Below are positions 1 through 64,000 of a stretch of DNA of 64,000 bases, piece by piece (position 1 is the stretch's first letter; each line of letters opens with the position of its first letter). This stretch comes from Candidatus Kuenenia stuttgartensis. GTDB taxonomy: Bacteria > Planctomycetota > Planctomycetia > Planctomycetales > Planctomycetaceae. The DNA lies in contig CAMDPK010000014.1 in the NCBI GenBank assembly GCA_945904015.1, positions 1 through 64,000 on the forward strand, written 5' to 3'. A program made the translations under genes and the position numbers. The notes beneath the pieces were generated by a model. That model saw nothing but the letters and a program-made list of their open reading frames with translations. It searched no databases and was not told where the DNA came from.

Positions 1-698
1 TTCTGCTTCGCCTTTTGTTCCTGATCGGCTTTATCGAGGGCGGCGCGCGGGTTGATGAAGTCGTCCATGTAATCTTTGGACGGCAGCTTGCCCGGCGTGT
101 CGTCCGAGTCGTCCTCTTCGTTGCTCTTGCCGATCGGGCTGGCGGCGGACGGGGTGACGTGTTCATCACGCCGGCGAATGTGCGGAGCGTGCGGATCGAC
201 CAAGTCTTCCAGCGACAGGCAGGCGTCAAGGAAGGCTTCAACTTCCTCGTGGCCATAGCGGTCGATGTAGCGATGCACGCGAGCGGCGTGGTTGGCCATT
301 TCGTCGAGCATCTTGCGATTCGTCGGCTGGAACCAGGCGTTGTTCTTGAAGAAGTCGCAGTGTCCGTAGACGTGAGCGATGACCAGCTTCTGGTCCATCA
401 GCGCGTTGGACTTCAGCAAGTAGGCGTAGCACGGATTGGTGTTGATCACCATCTCGTAGATCTTTTGCAGGCCGTACTCGTAGCCCTTCGAGAGTTCGTC
501 GTACTGGGCACCGAACCGCCAGTGCGGATAACGCACGGGGAATCCACCGAACGCGGCGAGCATCGACATCTCGTCGTAATCGACGACTTCGAAGTTCGTC
601 TCGTAGAAGTCCAGCCCGTACTCACGAGCCTTATTCGCCAGCACCTTCTGGACGTCGGCGAGTTCCTGCGGGAGTTCACGTTGAATGCTGATCGGCAT
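1..698 (-). CDS. spoVR: SpoVR family protein (3' end beyond window)
   Basis: The N-terminal 232 codons or so of a SpoVR family protein; the 3' end runs off the left edge. The translation starts MPISIQRELPQELADV and contains the highly conserved SpoVR core, including DYDEMSMLAAFGGFPVRYPH, the ELSKGYEYGLQKIYEMV stretch, and HVYGHCDFFKNN followed by WFQPTNRKMLDEMANHAA. The start is supported by a purine-rich AAGGGGA six bases upstream of the ATG. SpoVR is a cytoplasmic protein of unsettled biochemistry. It was named for spore cortex formation in Bacillus but is widespread in non-sporulating bacteria, where it often travels with the PrkA kinase and a YeaH-type protein; those partners would lie to the left of this window. 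Family assignment is very safe; the function in this organism is not known. Confidence 0.95.
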   Translation of the reverse strand, partial: MPISIQRELPQELADVQKVLANKAREYGLDFYETNFEVVDYDEMSMLAAFGGFPVRYPHWRFGAQYDELSKGYEYGLQKIYEMVINTNPCYAYLLKSNALMDQKLVIAHVYGHCDFFKNNAWFQPTNRKMLDEMANHAARVHRYIDRYGHEEVEAFLDACLSLEDLVDPHAPHIRRRDEHVTPSAASPIGKSNEEDDSDDTPGKLPSKDYMDDFINPRAALDKADQEQKAKQ

Positions 699-936
699 GT
701 TCGGTCCCCTTGGTTCCTTCCGCGAGACGCGTCTTCCCTGACCGCCGAACTATGCAAAGCGAGGCAAGCCCGCGACCGATGTTCTGTGACGGACCATTCG
801 ATCCGCCATCGTGTTCCGATCACTCCGCTCCATCGGCGGTCAGTCGAGCGGGCAGTAACATACCCACCAACCCGATCTCGGCGAAGACCGGTTTCGCCAC
901 CGACACCTTCGCTCAATGCCGCCAAGGAACCAACTC
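699..936. other. Divergent intergenic region, spoVR / osmC
   Basis: About 240 bases separate two divergent genes, so it must hold both promoters. I see an AAGGGGA ribosome binding site for spoVR at the left end and AAGGA about ten bases before the osmC start at the right end. No convincing -35/-10 pair, hairpin or repeat was recognised. Confidence 0.4.
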
Positions 937-1362
937 ATGGGCGTGGAAATCGACATCGTTTACGAAGGACAACTCCGCTGTGCGGCGACGCACGGCCCGT
1001 CACAGGCCACGCTCGCGACCGACGCGCCGGTGGACAATCACGGCAAGGGCGAGAGCTTTTCACCCACCGATCTCGTGGCGACAGCACTCGGAGCTTGTGT
1101 GATGACGATCATGGGCATCGTCGCTGAGCGGAATCAAATCGACCTGGCCGGCACGCGCATCCACGTCACGAAAGAGATGGTTCAGCAACCGATCCGCCGC
1201 ATCGGCCGGCTGCCAGTCACCGTGACGATTCCCGCCGCCAAAGCCGCGAATGTTTCCGCCGCCGATCGAACGAAGCTCGAAACCGCCGCGAGACACTGCC
1301 CGGTGCATCAAAGCCTGCACCCCGACATCGACTCGCCGATTGAGTTCGTTTGGCTGAGATGA
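937..1362 (+). CDS. OsmC/Ohr family peroxiredoxin-like protein
   Basis: A 141-residue cytoplasmic protein of the OsmC/Ohr superfamily, whose members reduce organic hydroperoxides with a reactive cysteine pair. Both expected cysteines are present: Cys54 in SPTDLVATALGACVM and Cys121 in ARHCPVHQSL. The length matches the family norm of about 140. The ATG at 937 was chosen because AAGGA lies about ten bases upstream; an in-frame ATG seven codons earlier lacks a site. The spacing and the HCPVHQSL motif resemble the YhfA/OsmC-like branch more than Ohr itself, so the exact substrate is open. The gene is divergent from spoVR and convergent with ksgA, with an imperfect palindrome between the two 3' ends. 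Confidence 0.88.
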   Translation: MGVEIDIVYEGQLRCAATHGPSQATLATDAPVDNHGKGESFSPTDLVATALGACVMTIMGIVAERNQIDLAGTRIHVTKEMVQQPIRRIGRLPVTVTIPAAKAANVSAADRTKLETAARHCPVHQSLHPDIDSPIEFVWLR

Positions 1363-1372
1363 AGCCTTCGAT

Positions 1373-1443
1373 ATTGGACACGGACTTCATGGAGATTTGT
1401 GGTTTGAAACCTTCCATGAAATCCGTTTCATCCGTGTCCCAAT
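1373..1443. repeat. Imperfect palindrome between convergent osmC and ksgA
   Basis: Left arm 1373-1392 (attggacacggacttcatgg) pairs with right arm 1414-1443, which has the same ends but about ten extra bases inside. The ksgA stop codon (1428-1430) lies in the right arm. It could fold in both transcripts and act as a shared 3' end structure. No T-run follows either side, so it is not a classical intrinsic terminator. Confidence 0.55.
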
Positions 1444-2339
1444 TCCTGACACAGCCGATTCGACAACGACACGAATGTCTCGACATCCAAAGTCTCGGCC
1501 CGAACGTCGGGCTTCAGGCCGAGTTCCGCAAGCACTCCGTCGATCGCCTCACGATCCAACCGGCCTTTGAAGTGCGAACCGAGGACGACTCGCAGATGCT
1601 TGCGGCGCTGTGTGAAAACTCCGCGGACCAGCTCGTGGAAGAACGCTCGGTCGGTGATCAAGGCTCGGCGTTCTCGGTCGGGGCGGATGCTGAGGATTGC
1701 GGAATCGACGTTCGGCCGAGGCCAGAAGACTTGCGGGCCGAGTTTTTTGAGCAGCTTGATCTGGCACTGCGACTGCAACCAGATCGACAACGCACCGTAA
1801 TTGCTGCCCGTTTTCGGCTGAGCCGCCATGCGCTGGGCCAACTCAAGCTGAATGGTCACGACCATGCCGACCCACGGCAGCTCGGTGGCGACGAGGTTTG
1901 AGATGATCGGTGTCGCCACGTCATACGGCAGATTCGCGACCAGCTTCAACTTTCGATCCGGATCAACCTTTAACTTTTCCTCGACGACGGCGATCACGTC
2001 GGGGTTGAGTTGGTTCTTGCTCTTGAGAGCATCGGCATTGATCAGCGTCACGTTCCGCAGTCCATCGAGCATCTGCTGCGCGAGTCCGAACACTTTCTCG
2101 TCGTACTCGACCGTCACGACGTCAGCGGCCTCGCGAGCCAAAAATGTCGTCAGTCCGCCGGTTCCCGTGCCAACTTCCAGCACGACATCGTCAGGACCGA
2201 TGAAAGCTTGATCGGCGACGTACTGCACGATGTTGAGATCGATCAGGAAGTTCTGACCGAGATCGCCGCGCGGAAAGAACCCGTGCTGAGCAAACAGCTT
2301 CGTCAAATGCGTGCGTGTCTGCCGCTCGGCCTCGTTCAT
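1428..2339 (-). CDS. rsmA: 16S rRNA adenine dimethyltransferase RsmA/KsgA
   Basis: A 303-residue Rossmann-fold methyltransferase that would dimethylate the two adjacent adenines in helix 45 of 16S rRNA during small-subunit maturation. Visible signatures are GQNFLID at residues 28-34, the SAM-binding EVGTGTGGLT at 55-64, the catalytic NLPYDVATPI (the family NLPYnxxTP motif) and PRPNVDSAI further on. Length is close to the usual 260-300. It is the last gene of a four-gene minus-strand run: its ATG overlaps the stop of the riboflavin synthase gene by four bases (ATGA), which suggests translational coupling. Assignment is secure. It could in principle be a paralogue, but no second copy is visible here. 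Confidence 0.95.
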   Translation of the reverse strand: MNEAERQTRTHLTKLFAQHGFFPRGDLGQNFLIDLNIVQYVADQAFIGPDDVVLEVGTGTGGLTTFLAREAADVVTVEYDEKVFGLAQQMLDGLRNVTLINADALKSKNQLNPDVIAVVEEKLKVDPDRKLKLVANLPYDVATPIISNLVATELPWVGMVVTIQLELAQRMAAQPKTGSNYGALSIWLQSQCQIKLLKKLGPQVFWPRPNVDSAILSIRPDRERRALITDRAFFHELVRGVFTQRRKHLRVVLGSHFKGRLDREAIDGVLAELGLKPDVRAETLDVETFVSLSNRLCQELGHG

Positions 2340-2962
2340 TTCGCGGACTCCGCCGAGGCTCCGACAGCCAACAACTTCGCGACGTACTTCGCCAGCACAT
2401 CGGTTTCGATGTTGATCTCGTCGCCGACTTGTCGCCGGCCGAGCGTCGTGACTGCCAGCGTGTGTGGGATCAACATGACTTGAAAGCTCGTGGTTGTGAC
2501 CCGAACCAATGTCAGGCTGACACCGTCAACGGCCACCGAACCCTTCTCGACCATCTGAGCCGCGAGAGTTGTCGGCACCTCAAACGTGTAGTCGGCGAAT
2601 TCTATTCGCGAGTCGATCGCGGCGACTCGGCCGACGCCGTCAACGTGGCCTTGCACGATGTGCCCGCCAAAGCGGCCATCGGCTGGCATGGCTCGTTCAA
2701 GGTTCACCGCGTCACCCACTCGCAGCCGGCCGAGGTTCGTTTTTGTGAGCGTCTCGTGCCCAGCTTGAAAGCTCCACAGCACGCCATCAGCCGCGACAAC
2801 CGTCAAACAGCAGCCGTTGATCGCAATACTTTCGCCGAGACGTTTGTTGGGCGGTGCGTTTTCGAGAAAGCTCGCCGGCACCTCAACGACCACGCGCTTC
2901 GCGTCCCCTTCATCGGCGAGCGATCGCACCGTCCCCAAGCTCTCGACCAATCCGGTGAACAT
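2336..2962 (-). CDS. ribE: Riboflavin synthase, alpha subunit
   Basis: A 208-residue enzyme that dismutates two molecules of 6,7-dimethyl-8-ribityllumazine to riboflavin, the last step of riboflavin synthesis. The ATG at 2962 gives the diagnostic N-terminus MFTGLVESLGTV. The internal duplication of the two beta-barrels is clear: GHIVQGHVDGVGRV opens the second after about 100 residues, and INGCCLTV and VDGVSLTLV occupy matching places in the two halves. The reading frame stays open for another 134 codons upstream, but that part overlaps pssA and has no homologous look. Both ends overlap neighbours by four bases (ATGA with pssA upstream and with ksgA downstream). The symbol ribE is used as in Bacillus; other systems call it ribC. 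Confidence 0.94.
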   Translation of the reverse strand: MFTGLVESLGTVRSLADEGDAKRVVVEVPASFLENAPPNKRLGESIAINGCCLTVVAADGVLWSFQAGHETLTKTNLGRLRVGDAVNLERAMPADGRFGGHIVQGHVDGVGRVAAIDSRIEFADYTFEVPTTLAAQMVEKGSVAVDGVSLTLVRVTTTSFQVMLIPHTLAVTTLGRRQVGDEINIETDVLAKYVAKLLAVGASAESAK

Positions 2963-3875
2963 CAGGCATCGTCCATGTCGTCGTGATCGCCATTCGCGTC
3001 GGTTGTGGTCGGAGTCTCTGGCTTCCAGGCGGTTCCCGTCGATGGGCTGGCGGTTGCCGCGATTGGTTGCGGATGGCCTCGGTGCCACCAGCGCATGACC
3101 GATTCGTTCCAAAGTGCTCTCAGCGGCGCACCAAAAGCAAACCAGCAGCAGAACAACGGCACAAACACCTGCGGCATCACAAACACCACGGCCAGCGCGA
3201 AGACGATCTGGATCAAATGCTGCCGAGGACGCCGGCCACGAATCAGTCGATTGACGAGATGCGCGTACCGAATTCGCGAAACCATCAAGCACGCGACCGC
3301 CAAAGTAATGAACGGCAATACGCTGGGAGTCCAGGTATCGAGCCATGTCGCGACGTGTTCCCAAAGCTTGTCATTGGCCGAGTCTTCCAAATGGCGGAAT
3401 CCAAAAGCCATGATTGGAAAACTGGCAACCGTTCCCGCCGCCGCGGGTGATGGCAAGCCGCTGAACGAATCGTGAGCGTCATCCTCGTCGGTTTCGACAT
3501 TGAATCGAGCCAGTCGCAACACCGCGCAGACGACGTACAACGCCGCAATCAGCCAGACGAAGCGGAGGAGCAGAAGATCGTGCGATTGAGAGAATTGCAG
3601 CATTAAAAACGCAGGAGCCGCTCCGAAGCTGATCGCATCGCACAACGAATCGAGCTGCGCCCCGAACTCGCTGGTCTGCTTTGTGAGCCGAGCGGCACTG
3701 CCGTCCAAAGCATCGAACACCATCGCCAAGAAAATCAGGCACGCGGCGATAAACAACGACACCGTCGAATCCCCGACGGACCACTTGGCCGCGATCGTGA
3801 TCGCTCCGAAACCGCAGACCGCGTTGCCCAGCGTCAGCATTGTCGGCAGCACGGCGAAGACTTTTTCGCGACGGC

Positions 3876-3879
<4 letters not shown>
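2962..3879 (-). CDS. pssA: CDP-diacylglycerol-serine O-phosphatidyltransferase
   Basis: A 305-residue integral membrane enzyme of the CDP-alcohol phosphatidyltransferase family; it would join serine to CDP-diacylglycerol to give phosphatidylserine. The complete catalytic motif D-G-x2-A-R-x8-G-x3-D-x3-D is present: D59, G60, A63, R64, G73, D77, D81. Several hydrophobic helices surround it and continue to about residue 245. The last 60 residues are a hydrophilic tail rich in Thr, Pro and Asp, longer than in many homologues. Its partner decarboxylase lies directly upstream with a four-base ATGA overlap, so the two steps from CDP-diacylglycerol to phosphatidylethanolamine are encoded side by side. 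Confidence 0.94.
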
Positions 3880-6365
<2,486 letters not shown>

Positions 6366-6464
6366 TCGCGAAACTTGGTTGCGAATCTCACCGAACTCAG
6401 GCCGGAGCCGCAAAAAGCCCCGGCCTGATTCGTTTCATCGGGCAGAATCAAGACATCCCAACTT

Positions 6465-6541
6465 GGCGAGCCGGAGGGCGTCAGCCCCCGGACTCAGTGA
6501 CCGTTGAGAGTCGTCCGGGGGCTGACGCCCTCCGGCTCGCC
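6465..6541. repeat. Perfect inverted repeat between eno and divIC-like gene
   Basis: Two 28-base arms (6465-6492 and 6514-6541) match exactly in inverted orientation around a 21-base loop. Each arm also holds a small hairpin of its own (GGGC-gtca-GCCC). It shares the two-tier plan of the other elements here but has a GGCGAGCC foot instead of GTAG. It could fold in the eno transcript. Confidence 0.85.
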
Positions 6542-6563
6542 TGAATTTCATTCACACACAGTC

Positions 6564-7130
6564 ATGCACGACACGATCGAACAATCCGAATCTCACGCCT
6601 CCTGGACCATCTCGCTGGCCTTCTGGCTAACCTTGTTGGCGGCGATCAGTGCGTACTCGGTGGTCGCGCTCTCGCCGAAGCTGTTGAGTTACATCCAACT
6701 GCGGCACGATTACCACGCGACACAGATGCGGTTGGTTGGTCTCGAACATGAAGTTGATGATCTGACCCAAGTTGTCGATTCGTTGGCTCGCGATCCGGAG
6801 TTTGTCCGCAAGCTGGCCAGCGTCGAGTTCGGAGCCCGTCGCGCCGGCGAGGAACGCATCCCGGTCGACGAGCACTTGCAGCTTTCGATTCGCGACAACG
6901 ATCCTGTCTCCGAGATGCCCGCCGATTCGCTGCCGTGGTACGGTTCGGCGGTTTATCCGTTCGCGGTCAACAACCGATTACGCGGAACGATTCTTTTGGC
7001 TTCCGCGCTGACGTTGGTGTTCGCGTTCATGTTTTTGCAGCCGACCGCGACGGTTTCGGTGGCGCAAGAACAATCGCCGACGATGAGCACTCCTGGCGGA
7101 ATCTTGTCTCGGTATCGTCGCCCCGTATGA
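6564..7130 (+). CDS. DivIC/FtsB-like septum formation initiator protein
   Basis: A 188-residue membrane protein. Residues 13-35 or so form a hydrophobic helix, followed by a heptad-rich segment and then RDPEFVRKLASVEFGARRAG, which resembles the DP-x-x-x-E-x-x-AR-x-x-x-G-x-x-x-x-GE end of DivIC/FtsB proteins. Position directly after eno is also typical of that family in many bacteria. What is unusual is a second hydrophobic helix near the C-terminus (about 150-172), giving a two-helix topology not seen in FtsB. FtsB/DivIC normally bridges FtsL and the FtsQ/DivIB complex in the divisome, but planctomycetes generally lack FtsZ, so the role here is uncertain. The start ATG at 6564 lies 22 bases after the palindrome. 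Confidence 0.55.
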   Translation: MHDTIEQSESHASWTISLAFWLTLLAAISAYSVVALSPKLLSYIQLRHDYHATQMRLVGLEHEVDDLTQVVDSLARDPEFVRKLASVEFGARRAGEERIPVDEHLQLSIRDNDPVSEMPADSLPWYGSAVYPFAVNNRLRGTILLASALTLVFAFMFLQPTATVSVAQEQSPTMSTPGGILSRYRRPV

Positions 7131-7210
7131 CCTCATCGCTTTGCGGGACTGCGGCTCTGGCGTAGAGTGGCTGCCTGTGAGATCACTGGCCTCGCACTTC
7201 CGAGATTGAC

Positions 7211-8062
7211 ATGCCGACTCCGCTTCTGGACCGCGAGGAATACATCGAGCAGACGCACTTCTTCCGCGTCTTCGCCGAACGGCTGCGTGAGAACATTCCG
7301 TCGCAGGAGATTCTCACGACCATCCAAGAGGAAATCCTCAGCACGACCAAGCTGCCGATGGCGATTGATTTCTTGCGGAGCGAGATTCTGCTGCAAGGCC
7401 GAATCAGCGACGCGATGGCTCGGCTGGAGCATTACTTCGCTCCATTCCAAGCCTTCATCATGCGGCAAGCGGAAGAGGAAACGAAGTCGCGGTTCGACCA
7501 GTTCATGGCACTCGAAATTCTGACGCGCGAGGCGGAATTCCGCGCGAACAATCCCTCGTCGCAAGGGCTGTTCATTTTTCAGTTCGAGTGCCTGTCGCGA
7601 AACCGCTTGGGCTACACCGACGGCTTGATCGCGCTCGGCGGCGATCCGTTGTACGACGATGCCTGGCGCGAGTGGTTTGGGGTCTTGCGCCGAGAACTCG
7701 GCACGTCCGAGTTCTCCGACTTGCTCTATTTCCGCTCCGAACAATTCGTCGCCGACCGCCGTCGAGCGACTCAAGACCCCGAATTCACCGCACCGCACCC
7801 GTTGCTCTTTGGCTTGCGAGAGGGCCGCATCGCGAAGGCTCACCGCAAAAAAGATCCGCTCTACATGTTCGCCGCGTTGCAACGGCAGCTCGGATATCCC
7901 GCCGTGCCGCGACTGAAATCGAAGACCGATCAGACGGTGATTCCCCCTGTGGTCGAACAACGACTGCAACGGATCGAGCAAATACTCAAGATCGTGCAGG
8001 CGGAGTTGAAAGGCGGCCTCGATCTGTCGCAGTTCTTCGTGAAACCGGATGACCTACCGTAG
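7211..8062 (+). CDS. Conserved hypothetical protein
   Basis: A 283-residue soluble protein with no signal peptide or membrane helix. I do not recognise the family. It is rich in charged and aromatic residues, predominantly helical by composition, with notable stretches such as EEETKSRFDQFMALEI, FECLSRNRLGYTDG and REGRIAKAHRKKDPLY; the last 40 residues look like a coiled coil (QRLQRIEQILKIVQAEL). It stands alone between the DivIC-like gene and a convergent kinase. Its TAG stop (8060-8062) lies inside the GTAG foot of the palindromic element that follows, so the final residues may have been set by that element. It is very likely a real gene given codon use and length. Confidence 0.75.
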   Translation: MPTPLLDREEYIEQTHFFRVFAERLRENIPSQEILTTIQEEILSTTKLPMAIDFLRSEILLQGRISDAMARLEHYFAPFQAFIMRQAEEETKSRFDQFMALEILTREAEFRANNPSSQGLFIFQFECLSRNRLGYTDGLIALGGDPLYDDAWREWFGVLRRELGTSEFSDLLYFRSEQFVADRRRATQDPEFTAPHPLLFGLREGRIAKAHRKKDPLYMFAALQRQLGYPAVPRLKSKTDQTVIPPVVEQRLQRIEQILKIVQAELKGGLDLSQFFVKPDDLP

Positions 8063-8113
8063 AACGGACGCCTACGTCCGTTCAAACCGTTCGGACGTAG
8101 GCGTCCGAACTAC
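8059..8113. repeat. REP/BIME-like element, family ggacgcctacgtcc
   Basis: Two inverted 25-base arms, 8059-8083 and 8089-8113, separated by five bases. Each has a GTAG foot and an inner hairpin GGACG-CCTA-CGTCC. The two feet supply the TAG stops of both convergent genes: 8060-8062 for the plus gene and 8110-8112 for the kinase on the minus strand. Related copies lie at 14723-14772 and 52463-52486. Confidence 0.88.
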
Positions 8114-11100
8114 TTCGGTTTTGATCCCGCGTCGATCGTTTTCAGAAACTCGACGAACTCCGGACGCTGACGGATGGGATTGAGGTCCGTGTCGCTGCGG
8201 AGTTGCTTCTTGAACGCCGGGCCGAACTGTTCGCCGGCGGTGCGACGAGCGAGGTCCAGCAGTTCCACAGCCTTGGAAACGTACTGCTTCGCGAGTTCTT
8301 CGCGGCGTTCGACGGAGAGTTTTGGATCGACCAGTGCTTTGGAAAACGCCAGCGCGTAGGTCGTCGCGGGGTTGAAGAGGAGCGGCCATTCTCGCGGTCC
8401 GAAATGGCCGACAGCACCTTTGGTGGCGATTCCGGTTTTCTCGATTTCGACGACTGCTCCTGCATAATCGCCGAGCATCACCATCGCGTGAGCCAACCCC
8501 CACCGGCTGTCGGGATCAATCGGGTTGAGCCGCAGCGATTCTTCAAAATCTTCTTTCGCGAGCTGGGTCGCTTGAAGCAAGTACGCCTTGCCTCGTTGTT
8601 TCAACATGTTGGGCGAAGGCTCGTATTGCAGCGACATCGTGTAGTCGTTGATCGCCTCTCGGTACTTCTCCGTCTTGGCGAGTGCCGAGCCGCGAGCACG
8701 GTACACGTCGCCGACCGGTCCTTCTTTTTCGAGGAATTCGGTGAACCCCGCAATCGCTTCGGCGAATCGGTTGAGCGACAGGAGCACCTCGGCACGTTGG
8801 CGAATGACATTGGAGTCTCGCGGATTCTGAGCCAGCGACTGCTCGAAAGCCCCGAGGGCTTCAGGCAAGCGTTTCGCTCGCTGATGAATCAAACCAATTT
8901 CGCGAAGGCTGGCAGCGCGGAGAAGGGGATTGGGAGATTGCCGGATTGCTCGTTGAAAATCGTCAATCGCCGCTGCGGGATCGCTCAAGGCGACGCGAAT
9001 CATTCCGCGAGCGTGATAAAGCGACGCCTGTTGAGGGGATAGCGGGAGCGCTTTAGTCAACTCGGCGAGAGACGTTTGGAACTCGGCCGCCGCGCGGATC
9101 ACGCCATCTGGAGCGTCTGACGTCGCAAGTTCACGACCGAGGATGCGGCTCAGGTCCGCCAGATCCTCGTGTGGGCCAGACAGGTCAGGACGCAACTCGG
9201 CGGCTTTGACGAAGTCGGCTCGTGCGGCGGCGTAGTTTCTTTGCTTCAGGTAGACCACGCCGCGATTCAAGAAGACGTGATACGACTGTGGTTCGAGTTC
9301 CAGCGCCTTGTCGAAATCGCGTTGCGCTTGCTCGTACTGCTTCAGCTCACCAAAGGCGTAGCCGCGCACGACGTATGGCCAGAACACGTCCGGACGGCGA
9401 GCGATACAGGCGGTATAGGCCGCCGTCGCCGCTGCCGCGTCCGCCGAATACAGGTGACAATAGCCGATCATGTTCAACGACCAATAGTCGTTGGGATCAA
9501 CTTGCAGAGCATCTCGATAGTGTGTCAGCGCGGACTTGTAGTCGTGACGCAAGCGGGCCAACTCGCCGAGATAATAGTGGTCGAAACGAGTACGGGCGGG
9601 AATCGTCGCCATCTCCTTCAGCGCGGCCTGAGCCTCTTCGGTCTTGCCGAGATGATCGAGCAATTCCGCCTTCAGCGCGGCGACCGCCGGAGAAGTGCGT
9701 CCCAGACGATCTGCATCGCGCAAGCGGTCCAGGCCACGTTGAGCCGCCGTTCGAACTTCCGCCGGCTGGTCCTTGATCGCGAGATTGATCTCGGCCTGCG
9801 CGACCGTGAACAGCAACTCGAACTCGCCGCCGCGCCACGTCTCGATGGCGTCGGGGCCGAGCAACGTCAGACGTGGGTCGAGCGTCTCCGACTGCTCAAA
9901 GTCGATGGCGAACGTTTCCATTCCAGCGAGTCCCAATTTGTAAGCCTCGCGGAGATCATCCATCGAATCTTGTCCGGAGAGGTTGCTGCCATGCACGCGA
10001 ACTTGCTCGACCGTCGCCGTGAACTTGGCAAGCTGAGCTTTAGCGGCATCGACTTCGGATTGCTGAGCGAGCGATTGGTTGACGTCGGCCAATCGCGATT
10101 GCGCCTGTCGATGCAGGTCCGCGAGCGAGGTTTCGTTCGTCAGCAGCGTAACCGCCTCGGTCAGCAGCGTGCGGGCTTGAGCGAAATCCTTCGCGGTGTC
10201 GGTCGCTTGCTGGGCGTCGTCGAGTAGTCGAGCGGCTTTTGTGCGTAGTTCGGCGAGTCGTGCCCGTTCGGCGGCGGCTTGCAGGCGGGCGACGTTGTCG
10301 AGGTCGCTTTGAATGCCATCGCGAAGTTGCGTCAGTTTCGATTCGGCTCGGACTTGGCCGAGCGCCTCGGTCAGCAGCGTCGTGGCTTTCGCAAGTTCCG
10401 AATCCTTGGTCGCGATGCGAGCAGCGTCCACTTTCGATTGCGCGGCGAGTCGCAGACTTTCGACGCGGCTCGATTCCAGCCAATTCCACGCGACAGAACC
10501 GCACACAATCACGATGACCGCCACCGAGGAGCTGAAGACGAGTGTGCGATGCCGTTTTCTCCAGCGACGAAATCGCTCGTGCCACGGATCGGGAAAGACG
10601 GACACCGGCTCATCGGCCAGCCAGGCTTCGACATCGGCGGCGAGGTCCAGCGACTTGGCGTAGCGATCGGCTTGCAGCAGTGCCATCGCCTTGCGGCAGA
10701 TCGCTTCGAGCGGCGGCGGAATTGTCGGGTCGATCTCTCGCGGTGACGTGATCTGCCCGCTGACGACTTTGACGAGCACGTCTTGAGCTTTGCCCCTCGG
10801 AACCGGCGGTTGGTTGGTCAGCAGTTTGTAGAGGATGCCTCCCAGCGAATAGATGTCGGTCCGCGCGTCGAGTTCGTTGATCAATCCGCGCGCCTGTTCC
10901 GGCGGCATGTAGGCCGGCGTCCCCATGATCTGTCCCATCATGGTTTGACTGCCGGCGGTGCGAGCATCTGTCGTGACTTGGCGGCGAAAGAATGTTCCCG
11001 GTTCGGTTCGACCGGTCTGCGTGCCACCGGCCGATGTCGCCGAGGCGTGCGTCGCGCCGGTGTTTGAAACAGCGGCTCCTGTGGCCCCGTCTTTCGTGGC

Positions 11101-12216
11101 GGCGACGTTTGTCTCAGATGTGGTGGATTCCGCAACCGTGTGGTCATCGGCCGAACGGTTCGCGTTGTCAAGTTGCCCGTGGGAGTCGGTCGCGATTTCT
11201 TGTTCGCCGAGCACATCGACCACTTTGGCCAAGCCCCAGTCGAGCACCAGCGTCTCACCGAACTCGCCGATCATCACATTGAGCGGCTTGAGGTCGCGGT
11301 GCAGCACTCCCTTGTCGTGCGCGAAGCCGACCGCCTGGCAGACCGCGATGAACTGTCGCAGCAGTCGTGTGAACGCCAACTGTCGCTCGGTGCTGCCGCG
11401 CAGCAGGATGTGCAGCGCCTCGATCGCCTCTTCCATGTTGCCGCCCTTGAGCAGCTTCATGGCGTAGAACGGAGTCCCATTTTCCTGATAGCCGACGTCG
11501 TAAATCGGCACGATCCCGGGGTGCTCAAGCTGCCCGGTAATCTGTGCCTCTTCGAGAAAGCGTTCGACGATCCGAGGGTTCTTGAGTGCCTTCGGCAGCA
11601 GTTCCTTGAATGCGATCTCGCGATGGATGATAGAGTCTTTGGCTCGCCAGATGTTGCCCAAGCCGCCGTGCGCGAAGTTGTCGAGCAGCCGATACCGGTC
11701 CTCCGCTCGCGGTCCGCGAAGCTGCCGCTGAGGTGTTGGCGGTTTCTTCGCCGCATTCGGCAATGGTTGTGGCCAAGCCTCACCGGTTGCTCCTTTGGTC
11801 GCAGCCCAGCCCCGCGCTACGGAACTGGATCCGGCGGTCGCCTGGATTTCCGGAGACATCGCAACGGCGCCTGGAATGGATGGTTCGACGATGGTGTGGA
11901 CGTCAGCTTCCGAATTGTTGAGCCTGGGTGTATTCAGGCTCGGCGAAGAGTCTCCAATTGTTGCGTCGTGCTCGATGTTCTCGTTTCGTAGCACGAGCAT
12001 GGCTTCTGCGGCTCGCGGTGACGGATCAACGATTGTCGCTTCGTCCGATTCGTTCGGCTCGACCAGCGTGTGATCGGGAAGCGTGCCGGGGCCTTTCGCC
12101 AGAACGTCATCGGCAATCGTTGCCTCCTCGTTGCCGGTCGATGACGCCAGTTGAGTCGCATCGTCGTGCGACTCGGTTCGCGGATCGCCGGCACCAGGTG
12201 GGTGAGGCACGGACAT
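8110..12216 (-). CDS. Ser/Thr protein kinase with C-terminal TPR repeats
   Basis: A 1368-residue membrane protein kinase. The start MSVPHPPG was chosen because AAGGAG lies seven bases upstream. Residues 1-115 are acidic and disordered-looking with six TxxD/E motifs (T33, T45, T50, T61, T86, T108). The kinase domain begins near 175 with a glycine loop HGGLGNIW, then FKELLPK, HRDLKPLNVM near 305, DWG (not DFG) near 325, and GTPAYMPPEQ near 437. The stretch between DWG and PPEQ is about 110 residues, several times the usual length and rich in Thr, Ser, Ala. A single hydrophobic helix at about 558-580 is followed by coiled coil and then many TPR-type repeats to the C-terminus, presumably extracytoplasmic. 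Substrates are unknown. It lies 22 bases behind a membrane protein gene in the same direction. Confidence 0.9.
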   Translation of the reverse strand: MSVPHPPGAGDPRTESHDDATQLASSTGNEEATIADDVLAKGPGTLPDHTLVEPNESDEATIVDPSPRAAEAMLVLRNENIEHDATIGDSSPSLNTPRLNNSEADVHTIVEPSIPGAVAMSPEIQATAGSSSVARGWAATKGATGEAWPQPLPNAAKKPPTPQRQLRGPRAEDRYRLLDNFAHGGLGNIWRAKDSIIHREIAFKELLPKALKNPRIVERFLEEAQITGQLEHPGIVPIYDVGYQENGTPFYAMKLLKGGNMEEAIEALHILLRGSTERQLAFTRLLRQFIAVCQAVGFAHDKGVLHRDLKPLNVMIGEFGETLVLDWGLAKVVDVLGEQEIATDSHGQLDNANRSADDHTVAESTTSETNVAATKDGATGAAVSNTGATHASATSAGGTQTGRTEPGTFFRRQVTTDARTAGSQTMMGQIMGTPAYMPPEQARGLINELDARTDIYSLGGILYKLLTNQPPVPRGKAQDVLVKVVSGQITSPREIDPTIPPPLEAICRKAMALLQADRYAKSLDLAADVEAWLADEPVSVFPDPWHERFRRWRKRHRTLVFSSSVAVIVIVCGSVAWNWLESSRVESLRLAAQSKVDAARIATKDSELAKATTLLTEALGQVRAESKLTQLRDGIQSDLDNVARLQAAAERARLAELRTKAARLLDDAQQATDTAKDFAQARTLLTEAVTLLTNETSLADLHRQAQSRLADVNQSLAQQSEVDAAKAQLAKFTATVEQVRVHGSNLSGQDSMDDLREAYKLGLAGMETFAIDFEQSETLDPRLTLLGPDAIETWRGGEFELLFTVAQAEINLAIKDQPAEVRTAAQRGLDRLRDADRLGRTSPAVAALKAELLDHLGKTEEAQAALKEMATIPARTRFDHYYLGELARLRHDYKSALTHYRDALQVDPNDYWSLNMIGYCHLYSADAAAATAAYTACIARRPDVFWPYVVRGYAFGELKQYEQAQRDFDKALELEPQSYHVFLNRGVVYLKQRNYAAARADFVKAAELRPDLSGPHEDLADLSRILGRELATSDAPDGVIRAAAEFQTSLAELTKALPLSPQQASLYHARGMIRVALSDPAAAIDDFQRAIRQSPNPLLRAASLREIGLIHQRAKRLPEALGAFEQSLAQNPRDSNVIRQRAEVLLSLNRFAEAIAGFTEFLEKEGPVGDVYRARGSALAKTEKYREAINDYTMSLQYEPSPNMLKQRGKAYLLQATQLAKEDFEESLRLNPIDPDSRWGLAHAMVMLGDYAGAVVEIEKTGIATKGAVGHFGPREWPLLFNPATTYALAFSKALVDPKLSVERREELAKQYVSKAVELLDLARRTAGEQFGPAFKKQLRSDTDLNPIRQRPEFVEFLKTIDAGSKPK

Positions 12217-12238
12217 GGCTATCTCCTTCTCGCCGAGT

Positions 12239-12832
12239 CTACTCACGAGTCGTGAACGGATTCTGCAACGCCTCGCCGGTCATGAAGTTCAATCGCGTGA
12301 CACGGAGGATCTTCCAGTCTCCCTTCTCGCGTTGCCACGTCAGCTCCCAGCGAGTCGGATAGTGGACGCCATCGGCATTGCCTCCGGCTCTGACGGTGGC
12401 GGAGGCTCGAAACTGCGTGACTGCTCGCGAGTCGTTGTTGCTCATCGTCGTCCGCACGTCCGAAATCCGCATCGCTTCGGGGAGATCGACATAGTTTAGT
12501 GCGGCTTCCGCCATTCGTCTCGTGCCATCGGCCGATGCCGAGATGTAACTCAGCGAGGCCGGCTCCGGTCCTCGGATCAACAAGTTCACCAAGCCTTGCT
12601 GCATGGAATCTCGCTGGAACGCCACGGCGAAATCCAACAGCCGTTGCTCGACGCGCTCACGTTCGGTGACGATCTGCTGCTCGACGACAAACACGATCCC
12701 GCACAGCGCGAGACACAAGGCGACTCCCGCCAAGAACATCGCCTTCCGCTGCGACATCCAGCCCAGAAACAGCAACACGCCGACGACACACAATCCGATG
12801 ATCGGCGGCCAAGGCGTTTCTGTGAACCACAT
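12239..12832 (-). CDS. Membrane protein of unknown function
   Basis: A 197-residue protein with two hydrophobic helices in the first 50 residues (IIGLCVVGVLLFLGW and MFLAGVALCLALCGIVFVV), then a soluble domain of about 140 residues. The soluble part (VEQRLLDFAVAFQRDSMQQ, then YPTRWELTWQREKGDWKILR near the end) has the look of an NTF2/SnoaL-like alpha+beta fold, where WxxEKGxWKI is common in the last strands; that is inference only. Only 22 bases separate its stop from the kinase start, so the two are probably co-transcribed. Confidence 0.7.
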   Translation of the reverse strand: MWFTETPWPPIIGLCVVGVLLFLGWMSQRKAMFLAGVALCLALCGIVFVVEQQIVTERERVEQRLLDFAVAFQRDSMQQGLVNLLIRGPEPASLSYISASADGTRRMAEAALNYVDLPEAMRISDVRTTMSNNDSRAVTQFRASATVRAGGNADGVHYPTRWELTWQREKGDWKILRVTRLNFMTGEALQNPFTTRE

Positions 12833-12873
12833 GATGGGATTTTCGATTTGAGATTTTTGATTTGCGATTGGGA
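12833..12873. repeat. AT-rich quasi-repeat (GATTT/GATTTG runs)
   Basis: Between two minus-strand genes lies a short AT-rich run of repeated GATTT-type words (gattttcgatttgagattt and the following tttgatttgcgatt). It stands out from the GC-rich surroundings. A related AAATCTC-type run lies just before the oxidoreductase start at about 16873-16902. Role unknown. Confidence 0.5.
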
Positions 12874-15800
12874 CTACGGCGAGTTCAGCGGCTGTCCGAC
12901 GCGCAGATAGGTGAAGAGATTGCGGACCTGTTCGTCGGTCAGATTATTGAGCAGCCCCTCTGGCATCAGCGATTTCTTGAGCGGGACAGTTTCTTCGATG
13001 TCGTCGCGGTTGATGGAGATGTTTTGGCCGTCGATGCCACGGACGACCAGCACGCGGGCGTCTTGATCGGCGCGGAAGCCGGTGATCGTGCGGCCGTCGT
13101 TGGTGACGACGACGATGGCCTCGAAGCCCTCGCGGATCTCGGCGCTGGGGTTGATGACGTTCGTGAGGATGTGATTGACGTCGTTCCGTTTGAACGCGGT
13201 CAGGTCGGGGCCGATGCGGCCTCCCTCGCCGAACAGCAAGTGACACTTGCCGCACGACTGCATGAAGATCTTTTTCCCCTCGAACGGCTCGCCCCCTTCG
13301 GATTTGGCGACGGCGGCGAACCGCGCGATCAGTTCCTGCATCTCGGCGGTGCTGGCTCCTTCGAGTTTCGGCCAGTGCTTCTTGACCAGAGCGGCCAGCT
13401 TGTCGTCCTTGAGAAACGTCAGCTTGCGAACGACGTCCATCGGCAACACATCTTGCTTGAGCTTGCCTGAGTCGATCGCTTCCACAAGCTGCCGAGCCCA
13501 AACAGGACGGCTGGTGAGCAGCGTCAGCGCGACCGACTGCACGTCATCGTGCAAGCTGGCGAAGACGGTCAGCACTTCGGAGCCGATCGCCTCATTTTTG
13601 AAACCGAGCAACGACGTGAGCGCGGCCGAGCGGACGTCGTTGTCCGCCGACGTCTTCGCGATCGCGACCAGCACCGTCACCGAACCGCTCGGCTGAACGT
13701 CGCCGAAGGTCTGCACGAGTTCAATCCGTCGCGTTTTCGCCTCTTCAGCAGCCGCTTTTTGTTTTGGATCGGGCGGGGAAGCTGGTTCGACGGCAACGAG
13801 CTTGAGCGCCTCGTCGATCGCGGCCGTGTCCTTCTGACGGACTCGCAGCGCGAGCGATCCACCGCCGGACTCGGTGATCTGTTTCACCAGTTCATCCGGC
13901 AGGCCGCTGAGCGGTCGCCCTTTGAACGCGGCCTCGAAGCCAATCAGGAGTTCCTGCTTGTGCTCGGCCGTCGGTGCCTTCGCCAGCAATTCGGCCGCGA
14001 CGAGCAGATCGTTTCGCGTGCCGGACTGAGCGAACCGCTGCATCGTCCGTGAGACGAGATGCTTCTCGACCAGCGGACGATTCCAGACGTCCGGGTTCTT
14101 GAATAGCCCGACGATTGCGGCTGAGCCTTTCGTGGCCTTCGATTCCAACGCCCACCACAGCAGCAGCGGGATGTGAATGTCGTCGGCGTCTTCGTGGTGC
14201 ATCGTCAAAGCGTCGATCAACGGCAACGCTTGATCGGCCGGCAGACGCTTGGCGGTCGAAGCGAGTTGGCTGCGGACGCGGACGTAGGTCTCTGACTTTG
14301 CGGCCTCGACCAACTTGCGAGCCAGCGGGATTGACGTGCGCGTCTCGGCGAAACGATGTCCCATCAAATGCGCGTCCTGAACTTCTCGCGGCCCCGGCAC
14401 GGCGCGGCCCGTGGCATTCGCGGCGGCGGCCAGATCGAGCGGCATGTCGCCGCTCAGACGCACCGTCCATTCACGGACGAGCGGTTCCTTGTGGGCGAGG
14501 CACTTCTGCGCGAACGCATCGTCGAGTCCTCCGAGCTGGTATGTCGCCCACAGACACTCCAACGCGAACTGGCCGGTGCTTGATTCGATGTTCTTTTTCA
14601 GCAGCGGCAACACGGTTCGATCGCGGCGTTGACTGATGAGTCGCAGAGCGGTTTGACGCTGCCACTTGTTGGGATCGCGGAGGTGCTCGACCAGTTCTGG
14701 AGTTGATTTCTTCCCAAGATCCGTAGACCGGACGCCTACGTCCGGTCTCTCGGACGTAGGCGTCCGAGCTACTTTCGCCGACAGGCGGTAGATGCGGCCG
14801 TTGTCTTTGTCGATCAAGCCTTGGAAATGTTGCCGGTGTGCGATCTGCGGCTCGTACATGTCAGCGACGTAGATCGCTCCGTCGGGGCCGGCTTTGATTT
14901 CGACCGGACGGAAACGCGGATCGGTCGAGGTGATCGTGTAGCCCAGATCCTTCGTCTTGAATGACGAGCGGTCGTTCGTGAGATCGGCCTCGACGACGCG
15001 GCCTTGCAGCGGCTCGATGCCGAACAGGTGGCCGCGATATTTGTCCGGCAGCGCCGCTCCGGCGTCGATCACGAAGTTGTGCGTGAACCGGGGCACGTTC
15101 GTGTGGCCCATCGCGTTGAAGTAGCCGTTGGCATACGGGTTCGACAGCGGCCCGTGCTTGTTGAAACCCTTCTGGTAGTAGCCTCCCTGCGTGTAGTGAA
15201 AGCCGCGCGTGTCGCCGCCGTTGTGGCCGGAGAAGACGCGGCCTTCGGCGTCGATCTCGCAGCCGAAGCTGTTGCCGCCACCTTCGGAATAGATTTCAAA
15301 GCGGCGCGTTGCCGGGTGATAGCGCCAGATGAGCTGTCCCATCGAATGGACCGGCAGCTTGTCGAGGCCGGGTCGCATGACCGCGCTGCTGGTTGTGCTC
15401 CCTTGGCAGCCGTAGAGCCAACCATCCGGTCCCCAGCGCAGCGAGTTCGCAACCGAGTGCGTGTCCTCAAGCCCAAAACCTTGCAGATGAACTTCGGGAT
15501 CGCCGTCGGGGACGTCGTCGTGATTCTTGTCGGCGTAGTAGAGCAAGTACGGCGGGTTCATCACCCACACGCCGTCGCGGTCGAGGGCACATGACGTGGC
15601 GATGTTCAGGCCATCGACGAACGTCTTGTGTTTGTCGAGCACTCCGTCGCCGTCGGTGTCTTCGTGAATCGTGATCTTGTCGAGTCCCGGCTCCCCCTGC
15701 GGCGGCGGCGGCGGGACTTTGTCGTAGACCGCTCGCCAGAAGACGTCCTTGCTGACCATCTTCAACCCGGCCGGATACGGATACTGCAAATACTGCACGA

Positions 15801-16572
15801 CCCACAGCCGACCGCGCTCGTCCCAGGTCATGTGCAGCGGCTGCTTGACGTGCGGCTCGGCGAGCACGAGTTCCAGCTTGAGATCGTCCGGCACCGTGAA
15901 TGTCTTGAGCGCCTGGTTCGGCGGCACGATCGGCGAGTAATCGGCCGGAGCCTTTCCGATCGGAGCACTCGACGGCGACACCAGGATCTTGCTGAACAAC
16001 GCCGGAGCCGTCGGCAACTTGGCCGCGTTTTTGTCATCGACGCGAGCGGCGAAGACCGCGTCGTCACCGAGTCGGAAGTCCCACTTCCCCTCCATGCGAA
16101 TCGTCTGCCCGCCGGCACTGAGGCTGGGAGCGGCTCCCTTGAAGCCTCCCTTGCCGTCGTGGTCGTAGACGCGAATCGCGATGACGTTCGCCTCGCCGTA
16201 GCGGATGTGTTCGGAAGGGACGACGTATTTTTTGAGTTCTTTCAAACCGCTTTCGTACTTTGGCGGAAACGCTCCCGCGCCTCCCAGCTTCACGCCGTTG
16301 AAGTACGCCTCGTGAGCGTTATCAATCTGCTCGGTCGCGATCGTGATTTGAGAGGCTTGCCATTCGGCCGGAATTTTGGCTTCGGCTCGATACCACGCGA
16401 TGCCATCAAACTTGGCGAGCACACCGTTCGACTGATCGTCCCACGTCCCCGGCACGGTCAGCTTGTGCCACGCGGTTTTGTAGTCGGCTGCCGTTGGCGT
16501 CGGGTCCGCCGCTCGGACGGCGATCCCCAAGACAAAACCGGCAACGATCAAAAATCCAACGGATCGCAACAT
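12874..16572 (-). CDS. Haem-binding CxxCH protein with beta-propeller and HEAT repeats
   Basis: A 1232-residue exported protein of the type annotated in planctomycetes and verrucomicrobia as PVC-type haem-binding CxxCH or membrane-bound dehydrogenase. A signal peptide (MLRSVGFLIVAGFVLGIAVRAA) is followed by a jelly-roll carbohydrate-binding-like region (to about 200), a glucose/sorbosone-dehydrogenase-like propeller (LVLAEPHVKQPLHMTWDERG, HEDTDGDGVLDK, WGPDGWLYGCQGS), a HEAT-like helical region, and a C-terminal cytochrome c domain with CGKCH near residue 1107 and a distal GLLNNLTDEQVRNLFTYLR. AGGAG six bases before ATG 16572 fixes the start. Between propeller and HEAT region a palindromic repeat is read in frame. 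Electron acceptor and substrate are unknown. Confidence 0.9.
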   Translation of the reverse strand: MLRSVGFLIVAGFVLGIAVRAADPTPTAADYKTAWHKLTVPGTWDDQSNGVLAKFDGIAWYRAEAKIPAEWQASQITIATEQIDNAHEAYFNGVKLGGAGAFPPKYESGLKELKKYVVPSEHIRYGEANVIAIRVYDHDGKGGFKGAAPSLSAGGQTIRMEGKWDFRLGDDAVFAARVDDKNAAKLPTAPALFSKILVSPSSAPIGKAPADYSPIVPPNQALKTFTVPDDLKLELVLAEPHVKQPLHMTWDERGRLWVVQYLQYPYPAGLKMVSKDVFWRAVYDKVPPPPPQGEPGLDKITIHEDTDGDGVLDKHKTFVDGLNIATSCALDRDGVWVMNPPYLLYYADKNHDDVPDGDPEVHLQGFGLEDTHSVANSLRWGPDGWLYGCQGSTTSSAVMRPGLDKLPVHSMGQLIWRYHPATRRFEIYSEGGGNSFGCEIDAEGRVFSGHNGGDTRGFHYTQGGYYQKGFNKHGPLSNPYANGYFNAMGHTNVPRFTHNFVIDAGAALPDKYRGHLFGIEPLQGRVVEADLTNDRSSFKTKDLGYTITSTDPRFRPVEIKAGPDGAIYVADMYEPQIAHRQHFQGLIDKDNGRIYRLSAKVARTPTSERPDVGVRSTDLGKKSTPELVEHLRDPNKWQRQTALRLISQRRDRTVLPLLKKNIESSTGQFALECLWATYQLGGLDDAFAQKCLAHKEPLVREWTVRLSGDMPLDLAAAANATGRAVPGPREVQDAHLMGHRFAETRTSIPLARKLVEAAKSETYVRVRSQLASTAKRLPADQALPLIDALTMHHEDADDIHIPLLLWWALESKATKGSAAIVGLFKNPDVWNRPLVEKHLVSRTMQRFAQSGTRNDLLVAAELLAKAPTAEHKQELLIGFEAAFKGRPLSGLPDELVKQITESGGGSLALRVRQKDTAAIDEALKLVAVEPASPPDPKQKAAAEEAKTRRIELVQTFGDVQPSGSVTVLVAIAKTSADNDVRSAALTSLLGFKNEAIGSEVLTVFASLHDDVQSVALTLLTSRPVWARQLVEAIDSGKLKQDVLPMDVVRKLTFLKDDKLAALVKKHWPKLEGASTAEMQELIARFAAVAKSEGGEPFEGKKIFMQSCGKCHLLFGEGGRIGPDLTAFKRNDVNHILTNVINPSAEIREGFEAIVVVTNDGRTITGFRADQDARVLVVRGIDGQNISINRDDIEETVPLKKSLMPEGLLNNLTDEQVRNLFTYLRVGQPLNSP
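14723..14772. repeat. In-frame REP-like element inside CxxCH gene
   Basis: Arms 14723-14747 and 14750-14772, same family as 8059-8113 (inner hairpin around ggacgcctacgtcc, GTAG feet at both ends). On the coding minus strand it is read as VARTPTSERPDVGVRSTD: the frame splits GTAG as GTA|G and so avoids the stop. It falls in the linker between the propeller and the helical repeats. Confidence 0.85.
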
Positions 16573-16905
16573 CACAGACTCCTGAGCGGAAAGAGGCGGG
16601 CGAAATCACAGGCGAGTCGGAAGAGCGCGGCTCCCGATGGACGGCCACTTTATTGACCGCCGACGTGACTTGGAAACGTGGTGGACTGGTCGTGGTGCAG
16701 ATTGGAGAGCGGGGGACGTCAGTCCTCCGAGAATTCGCGAGGCTGACTTAGGGGATTCACATCCCCCGCTCGCCGATCTGTACCAATTCTGGCGAACTTG
16801 GTTGGCCGATTAGCTCTTCCCATCGCACAGGCTTTTCCTCATTCTTCCGCCTCGTTTCATTGGCCGTTTCAACTTCAAATATGAAATCTCGAATCTCAAA
16901 TCACT
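16573..16905. other. Divergent intergenic region with palindrome
   Basis: About 330 bases between the CxxCH gene and the oxidoreductase gene. The middle (16695-16783) is an imperfect palindrome whose arms share gagcgggggacgtcag-type sequence (left arm from 16695, right arm ending at 16783), with inner hairpin potential around ggggattcacatcccc. The right end holds an AT-rich run of AAATCTC words. No gene was found, and no clear promoter boxes. Confidence 0.6.
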
Positions 16906-18009
16906 ATGCCCAACAAAGTTCGCATCGCCATCATCGGAGCCGGCGCAGTTTCCGATTATCACCACGTCCCTGGAATTCGGATCGACCAGCGCTGCGAGTT
17001 GGTCGCTGTCTGTGATCCGAACGAGCAACTGCTCAATCAGCGGCAGAAGGATTGGGGACCGACGAAGAAGACGACTCAGTTCGAGGAGATCGCCGCCGAT
17101 CCGGACATCGACGCGGTAATTATCGCGACGCCGAACTTCACACACAAACCGATCGCGCTGGCCTGCATCGCCGGAGGCAAGCATGTCATGTGCGAAAAGC
17201 CGCTGGGACTGAACTTCTCTGAGTCGGCCGAAATGTTCCGAGCGGCTCGAGACAAGAACCTGCGGCACATGACGGCGTTCACCTATCGGTTCGCACCGTC
17301 GATGCGCTACGTCCGGCATCTCGTGAAGAGCGGAGCGCTCGGCCAGCCGCGACACTTTCGCAGTCAGCGGTTTCTCGACTGGCCGGAGACCAGTTGGGGC
17401 TGGCGGCAGTACAAGAAACTCGCGGGAGCCGGCGACCTGTTTGACATGACGATTCACCGGATCGACTTTTCGATGGACCTGATGGGGCCGATCAAGACGA
17501 TCTGCGGCGCGGTCGCTCAGTTCGCCACGCGAGAGAAAACGAACGACGGCCAGGCGTGTGCTCCGTCGGAGGTTGATGACTGGTCTTCGCTGATCGGCCT
17601 GTTCGAGAACGGTGCGACCGGCGTCTGGGAAGGGAGCACGCTGATGAAGGGGCATCACAACAACGGCTTCGGCTACGAATGGGCCGAGGTCAACGGCAGC
17701 GAAGGCTCGGCCGCGTATCAGCTCACCGATCCGAACAACATCGTCGTCGGCAAGCACGGCGGCACGATGCAGAAGCAAGCGGTCCCGCGCGAGTTCCTGG
17801 TCATCCCTGGCAGCCCACGCAATCCGAATGACGGTGTCCCCAGCACGGTCTTCCGTTACGACCTCGTCTGGGAATTCGTCAGCGCGATCACCGAAGGCCG
17901 CGACTGCGTCCCCGGCTTCGACCACGGAGCACTCGCCCAAGCGGTCGCTGACGCCACGCTCGAATCTTTTGAGAAGAAGACCTGGGTCAACATCGACGCG
18001 AAGTTATGA
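16906..18009 (+). CDS. Gfo/Idh/MocA family oxidoreductase
   Basis: A 367-residue NAD(P)-dependent oxidoreductase. The N-terminal Rossmann fold shows IAIIGAGAVSDYHHVP with CDP-x-N at the end of the second strand, ATPNFTHKPIAL, and the family signature EKPLG (residues about 97-101). The C-terminal alpha/beta domain carries DMTIHRIDFSMDLMG, where the His would be the usual proton donor region. There is no twin-arginine signal, unlike many planctomycete members, so the protein is probably cytoplasmic. Substrates in this family are mostly sugars and inositols; none can be assigned here. No strong ribosome binding site is visible. It is convergent with the DUF1559 gene, 11 bases apart. Confidence 0.92.
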   Translation: MPNKVRIAIIGAGAVSDYHHVPGIRIDQRCELVAVCDPNEQLLNQRQKDWGPTKKTTQFEEIAADPDIDAVIIATPNFTHKPIALACIAGGKHVMCEKPLGLNFSESAEMFRAARDKNLRHMTAFTYRFAPSMRYVRHLVKSGALGQPRHFRSQRFLDWPETSWGWRQYKKLAGAGDLFDMTIHRIDFSMDLMGPIKTICGAVAQFATREKTNDGQACAPSEVDDWSSLIGLFENGATGVWEGSTLMKGHHNNGFGYEWAEVNGSEGSAAYQLTDPNNIVVGKHGGTMQKQAVPREFLVIPGSPRNPNDGVPSTVFRYDLVWEFVSAITEGRDCVPGFDHGALAQAVADATLESFEKKTWVNIDAKL

Positions 18010-18020
18010 GACGATGGAGA

Positions 18021-19781
18021 TTACTTCGCTGCTCCGCTGACCGGACTGAGGAGTTCTTTGTTGGCGATCCAAGCCGCGAAGTAAGGCTGAGTCGCATTTC
18101 GCTGCTGAAGGATCACCAGAAAGGGCTTGTCGAAAATGAAACGGCGCGGCTGAGGAGTCGGCTTTGGATCGCCGGCTTCCATAAGGATCACATCCGCCTC
18201 GGATTCGAGGATCGCGCCGGACTCATCGAGTTGAAACTTCACAATCTGCCGTGCGCCAGCAATGTAAAATCCAGCCCAGCCTGGGTTGACCAGATGCCGG
18301 CCGAGGAGTTCGGGAAACTCGCGCTCAATGTTGGCAGAGAGCCGAGGAATGATGAGCGGCTCGTGCGGTTGCAAACTCTCACTACGTCGGCGACCGGTTC
18401 CAGGCAGACGGCGTTGTTTGACGACTTCGATCATTTCGGCGACCGTTGCCAACGGAGCAATCTTCGCCAGCACGATGTCGTCTGTGCGCGTTTTCAATCG
18501 CAAAACAAAGTCATCGTCGGTGACGTAGTCGAGTACCTCGACTTGGCCGCGCATCATTTCGGCCTGCGGACCACCATGAATTCCGAACGATTCGACCAAA
18601 ACGGAGTCACTCGAAGTTTGAAACGGTAGCGGCTGGTCGAGCTTGTCGAACTTCGTTGCGAAGGGAAGCCGCTTGAACAAATAGCAGTAGGCCCAAAAGG
18701 CACCGTCGCGAGTTGGTTTGCCGAGTTGCCGCTGTTTGCCGGGAAACTTCCGGCTCATCTCTTGGTCGATACGATCGAAGATGCCGTCCTTGACCGGACC
18801 CGCCAACGCGACATAGCTGGCATCATCCAAATTTGCTTGATCGAATTGCACGCGATTCAGTTCGACAGCCATCTCCGACGAGCCTTCCAAGTCGATGGGA
18901 GCTTTAATGGTCTCATTCCGCATTCCGTCCCAAGCAATTTGGAAGGTTGCGCAATAGACGAGATTGCGTTCGGGCGCTATCCGAGCCGTGGCGTGCGGCA
19001 GCATATCCGTGCGCGTCAGTGACGAGTGTGAGACAGTTGCCGCTTCGTCGGCCGCAAATTGAAAGTTTTGGAGAGGCCAGTCGACTCCGGGAAAGAAACC
19101 TCCGTTGTTACGAGTCAAAAGAGTTCTCCAGATTTCGTGATGAAGCTGCGCTTTGATAAGCCTCACGCCGAGATCCGGCAACGCGACGTGAAATCCTTCA
19201 TCATGACCGCATTCGGCGGGAGTGGCAGGGAGTTGACTTTTGGTCTGGGCGAAGGTCAGGTCGCGCGGTTCCAGCCAAGCAATGTCTGACTTCGGAAGTT
19301 CCACAAGTTGGATCGTGTCATCTGGCCCGTCGATCAAGTCACTGATCTTGCAGGCGTACTGTTCCGGCCAAACGGTCTGCGGTCCGACGACAGCGACGTA
19401 GTTCGTGAGTTCTTTCGATTTCACCACAGGACATCGAAAGACTAAGGGCATCTTGCCGAGCAACAGCCGATTGCGTGGCCCGTTCCACGGCTCGTCGAAG
19501 TGGTACTGCTGATAGAGTTGATCGTGACCCAACTGCGGCAGAACCAAGACTCGCCAACTGTGCCAACGCTGACCGTCCTCGCCCAAGACATAAGCCGGAG
19601 GGAACGAGCCGTGCGTGTCGTGATATTGATGCAGAGCTTGCGCAATCTGTTTGAGGTTCGCCTTGCACGCGTTGCGCAAACGATCGGGTCTCGTGCCAAC
19701 GTCAAGGAGCCAGATCATTCCCCCGACAGCCAGAACGGCGATGACTGTGGTCCGAATCACTGAGCGAACGCGAGTGGCCAC
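18021..19781 (-). CDS. DUF1559-containing membrane-anchored protein
   Basis: A 586-residue protein from a GTG start with AAGGA six bases upstream. An N-terminal hydrophobic helix (VIRTTVIAVLAVGGMIWLL) precedes the DUF1559 signature CKANLKQIAQALHQYHDTHGSFPPAY, then WHSWRVLVLPQL and ISDLIDGPDDTIQLVE. DUF1559 proteins are expanded hugely in planctomycetes and normally start with a type IV pilin-like cleavage and methylation motif (GFTLVELLVVIAIIAIL). That motif is absent here, so this member is more likely held by an uncleaved anchor. The C-terminal 370 residues (from about LTRNNGGFFPGVDW) do not resemble anything I recognise and repeat part of a structural pattern with FKLQLDESG-like strands. 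Function unknown. Confidence 0.8.
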   Translation of the reverse strand: MATRVRSVIRTTVIAVLAVGGMIWLLDVGTRPDRLRNACKANLKQIAQALHQYHDTHGSFPPAYVLGEDGQRWHSWRVLVLPQLGHDQLYQQYHFDEPWNGPRNRLLLGKMPLVFRCPVVKSKELTNYVAVVGPQTVWPEQYACKISDLIDGPDDTIQLVELPKSDIAWLEPRDLTFAQTKSQLPATPAECGHDEGFHVALPDLGVRLIKAQLHHEIWRTLLTRNNGGFFPGVDWPLQNFQFAADEAATVSHSSLTRTDMLPHATARIAPERNLVYCATFQIAWDGMRNETIKAPIDLEGSSEMAVELNRVQFDQANLDDASYVALAGPVKDGIFDRIDQEMSRKFPGKQRQLGKPTRDGAFWAYCYLFKRLPFATKFDKLDQPLPFQTSSDSVLVESFGIHGGPQAEMMRGQVEVLDYVTDDDFVLRLKTRTDDIVLAKIAPLATVAEMIEVVKQRRLPGTGRRRSESLQPHEPLIIPRLSANIEREFPELLGRHLVNPGWAGFYIAGARQIVKFQLDESGAILESEADVILMEAGDPKPTPQPRRFIFDKPFLVILQQRNATQPYFAAWIANKELLSPVSGAAK

Positions 19782-19969
19782 GAGATGTCCTTAAGTTGGG
19801 CGAGGACTGGTGCTGTCGGCTCGTCGATGTGGTCTCACAAGGTAATCTGGCGTGATAGTCCTTGTCGCTGCTCATCAAGTGTCTCGGGCAACGGGCGAGG
19901 TTGCGGTCGAGGCCGCTCGGTAGCCATCATGCAGTGGGCGCGTGAAAGATCGCACAAAGAGGTTTTCAA

Positions 19970-22900
19970 ATGCGACAATGTTGGCTCTTGGGTTGCACGC
20001 TGGCGATGTTGGTTTGGTCGGAGTTCTGTTCCGCCGAGTCTCCGACTCCTCCACCCTATGCCGAATCCGTTTTGCAGGATCGTCCGGTTGCCTATTGGCG
20101 GCTCGACGACAAACTTTTTGAGGTGCATCCGAAGTCGCAAGGTCACGGCCTGATAGCTCGTGGCGTGCCGTCGCGGTTGTTCGATGAAGACAATTTGAAT
20201 GATGCCAGCGCCGTGTCGAAGGGCTACGTCCGCGCGGATCAAGTCGGGCCAAGGCCGCCGAAGGTTTTGAACTTCGAGGCCGACAATCAGGCGGCGGTGT
20301 TCGAGTCGCCGGCGGTCATCAAGATCGCTGATCCGGGTGAGCAGAGTCTGCTCGATTTTGGGCTGGGAGATTCGATCACGCTCGAAGCCTGGGTGCTGGT
20401 GAAGAAGCTCGGCGACGGACAGCAGATGTACGTCGTCGGCAAAGGTCGCACGAAGAACGCGGGTGTCGCTGAGGACAATCAGAATTACGCCTTGCGATTG
20501 GCTGGCAAAAAGGTTGACGCCTGCGTCACGTTCCTGTTCCGCAGCGAAGACAACCGGAAAGGAAAGTCCGAGGACTATCATCGCTGGACCACGAAGACCG
20601 GCTTCGACATCGACACCGGTTGGCATCACATCGCCACCAGCTACACGTTCGGCAAGCCGGAGTCGATTCACGGTTACATCGATGGCAAGTCGCTGGACGG
20701 CGAATGGGACTTCGGCGGCGCGACGACCGAAGCTCCGGTCGTCGACGACGACGAACTCTGGATCGGCTCGGCCGTTGCGCTGAGTGCGGGCAACAGTTTT
20801 CATGGCTCGATCGACGAGGTCGCAATCTATCGCACCGCGCTCCCGGCCGAGCGGATCGCGGTCCGCTATCAAGTGCTGCAACCGAAGCCGTACATCACGA
20901 CGCTCGACCCGCCGAAAGACGGTGTGCTCGTCGAAGTGTTCGAGGGCATCCCTGACAAACTGAGTTGGGACTTCATCGCGCCGGAACCGACCGAGCGATA
21001 CACTGAACCGGCGTTCGCGCTGGCTGAGATCGCTCACAAGTATTCGCCGATGGGTGTGCGAGCCGACCGCTCGAACCCGTTTGTTGTACGCGTGACCGGC
21101 AACGTCGAATTGCCGAACGGCGAGAGCCGCTTCCTGATCCGCAGCCGCAGTGCGTCTCGATTGTTCATCGACGGAAAACTGGTCGTCGAGAATCCGTTCC
21201 CGAAGTTTCGCGGTGACGGACACGAAGAGGTTTGGGGCATCGACCGCAGGCCTGCTCCCGGACATCGAGCGTTGCGGCCCGGAGATCAAGATACGATAGC
21301 CTCGTTCAAGTCCGACGGTGGCCGCCAGCGACTGACCTGGGAAATCTTCCTCGGCGGCAAGAGCGTGCGACCGGAATTGGGCGAAACATTCGTCGCGCTG
21401 GCTGGTCCCGACAGCGATTCGTTCGACGTGCTGCATCAAACGAATCCGTTCATGCTGACCGATGATGCCTGGACGGATTTCGTTGCACGCCGCCGCGACG
21501 AATTGACCACGCTCAATCAACAACGCCGCCGCGAAGCGAGCCGCGAATGGACCGCGTTTTGGAACCGGCGGCATGAGTACGCTCGAAAAGCGATTCGTTC
21601 GGACGCAGTGAGCGGCACGGCGCTAGCCGCCGGTGCCGACATCGGGGGATCACCGGCGGCTAGCACCGTACCGCTCATTGACGACTGGTCCTTCCTCCGC
21701 CGAGTCTGCCTCGACACGATCGGGACGATTCCGACTGCCGAGCACATCCAATTCTTCTTCGCTCAGCCGGAAGCAAAACGACGCCAAGCGATCATCGACA
21801 AGCTGCTGGCCGAGCCGGGCTACGCCGACCATTGGGTCAGCTATTGGCAGGACGTGCTCGCAGAGAACCCGAACATTCTGAATCCGACGCTCAACAACAC
21901 CGGCCCGTTCCGCTGGTGGATTCACGAGAGCTTTCTCGACAACAAGCCGTTCGATCAATTTGTGACCGAGCTGATTCTGATGGAAGGGAGCGTCCGCTAC
22001 GGCGGCCCCGGCGGGTTCTCGGTTGCCAGTCAGAACGATGTGCCGATGGCTGCGAAGGCGCATGTCATCGGTCAGGCGTTTCTCGGTTTGGAGATGAAGT
22101 GTGCTCGCTGCCACGACGCTCCGTATCACGACTTCCTGCAACGCGATTTATTCTCGCTCGCCGCGCTGCTGAAACGCGAGCCGGAGAAAGTCCCGAAGAC
22201 GAGCAGCTTGAACCTGGAGGCCTTTGCGGTGCGTGGCCGCGAGCCGCTCGTGAAAGTCACGCTCAAGCCGGGCGAGTCCGTCGTGCCGACGTGGCCGTTC
22301 GAGAAACTTGTTGCTGCCGTCCCGGATGAGTTGCTGAGAAATCCAAAGGACTCGCGCGAGCGGCTGGCGGCGTTCATCACCTCGCCGGCGAACCATCGGT
22401 TCGCACGGGTCATCGTCAACCGCGTCTGGGCGCGGCTGCTCGGCACGGGATTCGTCGAGCCGGTCGATGATTGGGAAAACGCAAAACCTTCGCAGCCCGA
22501 ATTGCTGGACTGGCTCGAACGCGAGTTCGTGACTCACGACTACGACGTGAAGCATCTCACGCGTTTGATCCTGAATTCGCGGGCGTACTCCGTAGCCACA
22601 CGCGGCTCGCGTTTGTCCGATACAGAAAGCACCACACGCGAGCCGCGTGTGGCTACGAAACGACGCCTGACGGCCGAGCAACTCATCGACTCGCTGTTCG
22701 TCGCGGCAGGCAAGCCGTTCAACGTCGAAGAGATCAACATCGATGTCGATGGCGGACGCAAACAAGACGTCTCGATCAGCCTCGGTCATGCGCGGCGAGC
22801 CTGGCAATTCACGTCGATGTCCAACGAACGCGACCGGCCAAGCCTCACGCTGCCTGCCGCACAGACGATTGTCGATGTGCTCGAATCGTTCGGCTGGCGA

Positions 22901-23383
22901 GCCTCTCGCCCTGATCCGGTCACAGTCCGCTCGAACGAGACGATGGTTCTTCAGCCCGCCATGATCGCCAACGGCATCGTTGCGAAACGCATCTCGCAAC
23001 TCTCCGACGACAGCGCGTTCACGGAACTCGCGCTGACCGCGAAGTCTCCCGCAGAATTCATCGACTCGGTGATTCAGCGCATCCTCACTCGTCACGCGAC
23101 CGCCGCCGAACAAAAACTCTTCGGCGAACTGCTGCGAGACGACTTCGAGTCCCGTATCGTCCCCGGCGATCACCTTGTCCGCCGCTCACAGCCACCAAGA
23201 CAAACCGGCGTCTCGTGGTCTAACCACCTCAAACCCGAAGCCAATCTCCGCAAACAACGCCTCGCCGAAGAACTCGCCTTCGGCGATCCAACCACCTCGC
23301 GACTCAATGCCGACTGGCGCGAACGCGCCGAAGACATGATCTGGTCGCTCATCAATTCTCCGGAGTTTTTGATCGTCCCGTAG
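19970..23383 (+). CDS. Exported DUF1549/DUF1553 cytochrome with LamG and PA14 domains
   Basis: A 1137-residue exported protein. The signal peptide (LLGCTLAMLVWSEFCSAES) leads to a LamG/concanavalin-like domain (AYWRLDD, TLEAWVLVKK, GWHHIATSYTFG, SIDEVAIYRTALPAERI; about 30-300), a PA14-like domain (GVLVEVFEGIPDKLSW, SRFLIRSRSASRLFIDGKLV; about 315-470), then the DUF1549 region (SFLRRVCLDTIGTIPTAEHI) with haem motif CARCHDAPYHDF at residues 711-715, and DUF1553 to the end (FARVIVNRVWARLLG, LTRLILNSRAY). The combination is typical of planctomycetes and thought to act on polysaccharides outside the cytoplasm, with a DUF1501 partner. Two palindromic elements are embedded in frame, near residues 550-567 and 875-896. 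Confidence 0.9.
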   Translation: MRQCWLLGCTLAMLVWSEFCSAESPTPPPYAESVLQDRPVAYWRLDDKLFEVHPKSQGHGLIARGVPSRLFDEDNLNDASAVSKGYVRADQVGPRPPKVLNFEADNQAAVFESPAVIKIADPGEQSLLDFGLGDSITLEAWVLVKKLGDGQQMYVVGKGRTKNAGVAEDNQNYALRLAGKKVDACVTFLFRSEDNRKGKSEDYHRWTTKTGFDIDTGWHHIATSYTFGKPESIHGYIDGKSLDGEWDFGGATTEAPVVDDDELWIGSAVALSAGNSFHGSIDEVAIYRTALPAERIAVRYQVLQPKPYITTLDPPKDGVLVEVFEGIPDKLSWDFIAPEPTERYTEPAFALAEIAHKYSPMGVRADRSNPFVVRVTGNVELPNGESRFLIRSRSASRLFIDGKLVVENPFPKFRGDGHEEVWGIDRRPAPGHRALRPGDQDTIASFKSDGGRQRLTWEIFLGGKSVRPELGETFVALAGPDSDSFDVLHQTNPFMLTDDAWTDFVARRRDELTTLNQQRRREASREWTAFWNRRHEYARKAIRSDAVSGTALAAGADIGGSPAASTVPLIDDWSFLRRVCLDTIGTIPTAEHIQFFFAQPEAKRRQAIIDKLLAEPGYADHWVSYWQDVLAENPNILNPTLNNTGPFRWWIHESFLDNKPFDQFVTELILMEGSVRYGGPGGFSVASQNDVPMAAKAHVIGQAFLGLEMKCARCHDAPYHDFLQRDLFSLAALLKREPEKVPKTSSLNLEAFAVRGREPLVKVTLKPGESVVPTWPFEKLVAAVPDELLRNPKDSRERLAAFITSPANHRFARVIVNRVWARLLGTGFVEPVDDWENAKPSQPELLDWLEREFVTHDYDVKHLTRLILNSRAYSVATRGSRLSDTESTTREPRVATKRRLTAEQLIDSLFVAAGKPFNVEEINIDVDGGRKQDVSISLGHARRAWQFTSMSNERDRPSLTLPAAQTIVDVLESFGWRASRPDPVTVRSNETMVLQPAMIANGIVAKRISQLSDDSAFTELALTAKSPAEFIDSVIQRILTRHATAAEQKLFGELLRDDFESRIVPGDHLVRRSQPPRQTGVSWSNHLKPEANLRKQRLAEELAFGDPTTSRLNADWRERAEDMIWSLINSPEFLIVP
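21617..21669. repeat. In-frame palindrome, family gctagccgccggtg
   Basis: Arms 21617-21635 and 21651-21669 match with one mismatch in inverted orientation. The feet read CTAG rather than GTAG. It is read in frame as GTALAAGADIGGSPAAST in the linker between the PA14-like part and DUF1549. Confidence 0.8.
22592..22656. repeat. In-frame REP-like element, family ccacacgcggctcgcg
   Basis: Arms 22592-22612 and 22636-22656 are exact inverted copies with GTAG feet and an inner hairpin CGCG-gct-CGCG. The coding frame reads GTA|G and gives VATRGSRLSDTESTTREPRV without a stop, inside DUF1553. Confidence 0.85.
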
Positions 23384-23443
23384 GGTGTCATTGGGTATGC
23401 TGCCGCGTGCAACGACGACTCTTGTGACTTGAGTGACTTGGTC

Positions 23444-24013
23444 ATGATGCTTGCCAGCCGAACTTACGCCATGCTCGGAAACGAAACCCTGTGGGAGGTC
23501 GCGCAGAACTGCCATCAATTGCTGGAAGAGGCGGAGATTCCTCACGCGATTGTGGGCGGAGTGGCGGTTTGCCTGCATGGCTATCAGCGGAATACCGTCG
23601 ATGTGGACTTGCTGGTGCGCGGTGCAGATTGCCAACGACTGCGTGAAGTGCTCACACTGGCCGGCTACGAGTGGATCGCACGCGCAGCGGAGTTTCGATC
23701 CGAGTCCGGCATTCCAGTGCAGTTCTTGATTGCCGGTGAACGGGCCGGTAAGGGGAGCGAAATCCGATTGCCCGATCCCGACTCGGCCAAGAGTGTCACA
23801 ATCAAAGAGGGGTTGCCCGTCTTGTCGCTGTCTCGATTGATCGAAGCCAAACTCGCGTGCGGTTCGGGCAGCTTGCGTCGGACTCACAAGGATTTTGCCG
23901 ACGTCGTGGAGTTGATCGTCGCGAATCGGCTCGGCTCCGGGTTTGCCCGATTCCTCCACAAATCTATTCGAGCAACGTTTCGTAATCTCGTGATTCGCAC
24001 GCGAGAGTCGTAG
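23444..24013 (+). CDS. Nucleotidyltransferase-like protein
   Basis: A 189-residue soluble protein with the opening of a minimal nucleotidyltransferase fold: HAIVGGVAVCLHGYQRNTVDVDLLV holds the GG and D-x-D pattern of this superfamily, followed by a helical second half ending LIEAKLACGSGSLRRTHKDFADVVELI. The same pattern occurs in MNT- and AbiEii-type proteins, some of which are toxin components, but no HEPN or AbiEi partner lies next to it. Two ATG codons (23444, 23447) are possible starts. It sits between a DUF1549/1553 gene and a DUF1501 gene that are normally direct neighbours, so it may be an inserted gene. Its TAG stop is part of the following GTAG palindrome. Confidence 0.72.
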   Translation: MMLASRTYAMLGNETLWEVAQNCHQLLEEAEIPHAIVGGVAVCLHGYQRNTVDVDLLVRGADCQRLREVLTLAGYEWIARAAEFRSESGIPVQFLIAGERAGKGSEIRLPDPDSAKSVTIKEGLPVLSLSRLIEAKLACGSGSLRRTHKDFADVVELIVANRLGSGFARFLHKSIRATFRNLVIRTRES

Positions 24014-24076
24014 GATGGGCACTCTTGCCCGTCCACAACCGAACGAAGACAAGACGGGCAAGAGTGCCCATCCTCC
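24010..24076. repeat. REP/BIME-like element, family gggcactcttgccc
   Basis: Arms 24010-24033 and 24053-24076, inverted, with inner hairpin GGGCA-ctct-TGCCC and a GTAG foot on the left. The left foot carries the stop codon of the preceding gene; the right arm ends directly before the AAGG ribosome binding site of the DUF1501 gene. A single arm of the same family lies at 29977-29998. Confidence 0.88.
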
Positions 24077-24088
24077 GAAGGAACAAAC

Positions 24089-25381
24089 ATGCCCACCCGA
24101 CGTGATTTTTTGGCTGGCTCGACCGCCTTGGCCGTCGCCGCCGGTATCCCGTTGTCCTCCCTCCTCGGTGACGAAAAACGATCCGAACTTCTGCAGGGCA
24201 AGGCCGAGCACTGCGTTTTCGTCTGGCTCGGCGGAGGGCAGGGGCATCTCGATACGTGGGATCCGAAGGCCAAAGGCGACCCGAAGGAGAAGAAGCCGGG
24301 GTCGTATTACGACTCGATTGAGACGGCGATTCCGGGAACGCGTGTGTGCGAGCACTTGCCGCGGTGTGCGAAAATTTTGGATCGGTTCAACATTCTGCGA
24401 ACGGTCAATCACGACGTGATCGACGAGCACGCGGCGGCGACCAATCGGATGCACACCGGGCGGCCGACGAGTGGCACGGAACAGTATCCGTCGATCGGGT
24501 CGATCGTCGCTCAGCAACGCGGCACAATCACGGAAGGTGTGCCGGCTTATGTGTTGATGGGGTATCCGAACGTGACTCGAGGGCCAGGATTTCTTGGCCC
24601 GAAATACGGCTATGTGCATTTAACCGACACGAAGTCTGGGCCGCCGGCGCTGAAACGGTCGGTCGGGATCACCGATGAACGGCAGGCTCGGCGAGAGAAA
24701 CTGCTCAATGCGGTGCGCGACGATCTGCGAGCACGAAACGGCAGTGAGGGTTTCGCGGCAGAGTACGATGCGGCGATTGCGGCGGCTCAGAAATTGGCGG
24801 GGCCGGAATTCATGCGACTGTTCGATCTCGACCGCGAGCCGGCTGACTTGCGCAACGAATTCGGTGGCGAGTTCGGCCAACGTTGCTTGCTGGCTCGACG
24901 ATTGATCGAGGGTGGGGTGCGGTTCATCGAGGTTTCGCACAACCTCAATTTTCTCAACGGCACCGGCTGGGACGTCCACAACGACGGGATCGTGAACCAG
25001 CACAAGCTGATCACCGAACTCGATCAGGCATTGGCGGCGCTGGTGCTCGATCTGGAAAATAAAAAGATGCTCGACAAGACGTTGATTGTCGTGGCAACCG
25101 AGTTCGGCCGGCCCGCGCAATTCGACGGCGGGGGTGGACGTGGACATCACGGGAAATGCTTCAGCATCGTGCTCGCTGGCGGCGGGATGAAGAACGGCAT
25201 CACGATTGGCGAGACCGACGAACTCGGCATGAAGATCGTCTCACGGCCCGTGTCGGTGCCCGATCTGCACGCGACGATTCACTGTGCCCTCGGCATCAAC
25301 CCGCGTGAAGAGATTTTTGCCGGCAACCGACCGGTCCCGATCACCGACGACGGCGAGCCGATTCGGGAATTATTCGCGTAG
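24089..25381 (+). CDS. DUF1501 family protein (Tat-type signal)
   Basis: A 430-residue exported protein starting MPTRRDFLAGSTALAVAAG, a twin-arginine-like signal. DUF1501 has an alkaline-phosphatase/sulfatase-like fold; recognisable segments are VFVWLGGGQGHLDTWDPK, HAAATNRMHTGRP, GGVRFIEVSHN with GWDVHNDG, and VVATEFGRPAQFDGGGGRGHHGKC. The usual metal-site residues (the Asp in HLDTWDP, the Asp-x-His around WDVHND, the His pair in GRGHHG) are present. DUF1501 proteins pair with DUF1549/1553 cytochromes; the partner lies one gene upstream. Function of the pair is not established. AAGGA six bases before the ATG supports the start. The last 12 bases overlap the convergent rluD-like gene. Confidence 0.92.
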   Translation: MPTRRDFLAGSTALAVAAGIPLSSLLGDEKRSELLQGKAEHCVFVWLGGGQGHLDTWDPKAKGDPKEKKPGSYYDSIETAIPGTRVCEHLPRCAKILDRFNILRTVNHDVIDEHAAATNRMHTGRPTSGTEQYPSIGSIVAQQRGTITEGVPAYVLMGYPNVTRGPGFLGPKYGYVHLTDTKSGPPALKRSVGITDERQARREKLLNAVRDDLRARNGSEGFAAEYDAAIAAAQKLAGPEFMRLFDLDREPADLRNEFGGEFGQRCLLARRLIEGGVRFIEVSHNLNFLNGTGWDVHNDGIVNQHKLITELDQALAALVLDLENKKMLDKTLIVVATEFGRPAQFDGGGGRGHHGKCFSIVLAGGGMKNGITIGETDELGMKIVSRPVSVPDLHATIHCALGINPREEIFAGNRPVPITDDGEPIRELFA

Positions 25382-26425
25382 CCGCTCGATCGCGCGTGCG
25401 ATGTCCTCCGTCAGCGGGGCCTCGAACGCGAGCGGCTCCCAGGTGATGGGGTGCCGGAACTCAAGCCGATGCGCATGCAGTGCGTGGCGGCCGATCAATA
25501 GATTTTCTGGTGGAATGTCGGTTGCGGCTTCGTCTTCATTGCCGGTGAAAACGGTATCACGGCTGTCGGCTGTCGGCTTTCGGCTGTCGGCCGGAAGTTG
25601 GATTGGTTGACCATCGGGAGCTTTCTTGATCCATCCGTACGGGCCGTAGAACTCGTCATCGACGACGGGGTGGCCGAGGTCGGCGAAGTGGACTCGAATC
25701 TGGTGGTGCCGGCCGGTGACCGGCTTCGCTTCGACGAGCGTGTGCTGGGTGAAGCGTTCGAGGACTCGGAAGTGCGTGATCGCCGATCGCGGGTTCACGG
25801 CGTCGGCGTGCGTCGTCACCAAACAACTTTCGGGATCGAGCGACTCGCCGATTGGTTTGTCGATCGTTCCGCTGTCCGCTTCGACGACCCCGATCACCAG
25901 CGCGACGTAGGTCTTGTGAACCTGGCGGCGCATGAAGGCTTCGGTGAGCAGACCGTGCGAGAGGTGTTCCTTCGAGACGACCATCACGCCGCTGGTCAGC
26001 CGGTCGAGCCGATGGACGATGCCCGGCCGCAGCAACCCGCGCCAGCGAGTCTGTTGATCGAGATGATGTTGGACGACATTGGCCAGCGAGTCGGTTTTGT
26101 AATCGCCAGCGGGGTGAGCAAGTTGGCCGGCCGGCTTGACGACGACCAACAGCCACGGATCTTCGTAGAGAATGTGCAGCGGCCCCGGAGTCGGCGGCAG
26201 CAGCCGATCGGGCGGCTCGATCAGACGAACCGAGACCCGTTGGCCACGATAGACTCGCGAATCGTTGTCGCACACGACGTCGTTGATGCGGACCTCACCG
26301 GCTCGCACAATTCGCTGCAGCCGGTAACTCGAATAATTGCGAAAGTGCTTCACCAGAAACGTGTCGATTCGCTTGCCGCTGAGAAACGGCTCGACAATCA
26401 GCTCGGCGAAGTACGGTGCGGACAT
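25370..26425 (-). CDS. RluA/RluD family pseudouridine synthase
   Basis: A 351-residue RNA pseudouridine synthase. An N-terminal S4 domain (about 13-70: GKRIDTFLVKHFRNYSSYRLQRIVRAGEV) precedes the catalytic domain with HRLDRLTSGVMVVSK, in which Asp141 is the nucleophile, and RHHQIRVHFADLGHPVVDDEFYG. Likely target is large-subunit rRNA uridines as for RluD, but RluA/C/D paralogues cannot be separated by eye. An odd insertion near residues 277-292 (PADSRKPTADSRDTVFTG) comes from an in-frame repeat related to the palindrome at 36129-36216. The gene converges on the DUF1501 gene with a 12-base overlap. Confidence 0.92.
   Translation of the reverse strand: MSAPYFAELIVEPFLSGKRIDTFLVKHFRNYSSYRLQRIVRAGEVRINDVVCDNDSRVYRGQRVSVRLIEPPDRLLPPTPGPLHILYEDPWLLVVVKPAGQLAHPAGDYKTDSLANVVQHHLDQQTRWRGLLRPGIVHRLDRLTSGVMVVSKEHLSHGLLTEAFMRRQVHKTYVALVIGVVEADSGTIDKPIGESLDPESCLVTTHADAVNPRSAITHFRVLERFTQHTLVEAKPVTGRHHQIRVHFADLGHPVVDDEFYGPYGWIKKAPDGQPIQLPADSRKPTADSRDTVFTGNEDEAATDIPPENLLIGRHALHAHRLEFRHPITWEPLAFEAPLTEDIARAIERLRE
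25548..25595. repeat. In-frame repeat arm, family aacggtatcacggc
   Basis: Inside the rluD-like gene a stretch begins aaaacggtatcacggc and continues with three near-identical units of ggctgtc/ggctttc. It matches one arm of the palindrome at 36129-36216 in its first 16 bases and in cggctttcggc. It is read in frame, without a stop, as a Ser/Asp/Thr-rich linker. Confidence 0.7.
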
Positions 26426-26574
26426 GGGAGCAGCATGAAGGATGGCGTTCGCGCCGGGAAGGGTTTTCGCCGGGCTGGTTGACCATCATCCACCGGCTCG
26501 CTACAAGTCTCGCCCTGCTTTGGGGCAAAAACGAATTTGGTCAACGATTTCAGGGTGTGAGGTCACAACGAATC

Positions 26575-26748
26575 ATGGGACGATGTGAACGTCAGCGTGA
26601 ATTGGCTCGGCGACGCAAGCGTGGAGAACAGTTGAAGAAGCTCCGCGTGAAATATGCCAAGGCGAAATCTCAAGGAGACAAAGAGCTCCTCACCGCAAAG
26701 GCTTTCCGCATCAGCGCGTTCGCCACATTGGAAACTGCGGCGAAGTAA
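26575..26748 (+). CDS. Small basic DUF6800-like protein
   Basis: A 57-residue, strongly basic protein beginning MGRCERQRELARRRKRGEQL and continuing KLRVKYAKAKSQGDKEL. This N-terminal pattern is that of small planctomycete proteins grouped as DUF6800, which I recognise from the MGRxExRRELARRR start. The frame is open 53 codons further upstream, but that part overlaps the rluD start and is not conserved-looking. One long charged helix is predicted by eye. Basic charge and size suggest binding to nucleic acid or ribosome; this is a guess. Confidence 0.65.
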   Translation: MGRCERQRELARRRKRGEQLKKLRVKYAKAKSQGDKELLTAKAFRISAFATLETAAK

Positions 26749-26840
26749 CGCGTGCTGGTTTCAATCAGCCGCCACCACAGCCCGACAGCTCATCGCCGCC
26801 GGGCTGTTGCCGTTTCGTGGAGCCGATTTTTCATCTGCCG

Positions 26841-28040
26841 TCATGGCGACTTCGGCTTGGGCTTCAGCCGCAATGTTTCACCGGCGATTGTGACCTCGAT
26901 CCCCAGTGGCTCGAAGAGATCACGGAATAGCTTCTCGGCGGATACGTCTTTGACGCTCTTAATGTCGATCTTTTTGTCGAGCGAGATCTCCGCATCGGCG
27001 AACTCCGCCAGGTCGTAATCGATCTGCACTCCGAACGCGGTGAAGGTCTTGATGACGTCACCGAGTGCGACATTCTGCTGCTTGAGCAGCGTGAAGCGTC
27101 TTTTGCTGAGTGGTTCGTTCGGCTTGTTCTCGGCAGGCTTGAGTGGCTTCTGCCCTCCGGATTTCAACCACGCGGCGATCTCCGCTTGTTGTTCAACGGT
27201 GCCACGAACGACCCACTTTGCTCCGGATTGGTCAATCTCGGCGTCGGCGAATTGTTCGCGTGCAGCCTGAACTGTCACCGTCGAGTTTGCGGGAACTGCG
27301 TGGGGCCGCTCGATCAACACGCGTTGCGGAATCGGCACGATGCGGATCGCCGCGCGGCCGGGGACGAACTCGAACGTCGAGCCGAATTGCACCAGCAGCA
27401 GCGACAGTGCTTCGGTGGCTGTCACCTGCGGCAGTGATGCTGTGGCCCACAAGTCGTGCGGCAGTTTGTCGAGTCCGTCGATCTCGATCTGAAACTTGAC
27501 GGCAACTTGCTTGAGGATGTCACGCGGACGGTCAAAGTCTTGCCAGACGAAGGTTATTTTTTTTGTCAGCGACACGGGTCGATTCCGCCACGGCGGCGCA
27601 CCGCCGATTAGCTTTGACAGCTCAGTAGTGCGAAGCTCAACCAGAGTGCGGAGTTTCTTAGCGGAGTCAGTCGGCCCCACATAAACGACATTTCCGACGA
27701 CGGAGACCTCGGCGTCCACTTTGCGAGCAAGCGCGGCCAGGATGTCCCGCAACGGTGTCTGCGGCAGCGTCAGCTCGATCGACTGAGTTGGATCAACTCG
27801 CCGATCCAGCACGATCGAGATGCGTTGCGAGTCTGTGAGTTGTCGCACGACGTCCCGCAGTGTGTGACCATCTTGGCCGGTCCAAGAACGTCCAATCCGT
27901 TGATCCAAGGCCGACTCGAACGGCTTGCCGGCGAGCGGTTCGGCGGCGAGAACTCTCACCGAGTGAAACAGCAGAAAACACACGAACCCGAAGCGCCAGC
28001 GAGGGCGAACATCCAACAGCATTCCGAGTTTGGTGAGCAT
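26841..28040 (-). CDS. Exported protein with three STN/secretin-N-like domains
   Basis: A 399-residue exported protein with a signal peptide (FGFVCFLLFHSVRVLAAEP, after about 15 residues). Three segments share the STN/secretin short-domain pattern, in which a strand pair is followed by PLRDILAALAxxxDxE-type helices: about 58-125 (LRDVVRQLTDSQRISIVLD, IELTLPQTPLRDILAALAR), 175-245 (RDILKQVAVKFQIEI, TATEALSLLLVQFGSTFEF), and 325-395 (LGDVIKTFTAFGVQIDYDL, KDVSAEKLFRDLFEPLGIEV). STN domains usually sit in front of a secretin or TonB receptor pore; no pore domain follows here. It may therefore be a periplasmic scaffold. It has no close gene partner, lying between DUF6800 and nth. Confidence 0.72.
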   Translation of the reverse strand: MLTKLGMLLDVRPRWRFGFVCFLLFHSVRVLAAEPLAGKPFESALDQRIGRSWTGQDGHTLRDVVRQLTDSQRISIVLDRRVDPTQSIELTLPQTPLRDILAALARKVDAEVSVVGNVVYVGPTDSAKKLRTLVELRTTELSKLIGGAPPWRNRPVSLTKKITFVWQDFDRPRDILKQVAVKFQIEIDGLDKLPHDLWATASLPQVTATEALSLLLVQFGSTFEFVPGRAAIRIVPIPQRVLIERPHAVPANSTVTVQAAREQFADAEIDQSGAKWVVRGTVEQQAEIAAWLKSGGQKPLKPAENKPNEPLSKRRFTLLKQQNVALGDVIKTFTAFGVQIDYDLAEFADAEISLDKKIDIKSVKDVSAEKLFRDLFEPLGIEVTIAGETLRLKPKPKSP

Positions 28041-28061
28041 CAGTCAGTCTTTTGGCGTTTA

Positions 28062-28088
28062 CTCCGCCTTGCGGAACGAGGTGGCTAC
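28062..28088. repeat. Single REP-like arm at the nth stop codon
   Basis: One arm with a GTAG foot on the minus strand (CTAC at 28085-28088) and inner hairpin CCGC-ctt-GCGG. The nth stop TAG (28085-28087) lies in the foot. No second arm is visible. Confidence 0.6.
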
Positions 28089-28762
28089 GTTGACAGCGGC
28101 GGCAAACCGACGCGCGGACAGAATTTTAGAAGCGGACACTCAGGACAATTGGGTTTGCGAGCGTTGCAGATTCGCCGACCGTGGTGAATCAGGCGGTGTG
28201 AGAAGTTGATCCATTCGGACTTCGGCAGCAACGCCGCCAAGTCGTGCTCAATCTTCACCGGGTCGAGGTTTTTCGTCAGCCCCAAAAGTCGCGTGAGGCG
28301 TTTGACGTGCGTATCGACGACCACGCCGGTCGGCAGGCCGAACGCCGTGCCGAGTACCACGTTGGCAGTCTTTCGGCCAACTCCCGGCAGCAAGACCATC
28401 TCGTCGAGCGTGCGCGGCAACTCGCCGCTGAATTGCTCGACCAACGCTTGAGCCATGCCGCGGAGGTTGGTCGCCTTCGCTCGGAAGAAGCCGGTCGATT
28501 GGATGATCTTTTCGACGTCAGCCTGCTTTGATACGGCCAACGCGGCAGGAGTCGGATACTTCGCGAACAGGTCCGGCGTGACCATGTTGACCCGCTCGTC
28601 GGTGCATTGAGCCGACAGGATCGTTGCCGCGAGCAATTGAAACGGGTTGTCGTGCTTCAAAGCGCACTCGGCATCGGCGTAGGTCTTGGCTAATTGGCGA
28701 GCGATTTTGAGGGCACGTTGCTTTCGGTCATCGCCACGCGAGGCAAGTTTGGTCTGAGGCAT
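28085..28762 (-). CDS. nth: Endonuclease III (DNA glycosylase/AP lyase)
   Basis: A 225-residue base-excision-repair enzyme that removes oxidised pyrimidines and cuts the abasic site. The helix-hairpin-helix [15 protein letters not shown] contains the catalytic Lys131, and VVDTHVKRL holds the catalytic Asp150. The iron-sulfur loop C-x6-C-x2-C-x5-C is complete near the C-terminus ([17 protein letters not shown]). Length is typical. The first 15 residues are a variable basic start. The gene is divergent from the DUF309 gene, with about 110 bases between them. Its stop codon lies in the GTAG foot of a repeat arm. Confidence 0.96.
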
Positions 28763-28872
28763 GATGAAGTTGTCGGGTTTGGAAAGTTGCTCGTGGACTG
28801 GCGGTTTCCGGCGGCGCTAGAATCCCGCCCACGAATGGCGATTGCAAGGACCAACTACGAAGGACCAAACCC

Positions 28873-29265
28873 ATGTCGGATGGATACGCACCGCAGTACC
28901 TCGAAGGACTGCGGTTATTCAACGAGGAGGAATTCTTTGAAGCCCACGATGTCTGGGAAGAGTTGTGGTCCGAGTCGCTCGGCGACGAAAAGAAATTCCT
29001 GCAAGGGTTGATTCAGGCATCCGTTTCGCTGTTCCACTTCGGCAATGAGAACTTCGGCGGGGCGAGGAAGCTGTACGACTCGTGCCGACAGAAGCTCGAC
29101 CCGTATCGGCCGAGCTTCATGGGCATTGACCTCGCCACGTTCTTGACGGACTACCAACGCTGCTTCCAAGAGCTGCTCGACCACAAAGAAAAGTATCCCA
29201 CCGACATTCAGCTTCGGGACGAACTGGTCCCGAAGATCGCCTTCCCCGAGGACGCCGCGACATGA
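28873..29265 (+). CDS. DUF309 domain protein
   Basis: A 130-residue soluble helical protein with the DUF309 signature YLEGLRLFNEEEFFEAHDVWEELW and the second motif KKFLQGLIQASVSLFHFGN. The conserved His and Glu residues in EAHDVWEELW suggest a catalytic or ligand site, but no activity is established for the family. AAGGA eight bases upstream supports the start. The stop overlaps the start of the LON-domain gene by four bases (ATGA), so the two are coupled. Confidence 0.88.
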   Translation: MSDGYAPQYLEGLRLFNEEEFFEAHDVWEELWSESLGDEKKFLQGLIQASVSLFHFGNENFGGARKLYDSCRQKLDPYRPSFMGIDLATFLTDYQRCFQELLDHKEKYPTDIQLRDELVPKIAFPEDAAT

Positions 29266-29963
29266 GCGACACGTTTGACGTTCAAGACGAACTGAAGCTG
29301 TTTACTGGGCAGGCTCCGTTGTTTCCGCTGCCAAACGTGGTGCATCTCCCGCACACATGGCTGCCGCTGCACATCTTTGAGCCGCGTTACCGAGCGATGA
29401 TCGCCGATGCTTTGGACGGCGAACGATTGATTGCGATGGCTCTGCTGCGTCCGAATCAGGAGCTGATCTACGAGACTAAGTCTGCCAAGATTCATCCAGT
29501 CGTTTGTCTCGGCAGCATTGCTGTCGAAGAGAAATTGCCCGATGGCCGCTTCAATCTCGCGGTCCGCGGAGTGTGCCGAGCACGCATCGAGGCAGAACTC
29601 GACAACGACCAACCGTACCGCACGGCCAAGCTGACTTTGCTCCCCGACGTCTACCCGTCCGAGCCGACTATTGATCGTCGGCATCGCCAGCGAGAACTTC
29701 TGTCCGGAGCCACCGAAATCCTGCCGGAATTGCAATCCGATCCGCTGTTGCACCAGTTGCTCGACGCCGAACTGCCGCTCGGAGTGCTGTGCGATGTGCT
29801 CGGCCACTCGCTGGGTTTGAGCACGATCGACGCTCAATTGCTGCTGGAGGAAGCGGATGTCGATCTCCGCAGTGATCTCGTCTTGAATCACCTGCGGCAA
29901 CGACAGCGAAAAGCTGCGGCGGGAATCTCGACCGGTTTTCCGCCGGCGTTCAGTCGGAATTGA
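29262..29963 (+). CDS. LON substrate-binding domain protein
   Basis: A 233-residue cytoplasmic protein consisting only of a LON N-terminal (substrate-binding) domain: LFPLPNVVHLPHTWLPLHIFEPRYRAMIADAL is diagnostic, followed by VVCLGSIAVEEKLPDGRFNLAVRGVCRARI and a helical C-terminal bundle. There is no AAA+ or protease part, so it is one of the stand-alone LON-domain proteins whose role is unclear; they may deliver substrates or act with other partners. It is coupled to the DUF309 gene. Confidence 0.9.
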   Translation: MSDTFDVQDELKLFTGQAPLFPLPNVVHLPHTWLPLHIFEPRYRAMIADALDGERLIAMALLRPNQELIYETKSAKIHPVVCLGSIAVEEKLPDGRFNLAVRGVCRARIEAELDNDQPYRTAKLTLLPDVYPSEPTIDRRHRQRELLSGATEILPELQSDPLLHQLLDAELPLGVLCDVLGHSLGLSTIDAQLLLEEADVDLRSDLVLNHLRQRQRKAAAGISTGFPPAFSRN

Positions 29964-29970
29964 CGGCACA

Positions 29971-29998
29971 AAAAAAGGACGGGCAAGAGTGCCCGTCC
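29971..29998 (-). terminator. Intrinsic terminator made of a REP arm (minus strand)
   Basis: Hairpin 29977-29998 (GGACGGGCA, four-base loop, TGCCCGTCC) is followed on the minus strand by seven T residues (the A-run at 29970-29976). It lies about 40 bases behind the stop of the Tat-exported gene at 30038, so it should end that transcript. The hairpin is an arm of the gggcactcttgccc repeat family also seen at 24010-24076. Confidence 0.75.
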
Positions 29999-30037
29999 TC
30001 CTTGTTGCGTTCGTGAAGATCGCTGAAGGGGTTCGCT

Positions 30038-31612
30038 TTACCCGATGCCCAGCAACTTGCACGCTTCGTCGTAGCCCGGAGCGCGGAAGCCGTGCTTGTC
30101 CAAGCGGTCGTAGGCGAAGGAACTGGCCGTCACGCGAGCGAGAGCCGTCAGCTCACGCCACTTGAATGCCGAACGCATCGTGGCGAATTCTTCGCTGACC
30201 GTGCGGTAGTACTTCTCGGCGTGCAGGCGGCCGTCTTCGCTGATGGCGTACTTGAGCATCAGATCGAAGACGCCTCGCGGGGCGTGGCCGAGTTGGCCGT
30301 AGCGATGGACCGCCGCGCAGGCGAGCGTTTGGTTGTTCTCGCGGATCGCACCCTCGGCTTGCTTGAGGATTGCGGCGGGATCTTCGGTGGTGATCTTTTC
30401 GAGGTGGTCAGCGAACGGCAGCGGTTGCTTGTGCAAGTCGCTCCCTTGCCCGGCCGTGTGATAAGCGCCGACGATCAGGCTCGCGACTGCGTTGCGATGG
30501 TTGCTCGCCTTCGCAATATGCCGCCACGCATTTGCCGAGTCGGACGCATGCACGCCCTTCGAATCGCCGTGCGTACGAGCGGCAGAATCTCGCAAGAGCA
30601 GCGAATTCGCGGCCAGCGAGATCGCTTCACCCACGTCATCCGGAGAAACGCCTTCGGCGAGAGCGGCGGCGACGGCATCGGCGGCTCGTTCGCGGTTTGA
30701 GGTGACGATCGTGTTGCTCATGGATTCGACCCAAGCGTCATCCATGCGGCGAGTGCCGATCGGCTTCGAGACGAGTTGATACTGATCCAACAGCTTCGGC
30801 AGCACGTTGCGGATGTGCGAGATGCTGCTGACGCGAGCCTCGTGCGCCGGCTTGTCTCGGTCGCACTGGTACTTCTCGCTTTGGACGCAATACCGCACCG
30901 ACTGCCGCAGCAAGGTGTGAGCGTGCTCTATGCCGGTCACGTTGAGCGTGTCCCAGGCTCGCCACGCCAGCACGACACGATGCACATCGACCTCGTCCTG
31001 CATCGCGTATTGCAGATGATTGAACGCCTCACCCGGTTGACCCTTGGCGCTGATCGCCGCAAAGGCTTGCTCGGCCGCATCGAAATCGACCTTGCGAGAG
31101 CATTCGCGAACCGTTTCGCCGGTCGGAGCCGCACCGGCCGCCTCAGCAGCGGCGATCTGATGCAGAGTTTCGTGTTCGTGGTCCTGATGGCCCGAATCCT
31201 GAATCCGCCACGTATTGCGGTACAGCACCTTGAGCACCGGCAACGGCCGCTGAGCCTCCGGCAGTTCCTTCGACATGTGCCACGCCGGAACGAGCGCCAT
31301 GAAGGTGTGAAACCCGATGTAATCCTGGCCGCCGAACGCGCGAGCATTCGCCAAAGCCGCCGCCGCGACCAACGTCTTCAGTTCGGTCCCTTTCTGAATC
31401 TCCTTGACGACCACCGGCAACAGCTTGTCCGACGGAGTCTGCTGCATCAGCGACACGAGCGGCTCCAAACTGCCAAAATCCAGCCCCTTCGTGGCCTCGG
31501 CGGCCATTCCGGTCGCCAGCCCCATTTCGGAAGCCAGCGACGATCCCACGCTGGCGAGCAACATGCCCTTGCCCACATCGGCCATAAAATTACGACGGCT
31601 GGTCTGATTCAT
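30038..31612 (-). CDS. Tat-exported protein of unknown function
   Basis: A 524-residue protein with a twin-arginine signal (NQTSRRNFMADVGKGMLLAS) and AGGAG seven bases before the ATG at 31612. The mature part is helical and unusually rich in His (IGFHTFMALVPAWHM, GHQDHEHETLHQI, DVHRVVLAWRAWD, GVHASDSANAWRHIAKASNHRNA). The clusters could bind metal or haem, but I recognise no family and no CxxCH is present. It stands alone, with its own intrinsic terminator downstream. The repeated helical pattern (VVKEIQKGTELKTLVAAAALAN, AADAVAAALAEGVSPDDVGEAI) resembles two tandem halves, which suggests an internal duplication. Confidence 0.75.
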   Translation of the reverse strand: MNQTSRRNFMADVGKGMLLASVGSSLASEMGLATGMAAEATKGLDFGSLEPLVSLMQQTPSDKLLPVVVKEIQKGTELKTLVAAAALANARAFGGQDYIGFHTFMALVPAWHMSKELPEAQRPLPVLKVLYRNTWRIQDSGHQDHEHETLHQIAAAEAAGAAPTGETVRECSRKVDFDAAEQAFAAISAKGQPGEAFNHLQYAMQDEVDVHRVVLAWRAWDTLNVTGIEHAHTLLRQSVRYCVQSEKYQCDRDKPAHEARVSSISHIRNVLPKLLDQYQLVSKPIGTRRMDDAWVESMSNTIVTSNRERAADAVAAALAEGVSPDDVGEAISLAANSLLLRDSAARTHGDSKGVHASDSANAWRHIAKASNHRNAVASLIVGAYHTAGQGSDLHKQPLPFADHLEKITTEDPAAILKQAEGAIRENNQTLACAAVHRYGQLGHAPRGVFDLMLKYAISEDGRLHAEKYYRTVSEEFATMRSAFKWRELTALARVTASSFAYDRLDKHGFRAPGYDEACKLLGIG

Positions 31613-31721
31613 GGTTTGTCTCCTGGTCGAAAGAGTGCGGTTCGGACGCGAAAGAGAGTTTTGAGCGATTCTGCCCACCGTCCAAGTAACGCGGGGGCGT
31701 TACAGGTTTGGGAAAACTGAG

Positions 31722-32357
31722 CTATTCCACATCCCCCAATTGCCTTCGCAGGCGTTGCAGCACGCGCGATTTGGCGACTCGGATGGTGCCGGATTTCATG
31801 CCGAGTTCGTTGGCGGCTTCGGTGGCGGAGAGGCCATCGACGGTCACTCGCCAGAAGGCTTGCCAGGTTTTGGGATCGAAGTCGTGGCGGATTTTTTCCA
31901 GGCCGCGATGGAACAGCGCGAACTCCGCTAGCCGCTCGTCGTCTTCGCCGTCAGTTGGTTCGCCGTCGCTCGATTCTTCGGAGATGTGCTCCATCTGCAA
32001 TTGATTGCCAGAGCCGCCGATGGCGACAGGGTTGCGATTCAACCGACGGAAGTGGTCAGCCAGCTTGCTGCGCGTGACAGTTCGTAGCCAACCGCGAAAC
32101 GTGTCACCGGAACGATCTTTGCGGAAGCCGTTGATGCCAGTCACGACCGCACGGAAGACTTCTTGCACGACGTCAGGGATGTCTTGCTCGACGATGTTGG
32201 TCTTGCGGCACCAGAAGTAGACCAGCGGGGCGTACAGCTCGACCAATTCGTTCCAGGCAAGGTCGTCCCGATGGCGTGCCCGATCCAACAAGCTCGCGGA
32301 CGTCGGCAGCTTGTCGCCGGACGCTTCCGAAGAGTCGAGTTGTTGAGGCTGTGCCAT
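31722..32357 (-). CDS. ECF-type RNA polymerase sigma factor
   Basis: A 211-residue sigma-70 family protein of ECF type. Region 2 is visible at about 25-95 (LDRARHRDDLAWNELVELY, then EQDIPDVVQEVFRAV and FRGWLRTVTRSKLADHFRR) and region 4 near the C-terminus (GLSATEAANELGMKSGTIRVAKSRVLQRLRRQLG). Between them is an acidic linker (EESSDGEPTDGEDDE). The start MAQPQQLDSS at 32357 was chosen; the open frame extends far upstream but over the kinase. It is the last gene of the amidohydrolase-kinase run. Planctomycete ECF factors of this kind are commonly encoded beside Ser/Thr kinases instead of a classical anti-sigma factor, which fits here. Confidence 0.9.
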   Translation of the reverse strand: MAQPQQLDSSEASGDKLPTSASLLDRARHRDDLAWNELVELYAPLVYFWCRKTNIVEQDIPDVVQEVFRAVVTGINGFRKDRSGDTFRGWLRTVTRSKLADHFRRLNRNPVAIGGSGNQLQMEHISEESSDGEPTDGEDDERLAEFALFHRGLEKIRHDFDPKTWQAFWRVTVDGLSATEAANELGMKSGTIRVAKSRVLQRLRRQLGDVE

Positions 32358-32373
32358 TGGCTTACTCACGAAA

Positions 32374-32498
32374 GTAGCCCTCTCGCTCCGCGAGAGGATA
32401 GCCGAATGGGATGCGGCGCACATTGCGCGGCGGACTTCGAGGAACCATTCCGACCTGATTTTCCAACCGGCTTTCCTCTCGCGGAGCGAGAGGGCTAC
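32374..32498. repeat. REP/BIME-like element between kinase and sigma factor
   Basis: Arms 32374-32398 and 32475-32498 are inverted copies with GTAG feet and inner hairpin CTCTCGC-tcc-GCGAGAG; 76 bases separate them, the longest gap among the elements here. The CTAC foot at 32495-32498 includes the kinase stop codon, and the other arm ends just before the sigma factor start region. It occupies nearly the whole intergenic space and could set relative expression of kinase and sigma factor. Confidence 0.85.
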
Positions 32499-34417
32499 GT
32501 TGAACGCGAGCGAGATCGCATGGCCGCGATGATCGCGAAGCCGGTCAGCAAGAGCACCGCGCTGCCCATCACGACGAACGCGCTTTGCAGGCCGGCTTGA
32601 GTGCGCTCGACGTCCCGATCCAGCGGTCGCGTGATGAGCAACACTCCCACGAGTTCGTTTTCCTTCCAGTCCTTCTTGGGGCTTTGTTTGTGTGCGTTGT
32701 GGCACTTCACGCAGCTTTCTTTCATCAATTGGCCTCGCGCGTATTTCAGCGACGGGCGGCCGTCGATGGTCACGAACCGATGATATTCCAGTTGCTTCGG
32801 CAACGGCGGCTGCCGGGAGCGGTCGGTGAGGATTTTCAAAGCCTCGCGTTGAAAGTCGTCCTTCGGGCCGCCGTTGGCTCGGAAGGGATATTGGCTGTAA
32901 AGCCGGAACTGCAAGCCGGAGTCTCCCTGGCTCATGCGTTGAGCCGAATCGATCGTGAACGTCGCCGGCAGCGGCAGAGCGTTTCGCTTCATCGCGTACT
33001 CGTGCGTGACCGCGATGTCGCGCGTGTCGAGTCGAGTCAGCAAGTCGCTGTAGTACTCGTTGGTCTGTTCCATCATGTCGGCTTCCATGCGAGCGCTGTC
33101 GAGCGCCGTCTCTCGCACGAAGTACGACGAGAGATTCGCGAGATAGACGAACCCCGCCGCCGAGCCAATCGACACGGCTGCGAACAGCGCCGCCGCGACC
33201 GGATATCGCCGACACCAATGCCACAGCCGTTCGGCCGGACCGATGGGCCGAGCGGTGATCGGTTCGCCCGCCAGAAAGCGACGCAGGTCGGCCGCAAGTT
33301 GCGACGCTGTCTGGTAGCGCCGAGCGGGAGACTTCGACATCGCCTTCAGACAAATCGTCTCCAGGTTTTTGGGGACGTGCCGTTCCAATTGCCGAGGCGG
33401 ACGCGGATCGTCTTCGAGCACTTGCAGCAACAGCAGCCGGTGCGTCCCTTGAAACGGCCGCTCGCCGGTCAGCGCTTCGTACAACATCACGCCGAGGCTG
33501 TAGACATCGGTGCGAGCATCAACCGCGTGCAAATCTCCAGCCGCCTGTTCGGGAGACATGTAGGCCGGCGTGCCCATGACTCGGCCGTCCGACGTGATCG
33601 ACGGGTCACCGGAATCATCTCTTTTGGCCAAACCGAAGTCGGTGATGTGTGGTCGGCCGGACTTGTCGAGAATAATGTTCGACGGCTTGAGATCACGATG
33701 CACAATGCCGTGTTCATGAGCGTAATTGACGGCGTCAGCCAACTCGGCGACGAGCGCCGCTGACTCGCGGAATTCCAAGCGGCGTTGTTTGAGCCGCTCT
33801 TGCAGCGTGTCCCCCTCGACGTACTCAGTCACCAGAAAACAGACGCCGTCTTCGGAGTGCCCCGTGTCGAACAGCGACACAATCGCCGGATGCGTGAGTG
33901 CCGCCGCGCTGCGAGCTTCGCGCAAAAAGCGGCCAACTTCTTCTTCGCTGGCGAATGCACCGGCTCGCTGCACTTTGATCGCCACGATGCGGTCGAGCTC
34001 CACATCTCTCGCGCGAAACACATATCCGAACGAACCGACGCCCAACTCGCTGAGCAATTCAAACCGTCCCAGCCGACACGGACCTTCTTTCAACAGCCGC
34101 GCGAAATGCCGCCCCGAATCGAGCGACACTTCCGGTCGCTCGCCGAGCGGCAAACTGGTCACTGCGGTTCGCGCACTGGCGAGGACTGGCTCCGGAGTTT
34201 GTTCAAGATCGCCGGTCTGCGTTGCAGACCTGTGAGCCAACTTCGTGAGCAGTTCGTCGTCGTGCCCGTCGAGTTGATCGAACGACGCTTGGCAGTGCGA
34301 GCAATCCTCGACATGCCGTTCGATCCGCGCGAGCGACGGCGTCGAGAGCTTGCCGACCAGGAAGGCCGAAAGCTCTTGCTCGGTGGGACAAGTCAGCGGT
34401 TCGGCGGGTCGTGTCAC
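32495..34417 (-). CDS. Ser/Thr kinase with zinc-finger start and haem-c DUF3365 sensor
   Basis: A 640-residue membrane kinase from a GTG start. Residues 10-42 carry C10 and H35-x3-C39-x2-C42, the pattern of a zinc-binding anti-sigma-type (ZAS/zf-HC2) domain. The kinase domain starts near 117 (LLSELGVGSFGYVFRARD, VAIKVQ), with HRDLKPSNIIL, DFGLAK and GTPAYMSPEQ. A hydrophobic helix (VAAALFAAVSIGSAAGFVYL) leads to an extracytoplasmic DUF3365/Tll0287-like domain with a c-type haem motif CVKCH at about 567-571, closed by a second helix (FVVMGSAVLLLTGFAII). The layout implies redox or ligand sensing outside, kinase output inside. The start overlaps the upstream amidohydrolase by four bases; an ECF sigma factor follows. 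Confidence 0.9.
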   Translation of the reverse strand: MTRPAEPLTCPTEQELSAFLVGKLSTPSLARIERHVEDCSHCQASFDQLDGHDDELLTKLAHRSATQTGDLEQTPEPVLASARTAVTSLPLGERPEVSLDSGRHFARLLKEGPCRLGRFELLSELGVGSFGYVFRARDVELDRIVAIKVQRAGAFASEEEVGRFLREARSAAALTHPAIVSLFDTGHSEDGVCFLVTEYVEGDTLQERLKQRRLEFRESAALVAELADAVNYAHEHGIVHRDLKPSNIILDKSGRPHITDFGLAKRDDSGDPSITSDGRVMGTPAYMSPEQAAGDLHAVDARTDVYSLGVMLYEALTGERPFQGTHRLLLLQVLEDDPRPPRQLERHVPKNLETICLKAMSKSPARRYQTASQLAADLRRFLAGEPITARPIGPAERLWHWCRRYPVAAALFAAVSIGSAAGFVYLANLSSYFVRETALDSARMEADMMEQTNEYYSDLLTRLDTRDIAVTHEYAMKRNALPLPATFTIDSAQRMSQGDSGLQFRLYSQYPFRANGGPKDDFQREALKILTDRSRQPPLPKQLEYHRFVTIDGRPSLKYARGQLMKESCVKCHNAHKQSPKKDWKENELVGVLLITRPLDRDVERTQAGLQSAFVVMGSAVLLLTGFAIIAAMRSRSRST

Positions 34418-35178
34418 AACATCAGCCTTTCCGCGTTCGAGCTTCGAATCTGTTTGAGGATCGGTTCCGGCAAGCCGCTTTCGACCAGCTTGAGTTCCGC
34501 CGACTCAAAGTAAAACAGCGGCGAATGCGAGCCGAACAGCACACGCTCCGGTGAGACTTGTTCGATGAGCTTCGCGATTCCGGCCACGCTTTCGAGCATC
34601 GCGATGTCGAACCAGACTTGTCCGGCCTTGGCCACTTCCGCAGCCTTCAGGACCGGCAACGAGCGAAACGCATTCAGCAAGACGAGTCGCAGCTTCGGCA
34701 GCTTCGCGATGACTCCGGCCAGCGGCTTCGGATCGACGTGTGGAACAAGATGCAGAGCGTGCTGAGTCCGTTCGTCTTCCATCGACAACACCAGTTGCAC
34801 GATCAAGCCGCGATCTGCCGCGAGCGACAACAACTCGGCGAAGCGCGGATCGTCGAGCGTGTAGCCGTGATAGTTTGGATGCAGGCGAAGGCCCGGCATC
34901 TTGTGAGCTTCGTGGCAACGCCGCAGGTCGTCGTGCCAATCGGGCAGCACAGGATTGACGGTCCCGAATGGTTTCAAAAAGTCGCGGCCGAACTGCTGGC
35001 AAGTCTCAGCCAGCCGCTGATTCACCGCCGCGATGTCGCGATGGAACAGCCCGTCAAAGCTCCCGGCCCACGCCTGCGTCACTCCGCGAGCCTTGAGCTT
35101 GGCAACCAGCCGATCCGGTGCGTCGTCCACGAATCGCCGAAACGGCCAGCGTTCGAGGTTGATGTTGGTGTCGATCAT
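34414..35178 (-). CDS. Amidohydrolase-like TIM-barrel protein
   Basis: A 254-residue cytoplasmic protein of the amidohydrolase-2 (TatD-like/aminocarboxymuconate-decarboxylase-like) superfamily. It begins MIDTNINLERWPFRRF; where active family members have an HxH metal motif near the N-terminus this one has NIN, so metal binding at that site is probably lost. Later segments fit: GLRLHPNYHGY, RFAELLSLAADRGLIVQL, and ERVLFGSHSPLFYFESA at the place of the usual GSDxP/xxH motif. It is likely structural or regulatory, or uses a degenerate metal site. It overlaps the kinase gene by four bases, so its product may act with the kinase. Confidence 0.78.
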   Translation of the reverse strand: MIDTNINLERWPFRRFVDDAPDRLVAKLKARGVTQAWAGSFDGLFHRDIAAVNQRLAETCQQFGRDFLKPFGTVNPVLPDWHDDLRRCHEAHKMPGLRLHPNYHGYTLDDPRFAELLSLAADRGLIVQLVLSMEDERTQHALHLVPHVDPKPLAGVIAKLPKLRLVLLNAFRSLPVLKAAEVAKAGQVWFDIAMLESVAGIAKLIEQVSPERVLFGSHSPLFYFESAELKLVESGLPEPILKQIRSSNAERLML

Positions 35179-35197
35179 GTTGGCCTCGCGAATTGAT

Positions 35198-35307
35198 GAG
35201 TGCAAAGTGCAGAGTGCCGAGTGCAAATTGAAAAATGGAAGGGAGGCAAGCACGACTCATTCGTTTTGATTTTGCACTTTGCATTCTTCACTCTGCACTT
35301 TGCACTG
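35198..35307. repeat. Palindromic element, family gcaaagtgcagagtgc
   Basis: Left arm 35198-35227 and right arm 35271-35307 are inverted, imperfect copies built from GTGCAAA/GTGCAGA words. It separates the two amidohydrolase genes and lacks a GTAG foot at either end, apart from the GTAG at the stop codon of the upstream gene (35319-35322). Confidence 0.75.
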
Positions 35308-35318
35308 CGTTGAGACAG

Positions 35319-36107
35319 CTACTTCTTGGCACGTTGTGCCGCCTCGATCAGCCGCCGCAAGTTCTCTGAAAAGATCATTCGCTTCGCGTCTTCGGAAATG
35401 TCGGCCCCGAAGACCTTCGCCAGTTGTGAGGCGAAGCTGCGTCCCGCGCTGTCGCTGCCGTAGATGATCCGTTCGGGCCCGAGTTCGCGCACGGCCATCT
35501 CGGTGAAGCCGGCGGTTGGATCGGAACCGGCCAGCTCGATCGACACGTTCTTCAACGCTCGAATCGCGCGGATGCCCATTTCCCACTGGCCTCCGGCGTG
35601 GCCGCAAATGAAATGTGTTTGCGGATGTCGCCTCGCGAGCTCCACGAGATCCAGCGGCGTCGACTCGCCGGGGTACTGCGTGCCATCTTGCTTGAACCAA
35701 GTGTGCTGAAAGATGACGGCCTTGAGTTCGCTCGCCTTGCGGATGATCGCGTCGAGGTTGCGTTCGGAAGCCCGCTTCGCGACCCACAGCTTGATGCCGA
35801 CCATCGGGCCGCGCTTGATGCAGCGGTCCATCTCGGCGAGGCTGAACTCGACATGCTCGCCGCTGACGTAGCAGAAGCCGTGCGTCCGATTCGCCCAGTG
35901 CGACATTGCCTGCATGACGACATCGTTGTCGGTCTTGAGTTCTTCGGGCGTCGGCGTCTTCGACCAAGTGCTGCTGAAGAACAGACACAACCGCTCGATG
36001 CCGTGCCGGTCGGCGATTTCCAACAGCGTCGCCATTTTCTCTTCCGGCGTGCGACCGGCGACTCCGAGCAGATGGCAGTGCAAATCCCAGATGCGATATT
36101 GCGGCAT
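35319..36107 (-). CDS. Amidohydrolase family protein (metal motif intact)
   Basis: A 262-residue TIM-barrel hydrolase/decarboxylase-like protein. Unlike its neighbour it keeps the N-terminal metal motif HCH in MPQYRIWDLHCHLLGVAG. Further expected pieces are VGIKLWVAKR (Lys at the barrel strand), FQHTWFK, HFICGHAGG (His for metal) and ERIIYGSDSAGRSF with the Asp near the C-terminus. GAGGAAAA six bases before the ATG at 36107 supports the start. Substrate cannot be predicted. It is first in the minus-strand run amidohydrolase, amidohydrolase, kinase, sigma factor. Confidence 0.85.
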   Translation of the reverse strand: MPQYRIWDLHCHLLGVAGRTPEEKMATLLEIADRHGIERLCLFFSSTWSKTPTPEELKTDNDVVMQAMSHWANRTHGFCYVSGEHVEFSLAEMDRCIKRGPMVGIKLWVAKRASERNLDAIIRKASELKAVIFQHTWFKQDGTQYPGESTPLDLVELARRHPQTHFICGHAGGQWEMGIRAIRALKNVSIELAGSDPTAGFTEMAVRELGPERIIYGSDSAGRSFASQLAKVFGADISEDAKRMIFSENLRRLIEAAQRAKK

Positions 36108-36128
36108 GGTTTTCCTCGCATTGAGAAC

Positions 36129-36216
36129 AAAAACGGTATCACGGCCATCGGCTTTCGGCCAACGGCGACCGGCCGAAAGCCGTGAGCCGAAAGCCGATGG
36201 CCGTGATACCGTTTTT
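36129..36216. repeat. Long palindrome, family aacggtatcacggccatc
   Basis: Two exact inverted 31-base arms, 36129-36159 and 36186-36216, around a 26-base centre that itself contains pairs of ggccgaaagc/gctttcggcc. It lies between divergent genes, so it may sit in the promoter region of one of them. A related single arm is read in frame inside the rluD-like gene at 25548-25595. Confidence 0.88.
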
Positions 36217-36334
36217 CGTCGTTCACCAAATCGTCCAACTGCCCCTTGAAATCGGCCAGCTTGGATCACGACGATACGCACCCTCCGTTGATTTGCCCAC
36301 CGAACACCCCGCCTTCCATCCCACAAGTACGCCC

Positions 36335-38758
36335 ATGAACCGATTGTTGCCGTGTTTGCTGTGCGGACTCGTGTTGCTTGTCCCGACCCGAAGCCAGTCG
36401 CAAGAAGCCCCGCCCAACTTCAGTCAGGCGGGCGTCGCGTTTCTCAAGAAGCACTGCGTCGAATGTCACAGCGGCGACAAGCCGAAGGCCGAGCTGTCGC
36501 TGGCTGGCTTCGAGGACAACGTCTCGGTCGTCAAGAAACGCAAGGCGTGGGAGTCGGTGCTGAAAATGGTCGAATCCGGCGAGATGCCGCCGGATAAAAA
36601 ACCGAAGCCTGACGTCAAAGAGATCGAAGTCTTCACCGCACTCGCGCGAGCCGTCTTCGAGCATCACGACAAAAACGCGAAGTCTGATCCTGGCCGAGTC
36701 ACCATGCGGCGGCTCAATCGCGTTGAGTACGCCAATACCCTGCGCGATCTCGTCGGAACGGACTTCAACCCGGCGACCGATTTTCCATCGGACGACATCG
36801 GCCACGGCTTTGACAACATCGGCGACGTGCTGACGCTCTCACCGATCCTGATGGAGCAATACCTCGCGGCGGCCGAGACGGTCTCGCAGCGTGTCATCCT
36901 CGCGAATCCTCCGCCACCGGCACGTCGTTATTTGTCGGGCCGGTTCTTGCAGCCGAACAACGCGCAGACGCCGCAGGGCCGCTTTCGTGAACTCGATCCT
37001 ACTGCGGCGGAGTCGGTCAATTCGGGTCCGTTCACAGCTCCGGGCGATTATCTGAAATTCTCCGCCGATGCCGATTTGATTCTGCGTGCCAATCTGTATG
37101 CGAAAACGAAAGGCTCGTCGTCGGTCAAAGTGGCGTTGTTCTTGGCCGGTGCGAATCTCCAAGAAGTGTCAACCGACGAAGAGCGCGATCAACTGATGGG
37201 CGCGGCGTTGAAGTCCATCAAGCGGCTGAAGATTTTGCAGACGTTTGAGATCACCGCTCGCGAGTCCAAGCAACCGCAGCAGATCGAATTCCCCATCAAC
37301 CGCCGCGGAGACATTCAGAACGCCGGCCTCGCCGTCGTCAAACCGCCAGAGGGTGAAGAGCCGCCGCGGCTTTTCATCGAACACATTTGGACCGAAGGTC
37401 CGTTCGAAACTCGGCCAGCTTCGCAGTTGATGCTGCTGAAGTGTTCGCCCGACAAGCCGCAGGCCGAACAGACGCGCGAAGTGCTCACGCGATTGTTGTC
37501 TCGCGGCTACCGCCGAACGGCGACACCGCCAGAAGTCGAGTCGATGGCGAAGGTCGTCGATCAGGCGGTGGCCAGCGGAGAGAAGTGGGAAGCCGGAATG
37601 CAGTGGGCCGTGCAAGCGTTGCTCTGCTCGCCGAAGTTTTTGTTTCGAGTGGAACTCGACGACCGTCCCGACAGCCCGGAGGCTCGGCCGATCGACGAGT
37701 TTCATCTCGCGTCGCGGCTGTCGTACTTCCTGTGGAACACGATGCCGGACGACGAACTGTTCGACCTCGCCCGACGCGGCGAGCTGTCCAAGAACCTCGA
37801 ACCGCAGGTGCTACGCATGTTGAAAGACCCGCGAGCCTCCGCCGCGCTGGTCGATCAGTTCGCGATGCAGTGGCTGCAACTCAAGCGACTGGAGTTGATC
37901 GCCCCGGACTCGAAACTCTTCCCGGACTTCAACGAAGGTCTGCGTCGCTCGATGCTCAAAGAGACGCGATTGTTCCTCGAAGCGATCATGAAAGAAGATC
38001 GCAGCCTGCTCGATTTGCTTGCTGCTGACTTTACGTTTTTGAATGAGCCGCTCGCGAAGCACTACGGCATCGCCGACACGAACGGCAATCTCGCCGGCAA
38101 GAAGGTCGAGAGAGAGGGCGGGCAACCGATTCGCGGCGACGATTTCGTCCGCGTCAACCTCACAAACACCGGCCGAGGCGGACTGCTCACGCAAGCCAGC
38201 GTGCTGACGGTCACATCGAATCCGACACGCACCTCACCGGTCAAACGCGGACGTTGGGTCTTGGAACAATTGCTCGGCACCCCGCCGCCACCTCCGCCGC
38301 CGAACGTGCCGGAACTTGAACAAGGCGAGAAGCTGACTGGCTCGCTGCGGCAACGCATGGAACAGCATCGCGCGAACCCAAGTTGCGCGAACTGCCACGC
38401 GCGCATGGACCCGCTGGGCTTCGCGTTCGAGAACTTCGACGCCATCGGCCGCTTCCGCGAGAAGGATGGCGAGTTTCCCATCGACCCATCCGGCGAGTTG
38501 CCGACCGGTGAAAAGATCGCGGGACCAACCGAACTCAAGGAAATCTTGAAGACCCGTCAGAATCTGTTCGCTCGGTGCATCACCGAGAAACTGCTCACGT
38601 ATGCCCTCGGCCGAGGGCTAGAGTATTATGACCGGCCAGCCGTGGACCGGATCGCGACCGCTCTGAGCCAAAACGGCTATCGGTTCTCAACCCTCATCGT
38701 CGAAACAGTGAAGAGCGAACCGTTCCGATTGCGCCGCGGGAAATCTGCGGACGAATAA
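36335..38758 (+). CDS. DUF1592/DUF1588-type exported cytochrome
   Basis: An 807-residue exported protein of the planctomycete cytochrome group built from DUF1587, DUF1592, DUF1588, DUF1585 and DUF1595 modules. A signal peptide (MNRLLPCLLCGLVLLVPTRSQSQ) precedes haem motif CVECH at residues 41-45 with MPPDKKPKP as a possible distal Met. Then come RLNRVEYANTLRDLVGTDF (DUF1587), GYRRTATPPEV (DUF1595), LASRLSYFLWNTMPDDEL (DUF1592), the RGGLLTQASVLTVTSNPTRTSPVKRG block (DUF1588) with a second haem motif CANCHARMDPLG at 684-688, and the C-terminal DUF1585 (LLTYALGRGLEYYD). It is paired with the DUF1552 gene just downstream. Function of these pairs is unknown. Confidence 0.92.
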   Translation: MNRLLPCLLCGLVLLVPTRSQSQEAPPNFSQAGVAFLKKHCVECHSGDKPKAELSLAGFEDNVSVVKKRKAWESVLKMVESGEMPPDKKPKPDVKEIEVFTALARAVFEHHDKNAKSDPGRVTMRRLNRVEYANTLRDLVGTDFNPATDFPSDDIGHGFDNIGDVLTLSPILMEQYLAAAETVSQRVILANPPPPARRYLSGRFLQPNNAQTPQGRFRELDPTAAESVNSGPFTAPGDYLKFSADADLILRANLYAKTKGSSSVKVALFLAGANLQEVSTDEERDQLMGAALKSIKRLKILQTFEITARESKQPQQIEFPINRRGDIQNAGLAVVKPPEGEEPPRLFIEHIWTEGPFETRPASQLMLLKCSPDKPQAEQTREVLTRLLSRGYRRTATPPEVESMAKVVDQAVASGEKWEAGMQWAVQALLCSPKFLFRVELDDRPDSPEARPIDEFHLASRLSYFLWNTMPDDELFDLARRGELSKNLEPQVLRMLKDPRASAALVDQFAMQWLQLKRLELIAPDSKLFPDFNEGLRRSMLKETRLFLEAIMKEDRSLLDLLAADFTFLNEPLAKHYGIADTNGNLAGKKVEREGGQPIRGDDFVRVNLTNTGRGGLLTQASVLTVTSNPTRTSPVKRGRWVLEQLLGTPPPPPPPNVPELEQGEKLTGSLRQRMEQHRANPSCANCHARMDPLGFAFENFDAIGRFREKDGEFPIDPSGELPTGEKIAGPTELKEILKTRQNLFARCITEKLLTYALGRGLEYYDRPAVDRIATALSQNGYRFSTLIVETVKSEPFRLRRGKSADE

Positions 38759-38760
38759 CC

Positions 38761-38842
38761 GTAGGGTGGGTCGAGGCACGAGACCCACCATCCGAAACAC
38801 TCCATCCAAGATTGGTGGGTCTCGTACCTCGACCCACCCTAC
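38761..38842. repeat. REP/BIME-like element, family gggtcgaggcacgagaccc
   Basis: Inverted 29-base arms, 38761-38789 and 38814-38842, with GTAG feet and an inner hairpin GGGTC-(gaggcac)-GAGACCC; the arms are exact except for one or two bases in the inner loop. It begins two bases after the TAA of the DUF1592-type gene and ends 28 bases before the start of the DUF1552 gene. Confidence 0.88.
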
Positions 38843-38870
38843 GATTGCAGCCCACTCCGAAAGGCCCACC

Positions 38871-40205
38871 ATGCCCACTCAACTCTCACGACGAACGATT
38901 CTTCGAGGTCTTGGTGCTTCTGTCGCTCTCCCGTGGTTGGAGGCGATGGGGCCGCTGACCGCGTGGGCCGACGGAGCGACGAAGGCGGAGCAGGCGGCTC
39001 CGAATCGCATGGCGTTTTTGTATGTGCCCAACGGCAAGAACATGGCCGATTGGACGCCGTCTGCCGAGGGCGCGGACTACGAGTTGCCGGCGATCTTGAA
39101 GCCGCTCGTAGCGGTGCGGTCGAAGTTCTCGGTGCTGACGGGACTGACTGCCGACAAGGCTCGGCCGCATGGCGATGGCGGCGGCGATCACGCGCGAGCG
39201 CTGGGAGCATTCCTCACTGGGGCGCAGCCGCGCAAGACGGACGGCACGGATATCAAGGCCGGCACGTCGGTCGATCAAGTTGCCGCGTCGCGCATTGGCG
39301 ACAAGACTCGATTGCCGTCTCTGGAAATCGGCACCGAGGCGGGAGCGATGGCCGGCAACTGCGATTCGGGATACTCGTGCGTGTACTCGTCCACGATGGC
39401 GTGGCGTTCGGCGACGCAGCCGCTGCCGAAGGAGGTCAATCCAAAGCTGGTCTTCGAGCGGCTCTTCAGTTCGGTGCCGGATGCGGATCGGATCAAGCGG
39501 GACGTTCGCCGCAAGAGCGTGCTCGACTTCGTGCGTGAGGACTCGAAAGACCTCAGCGGCAAGCTGGGAGTCAACGACGTGCGAAAGCTCGACGAGTATT
39601 TTTCTTCCGTGCGGGACATCGAACTCCGCATCGAACGCGCGGCGAAAATGCCGCCCGTGCAAGCTCCGGAAGGCCCGAAGCCGACCGGCATCCCCAGCGA
39701 CTTCCAAGAGCACATTCGCCTGATGTGCGACCTGCTGGTGCTGGCGTTTCAAACCGACAGCACGCGCGTCAGCACGTTCGTCCTGGCCAACGAGGGGAGC
39801 AACAAATCGTACCCGTTCATCAACGTGTCCGAGGGGCATCACGAGCTTTCGCACCACGGCAACGACAAAGCCAAGATGGAAAAGATTCGCGACATCAACA
39901 CGTTCCACGTCAAGCAACTGGCCTACCTGTTGGAGAAGCTGAACTCGGTCAAAGAGGGAGACGGCACGCTGCTGGACCACTGCATGATCGCCTACGGCAG
40001 CGGCAACTCCGACGGCAACGCCCACAACCACGACAACCTGCCGCTGGTCCTCGCCGGCGGCGGCTGCGGCACGCTCAAACCCGGCCGCCACATCATCTAC
40101 CCGAAGGAAACCCCGCTGAACAATCTCTGGGTCTCCATGCTCAACCGCATGGAGGTCAACCTCGACCGGCTGGGCGACAGCACGGGAACGCTCAGTCTTG
40201 GTTGA
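38871..40205 (+). CDS. DUF1552 family protein (Tat-type signal)
   Basis: A 444-residue exported protein starting MPTQLSRRTILRGLGASVAL, a twin-arginine-type signal. DUF1552 features are FLYVPNGKNMADWTP, KPLVAVRSKFSVLTGL, GDGGGDHARALGAFLTG, DQVAASRIGDKTRLPSLEIG and the C-terminal MIAYGSGNSDGNAHNHDNLPLVLAGGG. The fold is related to DUF1501 (alkaline-phosphatase-like), and the His/Asp-rich C-terminal segment would hold metal. It forms the usual pair with the DUF1592-type cytochrome upstream. Export by Tat suggests a cofactor or folded metal site. Confidence 0.92.
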   Translation: MPTQLSRRTILRGLGASVALPWLEAMGPLTAWADGATKAEQAAPNRMAFLYVPNGKNMADWTPSAEGADYELPAILKPLVAVRSKFSVLTGLTADKARPHGDGGGDHARALGAFLTGAQPRKTDGTDIKAGTSVDQVAASRIGDKTRLPSLEIGTEAGAMAGNCDSGYSCVYSSTMAWRSATQPLPKEVNPKLVFERLFSSVPDADRIKRDVRRKSVLDFVREDSKDLSGKLGVNDVRKLDEYFSSVRDIELRIERAAKMPPVQAPEGPKPTGIPSDFQEHIRLMCDLLVLAFQTDSTRVSTFVLANEGSNKSYPFINVSEGHHELSHHGNDKAKMEKIRDINTFHVKQLAYLLEKLNSVKEGDGTLLDHCMIAYGSGNSDGNAHNHDNLPLVLAGGGCGTLKPGRHIIYPKETPLNNLWVSMLNRMEVNLDRLGDSTGTLSLG

Positions 40206-40309
40206 TTAGGTCATCCGAATTTCGGAGTTTGAGAAAGTCCGCATCCCCTTCTCTGAGTTTGGCAATTAGAATTCCGTCAACTTAGTCGTTCTCGTTGGGG
40301 GCCAATTCA

Positions 40310-40852
40310 ATGGCTCAACTTCGCATCATCGCTCTGATCGGTATCACACTCGTCGCGATTTCTGCGATCGGGTATGAGTCAGGGCTCCTGTACCAGGACT
40401 GGCAGACTCAGGCACCACGCAGAGCTCTCGAAGCCGAGAAGCGCGATAGCGAACAGAAATGGTGGCAAGTCTATTATGCGGGCCAACGTTTGGAGAAACA
40501 GGGCGCTCGCTTCCCGTATGGCAAAGGTAGTCAGGACTACTCACGTCTTGATCTCACGAACTGGCACGGAACCGACTCGCAACTCACTGACCTCAAGAAA
40601 CTCAATTTGTTTGGAGTGAAAGCAGAAGCAGATGGAGGTTGTGGCCTTTTCATTGTCCTTGGCCCGAAGATCACAGACCGCGCAGTACCGATCCTCTCGC
40701 AACTGCATTCACTCTCCAGGATCGACGCGACAAACTGCGGACTAAGTAGTGCTGGAATTCAGAAACTCCGCACGGCAATACCTCGACTGATCGTCGGCGA
40801 AATCGAAAGGGAATACGACGGTGACTATGTGATTTTCAAATACAATCGTTGA
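40310..40852 (+). CDS. Membrane-anchored protein with leucine-rich-repeat-like end
   Basis: A 180-residue protein with an N-terminal hydrophobic helix (MAQLRIIALIGITLVAISAIG) and a soluble part. Its last 80 residues carry two LRR-like units: LTDLKKLNLFGVKAE and ITDRAVPILSQLHSLSRIDATNCGLSSAGIQKL, the pattern of planctomycete single-pass LRR proteins. Function unknown; possibly a protein-binding module. The start at 40310 was chosen for the GGGGG purine run upstream. Codon use looks more AT-rich than its neighbours (less extreme third-position GC), so it may be a recent arrival. Confidence 0.6.
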   Translation: MAQLRIIALIGITLVAISAIGYESGLLYQDWQTQAPRRALEAEKRDSEQKWWQVYYAGQRLEKQGARFPYGKGSQDYSRLDLTNWHGTDSQLTDLKKLNLFGVKAEADGGCGLFIVLGPKITDRAVPILSQLHSLSRIDATNCGLSSAGIQKLRTAIPRLIVGEIEREYDGDYVIFKYNR

Positions 40853-40898
40853 ACATCGCGATAGCATCTCGTTTTGGTGATTTCAAGTGGAGTGAATC

Positions 40899-41138
40899 AT
40901 GTCTGTAGTTGTTGTCGATGAACCGTTGCAGCACGAACTCGAATTGCTGACGTCTCCCGTGGAATTGCGGGATCGCCAAGGTCGGTTGCTTGGCCGATTC
41001 AGCCCCGTGCTGTCGGGGCGACAGGTTCGCCGAGCGTCCGACAACTGCCCGTACTCGGACGACGAACTCGATGCGATGCGCAACGAAAATGGTGGCCGCA
41101 CGCTGGGCGAGATCAAGCAGGAATGGGTCGGCGCATGA
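40899..41138 (+). CDS. Small antitoxin-like protein
   Basis: A 79-residue protein: VELRDRQGRLLGRFSPVL followed by CPYSDDELDAMRNENGGRTLGEIKQEW. This two-part pattern (short beta region, then YSDEEL...GGRTLxEI helix) is frequent in planctomycetes upstream of small ParE/RelE-like genes, which is the arrangement here. It overlaps the next gene by four bases (ATGA). The likely role is antitoxin and autoregulator, inferred from context only. Confidence 0.6.
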   Translation: MSVVVVDEPLQHELELLTSPVELRDRQGRLLGRFSPVLSGRQVRRASDNCPYSDDELDAMRNENGGRTLGEIKQEWVGA

Positions 41139-41386
41139 GGTTCACCGTCTGCTGGCGTCCGACGGCCGAACGAAAGCTCAACGAAATTTGGAACGAAGCG
41201 GCCGACAAAGCCGCCGTGTCACAGGCTGCCGACGCCATTGAGTCCGAACTCCGATCCCGCGCCGCAACGGCTGGCGAGTCGCGTGGCGACGAGGCTCGCT
41301 TCCTTTCGGTGGCTCCATTAGCCGTTTACTTCGATGTTCACGAAGACGATCGCACGGTCGATGTCTGGTCGGTCTTTCGTGTCTGA
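41135..41386 (+). CDS. ParE/RelE-like small toxin candidate
   Basis: An 83-residue protein from ATG 41135. Its opening MRFTVCWRPTAERKLNEIW and closing LAVYFDVHEDDRTVDVWSVFRV match the ParE/RelE fold (N-terminal strand, two helices with an E-x-x-L pattern, and C-terminal strands containing a V-x-E/D-D-R-T-V-x-V stretch). Catalytic residues of RelE nucleases are not evident, so gyrase-poisoning ParE-like or an inactive member are both possible. It is coupled to the small gene upstream. Confidence 0.62.
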   Translation: MRFTVCWRPTAERKLNEIWNEAADKAAVSQAADAIESELRSRAATAGESRGDEARFLSVAPLAVYFDVHEDDRTVDVWSVFRV

Positions 41387-41509
41387 CAACTGCTGCGCTC
41401 GGCGCTGGTTTCCTGACCCCGCTGCTGAGTTGGACCGCAGGTCTCCCTGATTTGTTTGCGGAGCCATCGGTTTATGTCGCTTGCTGGAGACCTTCGGTCG
41501 GAACCGGCG

Positions 41510-41556
41510 GCGGGGTCGGGAGACCCGCACCGAGCGCAAGCAGCCAGCGCGGCTAC
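41510..41556. repeat. Possible degenerate REP-like double hairpin
   Basis: GGGTC-ggga-GACCC (about 41515-41530) is followed by a weaker hairpin and a CTAC foot at 41553-41556 which includes the stop codon of the minus-strand CxxCH gene. It follows the plan of the other elements but pairing is imperfect, so this is a candidate only. Confidence 0.35.
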
Positions 41557-44500
41557 TTGGGCAACATAAACGCCAGCAGATCGGCCATCTCTTGCGGGGT
41601 GACTCGGTCTTCGAGGCCGGGGGGCATCAGGGATTGGCCGGTGGCGGCGATCTCTTCGATGTTGGAACGCAGGACCGTCTCGCGAGTTCCCGTGGTGCGG
41701 ATGAGCGTGATGCTCGATGCGGTGTCTTCGACGATCAGGCCGGTGAGGACTCGGCCGTCGTTGGTCTCGACGGCGTAGGCCACGAAGTTCGGGCCGACCT
41801 CGCGGTTCGGGTCGAGGATGTGCAGCAAGACCTCTTCGGGAGCACGATGGCGGATCGTGGCGAGGTTCGGACCAATCTCGGTGCCGATGTTGTTGACTCT
41901 ATGGCAGGCTTGGCATTCGCGTCGAAAGACCGCTTCGCCCTTCGCAAAGTCGGACTTCAGATTCGGCAGAGCATCGCGGTACTTGTCGACGACTTTCTGC
42001 CGGGACTCGATCAGCGATCGAAACATCGCGACCGAGCGTTGCTTCACCGCAGCATTCGCACTGCGGACCAAGGCGTTGCGTCGAACGTGCGGAATCTCGG
42101 CCGGCTTGATCGTGCCGGCGTCGATCGCGTCGAGCAGCGCGACATGCCATTCGGGGCGAGAGAGCAACGCCTCGACCGCCTCGCCGCGCGCGGCTGCGGC
42201 AAGCTGCCGATACGACGACAACAGAATCTTCGGAATGGTCTCGTGCCGATGCTCGGCGAGAGCCCGGACGGCGGCGGCTTGCAACTCGGCGGGTTGTCTT
42301 GGCTGCAGCAGTACGATCAGCGTTTCTCGAGCACGCTCGAAGTCGATGAACGCCAACAGCGGCACGGCGGTTTGCCGAGCGGTCAACGGCGTGTCGTTGT
42401 TCTTGAGTGTCGCGAGCGAATCTTCAAGCCGCTTGAACATTCGCCGAGCGCCGGCCGACTCCGATGCCGACAGTTCGGCGGAGAGCACCTTCTTTGAACG
42501 CTTCAAACCTTCGCCGAGTCCCAGCGTGACTTCTTCGACGAACGACGACGATTCGTTGCGAGCCGGCGTGGCCCAAAATTCGACAGTGGCAAACAGCGCC
42601 GCGAGTTCTTCGGAGCGTGCCCGGCTGCCGATCATCGTGGTGATCTGACGAGCCAGTTGCCGCTGCGGTGCTGTCTCGCCGAAGCGCGGCCGTCGAATCA
42701 TCTCGGCGAACAACTGCGGCAGAACTTCGCCGCTGGAACTGAGCACGGCGGTTCGCAGCCAGTCATCCGCAGCGCCACGGTCGGCAATGTTGGCGAGCGC
42801 GGTCACGACCGATTCGTCGGCCTTGCCTGTGGAATCACGCACGACCACGCCGAGCGAGAACGCGACTTGCAATCGCACGCGATCCGAGTCGTCTTGTGCG
42901 AGCTTCAAGACTCTGTCGAGCAGTTTTGGTGTCGCGGCCAATCGCGGCTCGCTGAGAAGCACGGCATGTTCGCGCAGGCCCGGCAGCGGATCGGCCAAAG
43001 CGGCCTGCAAATCGGCATCGTTCAAGTGTCGCCAAGAAGCGAGCAGCCAGAGGGCGTGCAGTCTCGCCACGTTGTGCGAATCGGATTGTTGCGAGGTTGC
43101 TCGCAACTTGTGGTTCTTGCGATGCAGGAGTTCTCGCAACAGCGGTACGCCCAATGGGTCTGGACGTTCCAGGAAAAGTCGATGAGCCGTGTCTCGCCAC
43201 CAGACGTCGGGTTCATACAACATTTCGACGAGCGTTTCGGTCGTCGCTTGGCCGAGTGGTGACGGCTGAGGGGATTGGAAGCCAACCGGCGCGAGCCGAT
43301 AGATGCGGCCTCGGTCTCGGCCGCTTTCGAGGTCGAGTTGGGCTTTGATGTCGTCGGGGATCGACCAGGGGTGCTCGATGGTCTCGCGGTACATGTCGAC
43401 GACGTGCAGCGTGCCGTCGGGAGCGTTGACGAAGTTGACCGGCCGGAACCAATTGTCGGTCGAGGCGAGGAACTCGTGGGGTAGGCTTCCAGCCTGCCGT
43501 TTGTCTCCGGTGGGATCGGATGGCAGGCTGGAAGCCTGCCCCACGGAACGCTGCGACGTGAACGTCACGCCGTTAGGCTTGAGCACTTGATGATGAATCA
43601 AGTTGCCGGCGACTTCGCCGAGGAAGATCGTGCCGTACAGCTCATTCGGGTAGGCCGAGCCGCGATAGACGGTCAGGCCGGCGGCGGAGGTCATGTAGCC
43701 GGCGGCGACGGTTTCGCTGCGAGGCGAGGCGAGCGTGGCGTCGTTTGCCAACCGCCGAGCGTTCATCACGCGCCACGGTTCTGGTGGGCTGCGACGAAAG
43801 ACGGGGACGGTGTCGCCTGATTCGGCAACATCGTTGAGCGGCGAGCGTGCCGCGAGGTGCGGGTTGCGAGCGAGGTAATGCCTCGGCAGCACGACGTGTT
43901 GAATTGGATTGCGGATGTTGCAGATGAAGCGGTTGCCCCAGTCGTCGAACGAGTTGCCGAAACGTGCTCCGCCGGAGAGCACTTCAAACGAACCGGCTTC
44001 GTCGCGCGGATCGAAGCGGAAGTCGGCGGTCGTCATGGCGATCGGTTTCGAGTCCGGAGCATCGCCGCGTCGAATCTGACCGCCGTTCGAGGAACCGGCT
44101 CCGTAGAGTTTGCCGTCGATGCCCCATTTCAAATTGTTGATGACCGCTTGAACGTTGAATTTGCGAAAGCCGGTCAGCACTTTGCGACGCTCGTCTGCTT
44201 TGCCGTCGCCGTCGGTGTCCTTCAAGTACCACAGGTCCGGAGTCGCGACGACGTACACGCCTCCCTTCCAGAGCGCGAGACCCGTCGGCCAGGAGAGTCC
44301 TTCGGCGAAGATCGTGCTCTTGTCAAAACGGCTGTCGCCGTCGGTGTCTTCGAGCAACCGGATGCGGCCGAGCGGTTCGTCCTTCGTCCGTTCGACGAAC
44401 GGCTTGTCACTGGCCTTGTCGGTGTAGGGATAGTCGCGCATCTCGGCGACGAACGCTCGGCCGTTCTCGTCGTACTCCATCGCGACGGGGGACGCGACGA

Positions 44501-44666
44501 GCGGTTCGGCGGCGAGCAACTGCATCTCGAAGCCGTCTCGGACGACGAAGGTCTTCAGGGCCTCGGCTGGTTCTTTCGGCGGGATGCGCGGGAGTGGTTC
44601 GGCGGCCGAAACCACCGAGCATCCGACAAGCAGCATCGAGAAATGGCACCGAGCGATCATCGTCAT
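41553..44666 (-). CDS. Haem-binding CxxCH protein with propeller and HEAT repeats
   Basis: A 1037-residue exported protein of the same PVC-type class as 12874-16572 but without the N-terminal carbohydrate-binding-like part. A signal peptide (IARCHFSMLLVGCSVVSAAE) precedes the propeller (FVVRDGFEMQLLAAEPLVASPVAMEYDENGRAFVAEMRDYP, LLEDTDGDSRFDK, LKWGIDGKLYGAGSSNGG), HEAT-like repeats from about 500 to 880, and a cytochrome c domain with CQACH at 918-922 and GQSLMPPGLEDRVTPQEMADLLAFM at the end. A palindromic element is read in frame inside the propeller. ATG 44666 was chosen; an intrinsic terminator of the upstream gene lies just before it. Confidence 0.9.
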   Translation of the reverse strand: MTMIARCHFSMLLVGCSVVSAAEPLPRIPPKEPAEALKTFVVRDGFEMQLLAAEPLVASPVAMEYDENGRAFVAEMRDYPYTDKASDKPFVERTKDEPLGRIRLLEDTDGDSRFDKSTIFAEGLSWPTGLALWKGGVYVVATPDLWYLKDTDGDGKADERRKVLTGFRKFNVQAVINNLKWGIDGKLYGAGSSNGGQIRRGDAPDSKPIAMTTADFRFDPRDEAGSFEVLSGGARFGNSFDDWGNRFICNIRNPIQHVVLPRHYLARNPHLAARSPLNDVAESGDTVPVFRRSPPEPWRVMNARRLANDATLASPRSETVAAGYMTSAAGLTVYRGSAYPNELYGTIFLGEVAGNLIHHQVLKPNGVTFTSQRSVGQASSLPSDPTGDKRQAGSLPHEFLASTDNWFRPVNFVNAPDGTLHVVDMYRETIEHPWSIPDDIKAQLDLESGRDRGRIYRLAPVGFQSPQPSPLGQATTETLVEMLYEPDVWWRDTAHRLFLERPDPLGVPLLRELLHRKNHKLRATSQQSDSHNVARLHALWLLASWRHLNDADLQAALADPLPGLREHAVLLSEPRLAATPKLLDRVLKLAQDDSDRVRLQVAFSLGVVVRDSTGKADESVVTALANIADRGAADDWLRTAVLSSSGEVLPQLFAEMIRRPRFGETAPQRQLARQITTMIGSRARSEELAALFATVEFWATPARNESSSFVEEVTLGLGEGLKRSKKVLSAELSASESAGARRMFKRLEDSLATLKNNDTPLTARQTAVPLLAFIDFERARETLIVLLQPRQPAELQAAAVRALAEHRHETIPKILLSSYRQLAAAARGEAVEALLSRPEWHVALLDAIDAGTIKPAEIPHVRRNALVRSANAAVKQRSVAMFRSLIESRQKVVDKYRDALPNLKSDFAKGEAVFRRECQACHRVNNIGTEIGPNLATIRHRAPEEVLLHILDPNREVGPNFVAYAVETNDGRVLTGLIVEDTASSITLIRTTGTRETVLRSNIEEIAATGQSLMPPGLEDRVTPQEMADLLAFMLPK
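43476..43544. repeat. In-frame REP-like element, family ggcttccagcctgcc
   Basis: Exact inverted 23-base arms 43476-43498 and 43522-43544 with inner hairpin GGCttccaGCC. On the minus coding strand it reads VGQASSLPSDPTGDKRQAGS, a translated repeat that I have seen within other planctomycete proteins. It lies in a propeller loop. Confidence 0.88.
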
Positions 44667-44682
44667 GCTGGCGTCCCTGACG

Positions 44683-44712
44683 AAAAAGCCCGGTCTCTTG
44701 GGAGACCGGGCT
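44683..44712 (-). terminator. Intrinsic terminator behind Bax inhibitor-1 gene
   Basis: Stem AGCCCGGTCTC at 44687-44697 with GAGACCGGGCT at 44702-44712 and a four-base loop; on the minus strand the hairpin is followed by five T residues (the A-run at 44683-44687). It would end transcripts from the gene stopping at 44807 and shield the CxxCH gene that starts at 44666. Confidence 0.8.
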
Positions 44713-44739
44713 GGGATTTGAAACGACGGCAATCAGCCT

Positions 44740-44810
44740 CTAGCCCGAAGCGCCAGCGAGGGGCTTGCACGAGGCCGAATCCTCAACCACTCGCTGGCGC
44801 GTCGTGCTAG
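44740..44810. repeat. REP/BIME-like element, family gacgcgccagcgagtgg
   Basis: Arms 44740-44762 and 44787-44810, inverted with several differences in the left arm, with CTAG feet. The right foot includes the stop codon of the Bax inhibitor-1 gene (44807-44809). Two related elements follow the duplicated surface-protein genes at 57514-57581 and 63721-63780. Confidence 0.8.
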
Positions 44811-45562
44811 TCGCGGCTGTTGAGTTTGGAGAGCAGTCGCAGGATCTCGATGTACAGCCAGACGAGTGTGACTAGCAGGCCATAGCCGGCGTACCACTCC
44901 ATGTATTTGGGGGCTCCGTGGTTGACCCCTTGCTCGATGAAGTCAAAGTCGAGCACCAGATTCAGCGCGGCGATGATGACGATCACTCCGCTGATGCCGA
45001 TGGACAGCCAACTGGAGTTGTGCAGGAAGCCAATGCCGCCCACTCCGCACAAGGACATGATCATGTTGACGAGGTACAGCAGCGCGACCGCGCCCGTGGC
45101 GGCGAAGACTCCGAGTTTGAAGTTCTCGGTCGGCTTGATGAGCCCGGTGCGGTATGCGGTCAGCAGGCTGAAGAGCGTGCCGGCGGTCAGACAGACGGCT
45201 TGAAAGACGATGCCATGAAACTTCGCCTCGTAGGCGGCCGAGAGGACTCCCAACACCAAGCCCTCGGCGACGGCGTAGATCGGGGCGAGGATCGCCGCCC
45301 ATTCGCGCTTGAACCACAGAATGACGCCGGCGAGCAACGAGACGATCAACCCGCCGACCATGTGCGGAATCACTCCCTGAATCCCGCCGGCACTTCGCAA
45401 CTCGATCCACGAGTAGCCAGCCGAAGCGGAGAGCAATACCAGCAACATGCCGGTTTTAGTCGCGGTCCCTTGCAGCGTCATCACGTTGGAGCGTTCGACG
45501 GCGAAGCTGTCGAAGGTTTCAAACGTCGACGAATTCAAGGCGGGATTTCCAGTTCGAAACAT
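44807..45562 (-). CDS. Bax inhibitor-1/YccA family membrane protein
   Basis: A 251-residue protein with seven hydrophobic helices in the expected arrangement: LLVLLSASAGYSW, VIPHMVGGLIVSLLAGVIL, WAAILAPIYAVAEGLVLGVLSAAYEAK, FQAVCLTAGTLFSLLTAY, LGVFAATGAVALLYLVNMIMSL, LSIGISGVIVIIAALNLVLDFDFIEQG, WYAGYGLLVTLVWLYIEILRLL. The segment PIYAVAEGLVLG and DFDFIEQGVNHGAPKYMEWY are typical for the bacterial YccA-like branch; the two Asp in the last-but-one helix match the pH-sensing diaspartyl site known from BsYetJ. Function in bacteria is thought to be calcium leak or stress protection. AGGAG seven bases upstream supports the start. Confidence 0.93.
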   Translation of the reverse strand: MFRTGNPALNSSTFETFDSFAVERSNVMTLQGTATKTGMLLVLLSASAGYSWIELRSAGGIQGVIPHMVGGLIVSLLAGVILWFKREWAAILAPIYAVAEGLVLGVLSAAYEAKFHGIVFQAVCLTAGTLFSLLTAYRTGLIKPTENFKLGVFAATGAVALLYLVNMIMSLCGVGGIGFLHNSSWLSIGISGVIVIIAALNLVLDFDFIEQGVNHGAPKYMEWYAGYGLLVTLVWLYIEILRLLSKLNSRD

Positions 45563-45641
45563 GACAAGCTCCTGGCTGAGGATTGAATTTCAATTCGTCG
45601 CCCAACTCTCTGAGTCGGGTGACGAAGTTTTGTAACGGCTG

Positions 45642-47711
45642 CTAAAGCTTCGGCAAGACCGGGGGCTTGGGGGGCGGCGTGGGAGGTGCCTGCTTTTTTG
45701 GATCTGGAACGAACAGGGGACGCGGCTTTTGTGGAGCCGCCTGAGCTTTGCTTTGCGAAGCGGGGGGTGGTGGCTGAATGAAACGCTCCTCGACGCGGAT
45801 GCCCACCGGATACTGCAATTCGCGAGCGGCCATGATCGCCCAGGGGGTACCGGGAGCTTCGGTGACAACACGGTTGAGCAAATCGACCGCGAGTTGTGCT
45901 CCCTTTTTGCTGGCGACGCCGGAGTTCTTCACGTCGGGCGACGGATGGAAGATCCAATGATTGGAACGCGTGTTGATGTCCCCTTCGGACAGCGAGGTTT
46001 TCATCAGGGCCAGCACCGAGTTGTATTCCAAGTTGCGCGTACGATTCGCGAGGAGTCGCCCGTAGTTCAAACAGAAGGCCATGCGCCAACGCAGCGACTG
46101 TTCGCGATCGAGTTGTTTTTCGATGCCGGGGGGAAATGCTTGCAGCATCGTGTCGAGCATGTACTGGCTTTCGGCGACATCTTTCTGGGCGTCGGCGGCC
46201 GTCTGGCGAAAGTTGTTCGCGGTCACTCGGATGTCGAGTCGCGGTGCTCCTTTGATTTTGAATTTCTGGCTCATCTGCGCGGCGTTGAGCACGCAGGCTC
46301 GTAGCGGATGTTTGCGAACGTCCTTCGCGAATTCGTTGATCTCGCCGAAGCTGTAGTCGGGAGCGAACGTTCGCAGCGTGGCTTCGTCAAAACTGCCGAT
46401 GGGGGCGAGGCCGGCCATCGTGGTCATGTTCGTCAGGAAATAAACGCCGCCCGTTTCGCTGACCAATCGAGCCAGTCCAAACGGCGCGAATCCCGACGAG
46501 AGGTAATCGTACTGCGGGCCGTTGAACCAGAACGGCAGGCTGACGTTTTCCGCCATCGGGGCTTCCGGGCCGAGGTCGATCGGGATTTGGTACGTCTTGC
46601 CATTCTCCGGAGCGACATACGGGACGAACCCGCGCCGCTGGCCGAACGGTGCGGTCGGGCCGATGACGTACGCTTTCGCTCCGAAGCGGCGGCAAATCGC
46701 GATTGCGTCGAGATGAGGCTTGCCGAAATCGTCACCCGCTTCGTCGGTGATTGTGATCAGCATGATGCGGCGGTGCTGCTCGCTGCGGTAGCTGGACCAC
46801 AGATTCACGGTCTGCTTGACCGCCGTGAAGACGTTCTCCACGCCGGATGAATCAGTTGGCAGTTTCTCGAAGCCTTCTTGAATCTCATCGAACTTGTCGG
46901 TGGGTTTAACGACGAAGTTCGTCTTCTCGCCGAACATCACGACGCTGGAGAGCAGTCCCTTGTCGTGTCGTGGAATCGTGCTGGTGTTGTCCAACGCGCC
47001 GAGTTCCCCATAGATGCGTCGCAGTCGCTTGGCGACCGCGTCACGCTGTGTCTTCAAGCTGCCTGATCCGTCGAGCAACCAGACGACCAACAACTTGCTC
47101 TCTTGCAGATTCTGAGCGATCTCCCAAGTCACGCGGTCGAGGGCCGATTCGATCTGCACCATTTGCTCGCCGGTCGAGCCTTTGACGACGAGCCGGTCGT
47201 CGAACTTCAGACCTTCCGGCACGTCGTAGGCCGGCAACTTGGCAAGTTCGACGCGAGCCTCGTCGAGCAACTGCTTCGCCGGGGCGGCGACCTTCGGGAC
47301 ATTTTGCACGACGGCCAAGCCGAGGCTCATCGCGTTCGTGACCTCGCGGACTTCGAGTTCGCGATCATCGGGATTCGCCAGCTCGAAGGGGATCGCGTCC
47401 TCGATCTCCTGATGAATCACTTTCTCAGCGAACGTGGTTTCGAGCACCGGTTCGAGCGCTTCGACCGATTCGGGCAACAGCCAACCGCCGAGGTTCATCA
47501 TCAGCCAGACATGCAGCAGCAGGCTGACGAGCAAGCCGCCCAGCGCGGTGCGAGTGCTCGCCGGGCCTGGGAGGTCGTCGTCGGCCAACTCCAGCAAGAT
47601 GACATCGTCGAGCGATGGACGTGATTCGATCACGGCGGGGCGAAACGACATCGCCGGGACGTCGGACGGAACCGCGAGGGAACGTGAGAATTCTTGAACC
47701 GCAACGCTCAC
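45642..47711 (-). CDS. Single-pass membrane protein with vWA domain
   Basis: A 689-residue protein from a GTG start with GGAGAGG nine bases upstream. One hydrophobic helix near residues 58-80 (LGGLLVSLLLHVWLMMNLGGWLL) anchors a large extracytoplasmic part. A vWA domain starts near 205 (SKLLVVWLLDGSGSLKTQ) with an intact DxSxS metal motif (D-G-S-G-S) and IMLITITDEAGDDFGKPH later. The rest is helical, and the last 50 residues are proline-rich (PPPPASQSKAQAAPQKPRP and further). Similar large vWA proteins are common in planctomycetes, with unknown roles. It is divergent from the vWA/HEAT operon, 209 bases away, so the two sides may be regulated together. Confidence 0.82.
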   Translation of the reverse strand: MSVAVQEFSRSLAVPSDVPAMSFRPAVIESRPSLDDVILLELADDDLPGPASTRTALGGLLVSLLLHVWLMMNLGGWLLPESVEALEPVLETTFAEKVIHQEIEDAIPFELANPDDRELEVREVTNAMSLGLAVVQNVPKVAAPAKQLLDEARVELAKLPAYDVPEGLKFDDRLVVKGSTGEQMVQIESALDRVTWEIAQNLQESKLLVVWLLDGSGSLKTQRDAVAKRLRRIYGELGALDNTSTIPRHDKGLLSSVVMFGEKTNFVVKPTDKFDEIQEGFEKLPTDSSGVENVFTAVKQTVNLWSSYRSEQHRRIMLITITDEAGDDFGKPHLDAIAICRRFGAKAYVIGPTAPFGQRRGFVPYVAPENGKTYQIPIDLGPEAPMAENVSLPFWFNGPQYDYLSSGFAPFGLARLVSETGGVYFLTNMTTMAGLAPIGSFDEATLRTFAPDYSFGEINEFAKDVRKHPLRACVLNAAQMSQKFKIKGAPRLDIRVTANNFRQTAADAQKDVAESQYMLDTMLQAFPPGIEKQLDREQSLRWRMAFCLNYGRLLANRTRNLEYNSVLALMKTSLSEGDINTRSNHWIFHPSPDVKNSGVASKKGAQLAVDLLNRVVTEAPGTPWAIMAARELQYPVGIRVEERFIQPPPPASQSKAQAAPQKPRPLFVPDPKKQAPPTPPPKPPVLPKL

Positions 47712-47920
47712 GATGGGATGCCTCTCCAAAAGACCAAGCGACTGGCGAAGTGTAACCCGCGACCCACCCCTGTGTGTTCGTCAAAGTTTGCCGACTTCCA
47801 AGCCGCCTGGGAATCGTAGGGGCGTCGCCTTGCGGAAATTCTACAGAACGTTGACGGTTGTGATTTGCACAGATAACGTCATGTCGCCTTTCCGATCCAA
47901 CTCTCATAAGGATCACCGCT
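47712..47920. other. Divergent promoter region of the vWA module
   Basis: About 210 bases between two vWA genes. The right edge shows AAGGA nine bases before the ATG at 47921. A TTGACG...GATTTG...AGATAACGT stretch near 47850-47880 offers a possible -35 (TTGACG) but I see no good -10 at the right distance. No palindromic element lies here. Confidence 0.35.
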
Positions 47921-49189
47921 ATGACACGTCGCTGGGTGTTGCTGTGTGTCAGTCTGCTGTTCTTGGCTGGCCAGTCCGCTTTCGGTCAAGGCAACTTGGG
48001 TCGTTCCGCTGTTAAGCCAATGCCCACTCAGAAGTTGGTCGGCTTCCTGAAAGGCAAATCGGAGGAGCGGCGTGCGGAAGCCCTCGTGCTGCTCGATGCG
48101 GCGACAGTCAAGCAGATCCCCGTCGCAGAGGCCCTGAAGGAGACCATCGAGCGTGACCTGCGTCTCAAGCGAGCTACGCTGCTGACCGCGCAGTCCATGA
48201 GCCGATTGGCGCTGTCGGAGCGGGACGAGGACATTCAATTCCTCGTTAAGTTGACAGAGTCGTCTGACGTGAACGTCGCGTTCGTCGCGGCTGCGTCGCT
48301 GGCCGAACGCAAAGCCCCGGTGTTGTTGCCGTCGATCGTTAGCCTCTCGCAACGCAAAGAGTTCGCGCAGAGTTTTGGCTTTCGCCGCTGTTTAGTCGAT
48401 GCGGTCGCTCAAGTGCCGGACAAGGCCGCTGTCGAATTCCTGATCGAGATCGCGGCAAAGTTCAAAGGGCAGTTGCGATTCGAGACGGTGCAGCATCTGG
48501 CTCGGCTGACCGGTCAGAACTTTGGCGGCTTCTCCGAACAATGGGCTGAGTGGTGGAAAGACCAGTCGGCGACCTTTCAGGTGTCGGCTGAGCGTGCAGC
48601 GACGACTCCTGCCGTGGCGAGTCTCGCAGTGGCTCGCATCCCGTGGCCGGACCCGCTACCTGAATTCTTCGGAGTGCCGGTCTATGCCCAGCGTGTGGTT
48701 TTCATAATTGACCGATCGGGCAGCATGCGTTCGTCCGTGGACGGCGTCACCCGCTTGAAAGAGGCGGTCACGCAATTGGAGAAGTCGGTCGATGCTCTCG
48801 ATCGATATTCGTACTTCAACATCTTTGCCTACAACACGGACGTCCTGCCGTTCATGTCCGAATTGGTGCAGGCCGAGGATGTCAACAAGCGAGCTGCTCG
48901 CAACTTCGCCTACCGGCTGCTGCCCGACAAGAAGACCGCGAGCTATGACGCGCTCTATTCTGGCCTGCGGGCCGACTCGAATTTGGAGGCGATATATTTC
49001 CTGTCCGACGGCGCACCGACGACGGGTCGAATCGTGGACATGCCCACAATCGTCAACTCGATCACGGCGGAGAACGCGTTGCAGCGCACCAGCATTTACA
49101 CGCTGGGAATTGATGCCCGCGGCGCTCACGAGGAATTCCTACAAGACCTCGCGAGACGCAACTACGGCAAGTTTGTGATGATTCGGTAG
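47921..49189 (+). CDS. Exported HEAT-like plus vWA domain protein
   Basis: A 422-residue exported protein. Signal peptide MTRRWVLLCVSLLFLAGQSAFGQ; residues 35-215 are HEAT-like helical repeats (EALVLLDAATVKQIPVAEAL, FLVKLTESSDVNVAFVAAAS); the vWA domain fills the rest with RVVFIIDRSGSMRSS (DxSxS intact) near 256, and AIYFLSDGAPTTGRIVD as the distal strand and motif. It is the first gene of a three-gene plus-strand operon (vWA, coiled-coil, Hint protein) and its TAG stop is in the foot of the palindromic element that follows. A metal-dependent adhesion role for the vWA part is likely; the ligand is unknown. Confidence 0.85.
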   Translation: MTRRWVLLCVSLLFLAGQSAFGQGNLGRSAVKPMPTQKLVGFLKGKSEERRAEALVLLDAATVKQIPVAEALKETIERDLRLKRATLLTAQSMSRLALSERDEDIQFLVKLTESSDVNVAFVAAASLAERKAPVLLPSIVSLSQRKEFAQSFGFRRCLVDAVAQVPDKAAVEFLIEIAAKFKGQLRFETVQHLARLTGQNFGGFSEQWAEWWKDQSATFQVSAERAATTPAVASLAVARIPWPDPLPEFFGVPVYAQRVVFIIDRSGSMRSSVDGVTRLKEAVTQLEKSVDALDRYSYFNIFAYNTDVLPFMSELVQAEDVNKRAARNFAYRLLPDKKTASYDALYSGLRADSNLEAIYFLSDGAPTTGRIVDMPTIVNSITAENALQRTSIYTLGIDARGAHEEFLQDLARRNYGKFVMIR

Positions 49190-49267
49190 GTCAGCCTTCC
49201 CAGGCTGACTCGATGAACGATCGAAGATTGATTGCCAATTTGGATCAGGCTGGGAAGCCTGACCTAC
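49186..49267. repeat. REP/BIME-like element, family gtcagccttcccaggctga
   Basis: Inverted 23-base arms 49186-49208 and 49245-49267 with GTAG feet and inner hairpin TCAGCC-ttccca-GGCTGA. The left foot holds the stop codon of the vWA/HEAT gene; the right arm ends a few bases before the GGAGG ribosome binding site of the next gene. Single arms of the family stand before both duplicated surface-protein genes (53218-53241, 59437-59460). Confidence 0.88.
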
Positions 49268-49284
49268 TCGGAGGATTCCTTTTC

Positions 49285-50640
49285 ATGCGTCAGACCAATT
49301 GGTGCTTGAGTTTGGTCGTGCTTGTGAGCTTCGGCACCGTCGGCGTCGCGGATCTCGCGCCGAGCACCGCCAAATCGGTGCGTGAGCTTCTGAGTGTCGG
49401 CTTTGAGCCGGGCCGTGAGTCGCTGCCGAAAGCGAAAGTCGTCTATGACGCCTCCGTCAAAGCCGGAGACAAGTCGCCAGAGATGGCCTACGCCTACGGC
49501 TTGGTCCTGCTGAAACAGTTCAAACCGAAAGACGCCGTCACGCAGTTCCGGCTGGCAGCCGATCATCCCGAAGCTCCGTACTGGCCGGCGTGGCAAGCGT
49601 TGATCTTCTCGCACTTCACGGCCAAAGAGACAAATGTCGGATTCGACCGTTTGTTCGATTTTGCCAAACGTCTGCAAACCGCACAGCCGGAACTTGCACT
49701 CGAAGAGCAGAAGCCGCTTGCGCAATGGATGGGTCAACTTGTCGGGGCACTCGACAAATTGGCGGAGTCGCCCAAAGCGAGAGAGACCGTCAAGAAGCAG
49801 GACGCCCGCGTTCGCGATTTGCTCGACGCCGCTTTGCAACCCAGCTACGACGAGGGTCGCCGCGAGGCCGATGACGCGGCGCTGCTCGTCGAGTCCGAAC
49901 TCGACGACGCCAAGCAGCAACAGCAAGCCAAGAACGAACAGGATCGCGTCGAGAAACAAGGCAAGATCGAATCCGACAGCGAAGCCGCCAAGAAGAAAGC
50001 GGAAGCTGTCAAGAAGTCCGAAGAGGATTGGAAACGCTGGCTCGACGATCAACTCAAACAGAACGACCGGCTGCTGGCTCGGCTGGAGAAAGATTACGGA
50101 CTTTTGGAGCGTCGTGCTCAAGAGAACCTCGAAACACAAAACCAAATCGATCGCCAAATCAACACCACTCGCCAGCAAATCCAGCCAGCCGCACAGCAGA
50201 AAAAGACCACGCGAAATAACACTCGCAACAATGCTCAACTCACTCCCGATCAACGAGTCGATCAGTTGCTCAATCAGAAAATTCAACTGCAATTCGACGT
50301 TGACCGTTTGTCACAGGAGGCATTCGTCGTCAGCCAAAACGCGGGCAGAGTTGTCCAGCAGCGCGACGTGGCGATGAAAAAATACCAACAGATGACCGGC
50401 CAACTCGTGAAAGAAGAAGCCGCCACCCAGAAATGGCAAGCCCGCCTCAAGAAAGATGGCGAAAAGCTCAAAGCTCCTGCCAGCGACAAGGGTGGCGCGG
50501 TCAATCGAACTCTCACCAAAGCCAAGAGCTTGAGAACCTACATCGACTTTGATATCGCAGACGAACGCCAGCGGCTGCTCGATCAGATCGATCCGCCAAA
50601 GCCGAAGCTCGATCAAGTTGAGAAAGCGAACGACAATTGA
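49285..50640 (+). CDS. Exported coiled-coil protein with TPR-like start
   Basis: A 451-residue exported protein. The ATG at 49285 follows GGAGG and yields a signal peptide (CLSLVVLVSFGTVGVADL). Residues 40-125 look like TPR-type helical hairpins (PEMAYAYGLVLLKQFKPKDA, YWPAWQALIFSHFTAKETN), and 190-400 is a long charged coiled coil rich in Lys, Glu and Gln (DDAKQQQQAKNEQDRVEKQG and following). It is probably an elongated scaffold outside the cytoplasm. The next gene begins 20 bases after its stop. Confidence 0.75.
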   Translation: MRQTNWCLSLVVLVSFGTVGVADLAPSTAKSVRELLSVGFEPGRESLPKAKVVYDASVKAGDKSPEMAYAYGLVLLKQFKPKDAVTQFRLAADHPEAPYWPAWQALIFSHFTAKETNVGFDRLFDFAKRLQTAQPELALEEQKPLAQWMGQLVGALDKLAESPKARETVKKQDARVRDLLDAALQPSYDEGRREADDAALLVESELDDAKQQQQAKNEQDRVEKQGKIESDSEAAKKKAEAVKKSEEDWKRWLDDQLKQNDRLLARLEKDYGLLERRAQENLETQNQIDRQINTTRQQIQPAAQQKKTTRNNTRNNAQLTPDQRVDQLLNQKIQLQFDVDRLSQEAFVVSQNAGRVVQQRDVAMKKYQQMTGQLVKEEAATQKWQARLKKDGEKLKAPASDKGGAVNRTLTKAKSLRTYIDFDIADERQRLLDQIDPPKPKLDQVEKANDN

Positions 50641-50660
50641 TTTCTTTTCGGAGAACTCCC

Positions 50661-52466
50661 GTGGCCACTTTTCGAACTCGTCGGTTGTTGCTGTGCGTCG
50701 TTGGTTTGACGGCTGTCGGTCTGGTGTCGGCAACCTGGGCCAAGGATGAACTGCCGAAAGCCGTTCGCAGTGTGCTCTCGGATGAAGGCCAGCTCAGCCG
50801 TTCCGATTGGAATCGACGGCAGCGACTCGGCGAAGAACTCGTCAAAGCCAAGAACTCCGCCGAGGAACTGCGCTGGCACGCCGGCTTCGTGAAGCTCAAC
50901 GGCAAGTGGCTGCCGTTCGAGGAATCGATTTCACCGGAGCCGATCAGCGGCAACGAACGAGAATACCTCGATCGGCGTGAGCGATCCGAACACACCTGGG
51001 CTTCGCAGACCGCTCTCGCGACTTGGTGCAGCCAGCACGGCCTGGGTGAGCGAGGCCAAGCTCACAACTACCATGCCTTGATGTTCGCGCCCAAGAATGC
51101 GGACTTGGCCCAGCATTATCAACGCATGGGCTACGTCCGCGTCGGTTCCGAATGGCTCAGCCGCCAAGAAGCGTTTGAAGCGCAGCGCGAGCTTGTTGAA
51201 TATCTGGAACAGTTGGAATCAGGCATTCCCACGGTTTCGCGATTTGCTGATGACCTCGAAGCGGGTCGCCTCTCCGAATCGTCGCGACGAGAACGTTTGA
51301 AACAATTGGCAAATCTCAACAAGATCGCGGCCTTGGAACAGGTGCTCGTCCCGCGCAGCGAACAAGCTGGTCAAGCGGCGGTCGCAGCCTTGCGGCAGAT
51401 TCCCTCGTATCAAGCGTCACAAGCATTGGGCCGCATCGCTGCACACGCGCCGTGGCTGTTCGTCCGCGACTCCGCCATCGACAGCTTGAAGGATCGCCGC
51501 TGGGAAGACTTCGTCCCACAGTGGCTCAGCATGTTCCGGATGCCGATCACGACCGAATTTCAACGGGTGACTTGGGGCCGACATCAAGGCATTTTGTGCT
51601 TATTCCGGAGCGAACGCGACTTTGAGATCGAAGTCGGACAACTCTTGGTTTGGTGGTCGCCGAATTTCTCCGATCGTCGCTCAGGAGGACCAAGAGATTC
51701 CGCTCAGATGTCCGCCTATCGTAGATTTGCCGCCCAGCACATCAGGAGGAAGGGTACCGATCTGGTCGAATTGGCGAGCGAACGTGCGACCTTAGTTCAG
51801 AACGGCAGGATTGACGAAATCAATGACCGACTGATCGAAGGCTTGCGAGCGGTTACCGGCCAGAAACTGGGTGACTCTCCCAAAGGTTGGTGGGATTGGT
51901 GGCAGGATCACAGCGGACTGTCAGCGGTCCCGAGCAATGCAAAGCGTGTCGTCATTGTGAAAGAAGAGCAACAAATCAATTTACCGCCCCCGCCGATGCG
52001 GCCGCCACCACCGGTTTCAAGTTGCCTCGTCGCGGGAACGCTCATTCGGACGGAGCGCGGGCTTGTCGCTGTGGAGCGGATTCGACTTGGAGATCGAGTC
52101 CTCTCGAAGAACATTGAGACCGGTGAGTTAGACTACAAAGTGGTGCTTCACACGACCGTCCGCGAGGCATTCCCGGTGACGAAGTTCGTTGTCGGTGACG
52201 AGACGATCCAAGCGACCGAAGGGCATCACTTCTGGGTCTCTGGCCGAGGCTGGACCAAGACTCGCGAACTCGCCGCCGAGCAGCCGCTGCACACGGCGAT
52301 TGGCGCGGTTCGCGTGGCATCGACTGAACCCGCCGAGTCGGCTCCGACGTACAACCTCGTTGTCGCCGATTTTCACACATACTTCGTTGGCAAGAGCGGC
52401 ATCCTCAGCCACGACGTGCTGCCGCCGAAGCCGACCAACAAAGTTGTGCCCGGATTGGGTGAGTAG
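50661..52466 (+). CDS. Exported protein with C-terminal Hint (intein-like) domain
   Basis: A 601-residue protein from a GTG start with GGAG eight bases upstream. Signal or anchor segment LLLCVVGLTAVGLVSATWA; residues 30-430 are helical with HEAT-like character; a proline-rich linker (LPPPPMRPPPPVSS) leads to a Hint domain from Cys455: SCLVAGTLIRTERGLVAVERIRLGDRVL, then the TEGHHFWVSGRGWTKTREL block and YNLVVADFHTYFVGKSGILSHDV. This layout is that of pretoxin-Hint domains of polymorphic toxins. The usual terminal HN is HD here and only 17 residues (PPKPTNKVVPGLG region) follow, so no toxin is attached. N-terminal cleavage at Cys455 could still occur. Stop codon lies in a GTAG repeat foot. Confidence 0.85.
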   Translation: MATFRTRRLLLCVVGLTAVGLVSATWAKDELPKAVRSVLSDEGQLSRSDWNRRQRLGEELVKAKNSAEELRWHAGFVKLNGKWLPFEESISPEPISGNEREYLDRRERSEHTWASQTALATWCSQHGLGERGQAHNYHALMFAPKNADLAQHYQRMGYVRVGSEWLSRQEAFEAQRELVEYLEQLESGIPTVSRFADDLEAGRLSESSRRERLKQLANLNKIAALEQVLVPRSEQAGQAAVAALRQIPSYQASQALGRIAAHAPWLFVRDSAIDSLKDRRWEDFVPQWLSMFRMPITTEFQRVTWGRHQGILCLFRSERDFEIEVGQLLVWWSPNFSDRRSGGPRDSAQMSAYRRFAAQHIRRKGTDLVELASERATLVQNGRIDEINDRLIEGLRAVTGQKLGDSPKGWWDWWQDHSGLSAVPSNAKRVVIVKEEQQINLPPPPMRPPPPVSSCLVAGTLIRTERGLVAVERIRLGDRVLSKNIETGELDYKVVLHTTVREAFPVTKFVVGDETIQATEGHHFWVSGRGWTKTRELAAEQPLHTAIGAVRVASTEPAESAPTYNLVVADFHTYFVGKSGILSHDVLPPKPTNKVVPGLGE

Positions 52467-52486
52467 TCCGGACGCCTACGTCCGGG
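52463..52486. repeat. Single REP-like arm, family ggacgcctacgtcc
   Basis: GTAG foot (with the stop codon of the Hint gene) followed by hairpin TCCGGACG-ccta-CGTCCGGG-type sequence. Only one arm is present; copies with two arms lie at 8059-8113 and 14723-14772. Confidence 0.75.
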
Positions 52487-52519
52487 TGTGAGCGTCTGGG
52501 CGACTTTCGGCTTGATTCG

Positions 52520-52662
52520 TTACTTGTCGTCGAGGATCGCAATCGTCTCGAACTTCTTGCCTTCGCGCCGCCAGCGGTGCTGAGGTGCGTGACTGGGTTC
52601 GCGAAGCCCATGTGCCTGATGGCCGCTGCACACGGTCAACGTCGGTGATGGTTTTCTTGGTC
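52520..52662 (-). pseudogene. Remnant of phosphoglycerate kinase gene
   Basis: The first 110 bases match the 3' end of the intact pgk at 57661 (same ttacttgtcgtcgaggatcg start, then cgtctcgaacttcttgccttc and gcgaagcccat), with an internal loss of about 18 bases. At about 52629-52636 the match jumps to the 5' end of pgk (gtcggtgatggttttcttgg). Roughly 1.1 kb of the coding region is missing and the start codon position is changed. It is a dead copy left by the tandem duplication. Confidence 0.85.
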
Positions 52663-53265
52663 TTGATCGGAACTCTCGAGCGAATCCGATGGGTGGTATC
52701 GCGCACCAACCCGATGCGTCACCACGGCTGGCAGACGTTCGCCATTTACAGACGCTTTGAGTGAGTGGCTGAATCGGTTTGGTGGAATTGTGGAGGGATC
52801 TCCCTGTTGGACAGGTGTTGCAATTTGGTACAGCCGGCAGGGCAACTCAACGCAGCAGAATCGTCACGCGGTCTTGCATGGACAGGTCGTGAACTTCCGG
52901 CGGTGCGCTTTTCGTCGATGACTTGCGCGCTTTTGCGAAACAAAAAATCGCAGACGCTACGGCCCTGCCTCGCTTGCGCATCGCAATGTGCTTCGCCGAG
53001 CCAACATGAGAAACTGGATTACTCGTCACGACACGAGGTCAGCGGCATGAACGTTGCGTTCTAAGGAATGAGGCGTCCCTCACTGTCTCTGCAGTTTGGG
53101 CTTTCTTGCCCGACCAAGGACTGGTCTGAGTGCCCTTCCTGCGTGACCGCTTTGCATTGATGAATCAAGAAAGTCGGTCGCGGGGGTGGTGGGGCGAAAT
53201 CACCGATTGCCCGCTCAGTCAGCCTGGAAAGGCTGACCTACTTCAGACAACGGAAGCTCAGCCCC
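52663..53265. other. Duplicated upstream region of surface protein 1
   Basis: About 600 bases without a gene. Large parts align by eye with 58991-59484: ggcaactcaacgcagca versus ggaaactcaacggagca, gatgacttgcgcg versus gattactcgcgcg, cgtcacgacac and the last 30 bases before the ATG. A single GTAG-type arm (53218-53241) lies 25 bases before the start. Unlike the second copy, it has no GTTGGGACTCC-type palindromes. Confidence 0.75.
53218..53241. repeat. Single REP-like arm before surface protein 1
   Basis: GTCAGCC-tggaaa-GGCTGAC followed by CTAC, that is, one arm of the 49186-49267 family on the minus strand. A degenerate twin lies at the same place before the second copy (59437-59460), so this arm predates the duplication. 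Confidence 0.75.
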
Positions 53266-56200
53266 ATGTCGTTTCAATCTTGGTTGCGAACACTTCGCGT
53301 GCAGCTTGCGCTCCCCAAGACTGTTCGTCGTGTGAAGGCGGGTGCTCCGCGAGCGATGCAACTGGCCGAGCCGCTCGAACCGCGCTGCTTGTTGGCGGTC
53401 ACGCCGATTCTGATCAACAGCACCGAGTTGCTCGTGCAGCTCGGGTCGAGCGACAGCGTTGTGATCCAAGCTGATTCCGCAGGCAAACTCGAAGTCTTGT
53501 CGAGCGGCTTGGTCGTGAACGGGAATCCCGACATCCTCGCGGCGAGCATCACCTCGATCATGGTCATGGGTGGCGATGGCTCGAACCGCATCGACCTGAC
53601 GGGAGTGACGACAGCGGCCTTCGATATTGCGCTGACGATCACCGTCAGCGGTGGCGATGGCAACGACACGATTCTCGGCAGCGAATTCGCCGACAGCCTC
53701 GTCGGCGGCAATGGAGCCGACTCGATCACCGGTGGTCTGGACGACGACTCGCTCGACGGCAGCAACGGCAACGACACGCTCAGCGGTGGAGTCGGCGACG
53801 ATTCGCTGCTCGGCGGTGACGGAGCCGACTCGATCAACGGTGACGTCGGCAACGACACGGTCATCGCCGGCAACGGTGCCGACAACGTCTCTGGCGGCGA
53901 CGGCACCGACTCGCTCAACGGCGGTGACGGCAGCGACACGCTCAGCGGTGATGCGGACAACGACACGCTCAACGGCGACAACGGCAACGACTCGTTGCTG
54001 GGTGGTGCCGACAACGATTCGATTCTTGGCGGCACCGGCAACGACACCGCTTCCGGTGGCGATGGCATCGACACGCTCAACGGCGGAGTGGACAACGACT
54101 CCATGAACGGCGACGCGGGAACTGACAGCATCGATGGCGAACTGGGCAACGATTTCCTCGGCGGCGGCACCGAGAATGACACGCTCAACGCTGGTTCGGG
54201 CAACGACACGGTCAACGGCGACGCCGGAAACGACTTGCTGTTTGGCGGTGCCGGCAACGATTCGATCGTGGGAGGATTGGACGACGACACCGCGATTGGT
54301 CAAGCCGGCAACGACACCATCGTCGGCGGCGGCGGAGTCGATTCGCTCGACGGCGGTGCCGGCAACGATCTGATCTCCAGCCAGAACAATGCTGTGGGCA
54401 TTCTCATCAACGATGCCACGATCGCCGAGGGGGACACCGGCACGGTCAACGCGATCTTCACGGTTGGCCTGACGATTGTCCCCACGCAAACGGTGACGGT
54501 TACCTTCGCCGTCGTCGGCGGCACGGCAGTGAGCGGAGTGGATTTTTCGATACCGACCAGTACCACGGTGACGTTCCTGCCGGGAGTCACGACGCAAACG
54601 ATCTCGGTGCCGATCATCGGTGACACAACACCTGAGGCGACCGAATCGTTCTTGGTCACGCTGTCGAACGCGGTCAACGCGACGATTGTCGACAATCAAG
54701 GACTCGGCACGATTACCGACGTCGATGCGCCTGTTGGCGTCACGCTTGCTGCGGGAACCAACGTCAATGCGAGTCGGCTGGCCGGGAGTCAGACCGAGGT
54801 TCACATTGCGGTCAACCCCACCAATCCGCTCAACGTGGTGGCGATGGCGAACGGTGGCACGACGGACGCGACGGCAGAGTTCATCGCGAATTCGTTTGAC
54901 GGTGGCATCACGTGGACAATTCGCTCGCTGTCTGCCGCTCAGGATGGCGTGACAGCGACCGGAGTGGCTCGCCGCTTTGATGGCGCGGCCGCCTTTGATC
55001 GATTTGGAAATCTCCATGTGGTTTACATGGCTGATCCCGACGCGGCGGCGTTCAATCGAACTCATGCCATCATTCACTCAGTCAGCATTGATGGAGGAAC
55101 GACTTTTTCGGCAGCGAATACCCAGATCCTCGACTCGCTGAGCGCGGGCAACGATAAGCCCTGGCTCGCGACTGGACCCGATGCGGCGAATCCGGCGAAC
55201 GAAGCCGTTTATGTGACGTATTTGGAGAATTCGTCGACAATGGTCATTCAAGGCGCGTCCGTGACGGGACTTGGAGCCGTCGGCGCATTTACGGCCCCCG
55301 TCACATTCAGCGCGTTACCTAATTACGCTGTGCCTGCCGTTGGTCCCAATGGAGAGGTTGTCATTACCTGGCAGAATCCGGCTGGTGGCCAGGGACCAGG
55401 AAATCTTTTGTTCGATCGTGATCTGAATGGCTTGGTCGGCGGATTGACGTTTGGAGCAGACACGGTGATCTCGACCTCGAATTTCGGCGGCTTCGACTAC
55501 ATTCCGGCCACGCCTGATCGCTCGGCATTCGCCAGTCCCTACTTGGCTTATGACCTCAGCAATGGCATTTACCGCGGCCGGCTGTACGCCGCGTATGCCG
55601 AAGAAATCATCGACGAGAGCAATAACTCGGACATCGAGCTGAGGTTTTCCGACGACAACGGCACGACCTGGAGCGCCCCAATTCGAGTCAACGATGACGC
55701 AACGACCAACAGCCAATTCTTTCAGAACATCAGCGTGGACCCAGCCACTGGTCACGTTTTTTTGAGCTGGTATGACGCTCGAAACGATGTCGGTGTCGGT
55801 GGCATCGACTCCGATGGCGCCGTCAACACGGACGTGCAGATCTTCACGTCGGCCAGCATCGACGGTGGTCAGTCATTTGCTCCCAACGTTCTGGTCAGCG
55901 CAGGGGCATCGAACCAAGCTCGCGATACCAATAACCCCAATGATTTTGGGGACTATGCGGGACTGGCGGCGTTCAACGACGTCGTCTATGTCGTTTGGGC
56001 GGACAACTCAAACTCGACCGGCGACAACCCCGGCGGAACCGCGTCGTTCGACGTTTACACTTCGCGCGTCGTGGCCACAGTCACCACATCCGGTGGTCCT
56101 GGTGGAGGCAGCGTCGGTACGGCATTGCCCTCGACAATTGACACGGGGGACACACTGCTGGGGGGCGACGGCAACGACACGCTCCTCGGAGGTAACGGCA

Positions 56201-57498
56201 CTGATTTTCTCAACGGCATGGCAGGGAACGATTCGCTGGTTGGCGGGCTTGGAAACGATTTGATTCTGGGCGGAGCGGGAGTCGATTCGATTGACGGCAG
56301 CGGCGGCGACGACTTGCTCGATGGGCAGTCGGGCAACGACTTGGTGAATGGTGGCGACGGTTCAGACACATTCGTCTGGAATGGAGCCGGCGACGGCGTG
56401 GACACGCTGTCCAGCTTGTCCGGTTACGACCGCGTTCGCGTGCAAGGCACAGGCGTGGCGAACAACTTCGTCGTGTCGCAGGCCAATGGACAGTTGCGGA
56501 TCACGGACGGGACGGCCGTGCTCAACGTCTCGCAGGTCATTCAAGTCGTGGACATTCTGGCGGGAGGCGGAGACGACACGATTACGATCAACGCGCTTGA
56601 CCGAGTGCTCACGGCGACGCTGCTGACGGTCAATGGCGGTGACGGCAACGACACGATCAACTCGACCGGCGCGAACATCGGGCTGATGCGAGTGTCGCTG
56701 ATCGGCGGACTTGGCGACGATTCTCTGATCGGCAGCGCCGGCGTTGATTCGCTCGACGGCGGCGACGGGAACGATTTGCTGGATGGTCAAGGCGGCAACG
56801 ATCTGATCTTCGGCAGACTAGGTGACGACGCGATTCTCGGTGGAGCCGGCAACGACCGCATCTTCGCCGGAGTTGGCAGCGACAATATCGACGCCGGAGC
56901 GGGCGACGACTCCGTGATCGGTGACTTGGGAACGGACACGATCAACGGGGGCGATGGCAACGACACGCTCGACGGCGGCGACGGGGCGGACACGATCAAT
57001 GGCGGATCGGGCAACGATTCGATTCTCGGTGGCAACGAGGCCGACGATCTCAACGGCAGCACCGGCAACGACACGGTTCGCGGCGGTGGCAGCGACGACA
57101 CGATCACCGGCGAGAACGGCAACGACAAGCTCTACGGCGACGACGGCAACGATTCGATTTTGGGCCAGGATGGTGACGACACGATCAACGGCGGTGACGG
57201 CGACGACACGCTCGATGCCGGTATTGGCAATGACTTGATCGGCGGCGGCAACGGCGACGATCTCATGAACGGAGCCGCTGGCAACGACACGCTCACGGGC
57301 GGCGACGGCAACGACACGCTGGCCGGTGGTGCGGGCAGAGACGTGTTGCTCGGCGATGAAGGGGACGACTCGCTCAACGGCCAGGGCAGCACTGACATCA
57401 TCAACCCCGGCGAAGGCAGCGACACGGTGTTGGATCCGATCAGCGAGATCGACATGACCTTCGTACTATCGGCCGCACTGTTGGCCGCATTGGCCTAG
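53266..57498 (+). CDS. LEPR-XLL surface protein with RTX, Calx-beta and propeller
   Basis: A 1410-residue predicted extracellular protein. It has no ordinary signal peptide; residues 1-36 are basic (SWLRTLRVQLALPKTVRRVK) and lead to EPLEPRCLLAVTP, the LEPR-XLL motif found at the start of many planctomycete surface proteins. Then follow an RTX block of calcium-binding GGxGxDxLx nonapeptides (about 125-375), a Calx-beta domain (about 377-487: TIAEGDTGTVNAIFTV, VDFSIPTSTTVTF), a BNR/sialidase-like propeller (about 500-940, with SFDGGITW, SIDGGTTF, SDDNGTTWSAPI and SIDGGQSF Asp-boxes), and a second RTX block to about 1385. It is one of two tandem paralogues. Likely a calcium-dependent adhesin or matrix protein; an enzyme is not excluded. 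Confidence 0.88.
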   Translation: MSFQSWLRTLRVQLALPKTVRRVKAGAPRAMQLAEPLEPRCLLAVTPILINSTELLVQLGSSDSVVIQADSAGKLEVLSSGLVVNGNPDILAASITSIMVMGGDGSNRIDLTGVTTAAFDIALTITVSGGDGNDTILGSEFADSLVGGNGADSITGGLDDDSLDGSNGNDTLSGGVGDDSLLGGDGADSINGDVGNDTVIAGNGADNVSGGDGTDSLNGGDGSDTLSGDADNDTLNGDNGNDSLLGGADNDSILGGTGNDTASGGDGIDTLNGGVDNDSMNGDAGTDSIDGELGNDFLGGGTENDTLNAGSGNDTVNGDAGNDLLFGGAGNDSIVGGLDDDTAIGQAGNDTIVGGGGVDSLDGGAGNDLISSQNNAVGILINDATIAEGDTGTVNAIFTVGLTIVPTQTVTVTFAVVGGTAVSGVDFSIPTSTTVTFLPGVTTQTISVPIIGDTTPEATESFLVTLSNAVNATIVDNQGLGTITDVDAPVGVTLAAGTNVNASRLAGSQTEVHIAVNPTNPLNVVAMANGGTTDATAEFIANSFDGGITWTIRSLSAAQDGVTATGVARRFDGAAAFDRFGNLHVVYMADPDAAAFNRTHAIIHSVSIDGGTTFSAANTQILDSLSAGNDKPWLATGPDAANPANEAVYVTYLENSSTMVIQGASVTGLGAVGAFTAPVTFSALPNYAVPAVGPNGEVVITWQNPAGGQGPGNLLFDRDLNGLVGGLTFGADTVISTSNFGGFDYIPATPDRSAFASPYLAYDLSNGIYRGRLYAAYAEEIIDESNNSDIELRFSDDNGTTWSAPIRVNDDATTNSQFFQNISVDPATGHVFLSWYDARNDVGVGGIDSDGAVNTDVQIFTSASIDGGQSFAPNVLVSAGASNQARDTNNPNDFGDYAGLAAFNDVVYVVWADNSNSTGDNPGGTASFDVYTSRVVATVTTSGGPGGGSVGTALPSTIDTGDTLLGGDGNDTLLGGNGTDFLNGMAGNDSLVGGLGNDLILGGAGVDSIDGSGGDDLLDGQSGNDLVNGGDGSDTFVWNGAGDGVDTLSSLSGYDRVRVQGTGVANNFVVSQANGQLRITDGTAVLNVSQVIQVVDILAGGGDDTITINALDRVLTATLLTVNGGDGNDTINSTGANIGLMRVSLIGGLGDDSLIGSAGVDSLDGGDGNDLLDGQGGNDLIFGRLGDDAILGGAGNDRIFAGVGSDNIDAGAGDDSVIGDLGTDTINGGDGNDTLDGGDGADTINGGSGNDSILGGNEADDLNGSTGNDTVRGGGSDDTITGENGNDKLYGDDGNDSILGQDGDDTINGGDGDDTLDAGIGNDLIGGGNGDDLMNGAAGNDTLTGGDGNDTLAGGAGRDVLLGDEGDDSLNGQGSTDIINPGEGSDTVLDPISEIDMTFVLSAALLAALA

Positions 57499-57513
57499 AA
57501 ACAGTTGCAGAAC

Positions 57514-57581
57514 CTAGCACGACGCGCGAGCGAGTGGCCAAAACATCGGAAATAGAACCACTCGCTCGCGCGTCGTGCTGG
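57514..57581. repeat. REP/BIME-like element after surface protein 1
   Basis: Exact or near-exact inverted 24-base arms 57514-57537 and 57558-57581 (gacgcgcgagcgagtgg core) with CTAG foot on the left. The second copy has its counterpart at 63721-63780 at the same distance from the stop, so the element was part of the duplicated unit. Confidence 0.85.
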
Positions 57582-57660
57582 TTTTGAAGATCATCTGTCG
57601 CCTTGTTGTCACGCTTCCCAAGCACGAACAACCATGTGTTGGGATTGAGCGACGACTGAG

Positions 57661-58896
57661 TTACTTGTCGTCGAGGATCGCGAGCGTCTCGAACTTCTTG
57701 CCTTCGAGCAGTTCGAGGCTCGCGCCGCCGCCGGTGCTCAGGTGTGTGACTTTGTCGGCGAAGCCCATTTGCTCGATGGCCGCCGCGCTGTCACCGCCGC
57801 CGATGATGCTGATCGCGGAGGAGTCGGCAATCGCTTGAGCGACCGCCCGTGTGCCGGCGTCGAATGGCGGCAGTTCGAACGCACCCATCGGGCCGTTCCA
57901 GATCACGGTCTTGGCGGAATTCAAAATGCCCACGTATCGCCGAATCGTGCCAGGCCCGATGTCGAGACCTTCGAAGGTGTCGGGCAGTTCGCCGAAGGGG
58001 AAGACCTTCGTCTTGCTTGGATCGGCGGAGTACGTGTCCCAATCGAAGCCGTCGAAGGCGTTGTTGTCGATTGGCAACACGATCTTGGCGGACCCCTCGG
58101 CCAGCAGTTTTTTGGCGAGCGGCACGTCTTCGGACTTGGCATAGCTCTTGCCGATCTTCAGTCCCTTGGCGAGTGCGAATGTGTAGGCCATCGCTCCGCC
58201 GATCAGGATTTGATCGCACTTCGGCAACAGATTTTGGATGACCCCGATTTTGTCGCTGACTTTCTTGCCTCCCAGGATCGCGACGAACGGCCGTGCCGGA
58301 TTCGCGACCGCTTCTTCGAGGTACTTCACTTCCTTCTCGACGAGAAAGCCCATGACCTTGGGCTTGCCGGTCATCGCTTTTGGGACGTTGTACATCGAGG
58401 CGTTTTCGGCGCGGTGACAAGTTCCAAAGGCGTCATTGCAGTAGACGTCGCCGAACGGAGCGAGGGCGTTGAAGTACGCGGGATCATTGGCTTGGCCCGT
58501 CTTCTTTTTGAGGGCCTTTTCGTCCTCGCCGGCATTGAAGCGGACGTTTTCCAGCAGCAGCACGCTGCCGTTCGCCAGCGACTGGACCTTCGCTTGAGCG
58601 TCCGGGCCGACGGTGTCGGTGGCGAACGTGACCGGTCGGTCGAGCAATTCCGCGAGTCGCGCGGCGACGGGTTTCAGGCTGAATTCCGGTTCCGGGCCTT
58701 TGCCTTCGGGACGGCCGAGATGGCTCATCAGGATGACTCGGCCGCCACGGTCGAGGACCGATTGAATGGTCGGGATCGCCATGCGGATGCGCAGGTCGTC
58801 GGTAATCGTCTGGCCGTCGAGCGGCACGTTGAAATCGACTCGGATGAGCACGGCTTTGTCGCGGACATCGACGTCGGCGATGGTTTTCTTGGGCAT
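57661..58896 (-). CDS. pgk: Phosphoglycerate kinase
   Basis: A 411-residue glycolytic kinase transferring phosphate between 1,3-bisphosphoglycerate and ADP. Motifs are [13 protein letters not shown], the [21 protein letters not shown] substrate loop, [12 protein letters not shown], the [11 protein letters not shown] stretch, [14 protein letters not shown], and the C-terminal nucleotide part [20 protein letters not shown] and [16 protein letters not shown]. Length is normal. It is the intact copy of a duplicated gene; the other is reduced to a remnant at 52520-52662. It is divergent from surface protein 2 and its 3' end abuts the 3' flank of the first duplicated unit. A GTAG palindrome lies 12 bases upstream of the start. 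Confidence 0.97.
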
Positions 58897-58908
58897 GTTG
58901 GTTCCTTC

Positions 58909-58990
58909 GTAGGTTGGGACTCCGTCCCGACACCTCCGCGAACGGCGTCGACTCTTCCCAGAAGAGGGTCGGGACGGAGTCCCAACCTAC
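58909..58990. repeat. REP/BIME-like element, family gttgggactccgtcccgac
   Basis: Exact inverted 23-base arms 58909-58931 and 58968-58990 with GTAG feet and inner hairpin GGGAC-tcc-GTCCC. It sits 12 bases upstream of the pgk start, i.e. in the 5' leader or promoter. Confidence 0.9.
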
Positions 58991-59310
58991 GGATGGCGTG
59001 GCGATGGGTGAAATTGTTGGGGATGTTCCGGTTGGACGGGCGTCGGAATGTGGCACAACCGGTACGGAAACTCAACGGAGCACAATCGGCACATCGCGCA
59101 CCTTCGGCAGATCGTGATTGTCCGGCTGTGTGCTTTTCGACGATTACTCGCGCGGCAATCGACAAACGGAATGCAGCAGTCGCGGCGGTCCTACCTCGCT
59201 TGCGAATCAAAGAGCTTTCCGGCGAGCAATCGTGAGAAACCGGATTCCTCGTCACGACACGTCGTCAGCGTCACGAGCGTTGCAGTCGATGTACGAGACA
59301 CCCCTTGTTC

Positions 59311-59363
59311 GTAGGTTGGGATTCCATCCCGACCACTCCCGTCGGGACAGAGTCCCAACCTAC
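59311..59363. repeat. REP/BIME-like element, second member of gttgggactccgtcccgac family
   Basis: Arms 59311-59333 and 59341-59363, inverted with a few mismatches (attccatccc versus actccgtccc), GTAG feet. The loop is only seven bases. The corresponding place in the first duplicated copy (about 53065-53130) lacks it. Confidence 0.88.
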
Positions 59364-59436
59364 GAACGGTGCCGCACTGACGAATCAAGGACGTCGGTGT
59401 GAGCGTTGTGGGGCGACACCTTCGATTGCCCATTTC

Positions 59437-59460
59437 GTCAGCCTGGAAAGGCTGGCGTAC
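59437..59460. repeat. Degenerate single REP-like arm before surface protein 2
   Basis: GTCAGCC-tggaaa-GGCTGGC followed by GTAC, a decayed copy of the arm at 53218-53241 at the same distance from the start codon. Confidence 0.65.
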
Positions 59461-59484
59461 TTCAGCCAACGGAAGCCCAGCCCC

Positions 59485-62400
59485 ATGTCGCTTCAATCTT
59501 GGTTACGGTCGCTTCGTGCGCAGTGTGCGCTCCCCAGGACCGCTCGTCGCGTGAAGGCGGATGTTCCGCGAGCGATGCAATTGGCCGAGCAGCTCGAATC
59601 GCGCTGCTTGTTGGCGGTCACGCCGATTTTGGTCAACGGCACCGAGTTGCTCGTGCAGCTTGAGGCGAGCGACAGCGTCGTGATCCAAGCCGACTCCGCA
59701 GGCAAACTGGAAGTGCTGTCGAGCGGTTTGGTCGTGAACGGGAATCCCGACATTCTCACGGCGGATATTACCTCGATCATGGTCACGGGTGGCGACGGTC
59801 CGAATCGGATCGACCTGACCGGAGTTACGACGACCAATTTCGATGTCGCGTTGACGATCACCGTCAACGGCGGCGATGGCGGCGACACGATTTTCGGCAG
59901 CGATTTCGCCGACAGCCTCGTGGGCGGCAACGGAGCCGACTCGATCACGGGTGCTCTGGCCGACGACACGCTCGACGGGAGCAACGGCAACGACACGATC
60001 AGCGGCGGAATCGGCGACGATTCGATTCTTGGCGGCGACGGAGCCGATTCGATTCACGGTGACGCGGGAGACGACACTGTTGTCGCTGGCAACGGAGCCG
60101 ACCAAGTCTTCGGAGACGCTGGACTCGACTCACTCAGTGGTGGCGACGGCAGCGACACGCTCAGCGGCGACGCAGACAATGACACGCTCAGCGGCGACAA
60201 CGGCAACGATTCATTGCTGGGTGGTGCTGATAACGATTCGGCTTTCGGTGGCACCGGTAACGATACCGTGTCCGGCGGCGACGGGATCGACACGCTCAGC
60301 GGTGGAGCCGACAACGACTCGATGAACGGCGACGCGGGAACCGACAGTGTCGACGGTGATTCGGGAAACGATGTCCTCAACGGCGGTACCGAGAGTGACA
60401 CGATCAACGCCGGTTCGGGCAACGACACGGTCAACGGCGACGCTGGAAACGACTTGCTGTTTGGCGGTGCCGGCAACGATTCGCTTGTGGGAGGATTGGA
60501 CGACGACACCGCGCTCGGCCAATCGGGCAATGACACCCTCGTCGGCGACGGCGGAGTCGATTCGCTGGACGGCGGTGCCGGCAACGATCTGATTTCCAGT
60601 CAGAGCACCGTCGTGGGAATTCTCATCAACGATGTCTCGATTTCTGAGGGGGATGTCGGCACGGTCAACGCGATGTTCACCGTCGGTCTGACCCTTGTTT
60701 CCACACAAACGGTGACGGTGACCTTCACGGTAACGGGCGGCACGGCGATCAGCGGGACCGATTTCTTGATCCCAGCGACCACGACGGTGGTCTTCCAGCC
60801 CAACGTCACGACACAAACGATCTTGGTGCCGATCGTCGGCGACACACTCACCGAGCTATCCGAAACGTTTTTTGTCACGTTGTCGAATGCGGTCAATGCG
60901 ACGATCATCGACAATCAAGGGCAGGGGACAATCACCGACGCTGACGTCCCCGCGAGTGCAACGTTGACGCCCGGACCGAACGTCAACGTCCAGAACCTGC
61001 CCGGTTTCCAGAGCGAAGTGTCGATCGCGGTGAACCCGACGAATCCGCAGAATCTCGTGGCCGGCTCCAATGACCCGTCCAGCCTTGTGATGAATGCGTA
61101 CTTTTCGACCGATGGTGGCGCGAGTTGGCAATTCCGACCGCTGCCGCTCACGGTGGGTGGGACGACATTTTTTGGCGCGTCCGACCCGGTAGTTGTCTTT
61201 GACCGGCAGGGCGTCGCGTTCTTTGCCTACGAGATGTTCACTCTCCGCAACGGTCAGCCCGATCCCTCTTCATTAGCCAACGTGATGGCTCGATCGGTGG
61301 ATGGCGGCAACACCTGGACCGCGGTCTTGGTGACACCGGTCGGCTCAGGTGATGACAAGGAATGGATTGCGATTGGACCCGATCCCACGAATCTGTCCGT
61401 CGACCGGTATTACTACACCTGGCATCGAGGAAATGTGGTCTTCATCTCGACTTCGTCGGACGGCATCACCTGGAGTACTCCGCTGCAAGTCGTCGCCGGC
61501 CAGGCAAGAACCAATATCGACCCGCATGTCGCCGTTGGACCCGCCGGTGAGGTGTACCTGGTTTGGGAGGATTTCGGCACAGCAGGTGTGAATCAAATCA
61601 CCTTGGCCGTGTCACTTGATGGCGGTCTGACGTTCGGTGCGCCGCAAGTCATTGCGACGACGAACCTCAATCCATTCTTCGATCCCGGCAGTCCACTCTC
61701 GCCTCCGAACAATAATTTCGGGGTTCGGCGGTATGTGATCCCAGCCCAGCCGACGCGAGGCATTGGGGCCGCTCTTTCCATCGAAGCCGATCAAAGCAAT
61801 GGACCAAACCGAGGGCGCGTTTATGTCAGCTTCACCGACCAGGCCGACCTGGACGGAAACCCGCTGACAAGCCACGACAACACCGATGTGTTCGTCATCC
61901 AGTCGTCAAATCAAGGTACGAATTGGACTGCGGGAGTTCGTGTGAACGACGACGCGACCACCGCCAGCCAGTTTTTCCCGGCTTTGGCAATTGATCCCAC
62001 CAACGGCCTGGTCTCATTGTCCTGGTACGACGCGCGCAATGATGTGGCGAATAACCAGAGGGTTGAGACCTTCATGACGACTTCGATCGACGGTGGTGTC
62101 ACGTTTGTGCCGAACGTTCGAGTGGCTTCCGCCCAATCCGATCAATCGACGGCGAACGCGAACGCTGATCCCAACCAGTATGGCGACTACTCCGGATTGG
62201 CAGTCTTCAACAATATTGCGCATCCGGTTTGGTCTGACAGTCGCGTCCGAGCGAACCCGGATGTGTTCACCGCTGCGGTCACGATCGCGGTCACGAGCAG
62301 CGGTGGTCCTGGCGGTGTCAACGTCGGCACGTCATTGCCATCGACCGTCGATTTGGGAGACACGCTCATCGGAGGTGACGGCAACGACACGATCGTCGGA

Positions 62401-63708
62401 GCCGACGGCAATGACATTTTGAACGGCATGGCCGGGAATGATTCGCTGGTGGGTGGTGCTGGGGCGGACAACCTCTATGGAGGTTCCGGAACCGACACGC
62501 TTGACGGCGGCGATGGAGATGACACGCTCGACGGGCAAGCTGGAAATGATCGCATTGCCGGGGGAGCAGGCTCGGACACGTATATCTGGAACGGAACCGG
62601 CGATGGCGTGGATACGTTGTCGAGTTTGTCCGGTTACGACCGCGTCCGCGTGCAAGGCTCGGCGGTGGCGAACAACTTCGTCGTGTCGCAGGCCAACGGG
62701 CAGTTGCGGATCACAGACGGGACCGCCGTGCTCAACGTCTCGCCAATCATTCAAGTCGTTGACATTCTGGCGGGCGACGGAAACGACACAATTACGATCA
62801 ACGCGCTCGACCGAGTGGCCACGGCGACGTTGCTGACGATCAATGGCGGTGACGGCAACGACACGATCAACTCGAACGGTGCGAACATCGGCCTCATGCG
62901 AGTGTCGCTGATCGGCGGACTCGGCGACGATTCGTTGACCGGCAGCGCCGGAATTGATTCGCTCAACGGCGGCGACGGTGACGATTTGCTGGATGGTCAA
63001 GGTGGCAATGATCTGATCTTCGGTGGACTGGGTGACGACACGATCCTGGGTGGAACTGGCAACGATCGAGTGCTGGCTGGCGACGGCAGCGACAGCATCG
63101 ACGCTGGAGCCGGAGACGACACTGTCAGCGGTGACGTTGGAGCCGACACGATCAATGGGGACGAGGGCAACGACACGCTCGATGGCGGCGATGGGGCCGA
63201 CTCCATCAATGGTGGATCGGGCAACGATTCCATCCTCGGCGGCAACGAGGCGGACGACCTCAACGGCAGCACCGGCAACGATACGGTTCGCGGCGGAGCC
63301 AACGACGACACGATCAGCGGCGAGAACGGAAACGACAAGCTCTACGGCGACGACGGCAATGATTCGATCGTGGGCCACGACGGCGACGACACGATGAGCG
63401 GCGGCGATGGCGACGACACGGTCGATGGTGGCAATGGCAACGATCTGCTCGGCGGCGGCAACGGCGACGACGTCATGAACGGAGCCGCTGGCAGCGACAC
63501 GCTCACCGGCGGCGACGGCAACGACACGATGGCCGGCGGTGCCGGCAGAGACGTGTTGCTCGGCGATGAAGGGGACGACTCGATCAACGGCCAGGGAGGC
63601 ACCGACACGATCAATCCCGGCGAAGGGAGCGACAATGTCCTCGACCCGGTCACCGAGATCGACACGACCTTCACGCTCTCAGTCGCGCTGCTGGCCGCAC
63701 TGGCGTAG
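59485..63708 (+). CDS. Surface protein 2: RTX, Calx-beta and propeller paralogue
   Basis: A 1407-residue paralogue of the protein at 53266-57498 with the same order of parts: basic start, sorting-type motif, RTX block (about 127-372), Calx-beta (about 375-487), BNR-type propeller (about 505-935, with STDGGASW, SVDGGNTW, SSDGITW, SLDGGLTF), second RTX block (about 958-1385). The ATG at 59485 corresponds exactly to that of the first copy; the frame is open 60 codons earlier but only through the palindrome-containing leader. The LEPR motif has become LESR (EQLESRCLLAVTP). The terminal parts are nearly identical to copy 1, whereas the propeller is strongly diverged, suggesting a different binding target. 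Confidence 0.88.
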   Translation: MSLQSWLRSLRAQCALPRTARRVKADVPRAMQLAEQLESRCLLAVTPILVNGTELLVQLEASDSVVIQADSAGKLEVLSSGLVVNGNPDILTADITSIMVTGGDGPNRIDLTGVTTTNFDVALTITVNGGDGGDTIFGSDFADSLVGGNGADSITGALADDTLDGSNGNDTISGGIGDDSILGGDGADSIHGDAGDDTVVAGNGADQVFGDAGLDSLSGGDGSDTLSGDADNDTLSGDNGNDSLLGGADNDSAFGGTGNDTVSGGDGIDTLSGGADNDSMNGDAGTDSVDGDSGNDVLNGGTESDTINAGSGNDTVNGDAGNDLLFGGAGNDSLVGGLDDDTALGQSGNDTLVGDGGVDSLDGGAGNDLISSQSTVVGILINDVSISEGDVGTVNAMFTVGLTLVSTQTVTVTFTVTGGTAISGTDFLIPATTTVVFQPNVTTQTILVPIVGDTLTELSETFFVTLSNAVNATIIDNQGQGTITDADVPASATLTPGPNVNVQNLPGFQSEVSIAVNPTNPQNLVAGSNDPSSLVMNAYFSTDGGASWQFRPLPLTVGGTTFFGASDPVVVFDRQGVAFFAYEMFTLRNGQPDPSSLANVMARSVDGGNTWTAVLVTPVGSGDDKEWIAIGPDPTNLSVDRYYYTWHRGNVVFISTSSDGITWSTPLQVVAGQARTNIDPHVAVGPAGEVYLVWEDFGTAGVNQITLAVSLDGGLTFGAPQVIATTNLNPFFDPGSPLSPPNNNFGVRRYVIPAQPTRGIGAALSIEADQSNGPNRGRVYVSFTDQADLDGNPLTSHDNTDVFVIQSSNQGTNWTAGVRVNDDATTASQFFPALAIDPTNGLVSLSWYDARNDVANNQRVETFMTTSIDGGVTFVPNVRVASAQSDQSTANANADPNQYGDYSGLAVFNNIAHPVWSDSRVRANPDVFTAAVTIAVTSSGGPGGVNVGTSLPSTVDLGDTLIGGDGNDTIVGADGNDILNGMAGNDSLVGGAGADNLYGGSGTDTLDGGDGDDTLDGQAGNDRIAGGAGSDTYIWNGTGDGVDTLSSLSGYDRVRVQGSAVANNFVVSQANGQLRITDGTAVLNVSPIIQVVDILAGDGNDTITINALDRVATATLLTINGGDGNDTINSNGANIGLMRVSLIGGLGDDSLTGSAGIDSLNGGDGDDLLDGQGGNDLIFGGLGDDTILGGTGNDRVLAGDGSDSIDAGAGDDTVSGDVGADTINGDEGNDTLDGGDGADSINGGSGNDSILGGNEADDLNGSTGNDTVRGGANDDTISGENGNDKLYGDDGNDSIVGHDGDDTMSGGDGDDTVDGGNGNDLLGGGNGDDVMNGAAGSDTLTGGDGNDTMAGGAGRDVLLGDEGDDSINGQGGTDTINPGEGSDNVLDPVTEIDTTFTLSVALLAALA

Positions 63709-63720
63709 TGGTCTTGCGAC

Positions 63721-63780
63721 ACCAGCACGACGCGCCAGCGAGTGGTCGCGTGAAAAATCACTCGCTGGCGCGTCGTGCTG
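63721..63780. repeat. REP/BIME-like element after surface protein 2
   Basis: Inverted arms 63721-63744 and 63759-63780 with the gacgcgccagcgagtgg core, counterpart of 57514-57581. The left foot reads ACCAG instead of CTAG. Downstream, the words ctgtcgcct and caagcacgaa recur as in the first copy (57594-57630), marking the right end of the duplicated unit near 63835. Confidence 0.82.
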
Positions 63781-63846
63781 ACGTGTTGGCCCCGATAAGC
63801 TGTCGCCTCTTCGTCACGCTTGTTCAAGCACGAAAGGCGACCGCGC

Positions 63847-64000
63847 ATGAATTCTTCGACCGAGAGTCCCCGGCAGATTACCAAGAACGGCCAGTTGTTG
63901 GCCTTGGCCGCCGCGTTGCTGGGTTGGATGTTCGATGGCTTCGAAATGGGGCTGTTCTCGATGGTCGGACGCTCGGCCATTCAGGACTTGATGGGCTTCA
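63847..64000 (+). CDS. MFS transporter (5' part only)
   Basis: The first 51 codons of a membrane transporter, running off the right edge. After a short polar start (MNSSTESPRQITKNGQ) comes a first transmembrane helix LLALAAALLGWMFDGFEMGLFSM with the DGFE motif seen at the end of helix 1 in the sugar/acid:H+ symporter branch of the major facilitator superfamily. Substrate cannot be told. It follows the second duplicated unit directly. Confidence 0.8.
   Translation, partial: MNSSTESPRQITKNGQLLALAAALLGWMFDGFEMGLFSMVGRSAIQDLMGF

Follow-up and report, generated by a model that had tools for sequence, protein, structure and literature searches.

Gene organisation and domain content of the locus

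The window, as the whole 64,000-nt stretch of DNA analysed is called here, belongs to a 7.43-Mb planctomycete assembly, and the closest relatives are a Planctomyces sp. (94 % identity) and a member of the Planctomycetales (84 %). Three genes follow one another on the minus strand in the order kinase, ECF sigma factor and Tat-exported protein, the last lying directly after the sigma gene. The kinase open reading frame (32495-34417) encodes a 640-aa Ser/Thr kinase, has a GTG start and shares 4 nt with the end of the Amidohydro_2 protein gene that precedes it (34414-35253, minus strand). The latter is the nearer of two Amidohydro_2 genes ahead of the kinase, both on its own strand (34414-36326), and among the loci read such a neighbour of the kinase was present only in the window and in the 94 % relative. 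Between the kinase and sigma genes lies a 39-nt inverted repeat (32371-32409 and 32463-32501, arms 90 % complementary and 53 nt apart), which resembles a small mobile or repetitive element; no further copy was found within the window, the core of one arm also lies directly after the kinase gene in two other loci (L048 and L070), and a search of the window against Rfam gave no match.

The preliminary description, made from the sequence alone, had read the kinase polypeptide as a zinc cluster, a kinase, a membrane helix, a DUF3365 domain and a second helix, and this architecture was borne out by Pfam and hydropathy. The N-terminal zf-HC2 domain (residues 14-43, 25.7 bits, cut-off 22.2) contains the proposed ligands C10, H35, C39 and C42 in the spacing C10-x24-H35-x3-C39-x2-C42 (34292-34390, minus strand), that is, the H-x3-C-x2-C of ZAS-type proteins with an upstream Cys/His ligand, and is matched weakly by the RsrA and ChrR models, far below their curated cut-offs. 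The motif is kept in the readable main-clade homologues: H35 and C39 occur in 46 of 46 sequences, and C10 in 46 of 47, with His in the remaining one. The Hanks-type kinase domain (residues 120-370, 33308-34060, minus strand; Pkinase 165 bits, above cut-off) has the HRDxKxxN and DFG motifs and the VAIK lysine, its closest solved structure is PknB, and the catalytic residues H240, R241, D242, K244, N247, D260 and G262 are kept in all 58 kinase homologues. Exactly two membrane segments, predicted from hydropathy at residues 406-429 (33131-33202) and 608-635 (32513-32596), flank an extracytoplasmic Tll0287-like or sCache_heme domain (PF11845, residues 435-598, 32624-33115, 69.2 bits, cut-off 24.1), in which the haem-c attachment motif CVKCH was confirmed at residues 569-573 (32699-32713), all on the minus strand. 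For the kinase and the Tat protein, AlphaFold models built from alignments of 3 sequences were of low confidence (pLDDT 32 and 39).

An ECF sigma factor gene had been reported next to the kinase, and it was found there at 32357-31722 on the minus strand, encoding about 211 aa when counted from the first good ATG. The sigma70-ECF superfamily model TIGR02937 matches at 71.3 bits (cut-off 42.9), and Pfam places Sigma70_r2 above its cut-off and the region 4 models below theirs. Region 2.2 reads DIPDVVQE in the window, and its acidic [DE]xxD motif (DIPD in the window) is kept in 46 of 46 paired sigma factors. A T-x-x-S-L sequence lies near the N-terminus just before region 2, with T in 45 and S in 40 of the 46 paired sigma factors; the T-x-x-S/T-L form ahead of region 2 is kept in the whole sigma clade, including the paralogues of the window sigma.

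Kinase, sigma factor and zinc motif among relatives

PF11845 was detected in 143 of the 170 genomes of the family, and its fusion to a kinase of the window type in 25 of the 170, with further fusions outside the family, elsewhere in the class and phylum. About 60 kinase-fusion loci were collected and their neighbouring genes read, and a tree was made of 58 proteins, 48 of which form the main clade. A sigma factor of the window type adjoins 45 of the 48 main-clade kinases, in three arrangements (30 kinase-then-sigma, 11 divergent and 4 sigma-then-kinase); the kinases without one are L058, L190 and L215, the last lying on a truncated contig. When the no-sigma states are included, the gene arrangement has changed at least 8 times on the 58-protein tree. 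Adjacency has thus survived rearrangement, which argues strongly that the two genes share a function. A functional link between the two genes was part of the preliminary description, with their being unlinked in relatives as the test, and it came through that test; from these comparisons, kinase and sigma factor very probably act together.

The zinc motif follows the sigma factor as well. In the host genome, 75 kinases were scored for H-x3-C-x2-C at the N-terminus and for an adjoining ECF sigma gene, and all ten with the motif lie beside such a gene, compared with 19 of the 65 without it (Fisher P 2.4e-5). The sigma factors beside these ten kinases are the window sigma and nine of its closest paralogues. 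The system had initially been regarded as unusual, and this applies to the haem sensor and not to the remainder, a zinc-module kinase beside an ECF sigma gene being common in the host genome (10 cases). Within the haem kinases, L197, L203, L206, L207, L209, L210 and L212 have neither a zinc motif nor an adjacent sigma gene, and the sister kinases L208 and L209 differ simultaneously in both features. The association is here supportive and not conclusive, because it comprises just 2 independent evolutionary contrasts.

There is about an even chance, ahead of the alternatives, that the zinc module is the part that holds the sigma factor and that the kinase brings about its release. A rather unlikely alternative is that the kinase switches the sigma factor on by direct phosphorylation, as PknT does with EcfP and PknS with EcfK, with the zinc motif serving merely for docking or structure. 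Phosphorylation is the mode of the ECF43 pairs, in which region 2.2 no longer has its acidic motif and regains the charge from a phosphothreonine (PMC13147305; PMC8999054); it is also presumed to regulate ECF59, ECF61, ECF62 and ECF217, which include planctomycete examples (PMC8999054), and the conserved T-x-x-S-L is a possible phosphorylation site in the sigma factor studied here. Against this, the zinc motif tracks the sigma factor and not kinases generally, and the window sigma retains the very motif that phosphate replaces in ECF43, with no loss of DxxD from region 2.2 and no Thr or Ser in its place. Because [DE]xxD is retained, binding to core polymerase should need no phosphate at region 2.2. 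Groups other than ECF43 likewise retain a DAED-like motif and possibly use a different mechanism (PMC8999054). The original proposal had offered either phosphorylation of the sigma factor or its release from the zinc domain; release fits the data better, phosphorylation in the ECF43 sense appears unlikely in view of [DE]xxD in 46 of 46 sequences, and phosphorylation at a site outside region 2.2 may occur.

The Tat-exported protein and the TGTAAC-N7-CGTT element

The third gene (30038-31612, minus strand) encodes a Tat-exported protein of 524 aa, of unknown family, which is a probable regulatory target. Clustering of neighbouring frames showed that a Tat-signal protein of about 525 aa adjoins the pair in 26 other loci in addition to the window, in several orientations. 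It matched no Pfam family, and the designed repeat protein that a PDB search gave as a match was discounted as uninformative. The protein has six invariant histidines (H102, H211, H348, H355, H385 and H464), and the family carries the motif H-G-x-S-x-G-x-H-x-S-D. The Tat gene is found in most genomes of the family and is more widespread than the kinase and sigma pair, and it is missing from some pair loci despite ample flanks (for example L069, L077 and L090). Among its neighbours in 20 genomes without the pair, no common kinase, sigma factor or other regulator was found; in two of the 20, both of one genus, a kinase and sigma pair lies 3 kb away.

Most pair loci have an oriented TGTAAC-N7-CGTT motif ahead of the kinase or the Tat gene. 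Of the 56 copies that the core pattern gave in the pair loci, 51 lie ahead of a kinase (26) or Tat gene (25), at 39-302 nt from the start codon, and all of these are oriented toward the gene. Positions outside the search pattern show conservation as well (G6 85 %, C7 81 %, A or C at 17 92 %). The first base of the window element lies 92 nt before the start codon of the Tat protein. The strict form TGTAACGCN5CGTT has one copy in the 7.43-Mb host assembly, which is the window element TGTAACGC-N5-CGTT at 31704-31688 on the minus strand (window expectation 0.01), and across 170 genomes it averages 2.2 copies in those with the pair (54 in 25) and 0.4 in the others (59 in 145). An RNA hairpin at the TGTAAC element was considered and rejected, since an A at position 6 breaks the base pair without compensation.

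An element within 250 nt before the Tat gene was found in 13 of 13 pair-linked cases, in 8 of 18 unlinked cases in pair genomes and in 2 of 68 cases in pairless genomes, the difference between unlinked Tat genes of pair genomes and those of pairless genomes having a P value of 2.9e-5. Some of the unlinked cases may be contig breaks; among the eight, at least that of G076 probably is one. Those of G050 and G057 (two) and the second copy in G079 seem to be genuinely separate from the pair, which would point to control in trans. The window and its two nearest relatives have the element ahead of the Tat gene only, so that autoregulation is not seen in the window. Two further occurrences were recorded: Tat genes with the TGTAAC element in G018 (C10:32378) and G045 (C608:9992), in neither of which genomes the pair was found, and a TGTAAC-to-CGTT sequence with a 6-nt gap at position 3805 (minus strand) of L197, upstream of a haem kinase without an adjacent sigma gene.

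From the position and distribution of the element, the Tat gene is probably a target of the pair. The circuit had been described as a one-component one, which does not hold, at least three conserved genes and a DNA element being involved. The 7 nt between TGTAAC and CGTT are too short for one sigma factor to touch both as an ordinary -35 and -10 box, and binding of the sigma factor to the element is for that reason given here as a prediction. ECF -35 and -10 boxes usually have AAC and CGT, respectively, as their cores (PMC8103513). Some 24 nt ahead of CGTT, a GGGAAA-like block is enriched; it was found, allowing one mismatch at most, at 18 of 52 sites (shuffles: mean 7.8, maximum 13), and is not clearly evident at the window element; where present it would give normal spacing, with CGTT as the -10 box and TGTAAC as an extra element.

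The same unusual spacing, together with a core (AACGC/GCGTT) that is partly palindromic, could be taken to mean that another regulator binds TGTAAC-N7-CGTT and is shared by the Tat gene and the pair. This is judged rather improbable, since the copies before kinase and Tat genes are asymmetric and share one direction, the palindrome is broken where position 6 is A, no further regulator gene was seen to be conserved at the loci read, and the element tracks the presence of the pair.

Probable haem sensing, proposed circuit and comparison with known systems

The CxxCH motif is present in 58 of 58 kinase homologues; like that of the catalytic residues and of the zinc ligands, its conservation far exceeds chance. 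The haem domain of the window protein has no Cys besides the CxxCH pair, as is the case in most relatives, and the Cys/His ligation of Tll0287 is ruled out in the window protein because the domain is without any other Cys. Searches of PDB sequences did not place the domain on 5B82 or on the Geobacter sensors. Signalling proteins with an sCache_heme domain have been studied experimentally: one without an axial Cys, like the window domain, showed the properties of an NO sensor, with tight NO binding and no stable oxygen complex (PMC12889525), and Geobacter relatives of the domain, which bind NO and CO, undergo a redox-dependent change of ligand (PMC8396549). The absence of an axial Cys and the behaviour of these relatives favour NO or redox state as the signal. 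The window domain fits the NO-binding signalling class, and by analogy NO is at least as likely as redox state to be the kinase signal. Of the redox sensing by haem put forward in the preliminary description, the haem motif was thus confirmed, and redox is not preferred over NO, for which a sensor precedent exists.

It is quite probable that the kinase binds haem c and uses it as input, haem incorporation and the ligand being predicted from the sequence. The domain might instead be vestigial or an electron-transfer module, the kinase sensing something else, a reading suggested by the stand-alone occurrence of about half of the sCache_heme domains and by the redox-like properties of the stand-alone domain tested (PMC12889525). 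This is very unlikely, given the invariant CxxCH of the fusions, the membrane helices that connect the domain with a signalling enzyme, and the occurrence of the domain on a second kinase and sigma type. The latter is seen in L060 (1065-2987) and L211 (4198-6090), where the haem sensor is joined to a different kinase type without a zinc motif, behind a different sigma type, an independent capture of the sensor. Haem-c Cache domains were also observed in two further large proteins of the host genome (open frames of 862 and 1244 aa) at G000:C14:72384-73004, just past the window, and at G000:C5:72047-72634, and no Hanks kinase domain was detected in either protein.

Taken in outline, a haem-gated circuit is slightly favoured, in which sequestration of the sigma factor, the phosphorylation step, recognition of the motif by the sigma factor and the direction in which regulation runs are all predicted. 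The extracytoplasmic sCache_heme domain would carry a covalent c-type haem, the ligation of which would shift with NO or redox state, and this shift would reach the kinase domain in the cytoplasm by way of the membrane helices. In the resting state, the ECF sigma factor would be held by the zinc module at the N-terminus of its partner kinase, much as by a ZAS anti-sigma factor; the signal would activate the kinase, through autophosphorylation or phosphorylation of the sigma factor, and the sigma factor would be released. The free sigma factor would then transcribe from TGTAAC-N7-CGTT-type sites, serving the Tat gene and, as feedback in the relatives, the kinase operon too.

The window protein shares with the sCache_heme signalling proteins an extracytoplasmic CxxCH Cache domain joined by membrane helices to an output, and differs from them in that the sensor is C-terminal to the output and in that the output is a Ser/Thr kinase, the outputs named for that group being histidine kinases, MCPs, GGDEF/EAL proteins and cyclases (PMC12889525); the words serine, protein kinase and sigma are absent from the text of that paper. 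Like the EcfP-PknT and EcfK-PknS pairs of ECF43, the locus encodes a membrane Hanks kinase beside an ECF sigma factor, but the sigma factor keeps the [DE]xxD of region 2.2 and the kinase adds a zinc module and a haem sensor. The planctomycete groups ECF59, ECF61, ECF62 and ECF217, likened here by their description, share with the window the phylum and the gene pairing (PMC8999054), and descriptions of a haem sensor, a Tat partner or a DNA element in these groups were not found in the literature examined. The H-x3-C-x2-C zinc motif is common to the ZAS anti-sigma factors RsrA, ChrR and RshA and to the window kinase, in which the module is fused to a kinase, whereas in ZAS systems it belongs to a small or classical membrane anti-sigma factor. 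The full combination of parts was not found in the literature examined. Taken singly, the parts all have known relatives, and the combination appears to be a variety of the planctomycete ECF-kinase pair. That a kinase gated by covalent haem c acts as sensor, kinase and anti-sigma factor in one protein, with a very small dedicated regulon marked by a non-standard bipartite element, is proposed tentatively.

By what mechanism an ECF sigma factor and its kinase operate in planctomycetes is still an open question for the ECF field, the pairs being presumed to be regulated by phosphorylation and yet, in the groups other than ECF43, keeping the core-binding motif for which phosphate is meant to substitute (PMC8999054). 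The zinc module, which in the host genome occurs only on kinases beside such sigma factors, offers a testable answer for the mechanism of the pair. As far as the literature examined shows, a Ser/Thr kinase with a sigma factor would be a new output for the newly defined haem-c Cache sensors, and a single locus supplies a probable input (NO or redox), a switch and a target gene.
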